From a virus, in the IMG/VR virus record IMGVR_UViG_3300042691_036629, positions 1 to 53,499 of that record: a DNA stretch of 53,499 bases; one strand, 5' to 3'. Of this stretch, positions 1 to 53,499 are shown piece by piece. Each line of letters starts with the position of its first letter. Within the stretch, counting starts at the first letter, position 1. Both the position numbers and the translations under genes were made by a program. The notes under the pieces are model-generated. The model searched no databases, was not told where the DNA came from, and saw only the letters and a list, made by a program, of their open reading frames with translations.

Positions 1-33
1 AAGAAATTAGAAAAAGAATTTAAAAACAAATAA
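1..33 (+). CDS. 3' end of an upstream gene (partial)
   Basis: The first eleven codons of the window read KKLEKEFKNK followed by TAA in frame 1, five bases before the next start codon. The lysine/glutamate-rich composition fits the end of a phage protein co-directional with the NusG-like gene. Only the tail is visible, so no function can be given. Confidence 0.4.
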   Translation, partial: KKLEKEFKNK

Positions 34-38
34 TAGTT

Positions 39-596
39 ATGGTTACAATAGAGAAAAAAACTAAAACAAATTGGTACGTAGTTAGAACAGCTACAAATAA
101 AGAAAAATCAGTTGCTGAGAAAATTCAAAAGCAATCTGAGACAGGTGATCTTATGAATAAGGTTAGTCAAGTTATTGTTCCAACCGAAACATCATTTTAT
201 CTTAAAAATGGTAAAAAGGTTAAACGTGAGAAGGTTAAATTCCCAGGTTATATCTTTGTTCAAACAAACGCAATTGGTGAGTTAAAATACTTCTTAAAAG
301 GTACAAATGGTGCTGGTGGGTTCTTAACCAACAGAGCGGGTGATGTAGTTCCTCTTTCAAATGCTGAAGTTAGTAGAATGATTGGTGAGTATGAAGAATC
401 TAAAATTGAGAAACCAGAAGAAATGAGTAAATATTTACCAGGAGAAGAAGTTACTATTTTAGATGGTCCTTTTTCTAACTTTAATGGTAAAGTTGAGTCA
501 GTTAAAGGTGATAAAGTTAAGGTTGAAGTTTCTATCTTTGGAAGAGTTAATCTAATTGAATTGGGTACACTTCAAATTGATAAAAAGAGAGATTAA
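39..596 (+). CDS. nusG: NusG-like transcription elongation/antitermination factor
   Basis: The 185-residue protein has the NusG layout: an N-terminal NGN domain starting WYVVRT (residues 12-17), the family signature KVKFPGYIFVQ near residues 66-76, and a C-terminal KOW domain around residues 133-165 (PGEEVTILDGPFSNFNGKV). Length equals that of bacterial NusG. NusG binds the beta' clamp helices of RNA polymerase and modulates pausing and Rho termination. A phage copy probably tunes host polymerase on phage operons. It is followed by a convergent minus-strand gene that overlaps its stop by 4 bases. It could instead be an RfaH-like specialised paralogue. Confidence 0.9.
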   Translation: MVTIEKKTKTNWYVVRTATNKEKSVAEKIQKQSETGDLMNKVSQVIVPTETSFYLKNGKKVKREKVKFPGYIFVQTNAIGELKYFLKGTNGAGGFLTNRAGDVVPLSNAEVSRMIGEYEESKIEKPEEMSKYLPGEEVTILDGPFSNFNGKVESVKGDKVKVEVSIFGRVNLIELGTLQIDKKRD

Positions 597-937
597 TTAT
601 AAAGAAATTTTTCATATTTTTCTTCATCTTTTAAATTAATTTCCATTACAGTTTCTTTTAATGGTGTTGTGAAAGTTACTATAACATAAGTTAGGTAATC
701 TGTTTCAACACCATTTAATAATTCATCTAATAAAATATCTCTTTCGGAATCTTTATCTAATCTTTCACCAGTATCAATCCTTAAATTAATTTTCCAAGGT
801 AATCTTTTATTAACATAACTAATAACAGATGTTTTGTAAACATTTGGCTGTCTCATTTGTCTTTTAAATAAGAATAAAGAAAATATTACTATTCTAGTTA
901 TGTATTGGTGATAAACTTGATTAACATCTAATTTCAT
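593..937 (-). CDS. hypothetical protein, 114 aa
   Basis: This is an uninterrupted frame converging on the NusG-like gene, with a 4-base overlap at the 3' ends. The protein begins MKLDVNQVYHQYITRIV and has a mixed alpha/beta composition with a likely beta strand near residues 81-95 (DYLTYVIVTFTT). I recognise no family. It resembles the many small single-domain proteins of large phages. Confidence 0.6.
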   Translation of the reverse strand: MKLDVNQVYHQYITRIVIFSLFLFKRQMRQPNVYKTSVISYVNKRLPWKINLRIDTGERLDKDSERDILLDELLNGVETDYLTYVIVTFTTPLKETVMEINLKDEEKYEKFLYN

Positions 938-1121
938 AGCTTATTTATTAAACTATTTACCTTCTGTTTTATCAATTTTGATCAATTTGAAAAGTCTTGG
1001 ATAGTAAATATTTTGTTTTTAGTTTCATAATCAATAGTTTATATATTATCTAATAATAATAATTATTTCGGGAAGCTTTGATTTTACTAAAAAAATGGTT
1101 ATTATTGTAAAAATTTTTTTT

Positions 1122-1655
1122 ATGGCAAGAAGTTCGGAAAAATGGGAACACCAATTTATAATAGCAAAGACCCTATTAGAGTCAATGGAGCCTTATAAGG
1201 ATAATGATGATTTGATTAGATCTTTTTGTGTTGGGTTGAGAAATCCAATTGTTTTTGATAATCAAGTTACTGAAGCTTATCACTTTCTACCTTATAAATT
1301 AGAAGAATATGAAAATGTTAAAGGTCCTCTTACAGAAGATCATTTAATCGGTATTAGTAATATAGTTCTTTATATCTTTAAAAATGAAATCTATAAAAGA
1401 TGGAATACAGTTGAAGATTTTAAAAGAACTTTAAAAGCATTCCAAGTTTTACTTACAGTACCAAAGGCATTAAACGATAAAGGTTCTTATAAACATGGTT
1501 GGCAATTTAATGTTGATAATATTAACGAATGTATAAGTTGGGATGTTAAACTTAAAAATGAGAATATTAACTACCTAATTGATGAATCTGGTAATCAAGT
1601 CTCTGTTGATGATGTTTGGAATGAATGGTATCAACAATACTCTGACTTTTTGTAA
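1122..1655 (+). CDS. hypothetical protein, 177 aa
   Basis: The chosen start gives MARSSEKWEHQFIIAKTLLE. An in-frame ATG at 1095 would add nine mostly hydrophobic residues (MVIIVKIFF), which look like read-back of the A/T-rich leader, so I prefer 1122. The protein is soluble and tryptophan-rich towards the C terminus (WQFNVDNI, WNEWYQQY). No known motif. A 157-base gap upstream separates it from the minus-strand gene and should hold both promoters. Confidence 0.7.
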   Translation: MARSSEKWEHQFIIAKTLLESMEPYKDNDDLIRSFCVGLRNPIVFDNQVTEAYHFLPYKLEEYENVKGPLTEDHLIGISNIVLYIFKNEIYKRWNTVEDFKRTLKAFQVLLTVPKALNDKGSYKHGWQFNVDNINECISWDVKLKNENINYLIDESGNQVSVDDVWNEWYQQYSDFL

Positions 1656-1685
1656 ACAAAACTAGTTTTTAGTTATAAAATAGAC

Positions 1686-1898
1686 ATGTATAAAGAAATA
1701 GATGTTGATTTCATAGAATTCTATGTTAAGAAAAAATATAATCAAAATTTAGACAAATATTTTGAAGTTTCTAGACCCGCTCTATCCGTTTGGAGAAAAA
1801 ATGGAATTCCACAAATTCGCGTAGATGAATTTATGAGAAGAGAAAAATCTTTTGATATTATTGAATTATTTTCAAGAATTTATAAAAGGGAGAGTTAA
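1686..1898 (+). CDS. small Cro/CI-type helix-turn-helix protein
   Basis: In this 70-residue protein the segment LDKYFEVSRPALSVWRKNG (about residues 22-40) fits a helix-turn-helix in which SRPALSVWR is the recognition helix and GIP the following turn, as in small Cro-like repressors. This suggests a phage transcription regulator, but I see no operator repeats to support a target. Its 3' end overlaps the upstream extension of the HNH frame, not the preferred HNH start. Confidence 0.65.
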   Translation: MYKEIDVDFIEFYVKKKYNQNLDKYFEVSRPALSVWRKNGIPQIRVDEFMRREKSFDIIELFSRIYKRES

Positions 1899-1932
1899 CA
1901 ATTTTATATATAATTATAAAATTGTTAATCTT

Positions 1933-2712
1933 ATGAAAGTATGTAGTAAATGTGGATTAGAAAAAGATTTTAGTGAGTATCATAAATTTAAACATTCAAA
2001 AGATGGTTTAAAGTCACAATGTAAAGTTTGTATTCTTTTAAAAGAGAAAGAAAGAAGATCAACAGATGAATATAAATTAAATCAAAAAGAATATAATCAA
2101 TCAATTCCAAAAGAAATTAAAAAATCAAATAGAAGAAAACACTATTTAAAAAACATAGAAAAAATATCCGAACAAAATAAAAAATATAGAGAAGATAACA
2201 AGGAATATTTTATTGAATATAATAAAAAATATAGAGAGGATAACAAAGAAAAAATATCTGATAAAAGTAAAAAATATAGAGAGAATAACAAAGAATCTAT
2301 TAAAGTATGGAGGGAAAATAATCCTGATAAAATTAAAGGATATAGAGAAAAATATTCAAAATCGGAATCTTGTAAAGAGCACCGAAAAAATTGGTATAGA
2401 TCTATAAAAAAAAGAAGTCCACATGTTCTGGCTTGGCGTACAATATTAAATAATACATTAAAAAGATTTGGTAAACAAAAAGAAGATGAAACTATTAAAC
2501 TTCTTGGATATTCTGCTATACAATTAAAGGAATATATCGAAAGTTTATTTACAGAAGGTATGAGTTGGGACAATTATGGTGAGTGGCATATAGATCATAT
2601 AAAACCAGTTTCATCATATGACTCAGATACACCAGTTGATGTTGTAAATTCTCTTGAAAATTTACAACCCTTATGGGCTTTTGATAATCTAAGTAAAGGA
2701 AATAAAATATAA
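1933..2712 (+). CDS. HNH homing endonuclease with N-terminal zinc finger
   Basis: From the chosen start the 259-residue protein opens with CSKCGLEKDFSEYHKF then CKVC, a two-CxxC zinc finger. A long Lys/Glu/Asn-rich middle has repeated YRE(D/N)NKE units. The C-terminal HNH nuclease contains WHIDHIKP, NLENLQPL and DNLSKGNK. The longer frame from 1852 adds 27 residues of poor quality that overlap the HTH gene. Two close relatives lie at 26451 and 38751. Free-standing HNH enzymes of this type spread between phages by homing. This copy sits next to the Dam-type gene, a possible target locus. Confidence 0.85.
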   Translation: MKVCSKCGLEKDFSEYHKFKHSKDGLKSQCKVCILLKEKERRSTDEYKLNQKEYNQSIPKEIKKSNRRKHYLKNIEKISEQNKKYREDNKEYFIEYNKKYREDNKEKISDKSKKYRENNKESIKVWRENNPDKIKGYREKYSKSESCKEHRKNWYRSIKKRSPHVLAWRTILNNTLKRFGKQKEDETIKLLGYSAIQLKEYIESLFTEGMSWDNYGEWHIDHIKPVSSYDSDTPVDVVNSLENLQPLWAFDNLSKGNKI

Positions 2713-2730
2713 AAAATAATTCAAATAAAA

Positions 2731-3597
2731 ATGATTTCATACATGGGAGCCAAAGGCGGCGCAATGGGTAAGTGGATTGAAGAATTTATACCAAAAGATA
2801 TAAAAATATTTTCAGAACCATTTAGTGGTATGTTTAACGTATATTTAACAATGGATTTAGATAAATATACAAACTTAGAAAAAGTAATTTATAATGATTT
2901 TAATGTATTAAATGCCAATATATTTGCATGTGCTAGAAATTATAAAAAATTTTATTCATATTTAGAAAAACAAGAATGTCAACAAAAAAGAATTGATAAC
3001 TCTCCAACAGATTCAAAATTTAAGGAATGGTTTAATCAGTATCAAAAAGAGATATTTACTAATCAACCAAAATTAGATATGGATAATCCAGATTATGAGA
3101 GTGCTGTTAAATACTCGTATGTATTATCCCAAGTTTTTTCGGGTTCTAAACCAGAAACTAGTTCATTTATAGATTTAAAAGGTAAGTATAATTGTAAGTT
3201 TGAATCATTCAGAAAAAAAATGAATGGTACTAACCACGGAAAAAGTATATTAAAACATCTTGATGGTATTACAAATGTTGAAAGTATGGACTTTGAAGAT
3301 TTGATGTTAAAATATGATAGTCCAGAAACTTATTTTTATTTAGATCCTCCGTATTATAACTGTGAAACATATTATAGCAATCATGAATTTGGGTTGCAAA
3401 CACATAAGAGGTTAGCTGATTGTATTAAAAAGTTAAAGGCTAAATGGTCTCTATCTTATTACTACTTCCCAGAATTAGAAGAGTGGTTTCCAAAAGATAA
3501 GTACCGCTGGGAAGAAAAAGAATTTAATAAAATATCAGGTGCTAAAAAAGGTCAAGAAACCAAAAAGGGTACTGAACTTTTAATTATGAATTACTAA
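2731..3597 (+). CDS. DNA adenine N6-methyltransferase (Dam/D12 class)
   Basis: The 288-residue protein has the D12-class order of motifs: an N-terminal MGAKGG, a SAM-binding-like EPFSGMF (residues 29-35, replacing the usual FxGxG) and the catalytic DPPYY at 205-209. The end, GTELLIMNY, is typical of Dam proteins. Such enzymes methylate adenine, often in GATC, and can protect phage DNA from restriction or mark it. A second, sequence-divergent D12 gene lies at 50450. The FSGMF variant is noteworthy because the canonical glycine-rich loop is altered. Its stop codon overlaps the next start by one base. Confidence 0.85.
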   Translation: MISYMGAKGGAMGKWIEEFIPKDIKIFSEPFSGMFNVYLTMDLDKYTNLEKVIYNDFNVLNANIFACARNYKKFYSYLEKQECQQKRIDNSPTDSKFKEWFNQYQKEIFTNQPKLDMDNPDYESAVKYSYVLSQVFSGSKPETSSFIDLKGKYNCKFESFRKKMNGTNHGKSILKHLDGITNVESMDFEDLMLKYDSPETYFYLDPPYYNCETYYSNHEFGLQTHKRLADCIKKLKAKWSLSYYYFPELEEWFPKDKYRWEEKEFNKISGAKKGQETKKGTELLIMNY

Positions 3598-3791
3598 TGA
3601 GTTATCAAATTGATAGTGATGGATTTGTAATATACAAAGGTGTTAAGTTGAGTTTAACGGTTGAACAGTTAAGTGATACTCGAATAATAACTGGTATATC
3701 AAGTGAAAAGTTGATTGAATATCAATACAAAAGAGAGATTGTTGAGATAAGAGATAAGAAGATAGATGAAATAATAAAACCACTCGATTGA
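3597..3791 (+). CDS. hypothetical protein, 64 aa
   Basis: It starts within the stop codon of the methyltransferase (TAATG), so it is translationally coupled to it. The sequence begins MSYQIDSDGFVIYKGVKLSL, looks beta-rich at the N terminus and helical and charged at the C terminus. The stop codon lies inside the terminator hairpin at 3776-3799. No family recognised. Confidence 0.6.
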   Translation: MSYQIDSDGFVIYKGVKLSLTVEQLSDTRIITGISSEKLIEYQYKREIVEIRDKKIDEIIKPLD

Positions 3792-3799
3792 GTGGTTTT
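3776..3799. terminator. bidirectional intrinsic terminator
   Basis: A 10-bp stem (AAAACCACTC / GAGTGGTTTT) with a GATT loop lies between convergent genes, with T-rich sequence on both sides. It includes the stop codon of the 64-aa gene. Confidence 0.8.
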
Positions 3800-3814
3800 A
3801 TTTTAAGTTTAAAA

Positions 3815-5221
3815 TTAAATCCTCCTAATTCCAGGCACAAACCCATATTTAAAGTTTTTCTTTGCCCATTCATAATCATCTTTATTCAATGGATTATCAT
3901 CGTTGCAACTTCCAGCCCAATAATAACCTTTTACTTCTTTAGGACCTTCTTTTAATGATTTTATCCTATTTCTATCACAATTAAAATTACCTCCTATTGA
4001 TCTTGGTGATCCTTCTAAAGAAGTTAATATATTAAATGAACAATCAAAACTACCACTAACTTTTCCAAATTTAAGAGGAATTTTTTTCAAACCATTATTA
4101 CTAATATTTACCGTTCCATCAACATCAACTGTTCCATCTGAGTTAATTTTATAATTCTTAATACCGAGTTCTGAACAAATTCCATCAATACCAAGATCTT
4201 TTTCATCTAAATCAACAACATATTTATCTTCCTGATCATTATAAACTCTATTATTTAGACAGAAAGTTCCAATTGACTTATTAAAATATTCATTTAATAT
4301 ATTATCAACCGTTTTTTTAAATTCACTTCTATTAACACCATACATATGTTTACTCGTATATAAATTAGTTATATCACGATCTAAACCATCCTCGATGTAT
4401 AATCCCTCTTCTTCATATTTTCTCTCCATTTCAGGACTTATTTCTTTATGAGTAGCTACAACTTTACCTGATCTATCTTTAACAGTATAAAGAGTAGGAT
4501 GGTATGGTTTTATATTCAAAACACCCAATGGGTTATTAATGTTTTTATCATTTTTATTTATCAAATAAGATATTAGTGATCCTTCTTGAACTTCTTTAAT
4601 TAAATACTTGACATTAACACCATCACTTTTATATTTCATTATCTTATCGTTAATTTCTCTTATTTTCTTATCATCATTAGATTTCTTAGCACTTTCTAAT
4701 TCATCCATTAATTTAGTTAAACGATTAGATTTATCTGTTCCAATTGTCATACAATTTGTCCAATTTCTATCTGTATCGGATCCAGTAATATCATATGGGT
4801 GTCTTGATATAACAACTAAAAGATCTTCTTTTGAAGTAGATGTTAAGGCTTTTCTTTTCTCATCCTCGACAAACTTTTTATTTAAATCTTCATTTTTAAA
4901 TCTAGTTAACAACTTACCAATTGTGGTTTCGTTTTTAGAATTATTAAACTTAGCACTTCCTTTAACATAATCAACAATCTGACAATCATTTTCTTTTAGA
5001 AATTTATCAATCTCTTCATGAATTTTTGAGACATATCCTTTTATTTCCTCTTTAACTAAAGGTATATAAATACGATAGTAATTTTTATCATGCTCATACT
5101 TATCACCAAGTTTCTTAAAAATATCTAAATATCTTTCCCTATCAAATTCTTTAACATATTCCCTAAATTGACTAGGTTTTAAAGCTTCGTTAAAATTTTT
5201 AAAACTATTTAAATGTTTCAT
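3815..5221 (-). CDS. leader-bearing phage protein with leucine-rich-repeat-like C terminus
   Basis: The 468-residue protein begins MKHLNSFKNFNEA, the shared leader discussed in the findings. The central part contains SRHPYDITGSDTDRNWTNCM (about residues 133-152), a stretch I associate with uncharacterised proteins of large phages. The C-terminal 90 residues look like short leucine-rich repeats (NISNNGLKKIPLKF, SFDCSFNILTSLEG, NFNCDRNRIKSLKEG). LRRs usually bind proteins. It is the last gene of a five-gene minus-strand run whose members all carry the leader. Function unknown, but head packaging is inferred from the leader. Confidence 0.75.
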   Translation of the reverse strand: MKHLNSFKNFNEALKPSQFREYVKEFDRERYLDIFKKLGDKYEHDKNYYRIYIPLVKEEIKGYVSKIHEEIDKFLKENDCQIVDYVKGSAKFNNSKNETTIGKLLTRFKNEDLNKKFVEDEKRKALTSTSKEDLLVVISRHPYDITGSDTDRNWTNCMTIGTDKSNRLTKLMDELESAKKSNDDKKIREINDKIMKYKSDGVNVKYLIKEVQEGSLISYLINKNDKNINNPLGVLNIKPYHPTLYTVKDRSGKVVATHKEISPEMERKYEEEGLYIEDGLDRDITNLYTSKHMYGVNRSEFKKTVDNILNEYFNKSIGTFCLNNRVYNDQEDKYVVDLDEKDLGIDGICSELGIKNYKINSDGTVDVDGTVNISNNGLKKIPLKFGKVSGSFDCSFNILTSLEGSPRSIGGNFNCDRNRIKSLKEGPKEVKGYYWAGSCNDDNPLNKDDYEWAKKNFKYGFVPGIRRI

Positions 5222-5257
5222 ATTTTTATTTTTTTTTTATATTTTTATTTTTTTATA

Positions 5258-6100
5258 TTATAAACTAATTATAACTTTTTCACCTTCAGCTACTATATTT
5301 TCACTTGGTATATAATCTAAATGATCTCTTAAAAGATCAACAAATCTATCTAAGAATTCTTTAGATGCATCTTTTATATTTATTGAAATTCCAGATGTGT
5401 AAAGTTTATTATCTAATTCCAAACTTCCAAATAATTTAACTGAATTAAATAAAAGAAATGTATTATAACTAAAAGAATATCCTTCATCTTCAATAAGATA
5501 TGATATTGTGTTAATATCTTTTAATAAATCTTTAATTTCTTCATTATTTTTTTTGATATCCTCTTCACTTTTACCATCATTTATGTATTCTGATAATGAG
5601 AATAATTTATTTAAAAATTTACATTCTTTTTCATAATCATCTTTATCGATAACTTTCCATATATCCGAATTAGTTTCTACATATCCATTTGATTTCAAAA
5701 ATCCATGTATAAAAGTCTTAATTTCATTATCATAACCTTTGAATTTATTACAATTAACATCTCGACCCATCTGTATGTCACTTCTAGTTGTGATTTTTCT
5801 CCTAATTTTACTTCTAAGTGTGTTTCTATCAAGTCCTCTGTTATTTATCTCATTCAAAAGTTGATCCATAAGTTCACTCAACTGATTGAATGATGCTAAT
5901 ATTATTTTTGTGTATTGTTCATTAGTAAGATTTCTTCCTATATACTTACACTCATGTGTTATATCACTTACTCTAGGATCCCCAATGGTCCAGTATTTAT
6001 TGCTCTCACCTGCGTAATTAGCGCTAGTCAATTGAACTAAGAACTTATCGCTTATTACTGTTAAATCAGTTGCCTCATTAAAATTTTTTAAATATTTCAT
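5258..6100 (-). CDS. leader-bearing hypothetical protein, 280 aa
   Basis: It begins MKYLKNFNEATDLTV, with the F-N-E-A form of the shared leader. The rest is mixed helix and strand with no recognised motif. A charged stretch near residues 180-200 (EDIKKNNEEIKDLLKDI) is likely a coiled coil. It is ten bases downstream of the 320-aa leader gene and co-oriented with it, so probably co-transcribed. Confidence 0.7.
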   Translation of the reverse strand: MKYLKNFNEATDLTVISDKFLVQLTSANYAGESNKYWTIGDPRVSDITHECKYIGRNLTNEQYTKIILASFNQLSELMDQLLNEINNRGLDRNTLRSKIRRKITTRSDIQMGRDVNCNKFKGYDNEIKTFIHGFLKSNGYVETNSDIWKVIDKDDYEKECKFLNKLFSLSEYINDGKSEEDIKKNNEEIKDLLKDINTISYLIEDEGYSFSYNTFLLFNSVKLFGSLELDNKLYTSGISINIKDASKEFLDRFVDLLRDHLDYIPSENIVAEGEKVIISL

Positions 6101-6110
6101 ATTTTACTCT

Positions 6111-7073
6111 TTATTTCTTATAAAATTCTTCTATTTTATCAACTCTTATTAATAATACATTAGAGTCAGTCCAAATTTCATGTCCTGGAGTTGGTTCTTT
6201 TAAATCATAAATTTTTTCATCATCATTATATGTATTCCCTCTATATTCATATGATGGTAAATTTCCAAATGATTTTTTATATTCTAAATAACTCATTTTC
6301 TTAATACCCATAGATTCTGGTGAGAATAAAGTATTTAGAACATCAATAGTTAAAGGTTTTTTTGGATTTTCCGAGAAAACCCAACTATCACCGGATGTAT
6401 CAACTTTACTACAAAATTCTAAAACATCTTCCCAATCTTCAATGGAATCAGCAGCTCGATTGGTCGATGACCTCATCCATGATTCGAAATCAATAGGATC
6501 ATCCGGATACATTAATTCATCTTTTGATTTTGGAATCCTTATAATATTCAGTTTTGATATATTATTAATATCAATATTTTGATTTATTTTATTACCTATC
6601 AAAACATTTAATAATTTTGAAAACTCATGAGTCAACTCGACATTGTGCATATCAAAATTAGGAACTATTCCCCAATTAGATCCATTAAAAGGGATAACCC
6701 TATATAAGTTATTTCTATATTCCATAAAAGTTCTCATTGAAGTTGAGCATATTAATTGTCTTTTTGGATAAGAACTCCAAGAGTTTAAATGATTTATAAG
6801 AGGAGTGTGTAGATAATTTTTACCAGAAACTCCTTGCATACTTTTTCTATAAGTAACACCATCATGTTTATATGAATTCCTAGGACTCCAATATGATGAA
6901 TTTACATAAAGATATGAATCATTAGATGAAATTGATCTGTATATGGGTCTATCTTCCCATTTAAAATCAGAACATTTTTCTTTTAAAATTCTTTCGAATT
7001 CTTCTTTAGTTAAACTTTTATTTTCATTTAAATTGAAATTTTCATAAAGTTTCAAATATTTTAAATATCTCAT
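6111..7073 (-). CDS. leader-bearing hypothetical protein, 320 aa
   Basis: It begins MRYLKYLKLYENFNLNENK, a longer version of the shared leader with YENF and LNE. The middle contains YRSISSNDSYLYVNSSYWSP and LICSTSMRTFMEYRNNLYRVIPF, reminiscent of ADP-ribosyltransferase R-S-x layouts (YRSIS, STS, E), but the motif order is not convincing and I do not assign the activity. It is in the middle of the five-gene leader run. Confidence 0.7.
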   Translation of the reverse strand: MRYLKYLKLYENFNLNENKSLTKEEFERILKEKCSDFKWEDRPIYRSISSNDSYLYVNSSYWSPRNSYKHDGVTYRKSMQGVSGKNYLHTPLINHLNSWSSYPKRQLICSTSMRTFMEYRNNLYRVIPFNGSNWGIVPNFDMHNVELTHEFSKLLNVLIGNKINQNIDINNISKLNIIRIPKSKDELMYPDDPIDFESWMRSSTNRAADSIEDWEDVLEFCSKVDTSGDSWVFSENPKKPLTIDVLNTLFSPESMGIKKMSYLEYKKSFGNLPSYEYRGNTYNDDEKIYDLKEPTPGHEIWTDSNVLLIRVDKIEEFYKK

Positions 7074-7104
7074 ATTAAAATTTTATTTTTATATATATTT
7101 TTTT

Positions 7105-7461
7105 TCATTTATAAAATGAATAACTTGCTGAAGTTATTTTTTCTTCACCTTCATCCGTATCAGTACCAATCTCAAAATATGATAATTGGTATCCGTTAGA
7201 TTTCATATGACCAATTACTGATTTCATATGATAGTAAACCTTCTCTAAGTCTTTAAAATCATTAATAGGTATAATGATTTGAAAATCATTTTTATCAAAA
7301 TCGTCTATCTCATTATTATCAATAATATCTTGCATTGTTATTTCATCACCATCACCATGTAAATATATATCATAATGATCCATTAGATCTTGTAAATAAT
7401 CAACTAAATCAATTAGCTGAAACTCTTCTGAACTTTCGTTAAATTTTTTTAAATGTTTCAT
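7105..7461 (-). CDS. leader-bearing small acidic protein, 118 aa
   Basis: It begins MKHLKKFNESSEEFQ. The body is acidic with a DxDxD-like run (HGDGDEITMQDIIDNNEIDDFD, residues 36-57 in part). It overlaps the stop of the gene upstream of it (7458) by four bases, so the pair is translationally coupled. No family recognised. Confidence 0.7.
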   Translation of the reverse strand: MKHLKKFNESSEEFQLIDLVDYLQDLMDHYDIYLHGDGDEITMQDIIDNNEIDDFDKNDFQIIIPINDFKDLEKVYYHMKSVIGHMKSNGYQLSYFEIGTDTDEGEEKITSASYSFYK

Positions 7462-7853
7462 AATTTATTTAATTTTATATTTATTTCCAAACTCGGTGAT
7501 TTTGTTAATGTCTTTTTTATTTCATATTCTGGGTATTCATCTAATAATCTATTAATACTACTATCAACTCTTTGTGATATTTTTAACCAATTTTCAAAAA
7601 ACTCAGTTATCTCAGTATCATTACTATTATATTGACTTGGGTTATAATACCATTGATTAAATGGTTTGTCTATATCAAAACCAATTGAACTTTTCAACCA
7701 AGTTGATATAACTAATCGATAATTAACACTCTTTTTATATGAATATTCACATCTGAAATTATCATCTTCTATTACTTCTCTGAAACAACTTTCGATATAC
7801 TCAATATCCAATTCGTTTTCACTACTTTCATTAAATTTCTTTAAATATTTCAT
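7458..7853 (-). CDS. leader-bearing small protein, 131 aa
   Basis: It begins MKYLKKFNESSENEL, almost identical over the first twelve residues to its downstream neighbour while the remainder differs. That pattern suggests a selected leader rather than a recent gene duplication. It is the first gene of the minus-strand leader run; the promoter should lie in 7854-7914, the divergent gap. Function unknown. Confidence 0.7.
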   Translation of the reverse strand: MKYLKKFNESSENELDIEYIESCFREVIEDDNFRCEYSYKKSVNYRLVISTWLKSSIGFDIDKPFNQWYYNPSQYNSNDTEITEFFENWLKISQRVDSSINRLLDEYPEYEIKKTLTKSPSLEINIKLNKL

Positions 7854-7893
7854 AATTCTATATATTAATTCTCACTATTCAAAATTAATTTCC

Positions 7894-7901
7894 TATATTT
7901 G
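7894..7901 (+). promoter_or_regulatory. Bacteroidetes-type -7 element
   Basis: TATATTTG matches the TAnnTTTG -7 consensus of Bacteroidetes primary sigma factors and lies 13 bases before the 7915 start codon. No clear TTTG -33 element is present at the right distance. Confidence 0.5.
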
Positions 7902-7914
7902 TAAAAAGTATTTT

Positions 7915-8322
7915 ATGTTAAGAGAAGATAATTCAGGATTTGTAATATTTCCAACAAGAACCTCCACGAGGTTTAAAAGATTAGAAGCAGGTAAAACACT
8001 TGTTTATTTCGTTGCATTTGATATTGAAGATATTAATAGAGGTAAATACTGCCTTTCAAATCTTAACTTAGAATTACCTGGTGAATTCGTCGCAGACGAT
8101 ATTTCAAAAAATAATATTTATTTTGATAAAGACGGTTTGTCAATTCAATTAACTACTTCTATTTGTGTTGGGTGGTCAAATTATTCTTATGAAGATAATG
8201 ATGGATCTGATTGGGTTGCTACTTTTGATAAGTTAAGTAATGAGGGTAAGAAACTTTATTACTCTTTAAGAAAGTTACACAATAACAAAGAAATAAGAAT
8301 TTTAACATTTAATAATTACTAA
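7915..8322 (+). CDS. hypothetical protein, 135 aa
   Basis: A beta-rich soluble protein (MLREDNSGFVIFPTRTST at the start) with no membrane segment and no recognised motif. It follows a host-type -7 element, so it may be expressed early. It is transcribed divergently from the leader-gene run. Confidence 0.65.
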   Translation: MLREDNSGFVIFPTRTSTRFKRLEAGKTLVYFVAFDIEDINRGKYCLSNLNLELPGEFVADDISKNNIYFDKDGLSIQLTTSICVGWSNYSYEDNDGSDWVATFDKLSNEGKKLYYSLRKLHNNKEIRILTFNNY

Positions 8323-8325
8323 AAA

Positions 8326-8357
8326 TTTGGTGATTTAGAATAAACTTATTATATTTG
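8326..8357 (+). promoter_or_regulatory. Bacteroidetes-type promoter (TTTG-N20-TATATTTG)
   Basis: TTTG at 8326-8329 and TATATTTG at 8350-8357 are separated by 20 bases, matching the Bacteroidetes TTTG/TAnnTTTG consensus spacing. It lies 24 bases before the small membrane-protein start at 8382. It is the clearest host-type promoter in the window. Confidence 0.7.
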
Positions 8358-8381
8358 TTAAACAAATAAAAAATAGAAACA

Positions 8382-8555
8382 ATGGGAGACGCAATTTTAA
8401 ACACTATAACATATATGATATTAATTATCTTTATGATTGGTTTTGGAGTTATTATAACTATTGGTCTTTATAAGTTTATTAATGAAGATTTATTGGGTAA
8501 CAAACCAAAGAAAGATTTTAAAGTTACTAAACCTAACAGAAGTATAAGAAAATAA
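8382..8555 (+). CDS. small single-pass membrane protein, 57 aa
   Basis: The frame from ATG 8382 to TAA 8555 encodes MGDAILNTITYMILIIFMIG and continues with a hydrophobic segment to about residue 30, then a basic tail (KPKKDFKVTKPNRSIRK). This is one membrane helix with a positively charged cytoplasmic tail. A host-type promoter lies just upstream and the next gene starts 21 bases downstream. Small early membrane proteins often act on the host envelope or superinfection, but nothing here specifies the role. Confidence 0.6.
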   Translation: MGDAILNTITYMILIIFMIGFGVIITIGLYKFINEDLLGNKPKKDFKVTKPNRSIRK

Positions 8556-8576
8556 AAATTTAAATTTATATAAATT

Positions 8577-10145
8577 ATGTCACAAAAAATTTACATTTCT
8601 CCTGAGTTAAAAGAAGTTTTACTTGAAATTCAAGATTCAGTTGTTGCTAAACTTTTATTACAAGATGATCACTCTGATGAAGAATTGGCTACTGATTATG
8701 TAAACTTTATTTCTATTTCAAAGAAAGATGTAACTAAGATCTCTTATTTACCAAAAGAAAGATCTGAGGGTTTAACATTAGATGAATGTTGGGCTACAAC
8801 AAAACGAGTTATGGCTAAACCAGGTGGTTTTGTTTCTAAAGTGTTTGTTGGTATTTCTGAAAAAGAAGTTGAGAAATTCTCAACACTTTTTAGAAGTGAG
8901 GTAACTAAACCTAAATTGAACTTTAAAGTTGTTAGTGGTGATGATATCAAAAAATACTACCATTATTCAACTTACTGTGAGAAAAATGGTGGATCATTAC
9001 ACGCTTCTTGTATGAAGTATGATGGTTGTCAAAGATATTTAGATATCTATTCAAGAAATCCAGAGATTTGTAAAATGGTTGTTCTTTATGACAACGATGA
9101 TACAAGACGAATTGTTGGTAGAGCACTTCTTTGGGAGTTAGATGGTTATAAAATCATGGATCGTATTTATACAATTAGTGATGAAACTTACCAATTCTAT
9201 TTTAAACAATGGGCTACTAAAAATGATTACTTGTTTAAATCAGAACAAAACTGGTTTAATACCAAAAAGTTCGAGAATTTAAATGGTGTTAAGGTTAACT
9301 TAGACTTAACTGTTAAGTTACCAGGAGTTAATAACTTAGATTATACTCCATATATGGATACCTTTAAGTTTTTAGATTATGATGGTAACCTACATAACGC
9401 TCAACCTAAAGGTAGAGACTACTATACTTTAACTACAACAGATGGTAGAAAACACGGTTATGATTACCTTGTAACTGATGTCTTAGATGATGTTTTGAGA
9501 TATAGACACGACGCTTGTTACCTAAGATATTTAGAGGCTTGGACTTCACCAAACAACTGTAAATATTCTAACATTTTAGATACTTATATCTTGGATAGAG
9601 ATTGTGTTTATAATGATGAATTAAGAGACTATATCTTTAATGATGAGCACAAATCTCATAACAATGATGAAAGAATTAACTCTCAGTTAGAATATATCAG
9701 AGAAGAAAAAAGACAACGTGAAGAACGTGATGCTCGAAGAAGAGAAGAAAGACGATTGAGAGATGAACGCGAGGCTCAAGAAAGAGCTGAACGTGAAGCC
9801 AGAAGACAACAAATGATGAGTGAAGCTCAAGGTGACCAAGTTGAAGATATTCGATTATCCGATATTTATCCAAATGATTACCTTGGATTTGGTTTCGGTG
9901 GTGGTGATAGACTTGGTATGTTCGACGCTTATCGTGTTGTTATGGAAAGTATTGAGAGACTACCAGGTGACATAAACAGAGCTGAGTTTGCTCATACTGT
10001 TTTAGATAATTTCAATATGTTATCAAGAGATACTAGAACATTAGACGCATTAGAACACATTATGAACCGTTACATCAGAGGTGGTTATACTATCGAAAAC
10101 AACCGAGACCGTTACGGTTATTACTACGATAGACCAAGATACTAA
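8577..10145 (+). CDS. conserved phage protein of unknown function with Arg/Glu coiled coil
   Basis: The 522-residue protein has a folded N-terminal part containing GGSLHASCMKYDGCQRYLDI (about 138-157) and ALLWELDGYKIMDRIYTI (about 182-199). I recall this pairing from uncharacterised proteins of large phages. Residues about 370-425 are a highly charged helix (REEKRQREERDARRREERR). The C-terminal end is glycine/tyrosine-rich (YDRPRY). Codon choice is more regular than in neighbours, suggesting high expression. The mRNA ends in the hairpin at 10169-10207. Function unknown. Confidence 0.75.
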   Translation: MSQKIYISPELKEVLLEIQDSVVAKLLLQDDHSDEELATDYVNFISISKKDVTKISYLPKERSEGLTLDECWATTKRVMAKPGGFVSKVFVGISEKEVEKFSTLFRSEVTKPKLNFKVVSGDDIKKYYHYSTYCEKNGGSLHASCMKYDGCQRYLDIYSRNPEICKMVVLYDNDDTRRIVGRALLWELDGYKIMDRIYTISDETYQFYFKQWATKNDYLFKSEQNWFNTKKFENLNGVKVNLDLTVKLPGVNNLDYTPYMDTFKFLDYDGNLHNAQPKGRDYYTLTTTDGRKHGYDYLVTDVLDDVLRYRHDACYLRYLEAWTSPNNCKYSNILDTYILDRDCVYNDELRDYIFNDEHKSHNNDERINSQLEYIREEKRQREERDARRREERRLRDEREAQERAEREARRQQMMSEAQGDQVEDIRLSDIYPNDYLGFGFGGGDRLGMFDAYRVVMESIERLPGDINRAEFAHTVLDNFNMLSRDTRTLDALEHIMNRYIRGGYTIENNRDRYGYYYDRPRY

Positions 10146-10168
10146 GATAGACCATACTAAACATTTAG

Positions 10169-10207
10169 ATCTCTCATTTATATAAATTAAATGAGAGATT
10201 TTTTTTT
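10169..10207 (+). terminator. intrinsic terminator overlapping the next start codon
   Basis: A 12-bp stem (ATCTCTCATTTA at 10169-10180, TAAATGAGAGAT at 10188-10199) with a 7-base loop is followed by a run of T. The ATG of the nuclease gene (10191) lies in the right arm, so the hairpin can stop transcription and also hide that start codon. Confidence 0.75.
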
Positions 10208-10937
10208 ACAGAAATTAGAGTGCTTTAAAGATCCGGATTTTATATTTGACCCAGGTCTACACAAATATACCTATCATGGTGATGTATTTCAATCTGTTAC
10301 ACAATTCTTAGGTGAGTTTCACCTTCCATTTGACACCGAAGAGAAATCAAAAAAGAAAGCAGATGATACTGGTTTTGATCAAGAATGGATTAAAGCTGAG
10401 TGGAAAGAAACAAATAGGTATGCTAACGAAGTAGGAACTGCTACTCACGAATGGATTGAGAATTATTACAATAAGATTTGGCAACCACTTCCAGAAAATC
10501 CAGACATTATACATCGTATAAATAAATTCAATAAGATTTTTTGTAAACAACTCCACAAACTTGATGAAGTTAAGTTTGAGATAAAAGTCTTTTCTAAAAA
10601 ATGGAAAAAGGCTGGTACGATAGATGCTCTTTTCATGAAAGATGGTAAGTTATACATACTTGATTGGAAGACGAATAAGAAATTTACGGATGATGATCAT
10701 AAGGATGGTAAGTGGCAGAAGTTATTATGGCCCTTCCAGGACTTCTATAAAAATCATCATAATGAATATTCTATTCAGTTATCTATGTATGCTTGTATTT
10801 TGGAAGAGTGGGGTTTTGAGGTTGCTGGAGCTTACTTAGTTTATATCAGTCCTGGTGAGGAAGAAGCGAGGTTGATTAAATGTAAAGACATGAGAAAATA
10901 TATTAAACAATATTTTGATAGTGTTAATAAATATTAA
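10191..10937 (+). CDS. RecB/Cas4-like PD-(D/E)XK nuclease
   Basis: The 248-residue protein shows the RecB-nuclease motif set in order: GTATHEWIE (82-90, with the conserved His86), E130 in KFEIKV, AGTIDALF (141-148, Asp145), LDWKTNK (157-163, D-x-K core) and a QLSMYACIL helix (196-204). These form the metal-binding site of RecB, lambda-exonuclease and Cas4 type enzymes. Phage members act in recombination, replication or packaging. The start codon lies inside a terminator hairpin, so expression is probably limited by read-through or depends on another promoter. Confidence 0.88.
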   Translation: MRDFFLQKLECFKDPDFIFDPGLHKYTYHGDVFQSVTQFLGEFHLPFDTEEKSKKKADDTGFDQEWIKAEWKETNRYANEVGTATHEWIENYYNKIWQPLPENPDIIHRINKFNKIFCKQLHKLDEVKFEIKVFSKKWKKAGTIDALFMKDGKLYILDWKTNKKFTDDDHKDGKWQKLLWPFQDFYKNHHNEYSIQLSMYACILEEWGFEVAGAYLVYISPGEEEARLIKCKDMRKYIKQYFDSVNKY

Positions 10938-10989
10938 AAGATGGTCATCCAAATAATATTAGATTAATTAATGAAATTTTATTATCTTT

Positions 10990-11979
10990 ATGAAAATAAA
11001 AAATAATATGCAATCAGAAAAAACCATACAATTCTTAAAAAAATTAAAAGAGAGTGGTAATTGGAATGATAATTATGATTACTCTGAAGTTAATTATATT
11101 TCAAACAGAGATAAAATAATTATAATTGATCAATATAATATAAAACATCTAATAACACCTTCAAATATACTTAAAGGTACTAATCTAAATATAACAAATT
11201 CATTAGATAAAAATCTATATCTGAAAAATAAATTTCAAGAAATACATAAGAATAAATATGATTACTCCAAAATTAATTACGTTAACAACGAGACTCTTGT
11301 TGAAATAATATGTCCTGAACATGGTGTTTTTGAGCAAACACCCAATACACACACTAGTGGAAGCGGTTGTCCAAAGTGTGGAATTATTAGAAATGGAGAT
11401 AGTAAAAGAAAAAATATTAATGATTTCATAAAAGAGTCAAATGTTTCTCATAACAATAAATATGATTACTCACTAGTGAAATATAAAAACTCAACAACTA
11501 AAGTTAAAATAATATGTCCGGAACATGGAGAATTTGAGCAAACTCCAAGTAAACATATAAATGGACAAGGTTGTGTTAGATGTTCTAAGATAAACAATAT
11601 TGAAGATTTTATAAAAAAATCAAATGATATACACCGTGGTAAATATAATTATTCACTTGTAGAATATAAAAACTCAACAACTAAAGTTAAAATAATATGT
11701 CCTGAACATGGTGAGTTTGAGCAGTCACCAAATACACATCATAATGGAGGTGGTTGTATTAAATGTTATGGTAATCAAAATACCACAATTGAAGAATTCA
11801 TTTCAAGGTCCAATAAAATACATCAAAGTAAATATAATTATTCTAAATCAGAATATAAAAATTCACACACAAAATTAACAATAATATGTCCAGAACATGG
11901 TGAGTTTGATTTGCTAGGAAATTGCCCCTCAATCACCAGCAAATCATTTAAGTGGGAAAGGATGTTATATATGCAATAA
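10990..11979 (+). CDS. tandem zinc-finger repeat protein (probable 5' part of the helicase gene)
   Basis: This frame carries about five copies of a roughly 61-65-residue unit: a helix with (I/K)H.(N/G)KY(D/N)YS, a strand KVKIICPEHGEFEQ(T/S)P, then a GxGCxxC zinc knuckle. The first copy is degenerate. A 39-base stretch at 11481-11519 is repeated identically at 11664-11702. The last unit breaks off after HGEFD, but the rest of the unit (QSPANHLSGKGCYICN) is encoded in the +1 frame, which runs on without stop into the 12044 helicase. The frame closes at 11979. Such repeats probably bind nucleic acid. See the frameshift finding. Confidence 0.75.
   Translation: MKIKNNMQSEKTIQFLKKLKESGNWNDNYDYSEVNYISNRDKIIIIDQYNIKHLITPSNILKGTNLNITNSLDKNLYLKNKFQEIHKNKYDYSKINYVNNETLVEIICPEHGVFEQTPNTHTSGSGCPKCGIIRNGDSKRKNINDFIKESNVSHNNKYDYSLVKYKNSTTKVKIICPEHGEFEQTPSKHINGQGCVRCSKINNIEDFIKKSNDIHRGKYNYSLVEYKNSTTKVKIICPEHGEFEQSPNTHHNGGGCIKCYGNQNTTIEEFISRSNKIHQSKYNYSKSEYKNSHTKLTIICPEHGEFDLLGNCPSITSKSFKWERMLYMQ
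11481..11702 (+). repeat. direct repeat within zinc-finger units
   Basis: Two identical 39-base copies (11481-11519 and 11664-11702) lie 183 bases apart, a multiple of three, within adjacent zinc-finger units. Near-copies occur at 11275 and 11846 where the protein repeat is less similar. This indicates recent tandem duplication or gene conversion. Confidence 0.7.
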
Positions 11980-12043
11980 GGGATATACTAATAAATTAAA
12001 ATTAAATTTATTAAATACGTTAAGTGAGTCAGATCTATTATCA

Positions 12044-14560
12044 ATGGAACCATTTGAATTATTTATTATTATTGGTCAAGGTAAACTACCAGATGATTTT
12101 AAATCAATTGCAAATACCGATGCTAACTCGGAAGAAAGACTTCTATCCATAAAAGAATTGAAAATGGAACTTGAAAGAGAAATTGAATTAGAAGATAATA
12201 ACCTAGTGGAAGTTGTAAATGAAAAATCTACAAATGATAATAATTCTCTTTTAACAAATGAAATCAATCAAATCGATGATATTGATGATGATATAATGAA
12301 TTCTAAAAATGAAGATAAAAAATTACCATCAATGGTTGGTATGAATGATTTTCACACACTAGATAATGATTACTATGCAAGAATGGATGAAGAAGCATTC
12401 AACTCATTAATTAATTTTAAAACTCAAAGAATGTGGAATGGAGTTTTGAATAAAATTTTAAATGTTGATGATATTAAAAATGAGAGTGGTGGGAAATATT
12501 TTACTATAATAAAAAATAACTTTATAAATGAGTATAATGATGTTATTAAAATTAAAGTACCCAATGATTATAAAAATCACACACCCAATTTAATGCAAAA
12601 ATTAACAATTCATAGACTATTAACATCAGATTCAAAATCTTTACTAAATCTATCCGGTACAGGAGCTGGTAAAACAATAGCTATGATTTTAGCTAGTAGA
12701 ATTATAAATTCTAAAATAAGTATTATAATTGCATTAAACTCAACAGTTGAACAAATATCAAATGAGATAGTAAAATCTTTTCCTAATAGTTTAGTATTTA
12801 CTGAACATGAGATCGGACGAGTTTATGATGTTAATGAACATAATTATTTAGTTTTAAATTATGAAAAATTTCAACAATCATATTCAGAAGAAGTTTATCA
12901 AGATTTGACAAATAAAAATATTATAGACTTTGTTGGTATTGATGAATTACAGAATGTTAAACAAAGAGGTGAAGATGAATCAGTAAGAAGAGGCGTTTTG
13001 AAGAAATTAATTGGTCGTGTTAGAGATAAAAATAAAAACTCATACATTTTAGGTATGTCAGCAACACCAGTTATAAATAATTTGAGTGAAGCTAAGTCTC
13101 TATTGGAGATTGTTACTTTAAAAGATTATAGTGACTTAAATACACATAAAAGTATATCAAATGCACTTAGAGTATATCAACAATTTTTATTAAATGGAAT
13201 TAGATATCTACCACAGTATGAGATTGAATTAGATAAAAAGTATATCGAAATTGATGGTTCTGACTTAATCGATGATATATTAAAACTACCAAAGAATGAT
13301 TTTATCTCGTTAGAAAAATTACTCTTACCAAAGAAATTAGAATCCGTTAGAGAATTTCTAAAAAAAGGAGTATGTATTTATACATACTATGTTGACGGAT
13401 TTAAGAACGAAATATATGATTTTGTGACAAAAAATGGATTTACTTGTGTTTGTTGCACTGGTGAAGAAAATGGAATTATAAATATAGATGGTGTTGAAAT
13501 GTCTATAAGAGAGTATAACTTAAAAAAGTTTATAAAAGGTGAAGTTGATATTATTATTGGTTCAAAACCAATAACAACCGGTGTTGATGGATTGCAAAAT
13601 GTTTGCAATACCTTGATAGAAATCACACAACCTTGGACAAACTCAGATGAAAAACAGTTACATGGTAGATTTATTAGACAAGGATCATCTTTTGATAAGG
13701 TAACTGTTATAATACCACAAGTTAAAATTGATATAGATGATAAAGTTTGGTCATGGGATAAACAGAGAACAAATTTAATAGAAAATAAAAGAACTTTAGC
13801 TGATTTAGCAGTTGATGGTAAAATACCTTCAAAAATATTACCAAGTAGAGAAACTATGTTCAATAAGTCTATTGAATCATTACAATCATGGAAAGACAGA
13901 GTTAACAAAGGTGATATAATTAATGGTGATAGAAGAAACATAAATATTAATTTATATCCAGAATTGGATGAAGAGAAAAGATTAATAAAAATTGAATCAG
14001 AATTATCTGAATTTAATAGAAGAGGGAAAATAACTCGTTCATCTACAATGAATAAAGAATTCAACAACAATCCAGATTCTTGGTTTAGATATCATTCTCT
14101 TAGAAGAGAAAGTATGAAAGATTGGACTGAGATACCATATGAGTATATTGCTACTAAAATTAAAAACAAAAATCATCGTGTTGTTGATTTTGGATGTGGT
14201 GAAAATTTATTCAAAAATTTTATACCAAATAATGAGGTAATATCATTTGATCATATAGCAATAGATGATAATGTTATTGCATGTGATATGAGTGATGTTA
14301 GTGAATATTTGAGTGATGAAAGTGTTGATGTTTGTGTTTTTAGTTTATCACTATGGGGTACAAATTATAAAGATTATATTAAAGAAGCTTATCGTGTTTT
14401 AAACTGGAATGGTAATATTTATATAGCAGAACCATCTAAAAATTATGAAACACAAGAGGATGAAAAGGAATTAATAGACTTAATAAAAGAATTTGGATTT
14501 GAAATTGTTGGTGGTATCGAAAAGAGAAGTAAGTTTATTTACATAAGAGGTATAAAATAA
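12044..14560 (+). CDS. SF2 helicase fused to an Rrp8-like methyltransferase
   Basis: The 838-residue protein has SF2 helicase motifs: I GTGAGKT (205-211), II DELQ (300-303), III SATP (339-342), V near TTGVDGL and VI HGRFIRQG (540-547). Residues from about 700 form a class I SAM methyltransferase: DFGCG (715-719), then SFDHIAIDD, CDMSD, VFSLSLWGTNYKDYIKEAYR. The last stretch is the signature of Rrp8, the rRNA m1A methyltransferase family (usual form LSLMGTN). The frame is open upstream to 11918, where it completes the zinc-finger repeat of the preceding ORF. Likely roles are remodelling and methylating RNA or a nucleic acid complex. Confidence 0.85.
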   Translation: MEPFELFIIIGQGKLPDDFKSIANTDANSEERLLSIKELKMELEREIELEDNNLVEVVNEKSTNDNNSLLTNEINQIDDIDDDIMNSKNEDKKLPSMVGMNDFHTLDNDYYARMDEEAFNSLINFKTQRMWNGVLNKILNVDDIKNESGGKYFTIIKNNFINEYNDVIKIKVPNDYKNHTPNLMQKLTIHRLLTSDSKSLLNLSGTGAGKTIAMILASRIINSKISIIIALNSTVEQISNEIVKSFPNSLVFTEHEIGRVYDVNEHNYLVLNYEKFQQSYSEEVYQDLTNKNIIDFVGIDELQNVKQRGEDESVRRGVLKKLIGRVRDKNKNSYILGMSATPVINNLSEAKSLLEIVTLKDYSDLNTHKSISNALRVYQQFLLNGIRYLPQYEIELDKKYIEIDGSDLIDDILKLPKNDFISLEKLLLPKKLESVREFLKKGVCIYTYYVDGFKNEIYDFVTKNGFTCVCCTGEENGIINIDGVEMSIREYNLKKFIKGEVDIIIGSKPITTGVDGLQNVCNTLIEITQPWTNSDEKQLHGRFIRQGSSFDKVTVIIPQVKIDIDDKVWSWDKQRTNLIENKRTLADLAVDGKIPSKILPSRETMFNKSIESLQSWKDRVNKGDIINGDRRNININLYPELDEEKRLIKIESELSEFNRRGKITRSSTMNKEFNNNPDSWFRYHSLRRESMKDWTEIPYEYIATKIKNKNHRVVDFGCGENLFKNFIPNNEVISFDHIAIDDNVIACDMSDVSEYLSDESVDVCVFSLSLWGTNYKDYIKEAYRVLNWNGNIYIAEPSKNYETQEDEKELIDLIKEFGFEIVGGIEKRSKFIYIRGIK

Positions 14561-14566
14561 AAAATT

Positions 14567-15286
14567 ATGAAAAAACAATATGTTTACATTGGTCAGTTCT
14601 ACCATATAAAAAATAAAGAACTACCACTTGATTATAAGTTTGGAGTTACTGATGATCTAGAACAAAGAGAATATTCGTTAGGTCGTACAAAATCACCTAT
14701 AAAGTATATGATTTTAAAAGCTTGGGAATTACCATTAAACGTCAAAAGAGAAAAGGTTGAAAAGATGATTGCCTTAATTTTTGATGAAAATAAGTATGAT
14801 GGTTGTGAGTGGTATGATGTTGATGGTGAAACTTTTCAAGGTAAAATAAAGGAGTTATTTGAAATAATATCAGATATGATTGATGACCTCAATTTCACTT
14901 TTGTTGAAGTAGATTTAGATAAAAATAGTGACGGTGATATTGTTGAAAAAGAAATTGAAAAAGAAATAAGAACTGGTAAAAAAGCACCTTGGACAAATTT
15001 GGAGGTTAATATAGAAGGTAACCTAATAAAACTTGATAGTGCTAAATCAACATATGGTAAATCAATTGAAGAAATTTTAAAAACTATTGATCCTGTACAG
15101 TTCTCTATTGATTTCCCAAGAATATTTAAATTGAATAAAAGTGATTATCCTGAGTATAAATGGTCTTCTCTTCTCAAAATTGGAGATTTTTATTTAGATA
15201 CATATACAAACACGGCTCAAAAGAAAAGAGATATTTGTAACGCTCTTACTAAATATAATATTAAAGGTGAAGTTCAAATTTATTAA
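14567..15286 (+). CDS. GIY-YIG-like (T5orf172-type) protein
   Basis: In this 239-residue protein the first 90 residues fit a GIY-YIG/T5orf172 fold: YVYIG (5-9), KFGVTDDLEQREYSL (25-39, with the Arg of the active site at the usual place), a following helix VEKMIALIF and EWYDVD (the E-W-F/Y motif). The C-terminal half is unassigned. It follows the helicase by six bases and ends at a strong terminator, so it is the last gene of that transcript. It may be a homing-type nuclease or a domesticated one. Confidence 0.7.
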   Translation: MKKQYVYIGQFYHIKNKELPLDYKFGVTDDLEQREYSLGRTKSPIKYMILKAWELPLNVKREKVEKMIALIFDENKYDGCEWYDVDGETFQGKIKELFEIISDMIDDLNFTFVEVDLDKNSDGDIVEKEIEKEIRTGKKAPWTNLEVNIEGNLIKLDSAKSTYGKSIEEILKTIDPVQFSIDFPRIFKLNKSDYPEYKWSSLLKIGDFYLDTYTNTAQKKRDICNALTKYNIKGEVQIY

Positions 15287-15290
15287 AATA

Positions 15291-15319
15291 AAAAAAGAGA
15301 GACTAAGTCTCTCTTTTTT
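15291..15319. terminator. intrinsic terminator
   Basis: A 13-bp stem (AAAAAAGAGAGAC / GTCTCTCTTTTTT) with a TAA loop lies five bases after the GIY-YIG-like stop codon. The T run follows on the plus strand, and the A run makes it usable from the minus strand too. Confidence 0.85.
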
Positions 15320-15325
15320 AACTTC

Positions 15326-15640
15326 TTAAAATTCAGCAAATCTCCCCCAACCTATACTATAAGAAATATTTTTATCTAAAGTTCCATAAGTAGTTGTTAA
15401 ATAAGCTATATTAATGCTGGATTTAGCTTATCAACATTAGGAACAATTTTATATGTTTCTCCGGTTATAACTAATTCTGAAATTGGTGGTAGCTCTGGTT
15501 CCATTGCTAATATATTTAGTTTTGGTTTAATTTTAGTTGGTTCGTTCTATATGGTGGAAAGTCATGTTCATGTTTATAGAGCTGGTATAATTCTAGATGA
15601 GAGAGGTGTTGGTTTATCTATACCAATAAATAAAAAATAA
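15326..15640. pseudogene. two opposed protein-like fragments between terminators, possible gene relic
   Basis: This 350-base gap between two terminators has no good ATG-started gene. On the minus strand, 15427 to 15326 reads INIAYLTTTYGTLDKNISYS then IGWGRFAEF and a stop, like a beta-barrel fragment. On the plus strand, 15401 to 15640 is an 80-codon open frame without an early ATG. It reads AGFSLSTLGTILYVSPVI and ends RAGIILDERGVGLSIPINKK. Both look like Bacteroidetes outer-membrane protein fragments, lying head to head at about 15416. They may be an inverted remnant of a host gene. Confidence 0.35.
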
Positions 15641-15667
15641 AAAAGAGAGTTAAAAACTCTCTTTTTT
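15641..15667. terminator. bidirectional intrinsic terminator
   Basis: Stem AAAAGAGAGTT / AACTCTCTTTT with an AAA loop, followed by further T. It serves the minus-strand gene ending at 15667 and blocks read-through from the plus strand. Its GAGAG core resembles the terminator at 15291. Confidence 0.8.
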
Positions 15668-16155
15668 TATGCTTCTGTTGTTGTTTCTACTTTTACTGTT
15701 TCTGTTTCAACTTCAAAATAAAGTTCTTTTTCTTTAAGAACTGAAACAATATTTTCAGTGATTTCGAATTTGTCAACTAAATAAACAACTTCCATTTTAC
15801 CAATCACTAAGTCAATTCCGTTTGATTTAGAATATTCCTCAATGATTTCTGATAATTCATCAAAAGTCTTTTTATTTAAATCTTCGTGCATTTTTTTCAT
15901 CTCTACTTTAAATCTGTTATCAATTCCCATTGCTTGATCTTGTAGAGATCTAAATCTTTCTTCTTTTTCTTTTTGAGTTTTCTCGTCAATGATTAATCCA
16001 GAACTCATTTGAGAAATAATACTCTCCATTTCTTTTTTAACTGGATCTAAACTTTTAATAAATGAGTTTTTTTCCTCTTCAATTTTCTTAATACCTTCTT
16101 GATAATTCTTGTAATGTTTAGTTAGAATTTCAAAATCAACTACTCTAAATTCCAT
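15667..16155 (-). CDS. Skp/OmpH-like coiled-coil protein without signal peptide
   Basis: The 162-residue protein has the OmpH/Skp plan. A short first strand (FRVVDFEIL) is followed by a long charged coiled coil (about 15-108). The end strand region is NGIDLVIGKMEVVYLVDKFEITENIVSVL, matching the Skp family's ending (gyDlVld...DiT). Skp normally is a periplasmic trimeric chaperone, but there is no signal peptide here, so it should act in the cytoplasm, perhaps as a chaperone for phage structural proteins. A TATATAATA element lies 18 bases before the start. Structural-type genes lie directly upstream. Confidence 0.65.
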   Translation of the reverse strand: MEFRVVDFEILTKHYKNYQEGIKKIEEEKNSFIKSLDPVKKEMESIISQMSSGLIIDEKTQKEKEERFRSLQDQAMGIDNRFKVEMKKMHEDLNKKTFDELSEIIEEYSKSNGIDLVIGKMEVVYLVDKFEITENIVSVLKEKELYFEVETETVKVETTTEA

Positions 16156-16173
16156 ATATAATAAATTTTTTAT

Positions 16174-16182
16174 TATTATATA
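16174..16182 (-). promoter_or_regulatory. TATATAATA element, candidate phage late promoter
   Basis: Exact TATATAATA on the minus strand, 18 bases before the start at 16155. The same 9-mer at nearly the same distance precedes genes at 33707, 31345 and 51619. Confidence 0.45.
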
Positions 16183-16199
16183 TCAAAATACTTGTTTGT

Positions 16200-17513
16200 T
16201 TAGCTTATTAAATAGTTAACTGCGTTTCTATAACGATAGTATAAATTCATTTCTTCTGAAACATTAAAGTCAATACTCATAAACAAACTACTAACAGTAG
16301 ATCCTCTTTTAGTTGCTTTTAAGAATGTTCTTTTTTTACCAAGTTTACGTGCTAAATCTGAGTTTCTGTAATAGATATTTATATCCTCTTCGAGTTGTTT
16401 TATATCACCTAAGTAAAAATCTATTTTATATGTTTGAGTTTGTGCTGATGTTTCATCCACATTTACTGATTTAGCAGTTACTATGTAACTTGTTCCAAAC
16501 TCCGAGAAAGGATTTATAACAAGTGGTATTTTATACCCACCACCCATAAAATAACTATAAGTACCTGAATCTATTTGAGTGTAATATTCTAAATTAACAG
16601 GATTGCCATTGACATATTTAACCATTTGAAACTTTATGTCATATAAATATGGACCGGTTGCTCCAGTCACCAACGGATTATTAGTAAATTTCATAGCAAC
16701 AACATTATTATAATAACTAAATGATAAGTAAGATTGGGTAGCAGATTCTACTGGACCTGAGTAAGTCATTGAAATATATTGATAATAATCAGTTTCTCTA
16801 TCTGTTAATACATCAATCTCTTCAATTTTACCAATAAAATTATCTTTACTTAAATTGAATGAGTATGTTTCTTTAACATAAGGATCTCTTGCGTAAGTTG
16901 TTATTAAATAATCTGATCCATGATCAATTGGTATAGTTGTTTTGTATGATGATTGTGTTAAATAACTCCAAGTACCAGATGATATTGAATGGTAATCAAA
17001 GAGGTCTATTGGACTTCTAGTTCCATTTTGAGATTGCCACTCAACTCTTTTAAGATCTATATTATATGTATTTGGGTTATCTATATTTATATAAAGGTCA
17101 TTGCTATAAGTAAATGAAATCTGAGATTGTGATCCAGATAATGAATAAGTTGATGTCAATGGACCTGAAAAAGTTAATGATAAATATTTAGGATCATCTG
17201 AGTAAACATCAAATCCATTCTGATAGACATTTTTTTGTTTATAAAATATTTTTAACTTTTGTTGTAAGGGTGTTATTGTTTGAAAGCAAATTGACTCCCA
17301 AGTAGCATTTTTCATTTCATTAACAGTTCTATAATTAGATACTTCAATATGATATCTAAGTAGTAGAGTTATTTTGAAATAATTATAATCACCTTTAGCT
17401 ACTATTTCATCTACCAATTTTTTATATTCCATAAAATTATCTCTACCTCCAATTGCTAAGGCATTGATAGTTCTATATATCTTGAATATTTTATTTTTTT
17501 CGTTTTTAGTCAT
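16200..17513 (-). CDS. probable structural protein with duplicated beta domain
   Basis: The 437-residue protein has an N-terminal helical region and two similar beta-rich units of about 110-120 residues. The first runs from KYLSLTFSGPLTSTYSLS to GSDYLITTYARD, the second from YISMTYSGPVESATQSYLS to GTSYIVTAKSV. Both contain (S/T)(F/Y)SGP and a (S)SGT(W/Y)SY turn. Ser/Thr/Tyr-rich beta duplication is typical of virion decoration or tail adhesin domains. It lies between the Skp-like gene and a leader-bearing gene nine bases away, in a minus-strand operon. Confidence 0.65.
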   Translation of the reverse strand: MTKNEKNKIFKIYRTINALAIGGRDNFMEYKKLVDEIVAKGDYNYFKITLLLRYHIEVSNYRTVNEMKNATWESICFQTITPLQQKLKIFYKQKNVYQNGFDVYSDDPKYLSLTFSGPLTSTYSLSGSQSQISFTYSNDLYINIDNPNTYNIDLKRVEWQSQNGTRSPIDLFDYHSISSGTWSYLTQSSYKTTIPIDHGSDYLITTYARDPYVKETYSFNLSKDNFIGKIEEIDVLTDRETDYYQYISMTYSGPVESATQSYLSFSYYNNVVAMKFTNNPLVTGATGPYLYDIKFQMVKYVNGNPVNLEYYTQIDSGTYSYFMGGGYKIPLVINPFSEFGTSYIVTAKSVNVDETSAQTQTYKIDFYLGDIKQLEEDINIYYRNSDLARKLGKKRTFLKATKRGSTVSSLFMSIDFNVSEEMNLYYRYRNAVNYLIS

Positions 17514-17522
17514 TATAAACTA

Positions 17523-18614
17523 TTATTGTTCTGGTGTAATTATTTTATCAATTTCAGCTACTTTATCTTTGTTTTCTTCTTTACTTATGAAATCAACATA
17601 ACTAGCAACTTTCTTAATATCATCTGGTTTTTTAGCTTTCAACTCACCTAATTTTTTAACTAAGTCTTCTTGTCCTTGAGCTTTAGCCTCTTCAAATTTA
17701 TAAGAGTCAACTTCTTCACCTTTTTCGTTAACAATTCTTTCTAAGGCTCCAGTTTCGTATTCTTTCATCGGATCTGGTTGACCTTTTCTTAAAATCTCGG
17801 TTAATTTAACTTTGTCTCCTTTTTTAACTTCACCAGCAATTTTTGCTAAAACTTCTTCTCCTTCATCGACTACTAATTTTTTACTACCAGATTTAACAAC
17901 TTGTATATATCCTGGATGTTTAGTTAATAAATCACCTGTTAATTTCTTAATTTCAATTTCAACATCACCCCAATCTAAAACAATGTTACCACCTTCAGAT
18001 TCTTCACCACCTTCAATTTTCTTTTCTTCTTTATATTTTTTGATTTGTTCATCAATATACTTGTCATCAGTAACTTTCTTTTTGAAGTCATCAACAATTG
18101 CTTTAATCTCAGCTACACGAGCAGCTTTCTTACCAGCTAAATCTTTAGCCGCTGCCACTTTTTTATCAAACTCCATTTTAAGTTCTGCCGCTTTTTGTTT
18201 AACCATACCTAACATTACACGACCAGCAATCATACCATCTTTGATAGCACCTTCGAGAATTAAATTAACATTAGACTCTTTAACAGCTTGAATTTCTTTA
18301 TCAATCTCAACACATTTTTCGTCAAATTCTTTATGAAATTGATCTATTATTTGATTAAGTATTCCTTCGTCTTCAGCTTTGTTTATATTGTCTGTTGTGG
18401 TTTTTAAAAGACTATCCAACATAGTAGTTAGTTTTTTCTTTAACTCTTCTCTTTTTAATCCTTTTTTGAAATCATCTTTTAGTGATTTAAAAGGAGCTGC
18501 TATACCACTTAAAAAGTTTTTAAATGCTCCTTTAGCAGCCGCTAATAAAGAACCTAAAAACTCCTCATTTATTTGACTATCTTTAAATTGTTGATAATTG
18601 TTAATTCTCTTCAT
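17523..18614 (-). CDS. leader-bearing, alanine/lysine-rich helical protein (virion-associated?)
   Basis: The 363-residue protein begins MKRINNYQQFKDSQINEEF, an extended form of the shared leader. It is followed by the small-residue hydrophobic helix LLAAAKGAFKNFLSGIAAPF (about 21-42). The remainder is mostly long helix with high Lys/Glu content, resembling scaffold or internal head proteins. A basic domain with GYIQVVKSGSKKLVVDEG lies around 235-255. It is the first gene of the 15.7-18.6 kb minus-strand operon. Confidence 0.7.
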   Translation of the reverse strand: MKRINNYQQFKDSQINEEFLGSLLAAAKGAFKNFLSGIAAPFKSLKDDFKKGLKREELKKKLTTMLDSLLKTTTDNINKAEDEGILNQIIDQFHKEFDEKCVEIDKEIQAVKESNVNLILEGAIKDGMIAGRVMLGMVKQKAAELKMEFDKKVAAAKDLAGKKAARVAEIKAIVDDFKKKVTDDKYIDEQIKKYKEEKKIEGGEESEGGNIVLDWGDVEIEIKKLTGDLLTKHPGYIQVVKSGSKKLVVDEGEEVLAKIAGEVKKGDKVKLTEILRKGQPDPMKEYETGALERIVNEKGEEVDSYKFEEAKAQGQEDLVKKLGELKAKKPDDIKKVASYVDFISKEENKDKVAEIDKIITPEQ

Positions 18615-18677
18615 AATAAATTTTTTGTTTTATAAACTATATATAAAATTCCACATATAAAAAATAAAATTTTTATC

Positions 18678-19142
18678 ATGAGTAATTATTTAAAAGATGT
18701 ATCAGAGTTTCATAAAACATTTGGAGCACCAATCTTAGATACACCACAAATACCATCTAAAGAAAGATGTGAGTTAAGAGTATCTTTATTACAAGAAGAA
18801 CTAAATGAATTAAAAGAAGCAATTGAGAAAGGAGATGTAGTTGAGGTTGCTGACGCACTTGCTGATATTCAGTATGTTCTTTCTGGAGCTGTTTTAGAGT
18901 TTGGGTTAGGTGAAAAATTTGATACTTTATTTGATGAAGTACAAAGAAGTAATATGAGTAAGGCTTGTACATCTCAACAAGAAGCAATTGAAACATTACT
19001 ACATTATAAACAAAAGGATGGTACTGAAGGTTTCTATAAAGAAGTTGATGGAAAATGGTTAGTTTATAGAACTGTTGATAACAAAGTTCTTAAATCTATT
19101 AACTACTCACCAGCAAACCTTTCTGATATAATTAATGGATAA
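18678..19142 (+). CDS. MazG-like nucleotide pyrophosphohydrolase
   Basis: The 154-residue all-alpha protein has the NTP-pyrophosphatase motif: EEL(N)E at 40-44 (EExxE) and E56-x-x-D59, in the helix VVEVADALADIQYVL that continues with D63. These acidic residues bind Mg2+ and the triphosphate. Such phage enzymes hydrolyse (d)NTPs to monophosphates, cleaning or shaping the nucleotide pool, and some are proposed to act on ppGpp. It overlaps the next start by eight bases and heads a plus-strand cluster. A second MazG-type domain is at 24218. Confidence 0.85.
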   Translation: MSNYLKDVSEFHKTFGAPILDTPQIPSKERCELRVSLLQEELNELKEAIEKGDVVEVADALADIQYVLSGAVLEFGLGEKFDTLFDEVQRSNMSKACTSQQEAIETLLHYKQKDGTEGFYKEVDGKWLVYRTVDNKVLKSINYSPANLSDIING

Positions 19143-19497
19143 AATTAATGGATATGTTATTCAAAAACTTAGAAATAAGTTAGAAATAATTAAAGAACAC
19201 GGTCAAGAATTGGATAATATAGATGAATTGATACAAAAAATAATTTATAATGAAGACTCAACTTATGGATTTAATGGATGGGGAACTTATGAGGTTATTT
19301 GGACCACGGACTATAAAAATCCAATTGCAATAAATAAAATGAGTGATGATTGTGTTATAGAAGAAACTAATTCTGGTTATATAGTAAAAGACCATCTTAA
19401 ATTCACAAAAATGTTATTTTGGTCACAGATAATTAGATTTGATATAGAAGAATGGAGAGAAGAAAGACTCAATTTAATATTAAATGAGAAAGTTTGA
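19135..19497 (+). CDS. hypothetical protein, 120 aa
   Basis: It starts inside the last codons of the MazG-like gene. Begins MDKINGYVIQKLRNKLEI and contains a tryptophan-rich strand pair (NGWGTYEVIWTTDY). It overlaps the next gene by 14 bases, so it is part of a coupled string. No family recognised. Confidence 0.65.
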   Translation: MDKINGYVIQKLRNKLEIIKEHGQELDNIDELIQKIIYNEDSTYGFNGWGTYEVIWTTDYKNPIAINKMSDDCVIEETNSGYIVKDHLKFTKMLFWSQIIRFDIEEWREERLNLILNEKV

Positions 19498-19756
19498 TTA
19501 TAAAAATCTTTTGGAGAGAGAGGCATTTGAATTAGGTGATTATTATGTTACTGGTTTAGATAGATTTAATGAGGGTGATATAGTTAAGATATATCAACAT
19601 ACTTATGTTAGATTATTAACATTTGATAAAAATGATGAACTATATGTAGTTCATCAAAATCAAATACATAAAAACTTTATAACAAAAAAACATTGGAGGG
19701 ATGAGCAAATTAATAGAATTATTGAAAAAGATGACAACAAAGAAACCGGTAATTAA
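19484..19756 (+). CDS. hypothetical protein, 90 aa
   Basis: A small alpha/beta protein with an SH3/KOW-like strand pattern (NEGDIVKIYQHTYVRLLTF). It overlaps the genes on both sides (14 and 56 bases). The unusually long 56-base overlap with the next frame makes either this C terminus or the next start uncertain. Confidence 0.6.
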   Translation: MRKFDYKNLLEREAFELGDYYVTGLDRFNEGDIVKIYQHTYVRLLTFDKNDELYVVHQNQIHKNFITKKHWRDEQINRIIEKDDNKETGN

Positions 19757-20066
19757 TAAGTCTAAAATTGAAAAAGAATTCAAGTCTTTTAAAAATAAGT
19801 TTCATGGTCAAAATAAGATATGGTTTGATGCTCTCCCGGAAAAAAAACAATTAGATCTTCTTTATGATTGGAAAGAGTATAAATGGGCTAATAAGAATAA
19901 CATAAGACGCACCAAAATTATTTCTAATGGATATTCAACAGTTAAAATCAAATCTTATCCTCCAAGTTTTAAGTATTTTATAATTGGTTGTAAGTCAACT
20001 TGGAAGTATAGAGTTAAAAAAGAAGATATGAGAGATAAAACAATTGATTTCTTACTCGGTAGATAA
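19701..20066 (+). CDS. hypothetical basic protein, 121 aa
   Basis: Lysine-rich, soluble. The start at 19701 overlaps the previous gene by 56 bases; an in-frame ATG at 19731 (MTTKKPVINK) would reduce this to 26 bases and may be the true start. Contains LDLLYDWKEYKWANKNNIRR. No family recognised. Confidence 0.6.
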   Translation: MSKLIELLKKMTTKKPVINKSKIEKEFKSFKNKFHGQNKIWFDALPEKKQLDLLYDWKEYKWANKNNIRRTKIISNGYSTVKIKSYPPSFKYFIIGCKSTWKYRVKKEDMRDKTIDFLLGR

Positions 20067-20129
20067 TTCAAAATTTATAAAATATTATTATTACATGTAG
20101 TAGGAGGTTATGATATAAATAATATATAA

Positions 20130-21200
20130 TTGATGATATGTAAATTATGTAACAACTCTTTCGGTAGACAAGGAGGATCTTTTAACAAACATTTATTAAA
20201 AGATCATAATATTGATAATTATAAAGATTATATCTTATTGGTTGATTATAACAACATACACCCATTATGTGATTGTGGTTGTAATGAAGAAACAACATAC
20301 TTTAATAATGAGTTTAAAAAGTTCAAACATGGACATAATAATTTTGTTAAAAGTATAGAAATTGAAAAAAATAGACCAATAGATGAAATTATTGGTTTGT
20401 ACAATAGTGGTAAAACTGGTCAAGAAATATCGAATTTGTTAAATATAGAAAAGTCTTATATATTTAAAATCATTAAAAAGTATTCAAATACTAGGGATAA
20501 TAGTAAGTGTAAATTAAAATATAAAATAGACGATAGTGTTTTTGAAAAAATCGATAGTGAAGAAAGTGCATATTGGTTAGGATTTTTATATGCTGATGGA
20601 TATTTAAATAAAGATAAAAATTCAATAACACTTTCTTTATCGGATAAAGATATAAATATTTTAGAGAAATTTAAGATTTTTTTGAAAAGTGATAAAAATA
20701 TTAGAAGAAATAAAAATAAGTCAAGTAAATTTGTAATAGAAAATAAAAAGATAACTAATGACTTGATAGATAAAGGTTTATTTCAAGCAAAAACGCATAT
20801 TATAAAATTTCCAAATTTAGAAGACCATTTAAAAAGACATTTCATAAGAGGATATTTTGATGGAGATGGTTGTATAACATATGGTAAAGAAATTAATAAA
20901 AATGCAATAGTTAGCATTGTTTCAAACATAAACTTTTTAAATGAAATTGACAATAATATAGATGTTAAATTTTATTATACAAAGAGACATAAGTATAAAG
21001 ATGATAAAATATTAACAATTTCATCTGGTGGTATATGTAATATAATGAAAATATATAGTTATTTATATAAAGAATCAAGTATTTATATGGATAGAAAAAA
21101 AAATAAATTTGATAAATGGTTTGAATACTACTTCGATAATACCAATCTTAGTAATAAAACCTTAAAAATAAAAAATAGTTTAGGATTATGGGGAAAATAA
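20130..21200 (+). CDS. LAGLIDADG homing endonuclease with zinc-finger and HTH modules
   Basis: The 356-residue protein has an N-terminal zinc-finger-like part (CKLCNNSF...H...H, then CDCGC), a helix-turn-helix around 88-115 (IIGLYNSGKTGQEISNLL) and two LAGLIDADG helices, WLGFLYADGYL (149-159) and FIRGYFDGDG (238-247). Two such helices in one chain make a monomeric homing nuclease. It overlaps the HAD gene start by 13 bases, as expected for a mobile gene settled in a tight intergenic space. A GGAGG sequence at 20103-20107 upstream is unusual for this genome and may have arrived with the element. Confidence 0.9.
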   Translation: MMICKLCNNSFGRQGGSFNKHLLKDHNIDNYKDYILLVDYNNIHPLCDCGCNEETTYFNNEFKKFKHGHNNFVKSIEIEKNRPIDEIIGLYNSGKTGQEISNLLNIEKSYIFKIIKKYSNTRDNSKCKLKYKIDDSVFEKIDSEESAYWLGFLYADGYLNKDKNSITLSLSDKDINILEKFKIFLKSDKNIRRNKNKSSKFVIENKKITNDLIDKGLFQAKTHIIKFPNLEDHLKRHFIRGYFDGDGCITYGKEINKNAIVSIVSNINFLNEIDNNIDVKFYYTKRHKYKDDKILTISSGGICNIMKIYSYLYKESSIYMDRKKNKFDKWFEYYFDNTNLSNKTLKIKNSLGLWGK

Positions 21201-21553
21201 TTTTATGTGATATTGACGGAACTATATGCTTTCCGGATATTAAAAATGAAGATTCACATCTTTATCCAACCGCTGAGGTTATAAAAGGTTCTAGAGAACA
21301 GTTAAACAAATGGTATGATGAAGGTCATCACATTACATTTTTTACTGCTAGAGAAGTTAAAGATAGAGATGTTACCATAAAATGGTTAGATGATAATGGT
21401 TTTAAATACCACGGTTTGATAACTGATAAACCAAGATGTATAAATCAAGATGATGAATACTTCTGGATTGATAATAGAAAGGTAAGAGGAATTACTTATG
21501 TCGGAAATTGGGGACCTCTTGTAGAAACAGTTGCGACAATAAAAACAATGTAA
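21188..21553 (+). CDS. HAD-superfamily phosphatase, 121 aa
   Basis: The DIDGT motif (D8-x-D10-G-T) is the nucleophile/acid pair of HAD phosphatases. The ITFFTAR stretch (about 50-56) is motif II, and a C-terminal DNRK region supplies the late acidic/lysine motifs. The small size fits minimal HAD enzymes acting on sugar phosphates or nucleotides. It sits next to glycosyltransferase-type genes, so a sugar or polynucleotide 3'-phosphate substrate is possible. Four bases separate it from the next gene. Confidence 0.8.
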   Translation: MGKIILCDIDGTICFPDIKNEDSHLYPTAEVIKGSREQLNKWYDEGHHITFFTAREVKDRDVTIKWLDDNGFKYHGLITDKPRCINQDDEYFWIDNRKVRGITYVGNWGPLVETVATIKTM

Positions 21554-21557
21554 AATA

Positions 21558-23276
21558 ATGAAAGAATTAGTAGTCATATTATCACACGCTGACACAACAG
21601 ATAAAGTTGATGTTCTTAAAGAATGCTTAGTCGAAATAAAAAAACAAAACTATCCGGTTTTGATTTCATCTCATATTGAAATTCCAAATGAAGTTAAAAA
21701 TGAGATTGATTATTTTGTTTATGATAAAGAAAATCCGTTAATCTATCATTGGGAATATCCTAACTTATCACATGTTTATATATGGCAGACTTATCCTGGT
21801 TATAGTCAAACTTATGCTGTTGAATATAATCACTCGTATGCTGTATTAAGATTGATAAAAAATGCTTTAGGTGTGGCATTGGTTAATGGATATGAAAAGG
21901 TTCATTTTGTTAATTATGATTATGTTTTATATGATTCTTATATTTTACAAAATCATTCAAATAAATTAAACGACTATGATCTATTTTCATATTACTATGA
22001 TAAGTTTGAACAAAATAGAGAACATATAAATACCGGTTTATTTTCAGCCAGAACTGAGCCTTTGTTTAACATTTTTAAGAATGTGAATTCGAAAGAGGAT
22101 TTTTTAAGATCTAACCAAGGTGTGTTTGAAAAGTATATGTATTATGAAACTATTAATAATGGTTTAACTATGGATAGAGAAGATCAAGAAATTTTATTAG
22201 CAACTCATAATCACATGAATAGTAAGTCAACATTGAAAAATGTTATTGATGATAAAATTCATGTTTATTTAACAAAAGAGAATAATACTGATAACTATTA
22301 TCTTTACATTAATTCAACTAAAGGTGATGTAATCAATGCCGAACTCACATTTAATGGTGAATTAAGAAATTGGAAACCTATTCCATACAAAGTTAATCTT
22401 CTTAGGCTAGCAAATGATAAACTATCATCTGGTATTAAGTTATATATTCCAGAATATGATTTCACTGATTATTATAACTTAGAATCACACCCAGCTAAGT
22501 GTGATATATCAGATCCATCATTAATACAAGAATTTGAAGATTGTGAATCAATTAATAGAAATGAAGATTTGAATGAAAAAAGTGTTTTATTAAATACAAC
22601 AGAATTAGAAATAAAATCATTTAAAGAGTTAAGTGAATTATATGGAACAGATAAAGTAACATATCATGGATATCATTTCTTTTATCCTAAATTTTTAGAA
22701 TCATTAAGAAATGATGAATTTAATATGTTGGAAATTGGATGGGGTTCTGGTTCGTCTGTTAAGGTTTGGAATGATTATTTCCCAAAATCTAATATATTTG
22801 TTATGGATATAGACATTGAGTACGTAGATGGTCGTCAAAAAGTTATAAAAGGTGATCAATCAAAACAAGAAGACTTAATTAGAATAAAAGAAGAAATAAA
22901 ATCTGCTAAATTCATAATAGATGATGGTAGTCATAATCCAATACATCAATTTAATACATTTACATATCTATTTAAAAATTTATTAGAACCGGGTGGAATT
23001 TATATAATTGAAGATATTGAACTTAGCTATTGGAACCCCGAATCATCATTATATGGTTATGAATCTGGATATTTTAATCTAGTTAATGGTTTTAAAAGTT
23101 TTCAAGAGATGATTAACTCTGAGTTTACAGGAGTTTCAAACTTTTTAGACATCTCTACCATAAATTATGGTCAAAACTGTATTATAATAACTAAAAGAAC
23201 AGATGAGGAAAAATCTTACTTTGAAAGATCTTATAGATTTTCAAATTGTATATCTAATATAAATCACCATGGATAA
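21558..23276 (+). CDS. glycosyltransferase-like domain fused to a SAM methyltransferase
   Basis: In the 572-residue protein the N-terminal ~340 residues begin with VVILSHADTTDKVDVLKECL and contain a VHFVNYDYVLY segment, the arrangement of a nucleotide-sugar glycosyltransferase with an acidic metal site (NYD). From about residue 355 the ELYGTDK...HGYHFFYPKFLESL and LEIGWGSGSS (about 391-400), IIDDGSHNPIHQ and PGGIYIIEDIELSYW motifs match the sugar O-methyltransferase family that includes CmcI/ElmMIII-type enzymes. A two-step sugar transfer and methylation is inferred, on virion glycans, phage DNA or the host surface. It overlaps folD by eight bases. Confidence 0.75.
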   Translation: MKELVVILSHADTTDKVDVLKECLVEIKKQNYPVLISSHIEIPNEVKNEIDYFVYDKENPLIYHWEYPNLSHVYIWQTYPGYSQTYAVEYNHSYAVLRLIKNALGVALVNGYEKVHFVNYDYVLYDSYILQNHSNKLNDYDLFSYYYDKFEQNREHINTGLFSARTEPLFNIFKNVNSKEDFLRSNQGVFEKYMYYETINNGLTMDREDQEILLATHNHMNSKSTLKNVIDDKIHVYLTKENNTDNYYLYINSTKGDVINAELTFNGELRNWKPIPYKVNLLRLANDKLSSGIKLYIPEYDFTDYYNLESHPAKCDISDPSLIQEFEDCESINRNEDLNEKSVLLNTTELEIKSFKELSELYGTDKVTYHGYHFFYPKFLESLRNDEFNMLEIGWGSGSSVKVWNDYFPKSNIFVMDIDIEYVDGRQKVIKGDQSKQEDLIRIKEEIKSAKFIIDDGSHNPIHQFNTFTYLFKNLLEPGGIYIIEDIELSYWNPESSLYGYESGYFNLVNGFKSFQEMINSEFTGVSNFLDISTINYGQNCIIITKRTDEEKSYFERSYRFSNCISNINHHG

Positions 23277-24153
23277 ATTATACAAAATACTAGACGGTAG
23301 AAAAGTATCTGATATAATGTTATCAGATGTAAAAGAAAAAATAAATTGTTTGTGTGAAAACAACGCAATCTCAAGACCGAGTATAGCAATTGTTATTGTT
23401 GGTAATAATCCAGCTTCTGAAACTTACGTTAAGGCTAAAATGAAAGCTTGTGAAAAAGCTGGAATAACCTCTAAACTAATAAGATTTGATGATACAATAA
23501 CAAACTTTGATCTTTATAATGAGATTATTAGACTTAATAAATCGAGTTTAGATGGTTTTATTGTACAACTACCACTACCAGATCATATAGATAAAGATGC
23601 TATTATACACGCTATTTCTCCTGATAAAGATATAGATGGTTTTCATCCACTTAACTTTGGTAAAATGGCTATTGGTCAACCATCTATGAGACCAGCAACA
23701 CCATATGGAATACTTAAATTAATTCAATACTACAATATTGAAACTAAAGGTAAACACGTTGTTGTCATAGGTCGTTCTAACTTAGTTGGTAAACCAATTT
23801 CAATTATGTTAGGTAATGACTTTGGTATAGGACGATCTACCGTTACATCTTGTGATATAAACACACCAAAAGAATTATTAAAAACACAAACAAGAATGGC
23901 TGATATAATTATTGTTGCTGTTGGTAAACCAAATCTACTTACAGCTGATATGGTTAAAGAAGGATCGGTTATTATTGATGTTGGTATCAATAGAACAGAA
24001 GATGGTAAACTAGTCGGAGATGTTGACTTTGAAAATGTTAGTAAAGTTGCCGGTTATATATCACCGGTTCCTGGTGGGGTTGGTCCAATGACCGTAGCCG
24101 GTCTTATTTTAAATACATTTGAATCTTGGAAGAAAAGAAACCTGATAAATTAG
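23269..24153 (+). CDS. folD: FolD: methylenetetrahydrofolate dehydrogenase/cyclohydrolase
   Basis: The 294-residue protein is full length for FolD and shows all signatures: YVKAKMKACEKAG with catalytic Lys, VQLPLPDHI, DKDIDGFHP, the Rossmann loop GRSNLVGKPIS, and the closing PVPGGVGPMT. It interconverts 5,10-methylene-THF and 10-formyl-THF, supplying one-carbon units for purines and, with thymidylate synthesis and DHFR, for dTMP. A DHFR lies at 27406 and an IMP-cyclohydrolase domain at 47010. Start codon overlaps the previous gene. Confidence 0.95.
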   Translation: MDKLYKILDGRKVSDIMLSDVKEKINCLCENNAISRPSIAIVIVGNNPASETYVKAKMKACEKAGITSKLIRFDDTITNFDLYNEIIRLNKSSLDGFIVQLPLPDHIDKDAIIHAISPDKDIDGFHPLNFGKMAIGQPSMRPATPYGILKLIQYYNIETKGKHVVVIGRSNLVGKPISIMLGNDFGIGRSTVTSCDINTPKELLKTQTRMADIIIVAVGKPNLLTADMVKEGSVIIDVGINRTEDGKLVGDVDFENVSKVAGYISPVPGGVGPMTVAGLILNTFESWKKRNLIN

Positions 24154-24154
24154 T

Positions 24155-24211
24155 ATGAACAATCACTTAACTAAAGAGGAATTGGAAAGATATAGAGAAA
24201 TACTTAAATAA
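24155..24211 (+). CDS. possible 18-aa peptide
   Basis: ATG one base after the folD stop, ending TAA six bases before the next gene, encodes MNNHLTKEELERYREILK. It is a neat amphipathic helix filling the gap between two genes. It is too short to be sure it is translated. Confidence 0.3.
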   Translation: MNNHLTKEELERYREILK

Positions 24212-24217
24212 ATTAAA

Positions 24218-25198
24218 ATGAATATAAACGATTATATTAAAGACTTATCAATTAAAGATAAGAAAACATTATCACAGAAAACATTAAAACTTGTAGAAGA
24301 AGTTGGTGAATTAGCAAGAGTTATTTTACCATACGATTCCGCTCATGGAACTAATCACAGATTCACTGATAGAGATGCTATCTTAGAAGAGTTGGTTGAT
24401 GTTTACTTAACAAACATATCTATCTCACACTCACTAGGTTTTACGGATGAAGAGTTTAATGATATGTTGATTAAGAAAAGTGAGAAATGGGGCTCTCTTC
24501 AAGCGAAAGAAGAACAAGCGACCTTCCCTCTGCCATTTGAGATACACGTTACTATTGGTATTGATGAATCTGATAACCTTGATAAAGTAATTGAGATAGA
24601 AAACTTCAAAAGTAATTGTAAAGAAATAGGTGTCAAACCAATTGTAATAGATTTAGAAATAAACGATGGTTCTATACTTAAAGATGTTATGACTAGTTCT
24701 AAACACTTTGGTGATAATAGAACGGCTTATGAAGAATCTGAAAGAATTTGTCAAGAATTAAGAAATAAAGGATATAAAGTTGTAAGAAACAAGATCGAAA
24801 CTGTGCCTTGGCATCCAGCAGCTCCAGTAATTTCAACAGGGAAAGAAATTGAAAATGGTTGTTACTTTGAAGCTCATATCGGAGTTATTATAAATAATGA
24901 TGAGAAGAGATCTCTTAACCATTTTGTAAATGATTTTCTTATGAATGATGAGAATGTTGAATTGAGTGGAACTGCTAAACTATCACAAAACTTTTTCAAG
25001 AAATGTGATAATGGCAAGTTCGTGAATATGTTAACATACAGAAGTAACAATTGTGGTAAAATAAAATTCTTAACCGAAATTGAAACAATAAAATATTTAC
25101 TTGATGAGTATTGTTATGAATATGAAAAAGTAGAAACAGAGTATGCAGTTTATGATACAAATGTTACTCACGATTCAAAATGGATATCAGGCAAATAA
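24218..25198 (+). CDS. MazG-like pyrophosphohydrolase with an extra C-terminal domain
   Basis: In this 326-residue protein residues 1-100 form a MazG-type helical domain with EEVGE (27-31) and E58-x-x-D61. Residues from about 105 form a different domain beginning FEIHVTIGID, then MTSSKHFGDNRTAYEESERI and TVPWHPAAP, with conserved-looking His, Lys and Trp. I cannot name this domain. A strand-rich start with an H-x-T element recalls 2H phosphoesterases, but a second H-x-(T/S) is not clear (EAHIGV comes closest). The fusion suggests a two-step nucleotide-processing enzyme. Confidence 0.75.
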   Translation: MNINDYIKDLSIKDKKTLSQKTLKLVEEVGELARVILPYDSAHGTNHRFTDRDAILEELVDVYLTNISISHSLGFTDEEFNDMLIKKSEKWGSLQAKEEQATFPLPFEIHVTIGIDESDNLDKVIEIENFKSNCKEIGVKPIVIDLEINDGSILKDVMTSSKHFGDNRTAYEESERICQELRNKGYKVVRNKIETVPWHPAAPVISTGKEIENGCYFEAHIGVIINNDEKRSLNHFVNDFLMNDENVELSGTAKLSQNFFKKCDNGKFVNMLTYRSNNCGKIKFLTEIETIKYLLDEYCYEYEKVETEYAVYDTNVTHDSKWISGK

Positions 25199-25244
25199 AA
25201 CTTTATATTTATTTTAAATATAAAATAAAAAATAATATTATTTA

Positions 25245-26423
25245 ATGGGAAAATTAGCATTAAACTTCATCTGTAAAGATGAATCACACGTAATCGAAAC
25301 AATGCTTGAAAGTGCCAAAACAATAGTTGATTTAATTGTAGTTAATGATACAGGTTCAACTGATGGTACTCAACAAATTATAAAAAACTTTGGTGAAAAA
25401 TACGGAATTCCAACATACGTCTTTGAAAGACCATTTGATGACTTTGAGAAGAGTAGAACTTTTGCTATGGAAAAACTTAGAGAGGTTGTTAATGAGTTAG
25501 GGTGGGATCCTACAAAAGTACACGGATTTTGGTTTGACTGTGATGAAACATTAGTTATTGATTCTAAATTTGATAAAAATCAATTTAAACATGACCTTTA
25601 TATGATAAACACATATATTGGTAATATGAAATACACAAGAAATACTTTCTTTAGAGTTTCTTTACCATTTAGATGGTATGGTCCAGTTCACGAGTTCATC
25701 GTGTGTGACCAACAAAATATCACATCTGGTTTAGCTGAAAATATCCATGTTGATGTTAAAATGACGGGTTCTTCTTGGCAAGGTGATATTTCACAAAAAT
25801 ATTTAAGTCATGCTCATAAACTTGAAGCTTATATTTCAGCAAATCGTCAAGATCCGAGATGGATTTTCTATACAGCTCAGTCTTATCACGATTCAGCTTC
25901 AATGAAAGATAATAGAGAAGAGAATGATGAGAGATTGAGAAGAGCTTTAAAATATTATAAAGAGAGAACTCAAAGAAATGATGGTTATGCTGAGGAAATT
26001 TATTACTCTCAATATAGAGTTGGTGCTATTATGCGAATTCTAGAAGAACCTTGGGCTTTAACACATCAAGAACTTTTAAAAGCTTATGCTATGGATCCAC
26101 TAAGAGGTGAATCAATTAAAGTTATTATTGATTATTACTTACAGATGGGTGATTGGCATATGGGTTATCTTTATACTAAGTTTGCTAAAACAACATTCCA
26201 TGGTAAAAATCCTTATCCAACAAGATTATTATTTGTTGATGAGGCAACCTATAATTGGAAATTTTTAGAAGCACATGCAGCAGCTTGTTTCTATACTAAT
26301 AGATTAGATGAGGCGAAGTCTTGTTATCAAGAAATAGTAAAACTAACAAAAAGTCATCCTCAATATTTTACAGCAGAAGATCTTCAGAAAATTCAAATGA
26401 ATGGACAATTCTTCAATAAATAA
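25245..26423 (+). CDS. family 2-type glycosyltransferase with helical-repeat C terminus
   Basis: In this 392-residue protein the N-terminal domain has LNFICKDESHVIETMLESA and VVNDTGSTDGT, the GT-A nucleotide-sugar site, and DCDE (98-101) as the DxD metal motif. The C-terminal half from about residue 190 is made of helical hairpins (YLSHAHKLEAYIS, FYTAQSYHDSAS, EAHAAACFYTN) that resemble TPR units. Phage glycosyltransferases modify DNA bases, virion proteins or host glycans. It stands alone, with a short AT-only leader before it and a terminator after it. Confidence 0.85.
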   Translation: MGKLALNFICKDESHVIETMLESAKTIVDLIVVNDTGSTDGTQQIIKNFGEKYGIPTYVFERPFDDFEKSRTFAMEKLREVVNELGWDPTKVHGFWFDCDETLVIDSKFDKNQFKHDLYMINTYIGNMKYTRNTFFRVSLPFRWYGPVHEFIVCDQQNITSGLAENIHVDVKMTGSSWQGDISQKYLSHAHKLEAYISANRQDPRWIFYTAQSYHDSASMKDNREENDERLRRALKYYKERTQRNDGYAEEIYYSQYRVGAIMRILEEPWALTHQELLKAYAMDPLRGESIKVIIDYYLQMGDWHMGYLYTKFAKTTFHGKNPYPTRLLFVDEATYNWKFLEAHAAACFYTNRLDEAKSCYQEIVKLTKSHPQYFTAEDLQKIQMNGQFFNK

Positions 26424-26450
26424 AAAAAACCAGTCAATGACTGGTTTTTT
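26424..26450. terminator. bidirectional intrinsic terminator
   Basis: Stem AAAAAACCAGTC / GACTGGTTTTTT with an AAT loop separates the convergent glycosyltransferase and HNH genes and has T runs in both directions. Confidence 0.85.
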
Positions 26451-27152
26451 TTATTTATAATCTAATTTATTTTTTTTTATATTTCTATTTATATACCCAC
26501 ATAAAGGTTGTAAATTTGTATAGTGATTTAGCTTTATAATCTGTTCTTCGTTTTCACCACTAGATATTGGTGTAATATGATCTATATCCCAACCGTAATT
26601 TAATTCACCATTATATAAACCATAATTATCCCAAGTCATCCAATTTTCGAATTTGGATTCTATATAAAGTCTAAACTCACTTATCGAGCATCCTAAAATT
26701 TCATTCGTCTTTGAAGTTTTTTTATATCCTTTGTATTTAATTGAATTTTTTATTAAACATTTTATATTACATTGAAATTTGTAGATATTATCATTTTTAA
26801 TTCTATTAAGATGATAATTAGATGAATATTTTATTAATTTTTCTCTATTTGTATTATAATAGTTCTTTTTATATTCTTTATATTTATCTTTATTACTATC
26901 TCTATATTCTTTACTTCTTTTTAGAACATCTTCTCTATTATCAACATAATACTTTCTTTTTCGATTCTTCTCATTTATTATATCATCTTCTGTATATACT
27001 CTATTTTTATATAAATCACTTTCTCTCCACTTTTTTGTAGATTTATTTCTACACTCTTTACAAACACCATGGTATCCGTCTTTTGAATCTTTTCTTTTTC
27101 CAAAATCCGTTATCAATTTATTTGATTTACATCTGCTACAAAACTTTTCCAT
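26451..27152 (-). CDS. HNH homing endonuclease with N-terminal zinc finger
   Basis: In this 233-residue protein the N terminus is CSRCKSNKLITDFGKRKDSK followed by CKECRN. The charged middle has YYVDNRED- and NYYNTNREK-type repeats. The HNH region is LYIESKFENWMTWDNYG, GWDIDHITPISSGEN, NHYTNLQPLCGYINRNIK. It is a relative of the 1933 and 38751 genes, nearest to the latter (shared LQPLCGYINRNIKK ending). Opposite orientation to its neighbours fits insertion as a mobile gene between the glycosyltransferase and the DHFR operon. Confidence 0.88.
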   Translation of the reverse strand: MEKFCSRCKSNKLITDFGKRKDSKDGYHGVCKECRNKSTKKWRESDLYKNRVYTEDDIINEKNRKRKYYVDNREDVLKRSKEYRDSNKDKYKEYKKNYYNTNREKLIKYSSNYHLNRIKNDNIYKFQCNIKCLIKNSIKYKGYKKTSKTNEILGCSISEFRLYIESKFENWMTWDNYGLYNGELNYGWDIDHITPISSGENEEQIIKLNHYTNLQPLCGYINRNIKKNKLDYK

Positions 27153-27227
27153 GTTATATATATTATTTAATAAAAATGGAAATTTGACGGAAGCTCAACT
27201 TATTTATAATTATTTCATATAATTGAT

Positions 27228-27413
27228 ATGAATGAGGATGATTTAAAATATAAAACACCTGAAAAGATAGAAGAATATCATAAAGTTATTCAGAAATTAA
27301 AAGAAGCTCATGATATTTTTAGTAAGTGTCTTGATGGTAAAAATCGTAGAGGTATCTTAACTGATATCTCAAATACGATTTATAGAATAAAAAGAGAATA
27401 TCTAAATGATTAA
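27228..27413 (+). CDS. hypothetical protein, 61 aa
   Basis: A small, mostly helical, charged protein (MNEDDLKYKTPEKIEEYHKV) overlapping the DHFR start by eight bases, so likely translated together with it. No family recognised. Confidence 0.6.
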   Translation: MNEDDLKYKTPEKIEEYHKVIQKLKEAHDIFSKCLDGKNRRGILTDISNTIYRIKREYLND

Positions 27414-27873
27414 GATTATTGTAGCAATGTCAAGAAATAGGGTTATTGGTAATGCCAATACCCTAATCTGGCATTTACCAGAAGATTTAAAAAGATTTAA
27501 AGAATTAACTACCGGTAACACAATAGTAATGGGTAGAAAAACTTACGAATCAATTGGAAGACCTTTGCCTAATAGAAGAAGTATTATCATAACAAGAGAT
27601 ACTAACTATCAAGTAGAAGGTTGTGAAGTTGTAAACTCTTTAGAAGAAGCTTTACTTTTATCAAATAATGATTGCTTTATTATAGGTGGTGGTGAGATTT
27701 ATAGACAAGCTTTAGATAAAGCTGATAGAATATACTTAACACTTATAGAAAAAAACTTTGAAGGTGATACAACATTTCCTGAAATAAAAGATTGGTACGA
27801 ATCAAACTGTGAGAATTTCAGTAATGAGCAGTTTAACTATTCATTTATACAATATGAGAGATTCGCATTTTAA
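27406..27873 (+). CDS. folA: dihydrofolate reductase
   Basis: The 155-residue protein is standard DHFR length and carries the full signature: IVAMSRNRVIGN, WHLPEDLKRFKELT (Asp at the catalytic acid position), GRKTYESIGRPLPNR, FIIGGGEIYRQAL (NADPH loop) and the FEGDTTFPE strand. It regenerates tetrahydrofolate, which thymidylate synthesis consumes. With FolD it forms a phage folate module. No thymidylate synthase is visible in this window. Confidence 0.95.
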   Translation: MIKIIVAMSRNRVIGNANTLIWHLPEDLKRFKELTTGNTIVMGRKTYESIGRPLPNRRSIIITRDTNYQVEGCEVVNSLEEALLLSNNDCFIIGGGEIYRQALDKADRIYLTLIEKNFEGDTTFPEIKDWYESNCENFSNEQFNYSFIQYERFAF

Positions 27874-28120
27874 TGAGTTTATACTTTTTATACAATCTAT
27901 TGGATTTGTCTATGATAAGTATTCTTTCAATAAAGAATATTATTTATTAGATCAGTATGAAATATATGTAACTATTAGTGGAATCTACTGTTTAACTGAG
28001 AAAGTACAACAAGGAGTTACTAGAACACTAACTACTGGTGCTGTTCAACATTTCAAAAATGATTTAAACTCATTTCGAAGTATAGTTAGAAATAAGAAAC
28101 TAAAAGATTTGGGAATATGA
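27854..28120 (+). CDS. hypothetical protein, 88 aa
   Basis: I prefer the start MRDSHFNEFILFIQSIGF at 27854, which overlaps DHFR by 20 bases; the longer frame from 27809 would overlap by 65 bases. The protein is beta-rich in the middle (YYLLDQYEIYVTISGIYCL) and helical at the C terminus. No family recognised. A strong terminator follows directly. Confidence 0.6.
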   Translation: MRDSHFNEFILFIQSIGFVYDKYSFNKEYYLLDQYEIYVTISGIYCLTEKVQQGVTRTLTTGAVQHFKNDLNSFRSIVRNKKLKDLGI

Positions 28121-28158
28121 AAAAAAAACCTACTTTGATTAAAGAGTAGGTTTTTTTT
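28121..28158 (+). terminator. intrinsic terminator
   Basis: Stem AACCTACT / AGTAGGTT (extended by A/T pairs) with a 10-base loop is followed by eight T, directly after the stop at 28120 and before the LemA promoter. Confidence 0.85.
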
Positions 28159-28160
28159 AT

Positions 28161-28168
28161 TATATTTG
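28161..28168 (+). promoter_or_regulatory. Bacteroidetes-type -7 element of the LemA gene
   Basis: TATATTTG lies 26 bases before the LemA start and just after the terminator, so LemA and TPM can be expressed as an independent unit from a host-type promoter. Confidence 0.6.
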
Positions 28169-28194
28169 TATAAATAATTTTAAAAATAGTATAA

Positions 28195-28800
28195 ATGAAA
28201 GCAGTAAATGATTTTTTGAAAGCTTACAAAGGATTGATTTTCCTTGTAGTATTAGCATTAGTTGGTCTTAATGGTTGTTCGTCTTACAACACAATGGCTA
28301 AAATGAATGTAGATGTTGACGCTAAGTGGTCACAAGTTGAAAACGTTTATCAACGAAGATCTGACTTAATTCCAGCATTAGTTGAAACTGTTAAAGGTTA
28401 CGCTAAACATGAGAAAGGAACATTAACAGATGTTATCTCAGCAAGAGCGAAAGCAACATCAATCAACATTGACGCATCTAAATTAGACGCAAATACTTTA
28501 CAAAAGTTTGAACAAGCACAAGGTGGTTTAACACAAGCACTATCTAAATTGATGGTTGTATCAGAAAAATATCCTGAATTAAAATCAGATAAACACTTTA
28601 CTGAATTAATGACTGAGTTATCTGGAACTGAAAACCGAATTACTATTGAACGTATGAGGTTTAATGAATCGGTACAGTCTTATAATGAGAAAATTGTGGT
28701 GATGCCACGTAAACTATGGGCTAACGCATTCGGTTTCAACACAAGAGCGTTCTTCAAGGCTGATAAAGGAGCCAACAAAGCACCAAAATTTAAGTTCTAA
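28195..28800 (+). CDS. lemA: LemA-family protein, probable lipoprotein
   Basis: The 201-residue protein matches LemA throughout: an N-terminal hydrophobic segment with LNGC (possible lipobox, Cys at about 28), then WSQVENVYQRRSDLIPALVETVKGYAKHE, the typical LemA helix, then ARAKA and the long antiparallel helices with SYNEKIVVMPRKLWA near the end. LemA proteins are membrane-anchored helical bundles found next to TPM or HtpX genes in bacteria. Role in the cell is poorly defined. It is separated from the TPM gene by its own terminator. Confidence 0.92.
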   Translation: MKAVNDFLKAYKGLIFLVVLALVGLNGCSSYNTMAKMNVDVDAKWSQVENVYQRRSDLIPALVETVKGYAKHEKGTLTDVISARAKATSINIDASKLDANTLQKFEQAQGGLTQALSKLMVVSEKYPELKSDKHFTELMTELSGTENRITIERMRFNESVQSYNEKIVVMPRKLWANAFGFNTRAFFKADKGANKAPKFKF

Positions 28801-28803
28801 TAT

Positions 28804-28825
28804 AGGGGGTTTATCCCCCTTTTTT
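28804..28825 (+). terminator. intrinsic terminator/attenuator between LemA and TPM genes
   Basis: AGGGGG / CCCCCT stem with a 5-base loop followed by six T. It is the most GC-rich hairpin in the window and may leave partial read-through into the TPM gene. Confidence 0.75.
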
Positions 28826-28858
28826 CCTTATATTAGCATATATAAATCAAATTAAATT

Positions 28859-30589
28859 ATGAGAGTATTATTTTTATTACTGTTGTTAGTACCAACAATT
28901 TTGTTTGGTGGTATAACACCAACTGGATTTGTAAATGATTACGCAAATCTTTTAACTACTGAACAAGTTTCTCAATTAGAAAGTAAAGTTTCTGATTTTG
29001 AAAAGAAAACTGACATCGAAATCGCTGTTGCTATTGTTACTTCATTAGATGGTAATGATATAGACACGTATAAAAACTCACTTTTCAGACAATGGGGAGT
29101 TGGTAAAGCCGGTAGAAACAATGGTTTATTAGTTGTTATCTCACCTAATGATAGAAAATGGGGTATTGAGATTGGTTATGGTTTAGAACCATATTTAACT
29201 GACTATACTTCATATGATATGGCTGAAACTCACTTAGTTCCTAATTTCAAAGCAGGTAACTATTACCAAGGTTTAGACGAGTTAATTTCAGTAATGACTA
29301 AACACTTAGGTACTTCTACTTGGAAAGATAGAGTTGCTTATACTAAAGCTCAAAAAGAAAAAGAACAAAGAGAACACGAAGAAAGTGTTAGAACTTTCTT
29401 TCAAGTCCTTTTATGGATTGTTGCTATAATTGGTTTAACCATTGCGTTTTTCTTTTTCAAAAGAAAACAAGAACGTGAGAAAGCGTTTAAGAAAAATCGT
29501 GAAGATAAAGCAAATAACTATAAAACAAAAGTATCCGAAGTTTCATCAGAACTTTATAAGTTAAGAGGTGAAAGTATTGAACTTGATAAGAATATGGTTA
29601 ATTTAATCAAATCTTCAACAGTTGAAAATCTTAATACAAATTATAATGTAGCTCTTGACTCTATTAGACCACAAGTTACATTAATTAATACTATTAATAA
29701 TATTAATGATAGTGTGTTCACTGCTATATCATTATTGAATGATATTACTAAACTTGAGAAAAAACATAATATTGAAAGTGGTAATAAATTAGATTTTGAT
29801 TTCAATCCTAAATCTGATATTCAAGAATTGGAAAACAGATTATATATTATAGATGGTATTAAATCTACATTTGAAACTAGAAAAAATAAGTTAGAAAGAT
29901 TTGACAACTTAGTATCATTACATCCACAAAGTTTGGTGAATGATATCGAAAGTTATAAATCAGAGTTTACTAATAAGTTTTATAAACCAAGTAACAATGA
30001 TTTGATCTCATTAGTTGAAAGATTGAATGACTCTATTAATGTTTTCAACCGTGTGGATGTTAGTTTTGGTAATCTATATAATTTAGAAAAATCACACAAT
30101 GATATTAAAAAGTGTAAACAAGATATATCTAATCACTTAGATATCATTAGAAGTAGAAATACTGAACACGAGAAAATGGTTAGTGTGTTAAATGGATCAA
30201 CTCAAAACTTATCATCAGTATCTTCTAAATTGAATAGTTATTTGAACAATAGCGATGTAAATAGTAGTACAAAAACAGCTATCAGAAGTATCTTACCTAC
30301 TTTATTAGCATTCTCTGTTACATCAAACATACTTGACTCATTCAATAATTATAACTCACTTGTTTCAAAAGCAAACTCTTTACTTAAAAAGGCTAAGAGT
30401 GAAGTAGAAGAAGCTGAAGAAGATAGAGCAAGAGAAAGACGTAGATTAGCAGCAGCCGCGGCAGCCGCAGCTTCAAGTTACTCAAGCTCAAGTTCGAGTT
30501 CATCTTGGGGTTCATCTGATAGTGATTCATCTTGGGGTGGATTTGGAGGTGGTGACTCTGGTGGTGGTGGTTCATCAGGTGATTGGTAA
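28859..30589 (+). CDS. TPM-domain (YgcG-type) envelope protein with long coiled coil
   Basis: The 576-residue protein has a signal peptide (MRVLFLLLLLVPTILFGG), then the TPM domain: FVNDYANLLTTEQ, DIEIAVAIV, FRQWGVGKAGRNNGLLVVIS, RKWGIEIGYGLE. A membrane helix is at about 178-203 (FFQVLLWIVAIIGLTIAFFF). Residues about 210-530 are long helices, much longer than in the usual YgcG. The end is Ala-rich, then Ser/Trp/Gly-rich (SSWGGFGGGDSGGGG), typical of the family. TPM and LemA are commonly paired in bacterial genomes. A role in envelope modification during infection is inferred. Confidence 0.88.
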   Translation: MRVLFLLLLLVPTILFGGITPTGFVNDYANLLTTEQVSQLESKVSDFEKKTDIEIAVAIVTSLDGNDIDTYKNSLFRQWGVGKAGRNNGLLVVISPNDRKWGIEIGYGLEPYLTDYTSYDMAETHLVPNFKAGNYYQGLDELISVMTKHLGTSTWKDRVAYTKAQKEKEQREHEESVRTFFQVLLWIVAIIGLTIAFFFFKRKQEREKAFKKNREDKANNYKTKVSEVSSELYKLRGESIELDKNMVNLIKSSTVENLNTNYNVALDSIRPQVTLINTINNINDSVFTAISLLNDITKLEKKHNIESGNKLDFDFNPKSDIQELENRLYIIDGIKSTFETRKNKLERFDNLVSLHPQSLVNDIESYKSEFTNKFYKPSNNDLISLVERLNDSINVFNRVDVSFGNLYNLEKSHNDIKKCKQDISNHLDIIRSRNTEHEKMVSVLNGSTQNLSSVSSKLNSYLNNSDVNSSTKTAIRSILPTLLAFSVTSNILDSFNNYNSLVSKANSLLKKAKSEVEEAEEDRARERRRLAAAAAAAASSYSSSSSSSSWGSSDSDSSWGGFGGGDSGGGGSSGDW

Positions 30590-30592
30590 AAT

Positions 30593-30620
30593 AAAAAGTC
30601 ACGATTTCTCGTGACTTTTT
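30593..30620. terminator. bidirectional intrinsic terminator
   Basis: Stem AAAAAGTCACGA / TCGTGACTTTTT with a TTTC loop, three bases after the TPM stop codon. Confidence 0.85.
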
Positions 30621-30629
30621 TTATTTCTA

Positions 30630-30661
30630 TAAAAAAGAAACCCAGAAATTTCTTTCTGGGT
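30630..30661 (-). terminator. intrinsic terminator for the minus-strand baseplate operon
   Basis: Stem ACCCAGAAA / TTTCTGGGT with a 4-base loop. Read on the minus strand it is followed by TTCTTTTTT. It ends transcription coming from the minus-strand genes at 30.7-33.7 kb. Confidence 0.75.
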
Positions 30662-30664
30662 CAG

Positions 30665-30685
30665 TCTAAGAATACTCTTCTTAGA
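30665..30685 (-). terminator. hairpin just after the minus-strand stop codon
   Basis: TCTAAGAA / TTCTTAGA stem with a 5-base loop lies between the stop at 30695 and the main terminator. It lacks its own T run, so it may be an mRNA 3'-end stabilising hairpin. Confidence 0.4.
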
Positions 30686-30694
30686 GTGGTAAAT

Positions 30695-31345
30695 TTATTT
30701 AGATAATAATTTAATTAAATCTTCTGTAATTTTAGTTATAAGTTTTTTACCATCAACTTCAACTGGAGTAATTCCTTTAATCATTGAGTATTTGTCATTA
30801 CCATCTACATTTAATTTAGAGATAGCTTCACAAATTGTATTATTTCCTTTATATTTTGCTAAATAATAAGTTTTTAAGTCTCCTACAAATTTAGATAAAT
30901 CAACACCTTCATTATAGTTATACTTAACCATTTGTAATTCGTTCTCATCTTTTTCGATCATTAAATACCAAATAGATTTTTTAGAAATCTTAACATTTTC
31001 TAAAAAATTATAAGCTCTAGATGCTTTAACATTTTTAGGGAATTTAGCAACCTTACCAATAGTTTCAACCTTTTCGTTTTTATTATCTTCAAAATCAATA
31101 TCATTTACAAATTCATCATTGTCTGTATTAACATCAATATTTTGATCTTTTGGTATAACATTCTTTCTTGAAGCAACTCTTTCACCTTTTTTAGTATCTT
31201 TTGGTAAATTAGGGTTCATTGGTAAAGATGAATCTGTATCAGGCATAATGTTTTCAGAAGGATTTACTTCTTCTAATTTATCACTCTTACTTTCATTTTT
31301 AAAGTCTGAAAACTTTTTAAATAATCTTTTTGAATTATCCGCCAT
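30695..31345 (-). CDS. leader-like structural-region protein, 216 aa
   Basis: I start the gene at MADNSKRLFKKFSDFKNES (31345) rather than at 31441, because a TATATAATA element lies 20 bases before it and the extension runs through an A/T-rich leader and overlaps the upstream gene. The KRLFKKFSDFKNES stretch resembles the shared leader, shifted by five residues. Residues 30-100 are disordered and rich in Asp, Asn and Lys. The C-terminal 100 residues appear folded (SIWYLMIEKDENELQMVKYN). Probably virion-associated. Confidence 0.7.
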   Translation of the reverse strand: MADNSKRLFKKFSDFKNESKSDKLEEVNPSENIMPDTDSSLPMNPNLPKDTKKGERVASRKNVIPKDQNIDVNTDNDEFVNDIDFEDNKNEKVETIGKVAKFPKNVKASRAYNFLENVKISKKSIWYLMIEKDENELQMVKYNYNEGVDLSKFVGDLKTYYLAKYKGNNTICEAISKLNVDGNDKYSMIKGITPVEVDGKKLITKITEDLIKLLSK

Positions 31346-31365
31346 TTTAATTTCTTTATGTTTTC

Positions 31366-31374
31366 TATTATATA
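31366..31374 (-). promoter_or_regulatory. TATATAATA element, candidate phage late promoter
   Basis: Exact 9-mer on the minus strand, 20 bases before the start at 31345. It supports that start choice. Confidence 0.45.
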
Positions 31375-31409
31375 TTATTATTTTATAATGGTTTTTTAAT
31401 TTTAGGTAA

Positions 31410-31664
31410 TTATTTACTATATTTATAGTAATATTTATCAACTACTATATTTCTAAAGTTTCTTGCTATATTCATTTGATCGAATAATGAAGCAATAAGT
31501 GGTTGTAATCTTTTTAAAAATCCATTCATAATATCATTTTGATACATATATGGTGATAATGTTTTATCTAATATTTGCTTTTCATAATCAACAAAATCTT
31601 TATCATCATCATGTCGATGTTTCATGAAATAAATTTCTGGTAGTTCTTTATCTTCTATTAACAT
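31410..31664 (-). CDS. hypothetical protein of the baseplate operon, 84 aa
   Basis: It lies one base after the gp6-like gene, in the same direction. Begins MLIEDKELPEIYFMKHRHDDDKDF and ends with an aromatic tail YYYKYSK. A helical segment NGFLKRLQPLIASLFDQMN dominates the C-terminal half. Position suggests a baseplate or tail component, but no motif proves this. Confidence 0.6.
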   Translation of the reverse strand: MLIEDKELPEIYFMKHRHDDDKDFVDYEKQILDKTLSPYMYQNDIMNGFLKRLQPLIASLFDQMNIARNFRNIVVDKYYYKYSK

Positions 31665-31665
31665 A

Positions 31666-33378
31666 TTACATAGGTTTATTTTTTACGTCAACTGTTCCTC
31701 TTTTTATTATATTGACCGATTTCAATCCGCTTGATTTTATATCACTACTATAAAGAACGTCGTTTCTATTTGACCATCCACCTCTTATAATTGGTAATTC
31801 TGATGCGTCGTATATTATATCTCCAAGAATTGGATCTAATCCTAAAACAACACTAGAGTCATAATTTATAGGCGGCTTTGGTAAAGATGAACCGCCATTT
31901 ACTATTGTAGGTGTCATTTGATTTTGTAAATTAATAATAGCTTCTTTATGATAATCTTCATTCTTCTTTGAAATGAATTGCAAATCAACTGAGTGTATAT
32001 CACTTATATTTGAAAGAGCTTTTATCAAATCTAATTTTGGTATTCTATCTATTCTATTTAGATTTAGAAAGTAATCGGATATAACCTCATATATTTGATT
32101 GTTTAAAGAATCATCTGTAACATCAGAATATGGAATTACAAATATATTCATCACATAATATGATAAAGTTGGATTAACAATTGAAAAGTTTTTAGTTAAT
32201 TGTATATTACCACCTGTTCTCAAATACTTTCCTATTTTATCGATTTCATAATCATCAAGTGAGAAAGCTGCTATATCTATATCAAAATAATTATTATTTT
32301 GATTTTTAAATAAATTTATATTAGGAGTTACAGCAACAAAAACAGTTCCGTTTCTTTCATACGCATTTACATGTGAGAAAACACCTAACTTTTTAATCTC
32401 ATATGCGTATTGTTGGGGTAAAGCAAGTACATAGTTATTACTTACCATTGGTAATAAACTTCTTGTGAATAGTGAGGATTCTGCGTTTGCTCCAAAATTG
32501 ATGTCGGTGTGAATATCAATATCAAATAGTTTACCCATATCTAAAGTTCCTCCAAATCCATCAAATACATCATCTACGAAGTTCCAATCATTTGGGGTTC
32601 TTCTGAATATATTACCATCAGCACCATCAGTCTTTAGATAGTTTACGGTTATTATAGATCCTAATTCTGGAATTGCTCCAAATCCACCGTTACCAAATAT
32701 AATATCCAAACCTTCATCAAATCCACTTTTAGTAACAACAGCTTTTTCATCGGGTAGTAAATCATAAATATGTTTTTTAATACTCCAAATCTCACCATTG
32801 ACCAAAATCTCAACTCTAAAATTTTCAACATCTTTATTTCCACTTACATTAACATAAAGTGTTTGTAAAGGATCTCCGCTACCTGTATAAGTTTTAGTTT
32901 CCCATTTACCTTGAATAACAGGTATGAAAAAGTTATAGTTTTTTGATAGAATATGTGATACTCTATCTGTGCCTAAATCTAAACTATAATCAAGTGAGTT
33001 AGTTTTGTTACTCAGTGTTGTTTTATTTAAAAAAATAACTTTTCCACCAGGTATTTCTTTTTCAATATCAACAGCGGTTTTTAATGTGAATTTCAATGTT
33101 CCAGTAGCACTTATTGATCTAGTTGGATTATGTCCTGCAAATATAGCTGCATTTCTTATAATTCTCTTATTTGTTGAAGAAGCATTACTTAGATCAAATT
33201 GATTAAGTGTACTTTTTAAGTATAGTAATGAGAGTTGTTGTAAATTTTCAATAACACCTAAAATTTGACCATATGGTGAGGCATTACTAAAAAGAATACT
33301 AGCTTTATTGTACTCGGTTTTCAAGAAATCTTCAATTTCTTGTTTTATTCTATCAAAACTAATTTGTATAAATTTCAT
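31666..33378 (-). CDS. baseplate wedge protein, T4 gp6 / gpJ-like
   Basis: The 570-residue protein has the features of baseplate J-type wedge subunits. An N-terminal helical part (SFDRIKQEIEDFLKTEYNKAS) and a NKRIIRNAAIFAGHNPTRSISATGTL segment are followed by a beta core with IIFGNGGFGAIPELGSIITVNYL plus TDGADGNI. This FGnG.fG..P..G..I.v.Y pattern is the family hallmark. These proteins form the ring of the contractile-tail baseplate, which supports a myovirus. A 108-aa gene precedes it by two bases. Confidence 0.85.
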   Translation of the reverse strand: MKFIQISFDRIKQEIEDFLKTEYNKASILFSNASPYGQILGVIENLQQLSLLYLKSTLNQFDLSNASSTNKRIIRNAAIFAGHNPTRSISATGTLKFTLKTAVDIEKEIPGGKVIFLNKTTLSNKTNSLDYSLDLGTDRVSHILSKNYNFFIPVIQGKWETKTYTGSGDPLQTLYVNVSGNKDVENFRVEILVNGEIWSIKKHIYDLLPDEKAVVTKSGFDEGLDIIFGNGGFGAIPELGSIITVNYLKTDGADGNIFRRTPNDWNFVDDVFDGFGGTLDMGKLFDIDIHTDINFGANAESSLFTRSLLPMVSNNYVLALPQQYAYEIKKLGVFSHVNAYERNGTVFVAVTPNINLFKNQNNNYFDIDIAAFSLDDYEIDKIGKYLRTGGNIQLTKNFSIVNPTLSYYVMNIFVIPYSDVTDDSLNNQIYEVISDYFLNLNRIDRIPKLDLIKALSNISDIHSVDLQFISKKNEDYHKEAIINLQNQMTPTIVNGGSSLPKPPINYDSSVVLGLDPILGDIIYDASELPIIRGGWSNRNDVLYSSDIKSSGLKSVNIIKRGTVDVKNKPM

Positions 33379-33380
33379 AT

Positions 33381-33707
33381 TTAGTCAACTATTTTTAAAT
33401 ATTCTTCATCAAATCTATTTTTTTCAAAAATGTCTTTAATATCATTTGAAATATTTTCAATTGATGATTTTCTTTCAATTAAAAGAGATTTTTCATCTAA
33501 TGGATTTGAAAAATATTTCCATTCAAATACTTGATTCTCAATTTCTTTTTTAGTTAAAATAATTCTAACTTCTTTCCCTTCGTTAATACTTATTTCAAAG
33601 TAGTTACCGAATTCCATGCTTGATTTTTCGACAATTTTAACATCTGTAAAATCATTTAAAATTAAACCGTGTAATTTATTAATGTTATATTTCATTTCTG
33701 AGCTCAT
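33381..33707 (-). CDS. hypothetical baseplate-operon protein, 108 aa
   Basis: First gene of the minus-strand baseplate operon, with a TATATAATA element 17 bases before the start. Beta-rich centre (EFGNYFEISINEGKEVRIIL) and helical C terminus. A gp25-like role would fit the position, but I see no gp25 motif. Confidence 0.6.
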   Translation of the reverse strand: MSSEMKYNINKLHGLILNDFTDVKIVEKSSMEFGNYFEISINEGKEVRIILTKKEIENQVFEWKYFSNPLDEKSLLIERKSSIENISNDIKDIFEKNRFDEEYLKIVD

Positions 33708-33724
33708 AAAATTTAATATTTTTT

Positions 33725-33733
33725 TATTATATA
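33725..33733 (-). promoter_or_regulatory. TATATAATA element, candidate phage late promoter
   Basis: Exact 9-mer on the minus strand, 17 bases before the first gene of the baseplate operon. Confidence 0.5.
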
Positions 33734-33797
33734 TTAAAATATAATCACCACATCACATATTTTGTAAATATTAAAATTTCAAATTAATATATACATT

Positions 33798-34541
33798 ATG
33801 GAAGAAATTAAATATTTAGTTGAGATTTTTAAACAATATGGACTTATGGGTGTTATACTAGTTTCTATATTACTTTTAATAGTTAATTCTATTAAAAAAG
33901 ATTGGTTAAAAAAGTTATATTCAAAAACTCAGGAGTTTTTCATTTTTGTATTTCTTAAATCAAAGACTAAGGAAGTAACATCTAGTGATATATCCATAAC
34001 AGAATCGGATGTTATTAATCATGATATTTTCAACTATATTGATCTTTGGAGTTATTCAAAAGTTCCAACAATTCAGTTTTCAACTGAGTATCGAACTGTT
34101 GTTTTTAGAAGATACTTAATTATATTTTTAAAAAGTTATAAAACAAATATTAAAGAATTTATTCAAAATGAAGAATATAAGAAAATGGATAGTGCTCAAC
34201 TTTGGCGTTCATTTCTTACATTAATAACTGATATTGTTTATGATTATGAGAAAAGTATGGAAGAGCAAGGTATCCCTAAAATTATTATAGATAAAATGAA
34301 GGCTAAGAATAATGATACAATTAATCTTATTATTGATTTAATTGAAGGTATATGTAACTCTTCTTTTTACAACTCCGAAGGAAACTTCTTAAAAGTTTAT
34401 TCAATTTTAAACATAATACTTTCTGTTTTAGAAAACACAATTTCTCATTCAGAAGCAACTTGTAATTCAATAAATGGTCAATTAAAAGGTCTTTCGTTTA
34501 ATGATAATGGTAAAATCGTAACAGAACCATCAGTCCATTAG
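33798..34541 (+). CDS. single-pass membrane protein, 247 aa
   Basis: A hydrophobic helix YGLMGVILVSILLLIVNSI (about 14-32) followed by KK, then a long soluble mostly helical domain rich in Ile and Asn. N-out/C-in topology follows from the positive-inside rule. The 3' end overlaps the convergent kinase gene by 12 bases. No family recognised. Confidence 0.65.
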   Translation: MEEIKYLVEIFKQYGLMGVILVSILLLIVNSIKKDWLKKLYSKTQEFFIFVFLKSKTKEVTSSDISITESDVINHDIFNYIDLWSYSKVPTIQFSTEYRTVVFRRYLIIFLKSYKTNIKEFIQNEEYKKMDSAQLWRSFLTLITDIVYDYEKSMEEQGIPKIIIDKMKAKNNDTINLIIDLIEGICNSSFYNSEGNFLKVYSILNIILSVLENTISHSEATCNSINGQLKGLSFNDNGKIVTEPSVH

Positions 34542-35081
34542 TGAATAAACATCATCAGCAGTAAAGTCTGGATCAGTAACTCTTAAATCATAATCATTAA
34601 ATGATTTGAAGTCTTCTTCATCAGCGTCTAATCTTCGTTCTACTGAATCATTTTTATCACCACGACCTTGTATTCGTTTTTTACGAGTTTCTCTGTCTAT
34701 GTCTAAATAAACAACAAAACAACCTTTCCTAACTTCAGGTGTTATATTTTCAAATTCAGCTGGAGTCATTATCATTACTTGTGAATTTTGGAAGTCTTCG
34801 TTTGTTATTCCATAATACCAAGTTTCAGGATCTCTTCCCTCTGGAGTAACATTAAAAGTTTGATATGCTAAAAATTCTTGATTATTTATTGATTCAGTAA
34901 ATATATTATCATCAACGAAATTATATGTGATACCTTGTTTCTCGAACTTTCTCATTGGACGAGTTGTCCATTTAACACAAGGCTTTAAACCGATTTCTAC
35001 TAACTTTCTAACTAAGAAGTCTTTACCAGAACCGGACTTTCCCAACACTATTAGTTTTTCTTTTTTATCTGAAGCAGACAT
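34530..35081 (-). CDS. guanylate-kinase-like nucleotide kinase
   Basis: The 183-residue protein has a P loop LGKSGSGKD (13-21), the GMP-binding-like WTTRPMRKFEKQGITYNFVD (38-57) and a basic lid R-KKRIQGRGDKNDSVERRL, all in guanylate kinase order and length. It would phosphorylate (d)GMP, raising dGTP supply, or act on another nucleotide. The lid sequence differs from host Gmk, so substrate is open. It lies alone on the minus strand, convergent with the membrane-protein gene. Confidence 0.8.
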   Translation of the reverse strand: MSASDKKEKLIVLGKSGSGKDFLVRKLVEIGLKPCVKWTTRPMRKFEKQGITYNFVDDNIFTESINNQEFLAYQTFNVTPEGRDPETWYYGITNEDFQNSQVMIMTPAEFENITPEVRKGCFVVYLDIDRETRKKRIQGRGDKNDSVERRLDADEEDFKSFNDYDLRVTDPDFTADDVYSLMD

Positions 35082-35123
35082 AACTAAAGTTTTTCTTTTT
35101 ATATCATAGTGATAAATAAAAGT

Positions 35124-36257
35124 TTAATGTATTTTCTCAACAATAAATTGAATTTTATTTACTTTTATTTCAGATACACTGTTCATTGAGTATACCTTAT
35201 TAAATACTAAATCTTTATTATCAATCAACTTATTCATAAATTCCGTTGTCTTTTTAAATTCATAATCAGCCATATTAAGTCTATTAATGGAATAAAAAGA
35301 AGCTTCTTCTGAACCACATTTACCATAAGAAACTAATGATGTATTTTTATGAGGACTTTTATCTATCTTATTTAAAAGATCGGTACCTAAAATAGTAAAT
35401 AATCTTCTCGTTAATTCATAATTAATATTTCCAAGGTTTTTAAAATTCCTCAATAAATAGTACTCATTTTTATTATCAAATAGAAAATTAACTTTAGTTG
35501 TAAATTCGCCAAATCCTTCATCACTTAGATAACCAGATATTCTTTGAGCAACTCTATTAACTTTCTCTCCTAAATCTTTAGTATAATTTTCATCAATTGT
35601 GATTGTTACATAGAATTTATCTGATTGTTTATTTGATGTTATTTGTCTATCTGGGAAAAGATATTCCTCCCACTCATCAATTAAAATATCTTCGATATAA
35701 ACTTTAATATCTTCAGATTTCTCAACATTACTAAATTTAGCACAAACTATAATTGCTGGATTTTTAAGTAAAAAATCTTCTAAACTCTTTTTATCATCTT
35801 TAAAACTAGATAAATCATAAACATCATTATCATTTAATCTATCACCAGTAATATAATCACCAACATTAATTTCATCTTTAGTGATGTAAATAAAATCTCT
35901 TTTTGTTGGAGTTACTCTACTTGGATCATTACCACCTTCCTTTATATAAAAGTTCCATTTGTCTAACATTAAACCAAAACCTAGTTTACTTTTTGGAAAA
36001 TCTTCTTTAGTTATTTTTCTCCAAGGTTCTTTAACAATAGATCCATCTGATCCTGATGAAGATACAATAGATATAAATTTAGAATCATTAGTTTTCTTTT
36101 TAATTTCTTTATATCTATAATTAAGTAAAGGAAATAATTTGAATATCTTTTTAAGTAAAAATCCACCAATTAAAACCGGTGCGTGTAAAATCATTCTTTT
36201 CTCTTCAGGTCTTAACTCCTCATTTATGTAATTATCATATTTCTTTATGTGTTTCAT
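35124..36257 (-). CDS. leader-bearing hypothetical protein, 377 aa
   Basis: Begins MKHIKKYDNYINEELRPEEK, the shared leader in its Y-x-x-Y-I-N-E form. A moderately hydrophobic stretch APVLIGGFLLKKIFKLFPLL (about 30-49) follows, possibly an amphipathic or membrane-active helix. The remaining chain is mixed alpha/beta. It follows the 301-aa leader gene by one base. Function unknown. Confidence 0.7.
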   Translation of the reverse strand: MKHIKKYDNYINEELRPEEKRMILHAPVLIGGFLLKKIFKLFPLLNYRYKEIKKKTNDSKFISIVSSSGSDGSIVKEPWRKITKEDFPKSKLGFGLMLDKWNFYIKEGGNDPSRVTPTKRDFIYITKDEINVGDYITGDRLNDNDVYDLSSFKDDKKSLEDFLLKNPAIIVCAKFSNVEKSEDIKVYIEDILIDEWEEYLFPDRQITSNKQSDKFYVTITIDENYTKDLGEKVNRVAQRISGYLSDEGFGEFTTKVNFLFDNKNEYYLLRNFKNLGNINYELTRRLFTILGTDLLNKIDKSPHKNTSLVSYGKCGSEEASFYSINRLNMADYEFKKTTEFMNKLIDNKDLVFNKVYSMNSVSEIKVNKIQFIVEKIH

Positions 36258-36258
36258 A

Positions 36259-37164
36259 TTAAAAGTTTATTTTAGCTCCGATTGTATTAACACCGGTTAT
36301 TCTAGTGAAATTGAATTGAACATCATGTCCATATAAAGAAACTGTTTTGCTGTATGATAGATTAAGAATAGGCATTAAAATCGGTTGGTTATCAGTATCT
36401 AATCCTCTAACAAAAAAATAGTTTATATGTAATGGAAATTGTGGCTTAGATAATAAATCCAAGTCACTTAAAGATAATTCAGGTAAGTTTTTATTCTCTT
36501 TAAACGCTAAGAATTCATTCTCCAACAAAGAAACCGATAGAGTACTTTTACCAACTTCATCATTTGTGACAATATTTGGATATTTCTCTATAATAGTATC
36601 AGCAAACTCTTTTATAGAACCATCATTTGTTTGTTCCACTAATGTTGTTGTATCTTTTACAGGATCCTTAGTAATTACCTCTTTCGGCATTGTAGGCTTT
36701 AATAAAGAAGAAGCTGCTAAACCAATTGCACCAACAGTTGTTGCTATACCCTCATCTTTTTTAACAGTCATCATATCATCTTTAGCGAAGTTATCATAGC
36801 TCATAACTTTAGGTTGTTTAGTTTCACCTTCACCTTTTGTAAAATCTTGTCTTCTTCTAAAAAGAATATCTTTAAATGATTTTACTTTTTTATCTCTATT
36901 TGATCCGTGACTTCTGGATTTTCTCATCGGGACCTTTTGAAACACTCTATTAACACCACTTGGATTATAAGGAATTGCTATTTCATCTGGCTCAGAGCTT
37001 TTGGAACTTGCCCAATTTGTTCCAATAGTTTGACCAGCTAAACCAGAAGCAGCTGATCCATAACCCATACCACCACCGATAAAAGGTCCACCAGTTGCTG
37101 ATGTTTCATTGATATCATCGTTGTCAAACGATTCGAATGTTTCATAAGAGTTTAAATATTTCAT
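36259..37164 (-). CDS. leader-bearing structural-type protein, 301 aa
   Basis: Begins MKYLNSYETFESFDNDD, a leader variant. It continues with a glycine/serine/alanine-rich stretch (GGPFIGGGMGYGSAASGLAG), a basic region with RKSRSHGSNRDKK and RRRQDF, a small hydrophobic segment TVGAIGLAASSLL, and a beta-rich C-terminal domain (PLHINYFFVRGLD, LSYSKTVSLYGHD). Low-complexity N terminus plus basic patch fit a DNA-contacting virion protein. First gene of a two-gene minus-strand pair. Confidence 0.7.
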   Translation of the reverse strand: MKYLNSYETFESFDNDDINETSATGGPFIGGGMGYGSAASGLAGQTIGTNWASSKSSEPDEIAIPYNPSGVNRVFQKVPMRKSRSHGSNRDKKVKSFKDILFRRRQDFTKGEGETKQPKVMSYDNFAKDDMMTVKKDEGIATTVGAIGLAASSLLKPTMPKEVITKDPVKDTTTLVEQTNDGSIKEFADTIIEKYPNIVTNDEVGKSTLSVSLLENEFLAFKENKNLPELSLSDLDLLSKPQFPLHINYFFVRGLDTDNQPILMPILNLSYSKTVSLYGHDVQFNFTRITGVNTIGAKINF

Positions 37165-37174
37165 ATTTTATATA

Positions 37175-37429
37175 TTAAAAATTCTTGTCAACTATTTTAT
37201 AGTCGTATTTATTTTTTTCCGCCCATTGTATAACCTTTTCAATATTATCACCAATCTCGAAATTGATATCTAAATCTTTTATTTTAAGGTTATAAATCTT
37301 ACAAAAAATCACTCTTTTCTTTGGTGTGTAATAAACATAAAACTCAAACTTTTTCTTCCAAAAAAGAAAACGTCTTTTTTCGCCACTAATTAAAATTAAG
37401 TTTAAATATTTTCTAATATTAGTGTTCAT
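37175..37429 (-). CDS. hypothetical protein, 84 aa
   Basis: A basic, strand-rich small protein (FEFYVYYTPKKRVIFCKI) preceding the leader pair on the same strand by ten bases. No family recognised. It is divergent from the J-domain-like gene. Confidence 0.6.
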   Translation of the reverse strand: MNTNIRKYLNLILISGEKRRFLFWKKKFEFYVYYTPKKRVIFCKIYNLKIKDLDINFEIGDNIEKVIQWAEKNKYDYKIVDKNF

Positions 37430-37455
37430 TTTGTAAAACCAAAGAGTATTTTACT

Positions 37456-37464
37456 TATATATAA
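37456..37464 (+). promoter_or_regulatory. TATATATAA element, variant of the candidate late promoter
   Basis: TATATATAA followed by ATAA lies 18 bases before the J-domain-like start, the same spacing as the exact TATATAATA copies. Confidence 0.35.
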
Positions 37465-37482
37465 ATAACCGGAAATAAAATT

Positions 37483-38076
37483 ATGAATAACCTAGAAAAA
37501 CTTGAAATTAAAAGGCTTCTAAAGGAGTTATATTTTATAGAGTCAGATTATGAATATAAAAACGAGTTGATAAATCAACTTGAACTTGAATTTATTGACT
37601 CGGTTAATAACTATTTAGATAATCATCCGACACTAAAAGAGGCTTTTGATGATAAAATTAATCAAAGATTTCAAGAAACTATAAATAAAAAAATAGAAGA
37701 ATCAAAAAAAGAAGTTGCTATTGTTGAAAAAGAAATAATAGAAGTTGATCCTAAGGTTAAGAAGCTTTATAGAGAAATAGTTAAGAAGACACACCCAGAT
37801 AAAGTAAAAGATAGTGACTTAAATGATCTTTATATAGAATCGACTAAATATTATGAGAAAGGTGATATTTTATCAATCTATAAGATATGTGACGAATTAA
37901 ACTTAGAATATGAGTTTGGTTTAGAAGAAAATGAGTTGATTAAAAATAAAATAACATCATATAAAGAAAAGATAGAACTTTTACAATCAACGTTTACTTG
38001 GAAATGGAGTTCTACTGAAGATAGTTCTAAAAATCAAATAATTGAGGATTATATAAAAATACAATTATTTAGATAA
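37483..38076 (+). CDS. J-domain-like protein
   Basis: In this 197-residue protein an N-terminal coiled coil (1-80) is followed by VKKLYREIVKKTHPDKVKDSD, with the HPD tripeptide at 104-106 flanked by two helices. This is the DnaJ J-domain layout, though the segment is short and helix I is unusual. J domains stimulate Hsp70 ATPase, so the protein may recruit host DnaK for phage assembly or replication. The 3' end overlaps the convergent leader gene by eight bases. Confidence 0.65.
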   Translation: MNNLEKLEIKRLLKELYFIESDYEYKNELINQLELEFIDSVNNYLDNHPTLKEAFDDKINQRFQETINKKIEESKKEVAIVEKEIIEVDPKVKKLYREIVKKTHPDKVKDSDLNDLYIESTKYYEKGDILSIYKICDELNLEYEFGLEENELIKNKITSYKEKIELLQSTFTWKWSSTEDSSKNQIIEDYIKIQLFR

Positions 38077-38698
38077 TATTTAGTTTAACTTTTCTATCAT
38101 CTAATAAAGTTTGTAGCTCTTCCTTTCTGAAATTTTTTTTATAAATATCATTTAACTTTAGAGGATTTTGAAGTTCCCAATCACTTCCGTTACTTGTTGT
38201 GTAAATATAATTCTCATCACCATCAACTATTTCAATTGTTTTTGATGAAAGTTTATCATAGAATCTTTTTACATCATTGTTAACTTTATATAACTTAGAA
38301 TCACCCCATCTATTCAATGATTCATTCCAAATTTGGAATATTATGTAAAGTGGATTCTCTAACTCATTTTGTTCTTGGCTAAAGATAAACATAAACTTAC
38401 ATGGTTTGTTTAAAAATGTTTGATAAGTTTCTGTATCTTCTAATTGAGATTTTTTAAGAGCTAAACTTGATAAAGAATTTATAAACTCAACATTATTAAA
38501 AAGAAAATCTAAATCTAGATTATCTTTAAGTTCTGTTGGTAATTTTAAAGTATCAAATATATCAACCTCTTCAGCGTTGATTGAATTTAAAAGAATATCA
38601 TGCCATATATTCAGCGATTCCATTAAGTCAACTGATTGAAAAGTAAGGTCAATAACTAATGACTCTTTATATTTTTTGTATGATTTTATCCACTTCAT
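38069..38698 (-). CDS. leader-bearing hypothetical protein, 209 aa
   Basis: Begins MKWIKSYKKYKESLVIDLT. The leader is almost identical to that of the gene at 39493 (MKWIRNYKLFKES), though the bodies are unrelated by eye. The remaining sequence is acidic and mixed alpha/beta. It is divergent from the third HNH gene across an AT palindrome. Confidence 0.7.
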   Translation of the reverse strand: MKWIKSYKKYKESLVIDLTFQSVDLMESLNIWHDILLNSINAEEVDIFDTLKLPTELKDNLDLDFLFNNVEFINSLSSLALKKSQLEDTETYQTFLNKPCKFMFIFSQEQNELENPLYIIFQIWNESLNRWGDSKLYKVNNDVKRFYDKLSSKTIEIVDGDENYIYTTSNGSDWELQNPLKLNDIYKKNFRKEELQTLLDDRKVKLNII

Positions 38699-38715
38699 TA
38701 AAATTGAATAAATAT

Positions 38716-38735
38716 TTTTAATATATATATTAAAA
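38716..38735. promoter_or_regulatory. 20-bp AT palindrome in a divergent intergenic region
   Basis: A perfect inverted repeat, TTTTAATATA followed by TATATTAAAA, lies between the leader gene (start 38698) and the HNH gene (start 38751). It carries a TATATA core in both directions, 15-18 bases from each start, so it may serve as a divergent promoter. Confidence 0.45.
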
Positions 38736-38750
38736 TTTTAATCTCAATAA

Positions 38751-39506
38751 ATGAAGGTTTGTTCTAAATGTAAGATATCAAAAGACTTTAGTAATTTTCA
38801 TAATTGTTCTAAATCTAAAGATGGTTTAAAATCAGCTTGTAAAGAGTGTCGTAACTTAGATAGTAAGATTCGAAGAAAAAGTGAGAACTGTAAAATAAAA
38901 GAAGAAGAATATAAAAAAAATAATATTGATAAAATAAAAAAATATAAAAAGGAATATTATTTAAAAAATAAGGAGGAAATTATAAAAAATAGTAAAAAAT
39001 ACTATACAGATAACAGAGATTATGTGAATAGTAGGAATAGTATTTATTATTCAAAAAATAAAGAAAATATTTCCAAATATCAAAAAGAGTATTATGTTAA
39101 TAACAAAGAAATATTAAACGAATATAAAAAAAATTGGTTCAATGAGAAATATAAATCTGATGAGATTTTTAAATTAAAGAATAGTATTAGAACTCTAATA
39201 AGAACATCTCTTAAAAAAAGTGGATTTGAAAAAAAATCAAAAAGTGTAGATATATTAGGATGTGATATAGAAGAATTTAAAATTTACTTAGAGAGTAAAT
39301 TTGAAGATTGGATGTCTTGGGATAATTATGGTAAATATAAGGGATATCCAAAATCAGGATGGGAGATAGATCATAAAATACCACTAGCTTCCGCTAAAAC
39401 AGAAGAAGATATTATTAATTTAAATCACTTCACCAATTTACAACCACTTTGTGGATATATAAATAGAAATATTAAAAAAGATAAAATATACTATGAAATG
39501 GATTAG
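38751..39506 (+). CDS. HNH homing endonuclease with N-terminal zinc finger
   Basis: The 251-residue protein starts CSKCKISKDFSNFHNCSKSK then CKECRN, followed by YYxxNKE-type repeats (YYLKNKEEI, YYTDNRDYV, YYSKNKENI, YYVNNKEIL) in about 15-residue steps. The HNH nuclease is LESKFEDWMSWDNYG, GWEIDHKIPLAS, NHFTNLQPLCGYINRNIKK. Closest to the 26451 copy. It overlaps the next gene start by 14 bases and lies between two genes with near-identical leaders, consistent with insertion into what was one locus. Confidence 0.88.
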   Translation: MKVCSKCKISKDFSNFHNCSKSKDGLKSACKECRNLDSKIRRKSENCKIKEEEYKKNNIDKIKKYKKEYYLKNKEEIIKNSKKYYTDNRDYVNSRNSIYYSKNKENISKYQKEYYVNNKEILNEYKKNWFNEKYKSDEIFKLKNSIRTLIRTSLKKSGFEKKSKSVDILGCDIEEFKIYLESKFEDWMSWDNYGKYKGYPKSGWEIDHKIPLASAKTEEDIINLNHFTNLQPLCGYINRNIKKDKIYYEMD

Positions 39507-40941
39507 AAATTATAAATTATTTAAGGAATCTAAAGATAATTCAAAATACAACCCGAAAAATATAGTACAAGAGATTTGTATTAGTATGATTTTATTAAAT
39601 AATGAATTTCTCGATCCTATACTGGATAGAGGTTTAAAAGCAAGATATTCAGAAGACTCAAGTGTCTTCTTAACAGATTTAAAAAACTTATTATTAGCAA
39701 AAAATAGACTTACTCTTGGTAGATTTGTTGATTCTAAAACTTGTGTAGAGGATGATGAGATTTCTAAAATAAATGGATTCTTTAATGAAGTTGACTTCAG
39801 TATAGATAAAGACTGGAATAAACTATCAGATAGTAGAACAACCGCTAGAAACTTAATGGATAAACTATTAGGTGATGAGAAATTAACTTCTGATAGAATT
39901 AGAAAAATTTATTGGATAGGACCTAATAAATCTAAAGATTTTAATGAAGATATTGTTATAGAAACAACTGAGGGTAAACAATTTTCTATTTTCTTAAATA
40001 AAAATCTATCATCACAAAAAACATCATCTTTTAATACATTTGGTGATGATTTAATCGGATCTAATATGGAGAAATTGTATTCAGAAGAATACATGGAGAA
40101 ATGGAATAAGTTAGTTCAAACTTGGGTTACTATAATTTATGAAAATGCTGACAAACCAATTCAAAGACATATTGAAAAGTTTATAGATCCACGAAGAGTT
40201 GAAACTATGGGTTACTTTGAGTATTTTGATATCAAACATCAAGATCCAAGATATAAACACTTAGGCGAATTCTTTAGAGAGTTTGATAAGAATATTTTAA
40301 AGTTTTCTGAATTATGTGATGAGATATGGAAGAATAAAGAAAACTGTTTTATGGATGTTGAAAGAGTTAAAAAAGAATGGTATGAAGCTAAGATTGTAAT
40401 TCTTAATTCTAAAATTCTTGAAAACTTATTAACAAATTCATTAAAAAGTGAATTCTCTGATGATATACAAAAGTTAGATAATGGAATGAAACGAGCTGAA
40501 GGTACAGTTAAAATGAAATTATTTAAAACTATTGTTGAAAAAATGGGTTGTTTGGAAAGAACACTTTATTATGTTTCAAATGGTGGTAATCAATTTAGTG
40601 TAATTCCAGCAAGAGATTTCTTTAGAAAGTATTACAATGATATTGATTTAAGCTTTGATTACCACGTTAAGTTTAATTATAATGAAGAAGATGAAGAATT
40701 AAATGATTTCAAAATCAGTTTGAATTTACAACTTGATGGTGAAAATTTAATTGATATGATCATATTCGTTAAATTTACTGGTGGTGAACTTTCTTCTAAA
40801 TTAAGTGCTAAATACAAATTTGAATTAGTTGATGACTTCAATTATCGAATTGCTAAGAAAAGACTTTCTGAATTTGAACCTAAAGAGGATCAAGGTGATG
40901 AAGAAGATTTTGAAGAATCGGAAGAAGATCAACTAAATTAA
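39493..40941 (+). CDS. leader-bearing structural-type protein, 482 aa
   Basis: Begins MKWIRNYKLFKESKDNSKY. The rest is helical and charged, with a very acidic C terminus (EDQGDEEDFEESEEDQ). Acidic tails are common in scaffolding and portal-associated proteins. The start lies inside the end of the HNH gene. It precedes the giant tail gene in the same direction. Confidence 0.7.
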   Translation: MKWIRNYKLFKESKDNSKYNPKNIVQEICISMILLNNEFLDPILDRGLKARYSEDSSVFLTDLKNLLLAKNRLTLGRFVDSKTCVEDDEISKINGFFNEVDFSIDKDWNKLSDSRTTARNLMDKLLGDEKLTSDRIRKIYWIGPNKSKDFNEDIVIETTEGKQFSIFLNKNLSSQKTSSFNTFGDDLIGSNMEKLYSEEYMEKWNKLVQTWVTIIYENADKPIQRHIEKFIDPRRVETMGYFEYFDIKHQDPRYKHLGEFFREFDKNILKFSELCDEIWKNKENCFMDVERVKKEWYEAKIVILNSKILENLLTNSLKSEFSDDIQKLDNGMKRAEGTVKMKLFKTIVEKMGCLERTLYYVSNGGNQFSVIPARDFFRKYYNDIDLSFDYHVKFNYNEEDEELNDFKISLNLQLDGENLIDMIIFVKFTGGELSSKLSAKYKFELVDDFNYRIAKKRLSEFEPKEDQGDEEDFEESEEDQLN

Positions 40942-41011
40942 TCTTACATTTTAACGGCATGGAAAGTTGTATGTGTAATATATACAATTATAAAAAAACT
41001 TAAAAAGTTTT

Positions 41012-44000
41012 ATGCCATTAAGTGATTTCGTAGGTTTTCCATTATATAGAGACAATTTATTAACAGGTCCATCAAATGTTTCATTAGCAATACCGGGACT
41101 TGATAGTGTTATTTCAAAGTCAATTGGAATGACTAGTTCGGCCATGTTATTGGTTCCTAATCTTGATTTTTTATTAGAATTTGCTAAGGGTAACCTTGGT
41201 ATAAGTGATAACCTTTGGAAGTCTGTTATTTCAGCAAATATGAATTCTCCAATATCGGCTAACAGCGAAGGTGTATTTAAAAGTTTTGCTAAAGCAAATG
41301 ACTTACCATTAGATGATATTAACAAATATAAAAAGAATGGTAAATTTAAAATGCCAGTATCCGCAGTTGAACTAAGTTCAGCATTTGATGGTTCTGGATT
41401 AAAAGCATTTGAGAAAACAACAATACTATCAATCTTTGAAAGTCAAAAACCTTATATGGAAATAGCAAGAACTGTTGCCAGTTTATTTGTTGATATTGAA
41501 GATGTAGTTGCTAGAATAATGCCGTTGGTATCTCTTAATCCATTAACACATAAGTCTGCTATACCAAAGATGAATGGTGGTGGTGGAAAAAGACCAAAAG
41601 CTGTTGGTTTTAAAAATGGTGAAGAAATAAATGAAGCTTTGAAAAAACTTAAAGGAGCTTCAAGTAAAGGAGGTAAGATTAAAGTTGATAAAAATGGTGG
41701 TGTTACGAAAGAATCGACTGATATACAATCAACAGATTTAGGTGAGTATTTAGATCAAACTGTTAATCAGTTAAAAACTAAATATAAAATAATTAAAGTT
41801 CAATATTCAACTGGACAATTTGATCCAAATGAAGACTATATTTATACATTTATTGATTTACCGCCAGATTCAGGTGCTGAACCGGATAATTCCCCACCAG
41901 AAGATGATGAAGATCCATATGATAAATATAAACCAGAAAAAATAATATTAGGAATTTATAATTCAAAAGGTGTTCCTATTAATCCCAATGAATTTCTTAG
42001 AACAATAGGATATACTGGTAATCAAAAAACTGAATTAGATACAACATATAAAAGAGCTGAGTGGATAACTAAGTCTGAAAAATGGAAATTTAGAAATGGT
42101 GATTTCACATGGCCAACTTTAGGAACTCCTAATTATGTTTTTGAAAGAGGACTTTTAACACAGGTAGCTAAAACTGCTCCTGAAAAATACACTCTTAAAA
42201 AATATAAAAAAGATGATAAAAACATTTTAACTAATGAAACCGCTATAGAAGGTGATCCAGTTATTGATAGCTTTGATTTAACGGATTCCGATGTTTATAC
42301 TAGATTCTTTACGGAATACACCAATATACAAATAAACTTGGCTAAAGATTTAGAACCTGAAGATAAAGAAGAAGCTAGAAAAGAAGTTCTTAGTAGAATA
42401 AATGTTCCTTCTCATTTAGAAAACTTATCAAATTATAGTCAAAATAAGAAAACATATTATAAACCTATAAATGGTCAACCTGCTTTTCCGGAAACTTTAA
42501 AAACTATATTTAAACCATATCAGATATATTCAGCATCAGCTTCAGCAGACCCAAAACTTGCTGGATTAAATGGTTTAATTTGGATTGATCCAGAAGCTGA
42601 TTATGAAACTAAAGTTATAAGAGTTGATCCAGTTTTTAAAATAAAAACAGATAAAGTAAAAGATGAATCTAAATTAGAAACAACAATAAAATCATTTGTT
42701 AAGAATTTATATGAAATAAAGAAATCTGATAATTCGAGTTTTGGAATAGAAATTAAGAAAAATGGAACTCTATTGGAAAGTATAGAAAGTACAAAAGTTT
42801 ATAATTTAGATAACTGGAATTATCAAAATGGTCAAATAATTAATACCAATACTTTTACATTTAAAATGTGGTCTGATGAACCAATATATGAGTATAAAAC
42901 AGCAACTGTAAAAAATTGGGGTACAAAAACTCTTAAAAAAGAAACCAATGGATGGACATATACCGAAGGTTCTAGTAAAATAACAGGTGATAGATTATTA
43001 GGTGATAATAAAACATATATTTATGTAGAAGAAGGTATAGTAAAAAGATGGTATTATAAATATAATCAAGTACTATCTTCTGTACAAAATACAACAAATA
43101 CCACACAAACAATAACTATAACTGATAGTACATTTACATTACCTACCGATTTTGGTTCAAAGAAGTCAGTTACTTTAAATGTTTCGACTGGGAGTTGGAC
43201 TACATCACAGAGTAAAGTTCCTTTCTATTCTATAAAAGTAACAGACCTTAGTAATCCAGGAGGAACTATAATTGATCCATCAAAAGTAGATAATTTATTC
43301 TTATCTGGTAATGAACTATTTTCAAAAGGTAGATATGGTGTTGGTGATCCAAATGAAAGTCCTCAAGAGATTGATATTATAGAAAGATATCAAATGACTG
43401 ATTTAGATACTGAAAGTTATTATATAATAGAAGGTGTTAGATCGACTGCTAATAAAACTGGTCCTGTTGATGGTGAAACAAGTGCTGGTAAGAAATGGTA
43501 TAAGTTACCACAAGCAATCGGTGCTATAATGGTATTCATAAAAGTTCTTATAAAGATATTTACAAAATTAGTTCCAGCTATAACAAAATTAATAAAACTT
43601 TTGAAGAATCCAATTGAATTTATAACTGATATAATATCAGAGAAATTGGGTGAATCATTTGATTGGTTATCAAAAGATGCCTTTAAGGCTTTTTCGAGTT
43701 TAGTTGAGACAGTTAAAAAGAGAGAGGAGATATTAAAACAAGGTGGTTCTGCTTATGTTGATAAAGTAAAACAAATAGTTAAAAATTCTCCTTTAAAAGA
43801 TTATGTATTTGTTAATGGATTTGGTCAAAAGATTTCAAAACTTTCGTCAGCAGTTAATGATCTTACAAAGTCAGCAACACAGAATGCTACACAAGTTGGA
43901 AATACAATAACTAAAAATCTTGGTGGAGCGGCTGCTAATATAACAACATTTGGTAGTGGAGTTGATAATAATTTACAAAGTCAAACAAGTGCCATTGCTA

Positions 44001-46534
44001 ATAATTTACAAACACAAGGACAAAATTTATTAAATCAGGGTCAGAATGTTGTTAGTAACTTACAAAATCAAGCTGGTAATATTGCTAACAATTTACAAGC
44101 ACAAGGACAAAATTTATTAAATCAAGGACAAGGTGTTGTTAGTAATTTACAAACACAAGGACAAAATTTATTAAATCAAGGACAAGGTGTTGCTAATAAC
44201 TTACAAGGACAAGCTGGTAATATAATTAATAATATATCAACAACTGGATTATCATTTTTTGATAGTACTACTGGTCAAGTTAGTACAATAGTTGGTAATT
44301 TTTCACAAGCGGTCTCAAATAATTTAAGTGGTAAGACACAAGAAATTGCGTCTTTAGTCGAAAAAGCTGGTAAAGATACTAAATTCACAAAGGGTGTATT
44401 ATCAATTGCTGATCGAGCTATGAACGATTCATCTTTATTTGGTAATAAGAACATCGCTCCAATAATAAAACAATCACAAGGCTTAGGAGATTTTAAATTT
44501 CTTTTAGATGGTGTTGGTTTTATACCATTCTCTATATTTAATTTTGACTTATCTTTTGGAATGGAGTTAAATTTCTCAAACTTAATTTACAAAAAAGCTC
44601 CTATAAAATTGCTATTTGATAAATCAAAAAGAAATAGTAGTGATAAAAAAGATCCTTGTGCTAGTGATGAGAGTGATACTAATAGTGTTAGTAATGATAA
44701 GGCAGCTGGTAATAATTCAGATGCTAAAAATCCACAAGATGGATATCAAATAGTTTCAACTTGGTATTCAACTGGTCAATTTGTTGAAGGTGTTGATTAT
44801 AATTATTTTTATGTTACTCAACAAAACGAGGAGTTGCTAAATGAAGTAGATACATTAGAAAGTACTGGTAATCCAGATGATATGTATTTAGCGAAGGAGA
44901 AATTACAAGAGGCTATTAAGAAAAATCCATTTGATGAAACATTGAAAGAGAAGTTAAAAAGTTTGAAATTAAAACTTGTTGATTCTGCGACAGCAACTCA
45001 ACCTATATTAAAACTTATTATAAGTTTGGTTTCGTTACCATTAAAAATAATTGCTGATATTATTGAGTGGTTACTTTGTTTTTTTAAAGGATTAATAAAT
45101 CCACTTACTCTTCCAGCTAAATTAGCTGAGTTTTTTAGTTTTGAATGGTTACTTAAATTTGTAACTCCAGTTGGTATATTACAAACTCTTGGTATAAAGT
45201 TTAATCCACAATTATTATTAGGATGGATTGGTAAAGCAATTATGACTAATCCACCAATTGATGAGTTAGCCAATAAATTTTCGGATATTTCAAGTACACT
45301 TGGTGATAAAACACAAAAAACATTTGACAAGGCAACTAGCACTGCTAATAATACAATTAATAATGTACAAGGTCAGGCTGATAATTTAAAGAATAACTTA
45401 GTAGGTGGTGCTACTGAACAAGTTAAGAAAGTTAAGGGTTATTTATATTCAGATGACTTTGAACTAGCAAATTTAAGTGAATTCTTTAGTGCTCCATTTT
45501 TAGCACCGTTGCCAACTTTTACAGCTGGCAATTTAAGAGGTTTATTAAAAAATATTTCTAGTAAATATATAAGTGCTCTTCTTAAAAATGATTCATTTGA
45601 ACAAATTGATCAAAAAATCAACAAACTAAAAAGTGTTGTAACTGAAAATCAAAATGTATTGAGTACTTTAGTTGGTAAAAACTCACAAGTAACACAAAAC
45701 TTTAACAGTCAAGTTTTATTATCTATAACTAAACAAATAGAATCCGCTAATAATTCTTTTAATTTATTATCAGAAACTGGATCAACTCTTTTTAGTGGAT
45801 CTAATATAGCAAATAATCTAAGTGGTGGAAATAATTTAACAAATAATGTTGTTAATCAGATAACTGGTAATCTACAAAGTCAAACAGGTAATATTGTTAA
45901 TAATTTACAGGGTCAGGCTGGGAATATTATAGTAAATGTTCAAGGACAAGCTAGTAATGTAGTTAATAATCTTCAAGGACAAACAAGTAATATTGCTAAT
46001 CAAATTGCTAATAACTTACAAGGTCAAACCATAAATGTGACAAATAATTTAAACAATATTGGTGGTAGTATTGTTAATAATTTAGTAAACGTAAACTCAG
46101 CTATTCTAAACAATTTGACACAGAAGTCAGCTTTTATTGCCAATCAAATAAAACAGACAGCTAATCTTCTTTTAAAACAATTTTTTAAAATACCTTTCTT
46201 TAAAATAATATTTCCATCTCTTTGTTTTATTGAAAAGGTGGTAAACGGTTTTATTAACTTTATATGGTCTTTGTTAGGTATTGAAGTTATTATACCACCA
46301 CCACAAATAAAACTTTGTAAATCAGATAATCCACTTGATTTATTGAAGGTTTTAAAGAATGAGAAAGTTACCGAAGTTAATAGTACAATACCATATGAAG
46401 AACAGAAAGCTTCAGATTCTTTTATTTATGAAGTTAAATTATCTGATGGTGCGGTTAAATCATTTTTAGACAGAGAATCACTAGATGATTTTATTGCTGA
46501 GAATGCGGATATAAACTTTGATCTACAATTTTAA
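41012..46534 (+). CDS. giant tail protein, tape-measure-like, 1840 aa
   Basis: The largest gene in the window. The N-terminal ~200 residues are helical. Two related units carry YSTGQF (about residues 265 and 1251). Hydrophobic helices occur at about 832-866 (AIGAIMVFIKVLIKIF), 1330-1390 (LIISLVSLPLKIIADIIEWLL) and 1720-1760. Two zones of Gln/Asn-rich coil repeats (NNLQxQ, QGQNLLNQGQ) lie at about 985-1078 and 1608-1680. Long length, hydrophobic helices and coil repeats fit tail tape-measure or a baseplate/fibre protein. Tape measure is the better guess, but it is not proven. Confidence 0.6.
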   Translation: MPLSDFVGFPLYRDNLLTGPSNVSLAIPGLDSVISKSIGMTSSAMLLVPNLDFLLEFAKGNLGISDNLWKSVISANMNSPISANSEGVFKSFAKANDLPLDDINKYKKNGKFKMPVSAVELSSAFDGSGLKAFEKTTILSIFESQKPYMEIARTVASLFVDIEDVVARIMPLVSLNPLTHKSAIPKMNGGGGKRPKAVGFKNGEEINEALKKLKGASSKGGKIKVDKNGGVTKESTDIQSTDLGEYLDQTVNQLKTKYKIIKVQYSTGQFDPNEDYIYTFIDLPPDSGAEPDNSPPEDDEDPYDKYKPEKIILGIYNSKGVPINPNEFLRTIGYTGNQKTELDTTYKRAEWITKSEKWKFRNGDFTWPTLGTPNYVFERGLLTQVAKTAPEKYTLKKYKKDDKNILTNETAIEGDPVIDSFDLTDSDVYTRFFTEYTNIQINLAKDLEPEDKEEARKEVLSRINVPSHLENLSNYSQNKKTYYKPINGQPAFPETLKTIFKPYQIYSASASADPKLAGLNGLIWIDPEADYETKVIRVDPVFKIKTDKVKDESKLETTIKSFVKNLYEIKKSDNSSFGIEIKKNGTLLESIESTKVYNLDNWNYQNGQIINTNTFTFKMWSDEPIYEYKTATVKNWGTKTLKKETNGWTYTEGSSKITGDRLLGDNKTYIYVEEGIVKRWYYKYNQVLSSVQNTTNTTQTITITDSTFTLPTDFGSKKSVTLNVSTGSWTTSQSKVPFYSIKVTDLSNPGGTIIDPSKVDNLFLSGNELFSKGRYGVGDPNESPQEIDIIERYQMTDLDTESYYIIEGVRSTANKTGPVDGETSAGKKWYKLPQAIGAIMVFIKVLIKIFTKLVPAITKLIKLLKNPIEFITDIISEKLGESFDWLSKDAFKAFSSLVETVKKREEILKQGGSAYVDKVKQIVKNSPLKDYVFVNGFGQKISKLSSAVNDLTKSATQNATQVGNTITKNLGGAAANITTFGSGVDNNLQSQTSAIANNLQTQGQNLLNQGQNVVSNLQNQAGNIANNLQAQGQNLLNQGQGVVSNLQTQGQNLLNQGQGVANNLQGQAGNIINNISTTGLSFFDSTTGQVSTIVGNFSQAVSNNLSGKTQEIASLVEKAGKDTKFTKGVLSIADRAMNDSSLFGNKNIAPIIKQSQGLGDFKFLLDGVGFIPFSIFNFDLSFGMELNFSNLIYKKAPIKLLFDKSKRNSSDKKDPCASDESDTNSVSNDKAAGNNSDAKNPQDGYQIVSTWYSTGQFVEGVDYNYFYVTQQNEELLNEVDTLESTGNPDDMYLAKEKLQEAIKKNPFDETLKEKLKSLKLKLVDSATATQPILKLIISLVSLPLKIIADIIEWLLCFFKGLINPLTLPAKLAEFFSFEWLLKFVTPVGILQTLGIKFNPQLLLGWIGKAIMTNPPIDELANKFSDISSTLGDKTQKTFDKATSTANNTINNVQGQADNLKNNLVGGATEQVKKVKGYLYSDDFELANLSEFFSAPFLAPLPTFTAGNLRGLLKNISSKYISALLKNDSFEQIDQKINKLKSVVTENQNVLSTLVGKNSQVTQNFNSQVLLSITKQIESANNSFNLLSETGSTLFSGSNIANNLSGGNNLTNNVVNQITGNLQSQTGNIVNNLQGQAGNIIVNVQGQASNVVNNLQGQTSNIANQIANNLQGQTINVTNNLNNIGGSIVNNLVNVNSAILNNLTQKSAFIANQIKQTANLLLKQFFKIPFFKIIFPSLCFIEKVVNGFINFIWSLLGIEVIIPPPQIKLCKSDNPLDLLKVLKNEKVTEVNSTIPYEEQKASDSFIYEVKLSDGAVKSFLDRESLDDFIAENADINFDLQF
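43960..44225 (+). repeat. Gln/Asn-rich coding repeats, first zone
   Basis: Short direct repeats encode NNLQ(T/A/S)QGQNLLNQGQ. The DNA unit CAAGGACAAAATTTATTAAA recurs at about 44016, 44103 and 44157, 54-87 bases apart, always in frame. Confidence 0.75.
45838..46040 (+). repeat. Gln/Asn-rich coding repeats, second zone
   Basis: Repeats of about 33 bases encode (V/I)(V)NNLQGQ(A/T)(G/S)N(I/V). The unit is related to the first zone but lacks the NLLNQGQ part. Confidence 0.7.
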
Positions 46535-46559
46535 TATAATCTAAAAAAATAGATTTATT

Positions 46560-46778
46560 ATGCCAAAGTCAAAACACAGAAAAAATCACAAGCAAAAAGT
46601 ACAAGCTAGAAGAAATAGATTGGCTAGTGAGAAAGCACACGCTCAAAAATTACAAAGAGAATTCATTATGAATTTAATTAAACAAGAGCAAGATAAAGGA
46701 ATGTTTGAAAACATGCCTACACTTGATACACAAGGACCAATTTTAGATGGACCAATCGTAGAAGGACCTTCTATCTAA
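46560..46778 (+). CDS. small basic protein, 72 aa
   Basis: The N-terminal half is highly basic (MPKSKHRKNHKQKVQARRNR) and the C-terminal half is acidic and proline/glycine-rich (DTQGPILDGPIVEGPSI). The basic part could bind nucleic acid. It follows the giant tail gene by 25 bases and ends at a terminator. No family named. Confidence 0.7.
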   Translation: MPKSKHRKNHKQKVQARRNRLASEKAHAQKLQREFIMNLIKQEQDKGMFENMPTLDTQGPILDGPIVEGPSI

Positions 46779-46800
46779 ATTTTTCTATTTAATGATTTTG

Positions 46801-46835
46801 AAAAGTTCTTAGACTATGTTTAAGAACTTTTTTAT
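46801..46835 (+). terminator. intrinsic terminator
   Basis: Stem AAAAGTTCTTA / TAAGAACTTTT with a 9-base loop and following T run, 22 bases after the small basic gene. The remaining stretch to 47009 shows no gene, only AT-rich sequence and a TATATATAA element at 46976-46984. Confidence 0.75.
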
Positions 46836-46975
46836 TTTGTGATTGAGAAATCTTTTTAAAATTTCAGTTTTATTACAAGAAGGCTGTTTCTTTTTACAAA
46901 CTGTAAAGTACCAATTTATCATTAATATTTTATCTACGTCTTCTTTACACATATAATAAAAACTTTTCTACATCA

Positions 46976-46984
46976 TATATATAA
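46976..46984 (+). promoter_or_regulatory. TATATATAA element upstream of the PurH-AAA fusion
   Basis: A near match to the TATATAATA element followed by AAAAATAAAA, 25 bases before the start at 47010. Confidence 0.3.
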
Positions 46985-47009
46985 AAAATAAAAATCATTT
47001 TTTTAAATT

Positions 47010-48713
47010 ATGAAAAATAATAAAATAACAAGTGCTTTAATTTCTGTTTATGATAAAACTGGATTAGAGACAATTATAGAAAAACTAATCAATAGTGGTG
47101 TTATAATCTACTCTACTGGTGGTACTTATGACTTCATTAAAAGTTTAGGTTTTCAAGTAGTTTCAGTCGAATCTATAACAGAATATCCTGAGATACTTGG
47201 CGGTAGAGTTAAAACTTTACATCCTAAAATCTTTGGTGGGATTTTAAATCAAAGAGATCTTAAAAAAGATCAAAAAGATGTAAAAAAACATTCAATACCA
47301 CAAATTGACTTAGTTATTGTTGATCTTTATCCATTTGAAGAAACTGTAGCAAATGAAGAATCAACACATGAAGAAATCATCGAAAAGATTGATATTGGTG
47401 GTGTTTCATTAATAAGAGCGGCTGCTAAAAACCACAAAGATGTTGTTGTTATCTCTTCTAAAGAACAATATGATATTTTAGATAAAATAATTGATGATGG
47501 ATTAGAACCAACTTTAGAACAAAAGGAATACTTAGCTGTTGACGCATTTAACAAAACATCTAACTATGATGCTGAAATATTCAAATATCTATTAGATAGA
47601 GAAGAAGGTGTTGAAAGTGGTAATGAGTTTGATATAAGTTCTTTAATGGGAGAAGATTCTAAAAACAATTTAAACTTAAATATCACTAAAGACGACTTTG
47701 ATCTAAATGACTTCTTACTTTGTTGGAAAGAGTTTGGAGAAAGACCTAACCGTGTTTTAATTCATAACACTTACTCAACTAAGTTAGTAAACTCAGCAAT
47801 CGAAGAATTTATAAAAGAGAAGAATGTATTCACGGAAGTTACTCCAGATGAAGAAGGATTACTCATTAATGATAAAATGTTTGTTAAGTTAGATGATGGT
47901 TGTTATATGTCTTATATTGTAGCAGATAGACTATCAGAGGCTTCATTTATTGATACTATTACTTTTATCTATAAAAGAGGATATGAACAGATACAAGACT
48001 TTCTTGATTTATTGAATGAATGTGTGATGGATTTTGCTCATGAAGATTCTCACAAACTTAATACAGTAACTTTATCTCAAACTGGATTAGAAATAGAACC
48101 AATTAGTTTACATGATATTGATTTAGATAATATTGACTTATATTATAACTCAACAACATTTAAAAGAGTTGATAAAGCTATTAAACAAATAAAAAAGTCT
48201 GATAAAGGTTTGAGTATATTTTATGGTGAAAGAGGAACCGGGAAAACTTCAATAATTAATTACATCTCTTCTAAATTAGATAGAATTGTTATTTTTATTC
48301 CGAATAATATGATTGAACATACAATCAATAATCCTGAATTTAGAAAGTATCTTAAAAAATATGATAAACCAGTTTTAGTAATTGATGATTGTGAAGTAGC
48401 ATTTAGCGAAATCTATGGTAGAACTAATATGTTTAGTTCAAACTTATTACAAATGGTTGATGGTTTCTTAGCAGAATCAATGAATTGTAATATTGTTGCA
48501 ATTTTTAACTTAGATAATGAGGATGAAATTGATCATTCTTTATTAGAATGTAATAACTTAATTGATTGTATTGAGTTTGAATATTTAGATGCTGAAGATA
48601 GTGTTAATTTATCTAAACACGTAAGTAACAATAAAAAGTATAAAAACAAAACCAAAATGATTGATATAATTAAGAAACGTTCGAATAAAGAAGTATTTGA
48701 CATAGGTTTTTAA
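47010..48713 (+). CDS. IMP cyclohydrolase (PurH N-terminal domain) fused to an AAA ATPase
   Basis: In this 567-residue protein residues 1-195 are the PurH IMP-cyclohydrolase domain: ALISVYDKTGLE, STGGTYDFI, TEYPEILGGRVKTLHPKIFGGIL, VIVDLYPFEETV, EKIDIGGVSLIRAAAKNH and the ending DAFNKTSNYDAEIFKYL. Key lysines, tyrosine and aspartate positions are kept. The AICAR transformylase half is absent. Residues about 215-567 instead form a phage AAA-type ATPase: IFYGERGTGKTS (P loop, about 408-419), PVLVIDDCEVAF (Walker B) and a following sensor-like IVAIFNLDNED. The frame is continuous across the joint. IMPCH closes FAICAR to IMP. Confidence 0.88.
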   Translation: MKNNKITSALISVYDKTGLETIIEKLINSGVIIYSTGGTYDFIKSLGFQVVSVESITEYPEILGGRVKTLHPKIFGGILNQRDLKKDQKDVKKHSIPQIDLVIVDLYPFEETVANEESTHEEIIEKIDIGGVSLIRAAAKNHKDVVVISSKEQYDILDKIIDDGLEPTLEQKEYLAVDAFNKTSNYDAEIFKYLLDREEGVESGNEFDISSLMGEDSKNNLNLNITKDDFDLNDFLLCWKEFGERPNRVLIHNTYSTKLVNSAIEEFIKEKNVFTEVTPDEEGLLINDKMFVKLDDGCYMSYIVADRLSEASFIDTITFIYKRGYEQIQDFLDLLNECVMDFAHEDSHKLNTVTLSQTGLEIEPISLHDIDLDNIDLYYNSTTFKRVDKAIKQIKKSDKGLSIFYGERGTGKTSIINYISSKLDRIVIFIPNNMIEHTINNPEFRKYLKKYDKPVLVIDDCEVAFSEIYGRTNMFSSNLLQMVDGFLAESMNCNIVAIFNLDNEDEIDHSLLECNNLIDCIEFEYLDAEDSVNLSKHVSNNKKYKNKTKMIDIIKKRSNKEVFDIGF

Positions 48714-48729
48714 AAATAATATATAGAAT

Positions 48730-49068
48730 ATGAAGATTAAAGAATTAAGTGATGAAGAGATTCTAAACTTTTTAATGACATCTGAATTTGAAGATAATTA
48801 TTCACCAGAAGAATTAAAATATCTCCTTTTAAAGTGGAGATATTTTTATCGTGTTTTTAATGGTAAACTTGAAAGACTAAAAGATGATAGTTTAAGTGAT
48901 ATAAACATGTTAAATGGTGAAATACAATCATTGAAAAATAATATTGTCGTTCTACAAACAAATGTTGCTAATAAAGAGAATTTAATTGATTCTATGAAAA
49001 ATAGAAAACTTACCTGGAAAGAAAGATTCACAGGAAAAATTATAACAAATGAAGATGAAGATAAATGA
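48730..49068 (+). CDS. coiled-coil protein, 112 aa
   Basis: A helical N terminus (LSDEEILNFLMTSEFEDN) and a coiled coil in the second half (LNGEIQSLKNNIVVLQTNVANKENL). It overlaps the next gene by 20 bases and follows the ATPase fusion by 16, so the three are likely one transcript. Confidence 0.65.
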   Translation: MKIKELSDEEILNFLMTSEFEDNYSPEELKYLLLKWRYFYRVFNGKLERLKDDSLSDINMLNGEIQSLKNNIVVLQTNVANKENLIDSMKNRKLTWKERFTGKIITNEDEDK

Positions 49069-50197
49069 ATTTGAGAAATTAGAAAACAAAATTAATAACC
49101 AAAACTTTCATGAAAGTTACCGAACATTAAATCATGTTATGGTTGCTCTTTCTTATTTTGGTCATATTGCTTCTATATTTTTAGCATTCTTTATGTTATC
49201 AAACATATTACTTGGTGTTATGGAGAATAAACCAGTTGTTTATGTTGTAACTGTTATCATATTAAGTGCTATTGAATTGCTCAAGAGAGATATATTTCAC
49301 AAATTTAGTATTTTATATTTAAAGTTAAAAGCATTTACAAAAGATGTTTTACCTCTTTTCTTTTTAAGTGTTGCTATTATTGGTATTTCATTTTATTCAT
49401 CTATTAAAGGTGCGAGTGAGTATTCTTCTAAAAGTGATAAAATTGAACAAGATTATCAAAAAGTAAATAAACAATTTGAGGATAGTCTCACTAAAGTTTA
49501 TCAAGTTAAGATTGATCAAATTGAGAAACAAAGTGGTAGTAAAGAAGGAGCTTTAAATACTCTTTATAATCAACAAAATGAACTTAATAACTTAGCATTG
49601 AGTGGTGAGTTAACACCAGTTCAAAAGAAATTATTAAGAGCATTACCTTCTCAAATTAAGGCTTTAGAAGCTGAAAATAAACCTTTTATTGAGTCTAAGA
49701 AAGCTGAGATTGCTTCTATCGAAAAAGAACGTGATGATAAAATAAAGAAACATCATACTGATACTGAAAAAGAATCTAAGAAGAAGAAAGATGATAATTC
49801 TACAAATTCAGTAGCTTTTATTATATTTTCAACTCTTATTGAGATTTCAATTTTAGCTGGTGTTTACTTTAAAGATTATTATGATGTTCGTTCTTATAGA
49901 GAAAAGAAAGATCAAATTGAGAAAGATCCTAATTTCCAAAAATGGAGATTATATAAACAAATTTTGGAAATTATTTATACAGAAGATACAAAAATAAATC
50001 AAAAACTACCTTCAAATAAAGGTATAATTGAAGCTTGTAAAGTAAATGATATAATTATTTTACCTAAAGATGTTACTAACTTTTTAAAAACAATGTCTAG
50101 TTTAGGAATTATAAAAGTATCGGGAAGTAGTAGATACGTGAGTAAAGCGAGAGATATTTCATTTGAAAATCTTAACAAACATTTTAATATTGAGTAA
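49049..50197 (+). CDS. membrane protein with coiled coil, 382 aa
   Basis: Membrane helices are visible at about 29-50 (VALSYFGHIASIFLAFFML), 60-78, 98-118 (LPLFFLSVAIIGISFYS) and 253-273 (SVAFIIFSTLIEISILAGVYF), with a charged coiled coil of about 130 residues between the last two. The C-terminal ~90 residues look soluble and winged-helix-like (LKTMSSLGIIKVSGSSRYV). Topology puts the coiled coil on one side of the membrane. It resembles small phage membrane sensors, but no family is known to me. Confidence 0.7.
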   Translation: MKMKINEFEKLENKINNQNFHESYRTLNHVMVALSYFGHIASIFLAFFMLSNILLGVMENKPVVYVVTVIILSAIELLKRDIFHKFSILYLKLKAFTKDVLPLFFLSVAIIGISFYSSIKGASEYSSKSDKIEQDYQKVNKQFEDSLTKVYQVKIDQIEKQSGSKEGALNTLYNQQNELNNLALSGELTPVQKKLLRALPSQIKALEAENKPFIESKKAEIASIEKERDDKIKKHHTDTEKESKKKKDDNSTNSVAFIIFSTLIEISILAGVYFKDYYDVRSYREKKDQIEKDPNFQKWRLYKQILEIIYTEDTKINQKLPSNKGIIEACKVNDIIILPKDVTNFLKTMSSLGIIKVSGSSRYVSKARDISFENLNKHFNIE

Positions 50198-50198
50198 T

Positions 50199-50453
50199 AT
50201 GTGTTATAAAGTTGGTGATGTATTGGTTTTTATTGGAAATAACACCAGTGATAACCATTACAATAATTTTGAGGTTGGTAAAAAATATACTGTAAAAAGT
50301 GTCGGTTTTTTATATGATTCGGATCAATACTCGGTAGATAGCTCTTATGTTACTTTTGAAGAAAATACTCACGGATCTTTAGTTTATAAAATAAAAAGAC
50401 ATTTTGTATCTCTAGATGATTATAGAAATATAAAAATTAATCAAGTATTATGA
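50199..50453 (+). CDS. hypothetical small beta-rich protein, 84 aa
   Basis: The start MCYKVGDVLVFIGNN at 50199 immediately follows the previous stop by one base; a longer frame from 50163 would overlap by 35 bases and is less likely. Sequence reads as an SH3-like small barrel (VGKKYTVKSVGFLYD). It overlaps the methyltransferase start (ATGA). A similar layout (GKLYECVDSVITTSG) is seen in the partial gene at the window end. Confidence 0.6.
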   Translation: MCYKVGDVLVFIGNNTSDNHYNNFEVGKKYTVKSVGFLYDSDQYSVDSSYVTFEENTHGSLVYKIKRHFVSLDDYRNIKINQVL

Positions 50454-51292
50454 TTGAAACACCATTTAATTACACAGGTTCTAAATATAAATTACTTGAA
50501 CAGATACTTCCGGAGTTTGACTATACGAAATCGACTTTTATTGATCTTTTTTGTGGAGGTGGTTCTGTTTATACAAATGTATTGGATAAATATGATACTG
50601 TTATAGCAAATGATATTATAAAAGATCTGATGGGTATTCACTCAGGTATTTTATATAGTGATGATATAATAGAAGAAACTAAAAAACTTTGTCCTGGTAA
50701 AGACAACCCAGAAGGTTATGGTAAACTAAGAGATAGTTTTAATGATTATAAAACTCCAGATAAACTTTGGGCTCTTATGTTGAGTTGTACCAATAATATG
50801 ATGAGGTTTAATAAACAGTTTAAGTTTAATCAAACTTATGGAAATAGAGGTTGGAACTCAAATACAGAAAAAAAAGTAGAAGCTTATAAAAATCATATAA
50901 GAAAATATTCTGATAAAATTAGATTTATGTCATCACAGTTTGAAGATGTTTCTGTTTTTGGTGATAACACAATGGTTTATATTGATCCACCTTATGGTAG
51001 AATAAAAACAGAAGATGGTTCACTGGGTAAGAAACAAATATCAGAAGCTGGTTACAATTGTTATTGGACAGAGAATGATGATTTTTTATTATACACTTAT
51101 ATTAAAGGTATAAACAATAGAAAATCTTCTTTTATGGTTTCTGGTGTTTTAGAACATGATGGTAAAGTTTGTTGGATGTTAGATAAATTAATATCTGATG
51201 GTTTTAACTACAAGGTGTTAGATTGTGATTATAATAAAGTTTCTAGAAAGGGTGATAAGAAAACAACTGAGGTTATCATAACAAACTATTAG
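50450..51292 (+). CDS. dam: DNA adenine N6-methyltransferase (Dam/D12 class)
   Basis: The 280-residue protein carries YTGSKYKLL (8-16), DLFCGGGSV (32-40, canonical SAM loop) and YIDPPYG (177-183, catalytic), ending KKTTEVIITNY. This is a standard T4 Dam/EcoDam layout, probably GATC. It keeps the canonical glycine loop that the 2731 copy lacks. Translationally coupled to the previous gene through ATGA. Confidence 0.92.
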   Translation: MIETPFNYTGSKYKLLEQILPEFDYTKSTFIDLFCGGGSVYTNVLDKYDTVIANDIIKDLMGIHSGILYSDDIIEETKKLCPGKDNPEGYGKLRDSFNDYKTPDKLWALMLSCTNNMMRFNKQFKFNQTYGNRGWNSNTEKKVEAYKNHIRKYSDKIRFMSSQFEDVSVFGDNTMVYIDPPYGRIKTEDGSLGKKQISEAGYNCYWTENDDFLLYTYIKGINNRKSSFMVSGVLEHDGKVCWMLDKLISDGFNYKVLDCDYNKVSRKGDKKTTEVIITNY

Positions 51293-51339
51293 AGGATAAT
51301 TTAGTTTTTATATATAACAAAAAAATTAAATTATTAAAT

Positions 51340-51555
51340 ATGGATTATTTAGATAAGTATGACGCTTTAGTTAAATTATTAACTGAAGAAGTTGAGATCG
51401 AAGGTAAGAAGTATGACTTAAAAGAAGATTTTGATAAATTCTTTGTTCGTTCAAATAAAACAGCGGGAACTAGAATCCGAAAAGTTATGCAAGAACTTAA
51501 AAAGTTAGCTCAAGAAGTCAGAGATGATGTTCAAGACTACAAAGGAAAAATTTAA
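51340..51555 (+). CDS. histone H1-like (Hc1-type) DNA-binding protein
   Basis: In this 71-residue protein the C-terminal half SNKTAGTRIRKVMQELKKLAQEVRDDV matches the Bacteroidetes histone H1/Hc1-type pattern (GNKAAGTRARKAL-E-K). The N-terminal helix YLDKYDALVKLLTEEVEI is typical too. In cells it compacts or coats DNA. In a phage it could coat packaged DNA or compete with host nucleoid proteins. It stands between a promoter-like AT stretch and its own terminator, so it may be highly and independently expressed. Confidence 0.7.
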   Translation: MDYLDKYDALVKLLTEEVEIEGKKYDLKEDFDKFFVRSNKTAGTRIRKVMQELKKLAQEVRDDVQDYKGKI

Positions 51556-51556
51556 T

Positions 51557-51585
51557 AAAAATCCCATCTAAAAGATGGGATTTTT
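51557..51585. terminator. bidirectional intrinsic terminator
   Basis: Stem AAAAATCCCATCT / AGATGGGATTTTT with an AAA loop, directly after the histone-like gene. Confidence 0.85.
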
Positions 51586-51592
51586 ATTTTAA

Positions 51593-51601
51593 TATATAAT
51601 A
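51593..51601 (+). promoter_or_regulatory. TATATAATA element, candidate phage late promoter
   Basis: Exact 9-mer on the plus strand, 17 bases before the start at 51619 and just after the terminator. Confidence 0.5.
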
Positions 51602-51618
51602 AAAAATAAAAACTTCTA

Positions 51619-52194
51619 ATGAAAAAATTTAGTACATCAATTGGTCAGAAAGTAAACGAAGAACCAAAAGTTGAAGTTAAGAAAATAAATGAAGAAGAAA
51701 TCTTCAAATCAAAAGTTATGAATTTAATGGATCAATTTTTATCAATCCAAACTTACGGTCCAGTAGATAGATATTTAAGAGCAGGTAATATCAAAATATC
51801 TGGTAAAGAAACATTCTTAGAAGCTTTAATGACTTTGATGAGTGATAAGTCACAAAAAGATACAAAAGCTGTTTTAGAGGGTTTAAAGGGTCAAATAAAA
51901 GATTGGGAAGCTTTAGATAATAAAATTGAAGAAATTTCTGTATCTGAGAATAAAATTGATGAGATAAAACACAAGAATAAAGTTCTTTCAATTTATAATA
52001 AATATGGATATGATAAAAAACTTTGTTTACAGATGTTTGAAAATCATATTTCTAAAATAGAAGATGGTGAAAATGCTTATATGAAGTATGTTGTTACTGA
52101 GAAACTTTCAAATACACATGATAATGGAGAGTTATTTAAACAAGTATCTGAAAAATATTTAGATAAATCTAAACAATTAGGTTTTAATAGATAA
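51619..52194 (+). CDS. probable structural protein, 191 aa
   Basis: Begins MKKFSTSIGQKVNEEPKVEV, a weak relative of the shared leader (F-x-x-x-I then VNEE). Helical throughout, with a Lys/Glu coil around 10-30. A late-type element and terminator just upstream fit late expression. It starts a three-gene plus-strand operon. No family recognised. Confidence 0.65.
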   Translation: MKKFSTSIGQKVNEEPKVEVKKINEEEIFKSKVMNLMDQFLSIQTYGPVDRYLRAGNIKISGKETFLEALMTLMSDKSQKDTKAVLEGLKGQIKDWEALDNKIEEISVSENKIDEIKHKNKVLSIYNKYGYDKKLCLQMFENHISKIEDGENAYMKYVVTEKLSNTHDNGELFKQVSEKYLDKSKQLGFNR

Positions 52195-52201
52195 AATTAA
52201 T

Positions 52202-52846
52202 ATGGAAAAAATATTAGGTGAAATGTTTGAAGAAGGTTTTTTTTCAAACATTTTTTTTGTAAATACAAATCCGGCTACTGTAAGTATAGAGAAGATAGGA
52301 AAACAAAATGGTGAAATAAAAAAAACCGTCATATCAAATACATATGAATTGACATCATTAACAGTTAGTGATGAAGATGATATAAAGTATTCACTTCTAC
52401 ATAATTTTTTTGTTACTCTAAATTATAATTCAAATAGAAAAGAATTAAAATATTTTGATAGAGGTTTGTTAAAAAACATATTCACTAAAAAAGATCCTAA
52501 CATTATTTTAGATGAGATTTTAGAATATGATTGGATAATAACATCTCCAAATATTATAAATGAAATTACATCTTCATCATTCATAACTACACAAGAGAGT
52601 GATGCTTTAGTTAAACTAAAAGGTTATTTCACATCTCAATTTAAAAATACTTTAGTATTTGAATTACCACCTGATAATATTAACTCTAATTTATATAAAC
52701 AATTTTCTAAAAATATAATTTATTGTGGTAAAAATAATTCAATAACACCAGTAATCAATAGAAATAAAAAAGATGATAAGGATGGAATAAGAGTTGAATA
52801 TATATTCAATACAAGTAATGATTTGAAAAAAATAATTATCATGTAA
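52202..52846 (+). CDS. hypothetical protein, 214 aa
   Basis: A mixed alpha/beta protein beginning MEKILGEMFEEGFFSNIFFV. Contains a Ser/Thr-rich centre (SPNIINEITSSSFITT). It lies seven bases after the previous gene and overlaps the next start by one base. Likely a virion protein from context only. Confidence 0.65.
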   Translation: MEKILGEMFEEGFFSNIFFVNTNPATVSIEKIGKQNGEIKKTVISNTYELTSLTVSDEDDIKYSLLHNFFVTLNYNSNRKELKYFDRGLLKNIFTKKDPNIILDEILEYDWIITSPNIINEITSSSFITTQESDALVKLKGYFTSQFKNTLVFELPPDNINSNLYKQFSKNIIYCGKNNSITPVINRNKKDDKDGIRVEYIFNTSNDLKKIIIM

Positions 52847-53091
52847 TGAGTGATATTGAATTAACAGATGAGCAAATTAGTATTCTTTATGAAATGACTG
52901 AAATACATTTTGAATGTTTTGAGAAATATTATAAAGAATACCAAATTACTTATCAAAGTGTTTTAGAACTAAATCATAAAAAGATGGTTGATATTTTAAA
53001 AGTTTGTCATGACGAAAGAGCTTCTAAAATATTATTTAATGGCATGATTAAAGAATACTCAGATATGTTAAATAGAAAGAAAATAAATTAA
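52846..53091 (+). CDS. hypothetical helical protein, 81 aa
   Basis: An all-helical acidic protein (MSDIELTDEQISILYEMTEI) whose ATG overlaps the previous stop (TAATG). The 3' end overlaps the convergent minus-strand gene by four bases. No family recognised. Confidence 0.6.
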   Translation: MSDIELTDEQISILYEMTEIHFECFEKYYKEYQITYQSVLELNHKKMVDILKVCHDERASKILFNGMIKEYSDMLNRKKIN

Positions 53092-53499
53092 TCCAACAAG
53101 TCTTTTAAAATATTATCTCTTCTTCTTGATATATCATCAAAATTCGAATAAGAAACTTTTCTACTATTCCCATTATCATCTATAATAACCACATCAATCT
53201 CACCACTTGTTGTGATAACACTATCAACACACTCATATAATTTACCAGCTGTCAATAACCTACTACCTGTTATTCTACTATTTATATCATTCTTAGATCT
53301 TAGCATGGTTCCTTTCTTTACAAGAATTAAATCTTTTAACTTTTTAAAAAGCATATCATTTAACTCATTAATATTGACACTTCTATAATCAATATCTTCT
53401 TGAGAATCGATAAATTGTGATATACGACTAAATAATTCATTTGTTTTATTACTAGACTCTGTTAAATGTTCATAGTTAGAAATCGTTAATTCATTAGTA
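53088..53499 (-). CDS. partial gene continuing past the window end
   Basis: The minus-strand frame is open from the window edge down to the stop at 53088. The visible C-terminal ~137 residues contain HLTESSNKTNELFSRIS, then VKKGTMLRSKNDIN and GKLYECVDSVITTSGEIDVV. An internal ATG at 53354 exists but the frame stays open and protein-like upstream of it, so the true start is beyond the window. Ending looks like a small SH3-like barrel. Confidence 0.7.
   Translation of the reverse strand, partial: TNELTISNYEHLTESSNKTNELFSRISQFIDSQEDIDYRSVNINELNDMLFKKLKDLILVKKGTMLRSKNDINSRITGSRLLTAGKLYECVDSVITTSGEIDVVIIDDNGNSRKVSYSNFDDISRRRDNILKDLLD

Follow-up and report, generated by a model that had tools for sequence, protein, structure and literature searches.

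A short glutamate-ending leader on many genes of a virus fragment and its megaphage relatives: a probable capsid-targeting sequence

The capsid-targeting sequence of phage T4 has long been known. It is an N-terminal leader of about 10 residues that starts from MK, and it is carried by a handful of proteins (IPI, IPII, IPIII and Alt), with gp21 as the protease. gp21 cleaves after L/I-x-E, and in the IPIII leader residues 4 and 7 are needed for targeting and residues 8 and 10 for processing, which is blocked by Asp at residue 10 (PMC9026906). The T-even internal proteins are diverse defence proteins that have only the capsid-targeting sequence in common (PMC3012670). We confirmed the leader MKTYQEFIAE on T4 ipII and ipIII. 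In phiKZ and SPN3US, the inner-body (ejection) proteins have propeptides that are removed by gp175 and gp245. A further system is found in Agrobacterium phage Atu_ph07, where the ten consecutive genes gp53-gp62 (phrog_11975/phrog_12810 family) all begin M[RK]W and have L-x-E at residues 6-8 (MRWEQLTE then S type; leader form M[RK]W.[QD]L.E). These genes lie within a cluster rich in virion proteins, CDS 31-76, from which 29 of the 46 products were detected in virions by ESI-MS/MS (PMC6102473). The detection is a count for the cluster as a whole; were the detected products spread over the cluster at random, the chance that all of 11 such genes escaped detection would be p = 9e-7. The accessible parts of the same paper (PMC6102473) do not describe the shared leader.

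The leader reported here, MK[YH]LKxF..E, resembles that of T4 in its length, its start from MK, its key residues 4 and 7, its Glu at the (here predicted) cut site and the diverse bodies behind one tag, and the phages related to our source also share a T4-type protease, capsid protein, portal and late sigma factor. It differs from T4 in its sequence, in a P3 residue that is often Phe, and in the fusion of the protease to the scaffold in the megaphage relatives. There are also about 30-140 tagged genes per record, known from genes alone, compared to the handful in T4. The Atu_ph07 cassette is likewise a run of consecutive genes with one short leader, and several of its bodies are homologous to gene 3 of the unit described below; it differs in its leader (MRWEQLTE) and in being largely one paralogous family. 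The systems of phiKZ and SPN3US are alike in their large internal protein load, which is predicted here, and in a gp21-related protease that cuts after Glu. In contrast, most SPN3US propeptides are 111-254 residues long, with nine known substrates, the phiKZ cleavage motif is S/A-x-E, and neither phage has a genome-wide shared short leader.

A five-gene unit and the spread of its leader

The window analysed here covers positions 1-53499 of a virus record of 171,766 bp, an incomplete 172-kb fragment. The baseplate wedge protein of the record shares about 63% identity with its counterparts in LR745206.1 (634,780 bp) and LR756502.1 (642,428 bp), megaphages known from metagenomes of a Japanese subsurface sample and a French lake (PMC9723777). 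By this sequence comparison, the source fragment is related to T4-type megaphages of about 640 kb. Both relatives were taken whole, with genes from a simple ORF caller, and leaders were scored with a two-block model anchored on Glu at a shuffled-decoy FDR of 2%.

An earlier, sequence-only reading of the window had pointed to five consecutive minus-strand genes that open with variants of one leader. The ORFs and N-termini of all five are as described there, and all start with ATG (Table 1). F-N-E followed by Ser or Ala, which had been ascribed to the whole set, is present in four of the five leaders; gene 3 has a longer variant with L-Y-E then N. The five bodies had been called unrelated, and with the leaders removed no BLASTP match was found among them at 1e-3. 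Some body parts do recur elsewhere, however: by the same leader-removed BLASTP, two other tagged proteins contain part of the gene 4 protein, while the C-terminal portion of the gene 5 protein is found again in one further tagged protein and one untagged protein. The unit is compact: the TTAATATATA motif is followed by five genes that overlap (genes 1 and 2, by 4 nt) or stand a short distance apart, and then by a hairpin whose stem is 13 bp long. Five tagged genes in a row are seldom obtained by label shuffling in the source genome (p = 0.0016). The idea of a special cassette did not hold up, as the five genes are just a few of the tagged genes spread over the genome, which number 31 among the 296 ATG genes of the record. 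Very likely, the five genes form one operon of this cargo set, and the operon is presumably a late one.

Table 1. Features of the five-gene unit (positions 3815-7868 of the window, with its closing hairpin) and further tagged genes in the window
Feature	Position	Strand	Details
Late-promoter-like motif TTAATATATA	7859..7868	-	5 nt upstream of the unit's first ATG
Gene 1, 131 aa	7458..7853	-	Leader MKYLKKFNE then S; leader codons 7853-7827
Gene 2, 118 aa	7105..7461	-	Leader MKHLKKFNE then S; leader codons 7461-7435
Gene 3, 320 aa	6111..7073	-	N-terminus MRYLKYLKLYENFN; leader MRYLKYLKLYE then N; leader codons 7073-7041
Gene 4, 280 aa	5258..6100	-	Leader MKYLKNFNE then A; leader codons 6100-6074
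Gene 5, 468 aa	3815..5221	-	N-terminus MKHLNSFKNFNEA; leader MKHLNSFKNFNE then A; leader codons 5221-5186
Hairpin, 13-bp stem and T-rich tail	3773..3802	-	Terminator-like on both strands; closes the unit
Tagged gene, 363 aa	17523..18614	-	Leader MKRINNYQQFKDSQINE then E
Tagged gene, 377 aa	35124..36257	-	Leader MKHIKKYDNYINE then E
Tagged gene, 301 aa	36259..37164	-	MKYLNSYETFE then SFDNDDINE
Tagged gene, 209 aa	38069..38698	-	Leader MKWIKSYKKYKE then S; 68% identical orthologue retains leader
Tagged gene, 482 aa	39493..40941	+	Leader MKWIRNYKLFKE then S; 63% identical orthologue retains leader

With the two-block model, the leader was found on 141 of 893 ATG genes in LR756502 and on 111 of 866 in LR745206. 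Taken with the source record, the share of tagged genes in this giant-phage group ranges from about one in six to about one in ten. The window itself holds at least five tagged genes outside the unit. Across the three genomes the consensus is M-K-[YH]-[LI]-K-x-[FY]-...-E then [SNEA], with the Glu at a variable position, mostly among residues 8-13. A strict leader pattern matched 20 genes in the 172-kb record compared to 0.08 expected from shuffled N-termini, and none of the 558 internal Met positions of the record. The prefix pattern was frequent in LR756504 (36) and LR756500 (16). LR756501 had few matches (5), and PAU, PTm1, MA9V-2, pT24, MaF61, Lak-B1 and two Erwinia phages had none or almost none. 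A stricter pattern was found in 76 IMG/VR stretches, and several of these lie on contigs with a protease-scaffold gene as well. Only 24% of the tagged genes, compared to 48% of the others, were paired with a gene of the sister genome as reciprocal best match, a low rate that would fit the expectation for an arms-race payload.

Predicted cut site and head-assembly genes

Position 4 is Leu or Ile in 272 of the 283 leaders from the three genomes, and position 7 is Phe or Tyr in 249. Along with the Glu at the end of the leader, these two positions coincide with residues mapped in the T4 IPIII leader. Since the two-block model anchors on Glu, this residue was also counted without requiring it: Glu came next after MKx[LI][KRN]x[FY]N in 54 of 58 cases. 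The proposal of a T4-like cleavage tag is upheld by this near-invariant Glu but departs from T4 at P3, where four of the five window leaders have Phe (F-N-E) instead of Ile or Leu; only gene 3, with L-Y-E, has the strict gp21 motif (L/I)-x-E. Over all 283 leaders, the P3 residue is F in 65, I in 62, L in 58, T in 35 and Y in 27.

Homologues in other phages also bear on the cut site. In gene 5 the conserved domain begins directly after the leader Glu, and its homologues have differing leaders with a Glu directly before the domain start, ALKPSQF. The junctions are FNE/A, LLQE/A, LLSE/A, SIDE/A, NINE/A, MVNE/V and LLE/A; the homologues in Erwinia phages are without such a leader. The alignment of leaders across phages that the sequence-only reading had suggested came out in its favor, with differing leaders keeping a terminal Glu at the domain boundary. 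Homologues of gene 3 have the leaders MRYQEFIIE, MQTFKQFLSE and MKLQELYE, each followed by A, which are much like the T4 leader. Another possible explanation is that the leader is an uncleaved amphipathic N-terminal helix that sends late proteins elsewhere, to a membrane or an intracellular phage compartment. The spacing of L4, F7 and F/Y10-11 in the consensus, with Lys on the opposite face, would suit such a helix, and one membrane-type protein bears the leader. A retained helix would leave unexplained both the near-invariant Glu followed by Ser, Ala or Asn and the way in which unrelated leaders keep a Glu where the domain begins, and the T4-like leaders of the homologues point to the head. 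We consider this explanation unlikely.

A head module of T4 type is present in the relatives. PHROG matches in LR756502 include a major head protein, a portal, a head-maturation protease (E 6e-28) and a gp55-like late sigma factor, and a search with the capsid protein hit 490 phage records, mainly of T4-like cyanophages. In the relatives the T4-type protease and the scaffold form one fusion protein. The scaffold part has a repeat of 14 residues, YSEY[IL]AE then NLDKNIA, and 76 IMG/VR homologues of this part have 9-12 [ILV]AE sites each. Among the distinct capsid-protein N-termini that are readable through the site, all 19 have SINE then NAY; LR756502 has QINE then NAY. The protease motifs GE-x-x-HP and SSR are kept in four phages. 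Searches of the PDB with the capsid and protease sequences gave no match. The sequence-only reading had suggested looking for a prohead protease gene elsewhere in the source genome. Both complete relatives and 80 IMG/VR loci have one; in the incomplete 172-kb fragment it was not found by family search or with the relative's protein as query.

Protein bodies behind the leader

The 141 tagged proteins of LR756502 fall into 113 BLAST groups once the leader is removed, a figure that overstates the true diversity because a single profile merges many of them. This profile, with a D-D-G-F motif, places 79 proteins from both complete relatives in one superfamily, and 62 of these scored as tagged; 49 of its members, mostly tagged, are from LR756502. 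These data could suggest that one fast-diverging paralogous family has simply inherited the leader as its N-terminus and that the leader has no role as a tag. The leader also precedes lysozyme, SET, GNAT, HNH, RNA-ligase and glycosidase domains beyond this superfamily, as well as the unrelated families of genes 3 and 5, and homologues exchange it for other leaders ending in Glu. Common descent of this kind was already disfavored and is very improbable. Genes 1 and 2 were considered as members of the D-D-G-F superfamily and were left out of it, as the profile gave weak or no support (E 0.05 and 15).

Conservation at the level of the nucleic acid, as a translation-start or 5'-mRNA element of late genes to which MKYLKKF would be incidental, was also weighed. 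The position of the leader at the start codon fits this, as does the short distance (4-9 nt) between the ATG and many of the promoter-like motifs. Leader codon choice equals the genome background, however (for Glu, GAA/GAG is 0.68/0.32 vs 0.67/0.33), indicating selection on the protein sequence of the leader, and the capsid, portal and tape-measure genes share the upstream motif without the leader. Of the explanations weighed, this is the least probable, and we give it hardly any credence.

Domain scans of the five window proteins against Pfam and PHROG gave weak, uninformative matches only, none of which indicates the T4 IP or Alt families. YRG and STS-like motifs seen by eye had suggested that gene 3 is ADP-ribosyltransferase-like. 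This assignment was dropped: the AlphaFold model was weak (pLDDT 60), Foldseek found no match to it in the PDB, and Pfam scans of gene 3 homologues found no ADP-ribosyltransferase-like domain. The gene 5 model (pLDDT 79) had no significant PDB match.

Expression class and predicted delivery

Tagged genes tend to run against their neighbors. In the source record, 85% of them oppose the local majority strand compared to 21% at random, and in the relatives the values are 54% and 62% compared to 25% and 29%. The TTAATATATA motif class is enriched upstream of tagged genes. ATATATA is found upstream at 129 of 139 tagged transcription starts and at 358 of 932 untagged ones, and it also precedes the capsid, portal, protease-scaffold and tape-measure genes. 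TATATTTG, which we take to resemble the Bacteroidota housekeeping promoter TAnnTTTG, is upstream at none of the 139 tagged starts compared to 135 of the 932 untagged. From these motifs we infer that tagged genes of the ATATATA class would be made late, with the head proteins.

We propose that tagged proteins are synthesized late and that, as the prohead grows, they would dock into its scaffold core by means of the leader, chiefly residues 4 and 7. The scaffold-fused T4-type protease would then digest the scaffold, trim the capsid protein and, in the same step, cleave the tagged proteins after the leader Glu. Once mature, these proteins would remain in the head with the DNA and be delivered at the next infection, and the cargo set would be genome-wide, exceeding 100 proteins in the complete relatives. 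Comparative evidence strongly supports the earlier suggestion of a T4-like tag cut after Glu: the residue positions, the protease, scaffold and capsid sites, the promoter-like motif, the E/A junctions across phages, the T4-like tags of homologues and, as far as the accessible parts of its source go, the Atu_ph07 virion cluster. In our judgment it is highly probable that the shared leader is a lineage-specific capsid-targeting sequence, cut after Glu by a T4-type prohead protease, whose head cargo is delivered. With the same good confidence, we regard it as a greatly expanded, lineage-specific variant of T4 capsid targeting. Several observations count against this reading, among them the Phe at P3 in four of the five window leaders, the varying position of the Glu and the failure to find the protease in the incomplete fragment. 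The leader is also borne by an RNA ligase and by a PQ-loop protein of membrane type, neither being obvious cargo, and to our knowledge 141 kinds of cargo far exceed those of any known head. The sequence-only reading had further cast the five proteins as injected early host-takeover effectors; this role is conjectural, and fold searches of two of the predicted cargo proteins found nothing.

A literature search that covered few subscription journals found no description of such a megaphage tag. New in this work are a leader that differs from that of T4, the scale of the tagging, the signature in promoter motif and strand, and the conservation of the junction across phages. It is somewhat more probable than otherwise that roughly one-tenth to one-sixth of megaphage genes encode tagged head cargo, with more than 100 late proteins delivered into the next host. 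On balance, the virion-delivered repertoire of these megaphages would then also be far larger than that of any phage in the literature searched. If this is true, a large and almost wholly unannotated share of megaphage genes would become a list, readable from sequence, of predicted virion-delivered proteins, and the tag would yield candidates for anti-defence and host-takeover factors. It would also account for the tagged genes that run against their neighbors, and it would be a second short packaging signal beside that of T4.

Tagged proteins and the protease-scaffold fusion

In the two closest complete megaphage relatives, a profile unites small paralogues, marked by a helix and a D-D-G-F motif, in one superfamily with 49 members in LR756502.1 and 30 in LR745206.1 (loci L019-L083). 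Most members carry the short shared N-terminal leader. Tagged gp53 of Agrobacterium phage Atu_ph07 joins a zeta-toxin/kinase domain (Pfam E 1.5e-14) to a domain like that of gene 3 of the window. The scaffold fused to the prohead protease consists of 9-12 near-identical 14-residue repeats, each with one [ILV]AE cleavage-like site (L030:5272-7371, the LR756502 gene, and loci L228-L307).

Other genes of the window and record

Several candidate genes dispersed among the phage genes of the window were picked out by eye: some for endonucleases of the homing or HNH/GIY-YIG type, others for zinc-binding proteins rich in repeats. Candidate genes for purine synthesis and a nicotinamide phosphoribosyltransferase were also noted by eye.

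Features of the window, record and relatives
Feature	Sequence	Positions	Basis
NusG-like	window start	39-596	by eye
Endonuclease-like / zinc-binding-like	window	1852-2712, 26451-27152, 38751-39506, 10990-11979, 14567-15286	by eye
PurH-like / PurN-like / nicotinamide phosphoribosyltransferase-like	window and record	47010-48713 (window); 54017-54562, 76850-78430 (record)	by eye
D-D-G-F superfamily, example stretches	LR756502	13051-16154, 20622-36490	
gp53, tagged	MF403008.1	39484-41820	

Promoter-like motifs and transcript starts

Across the whole record and its relatives, both promoter-like classes, the ATATATA motif and the one resembling the Bacteroidota housekeeping promoter, are in many cases separated from the ATG by no more than 3-9 nt. 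This spacing suggests that many transcripts in these genomes may be leaderless or have very short leaders.
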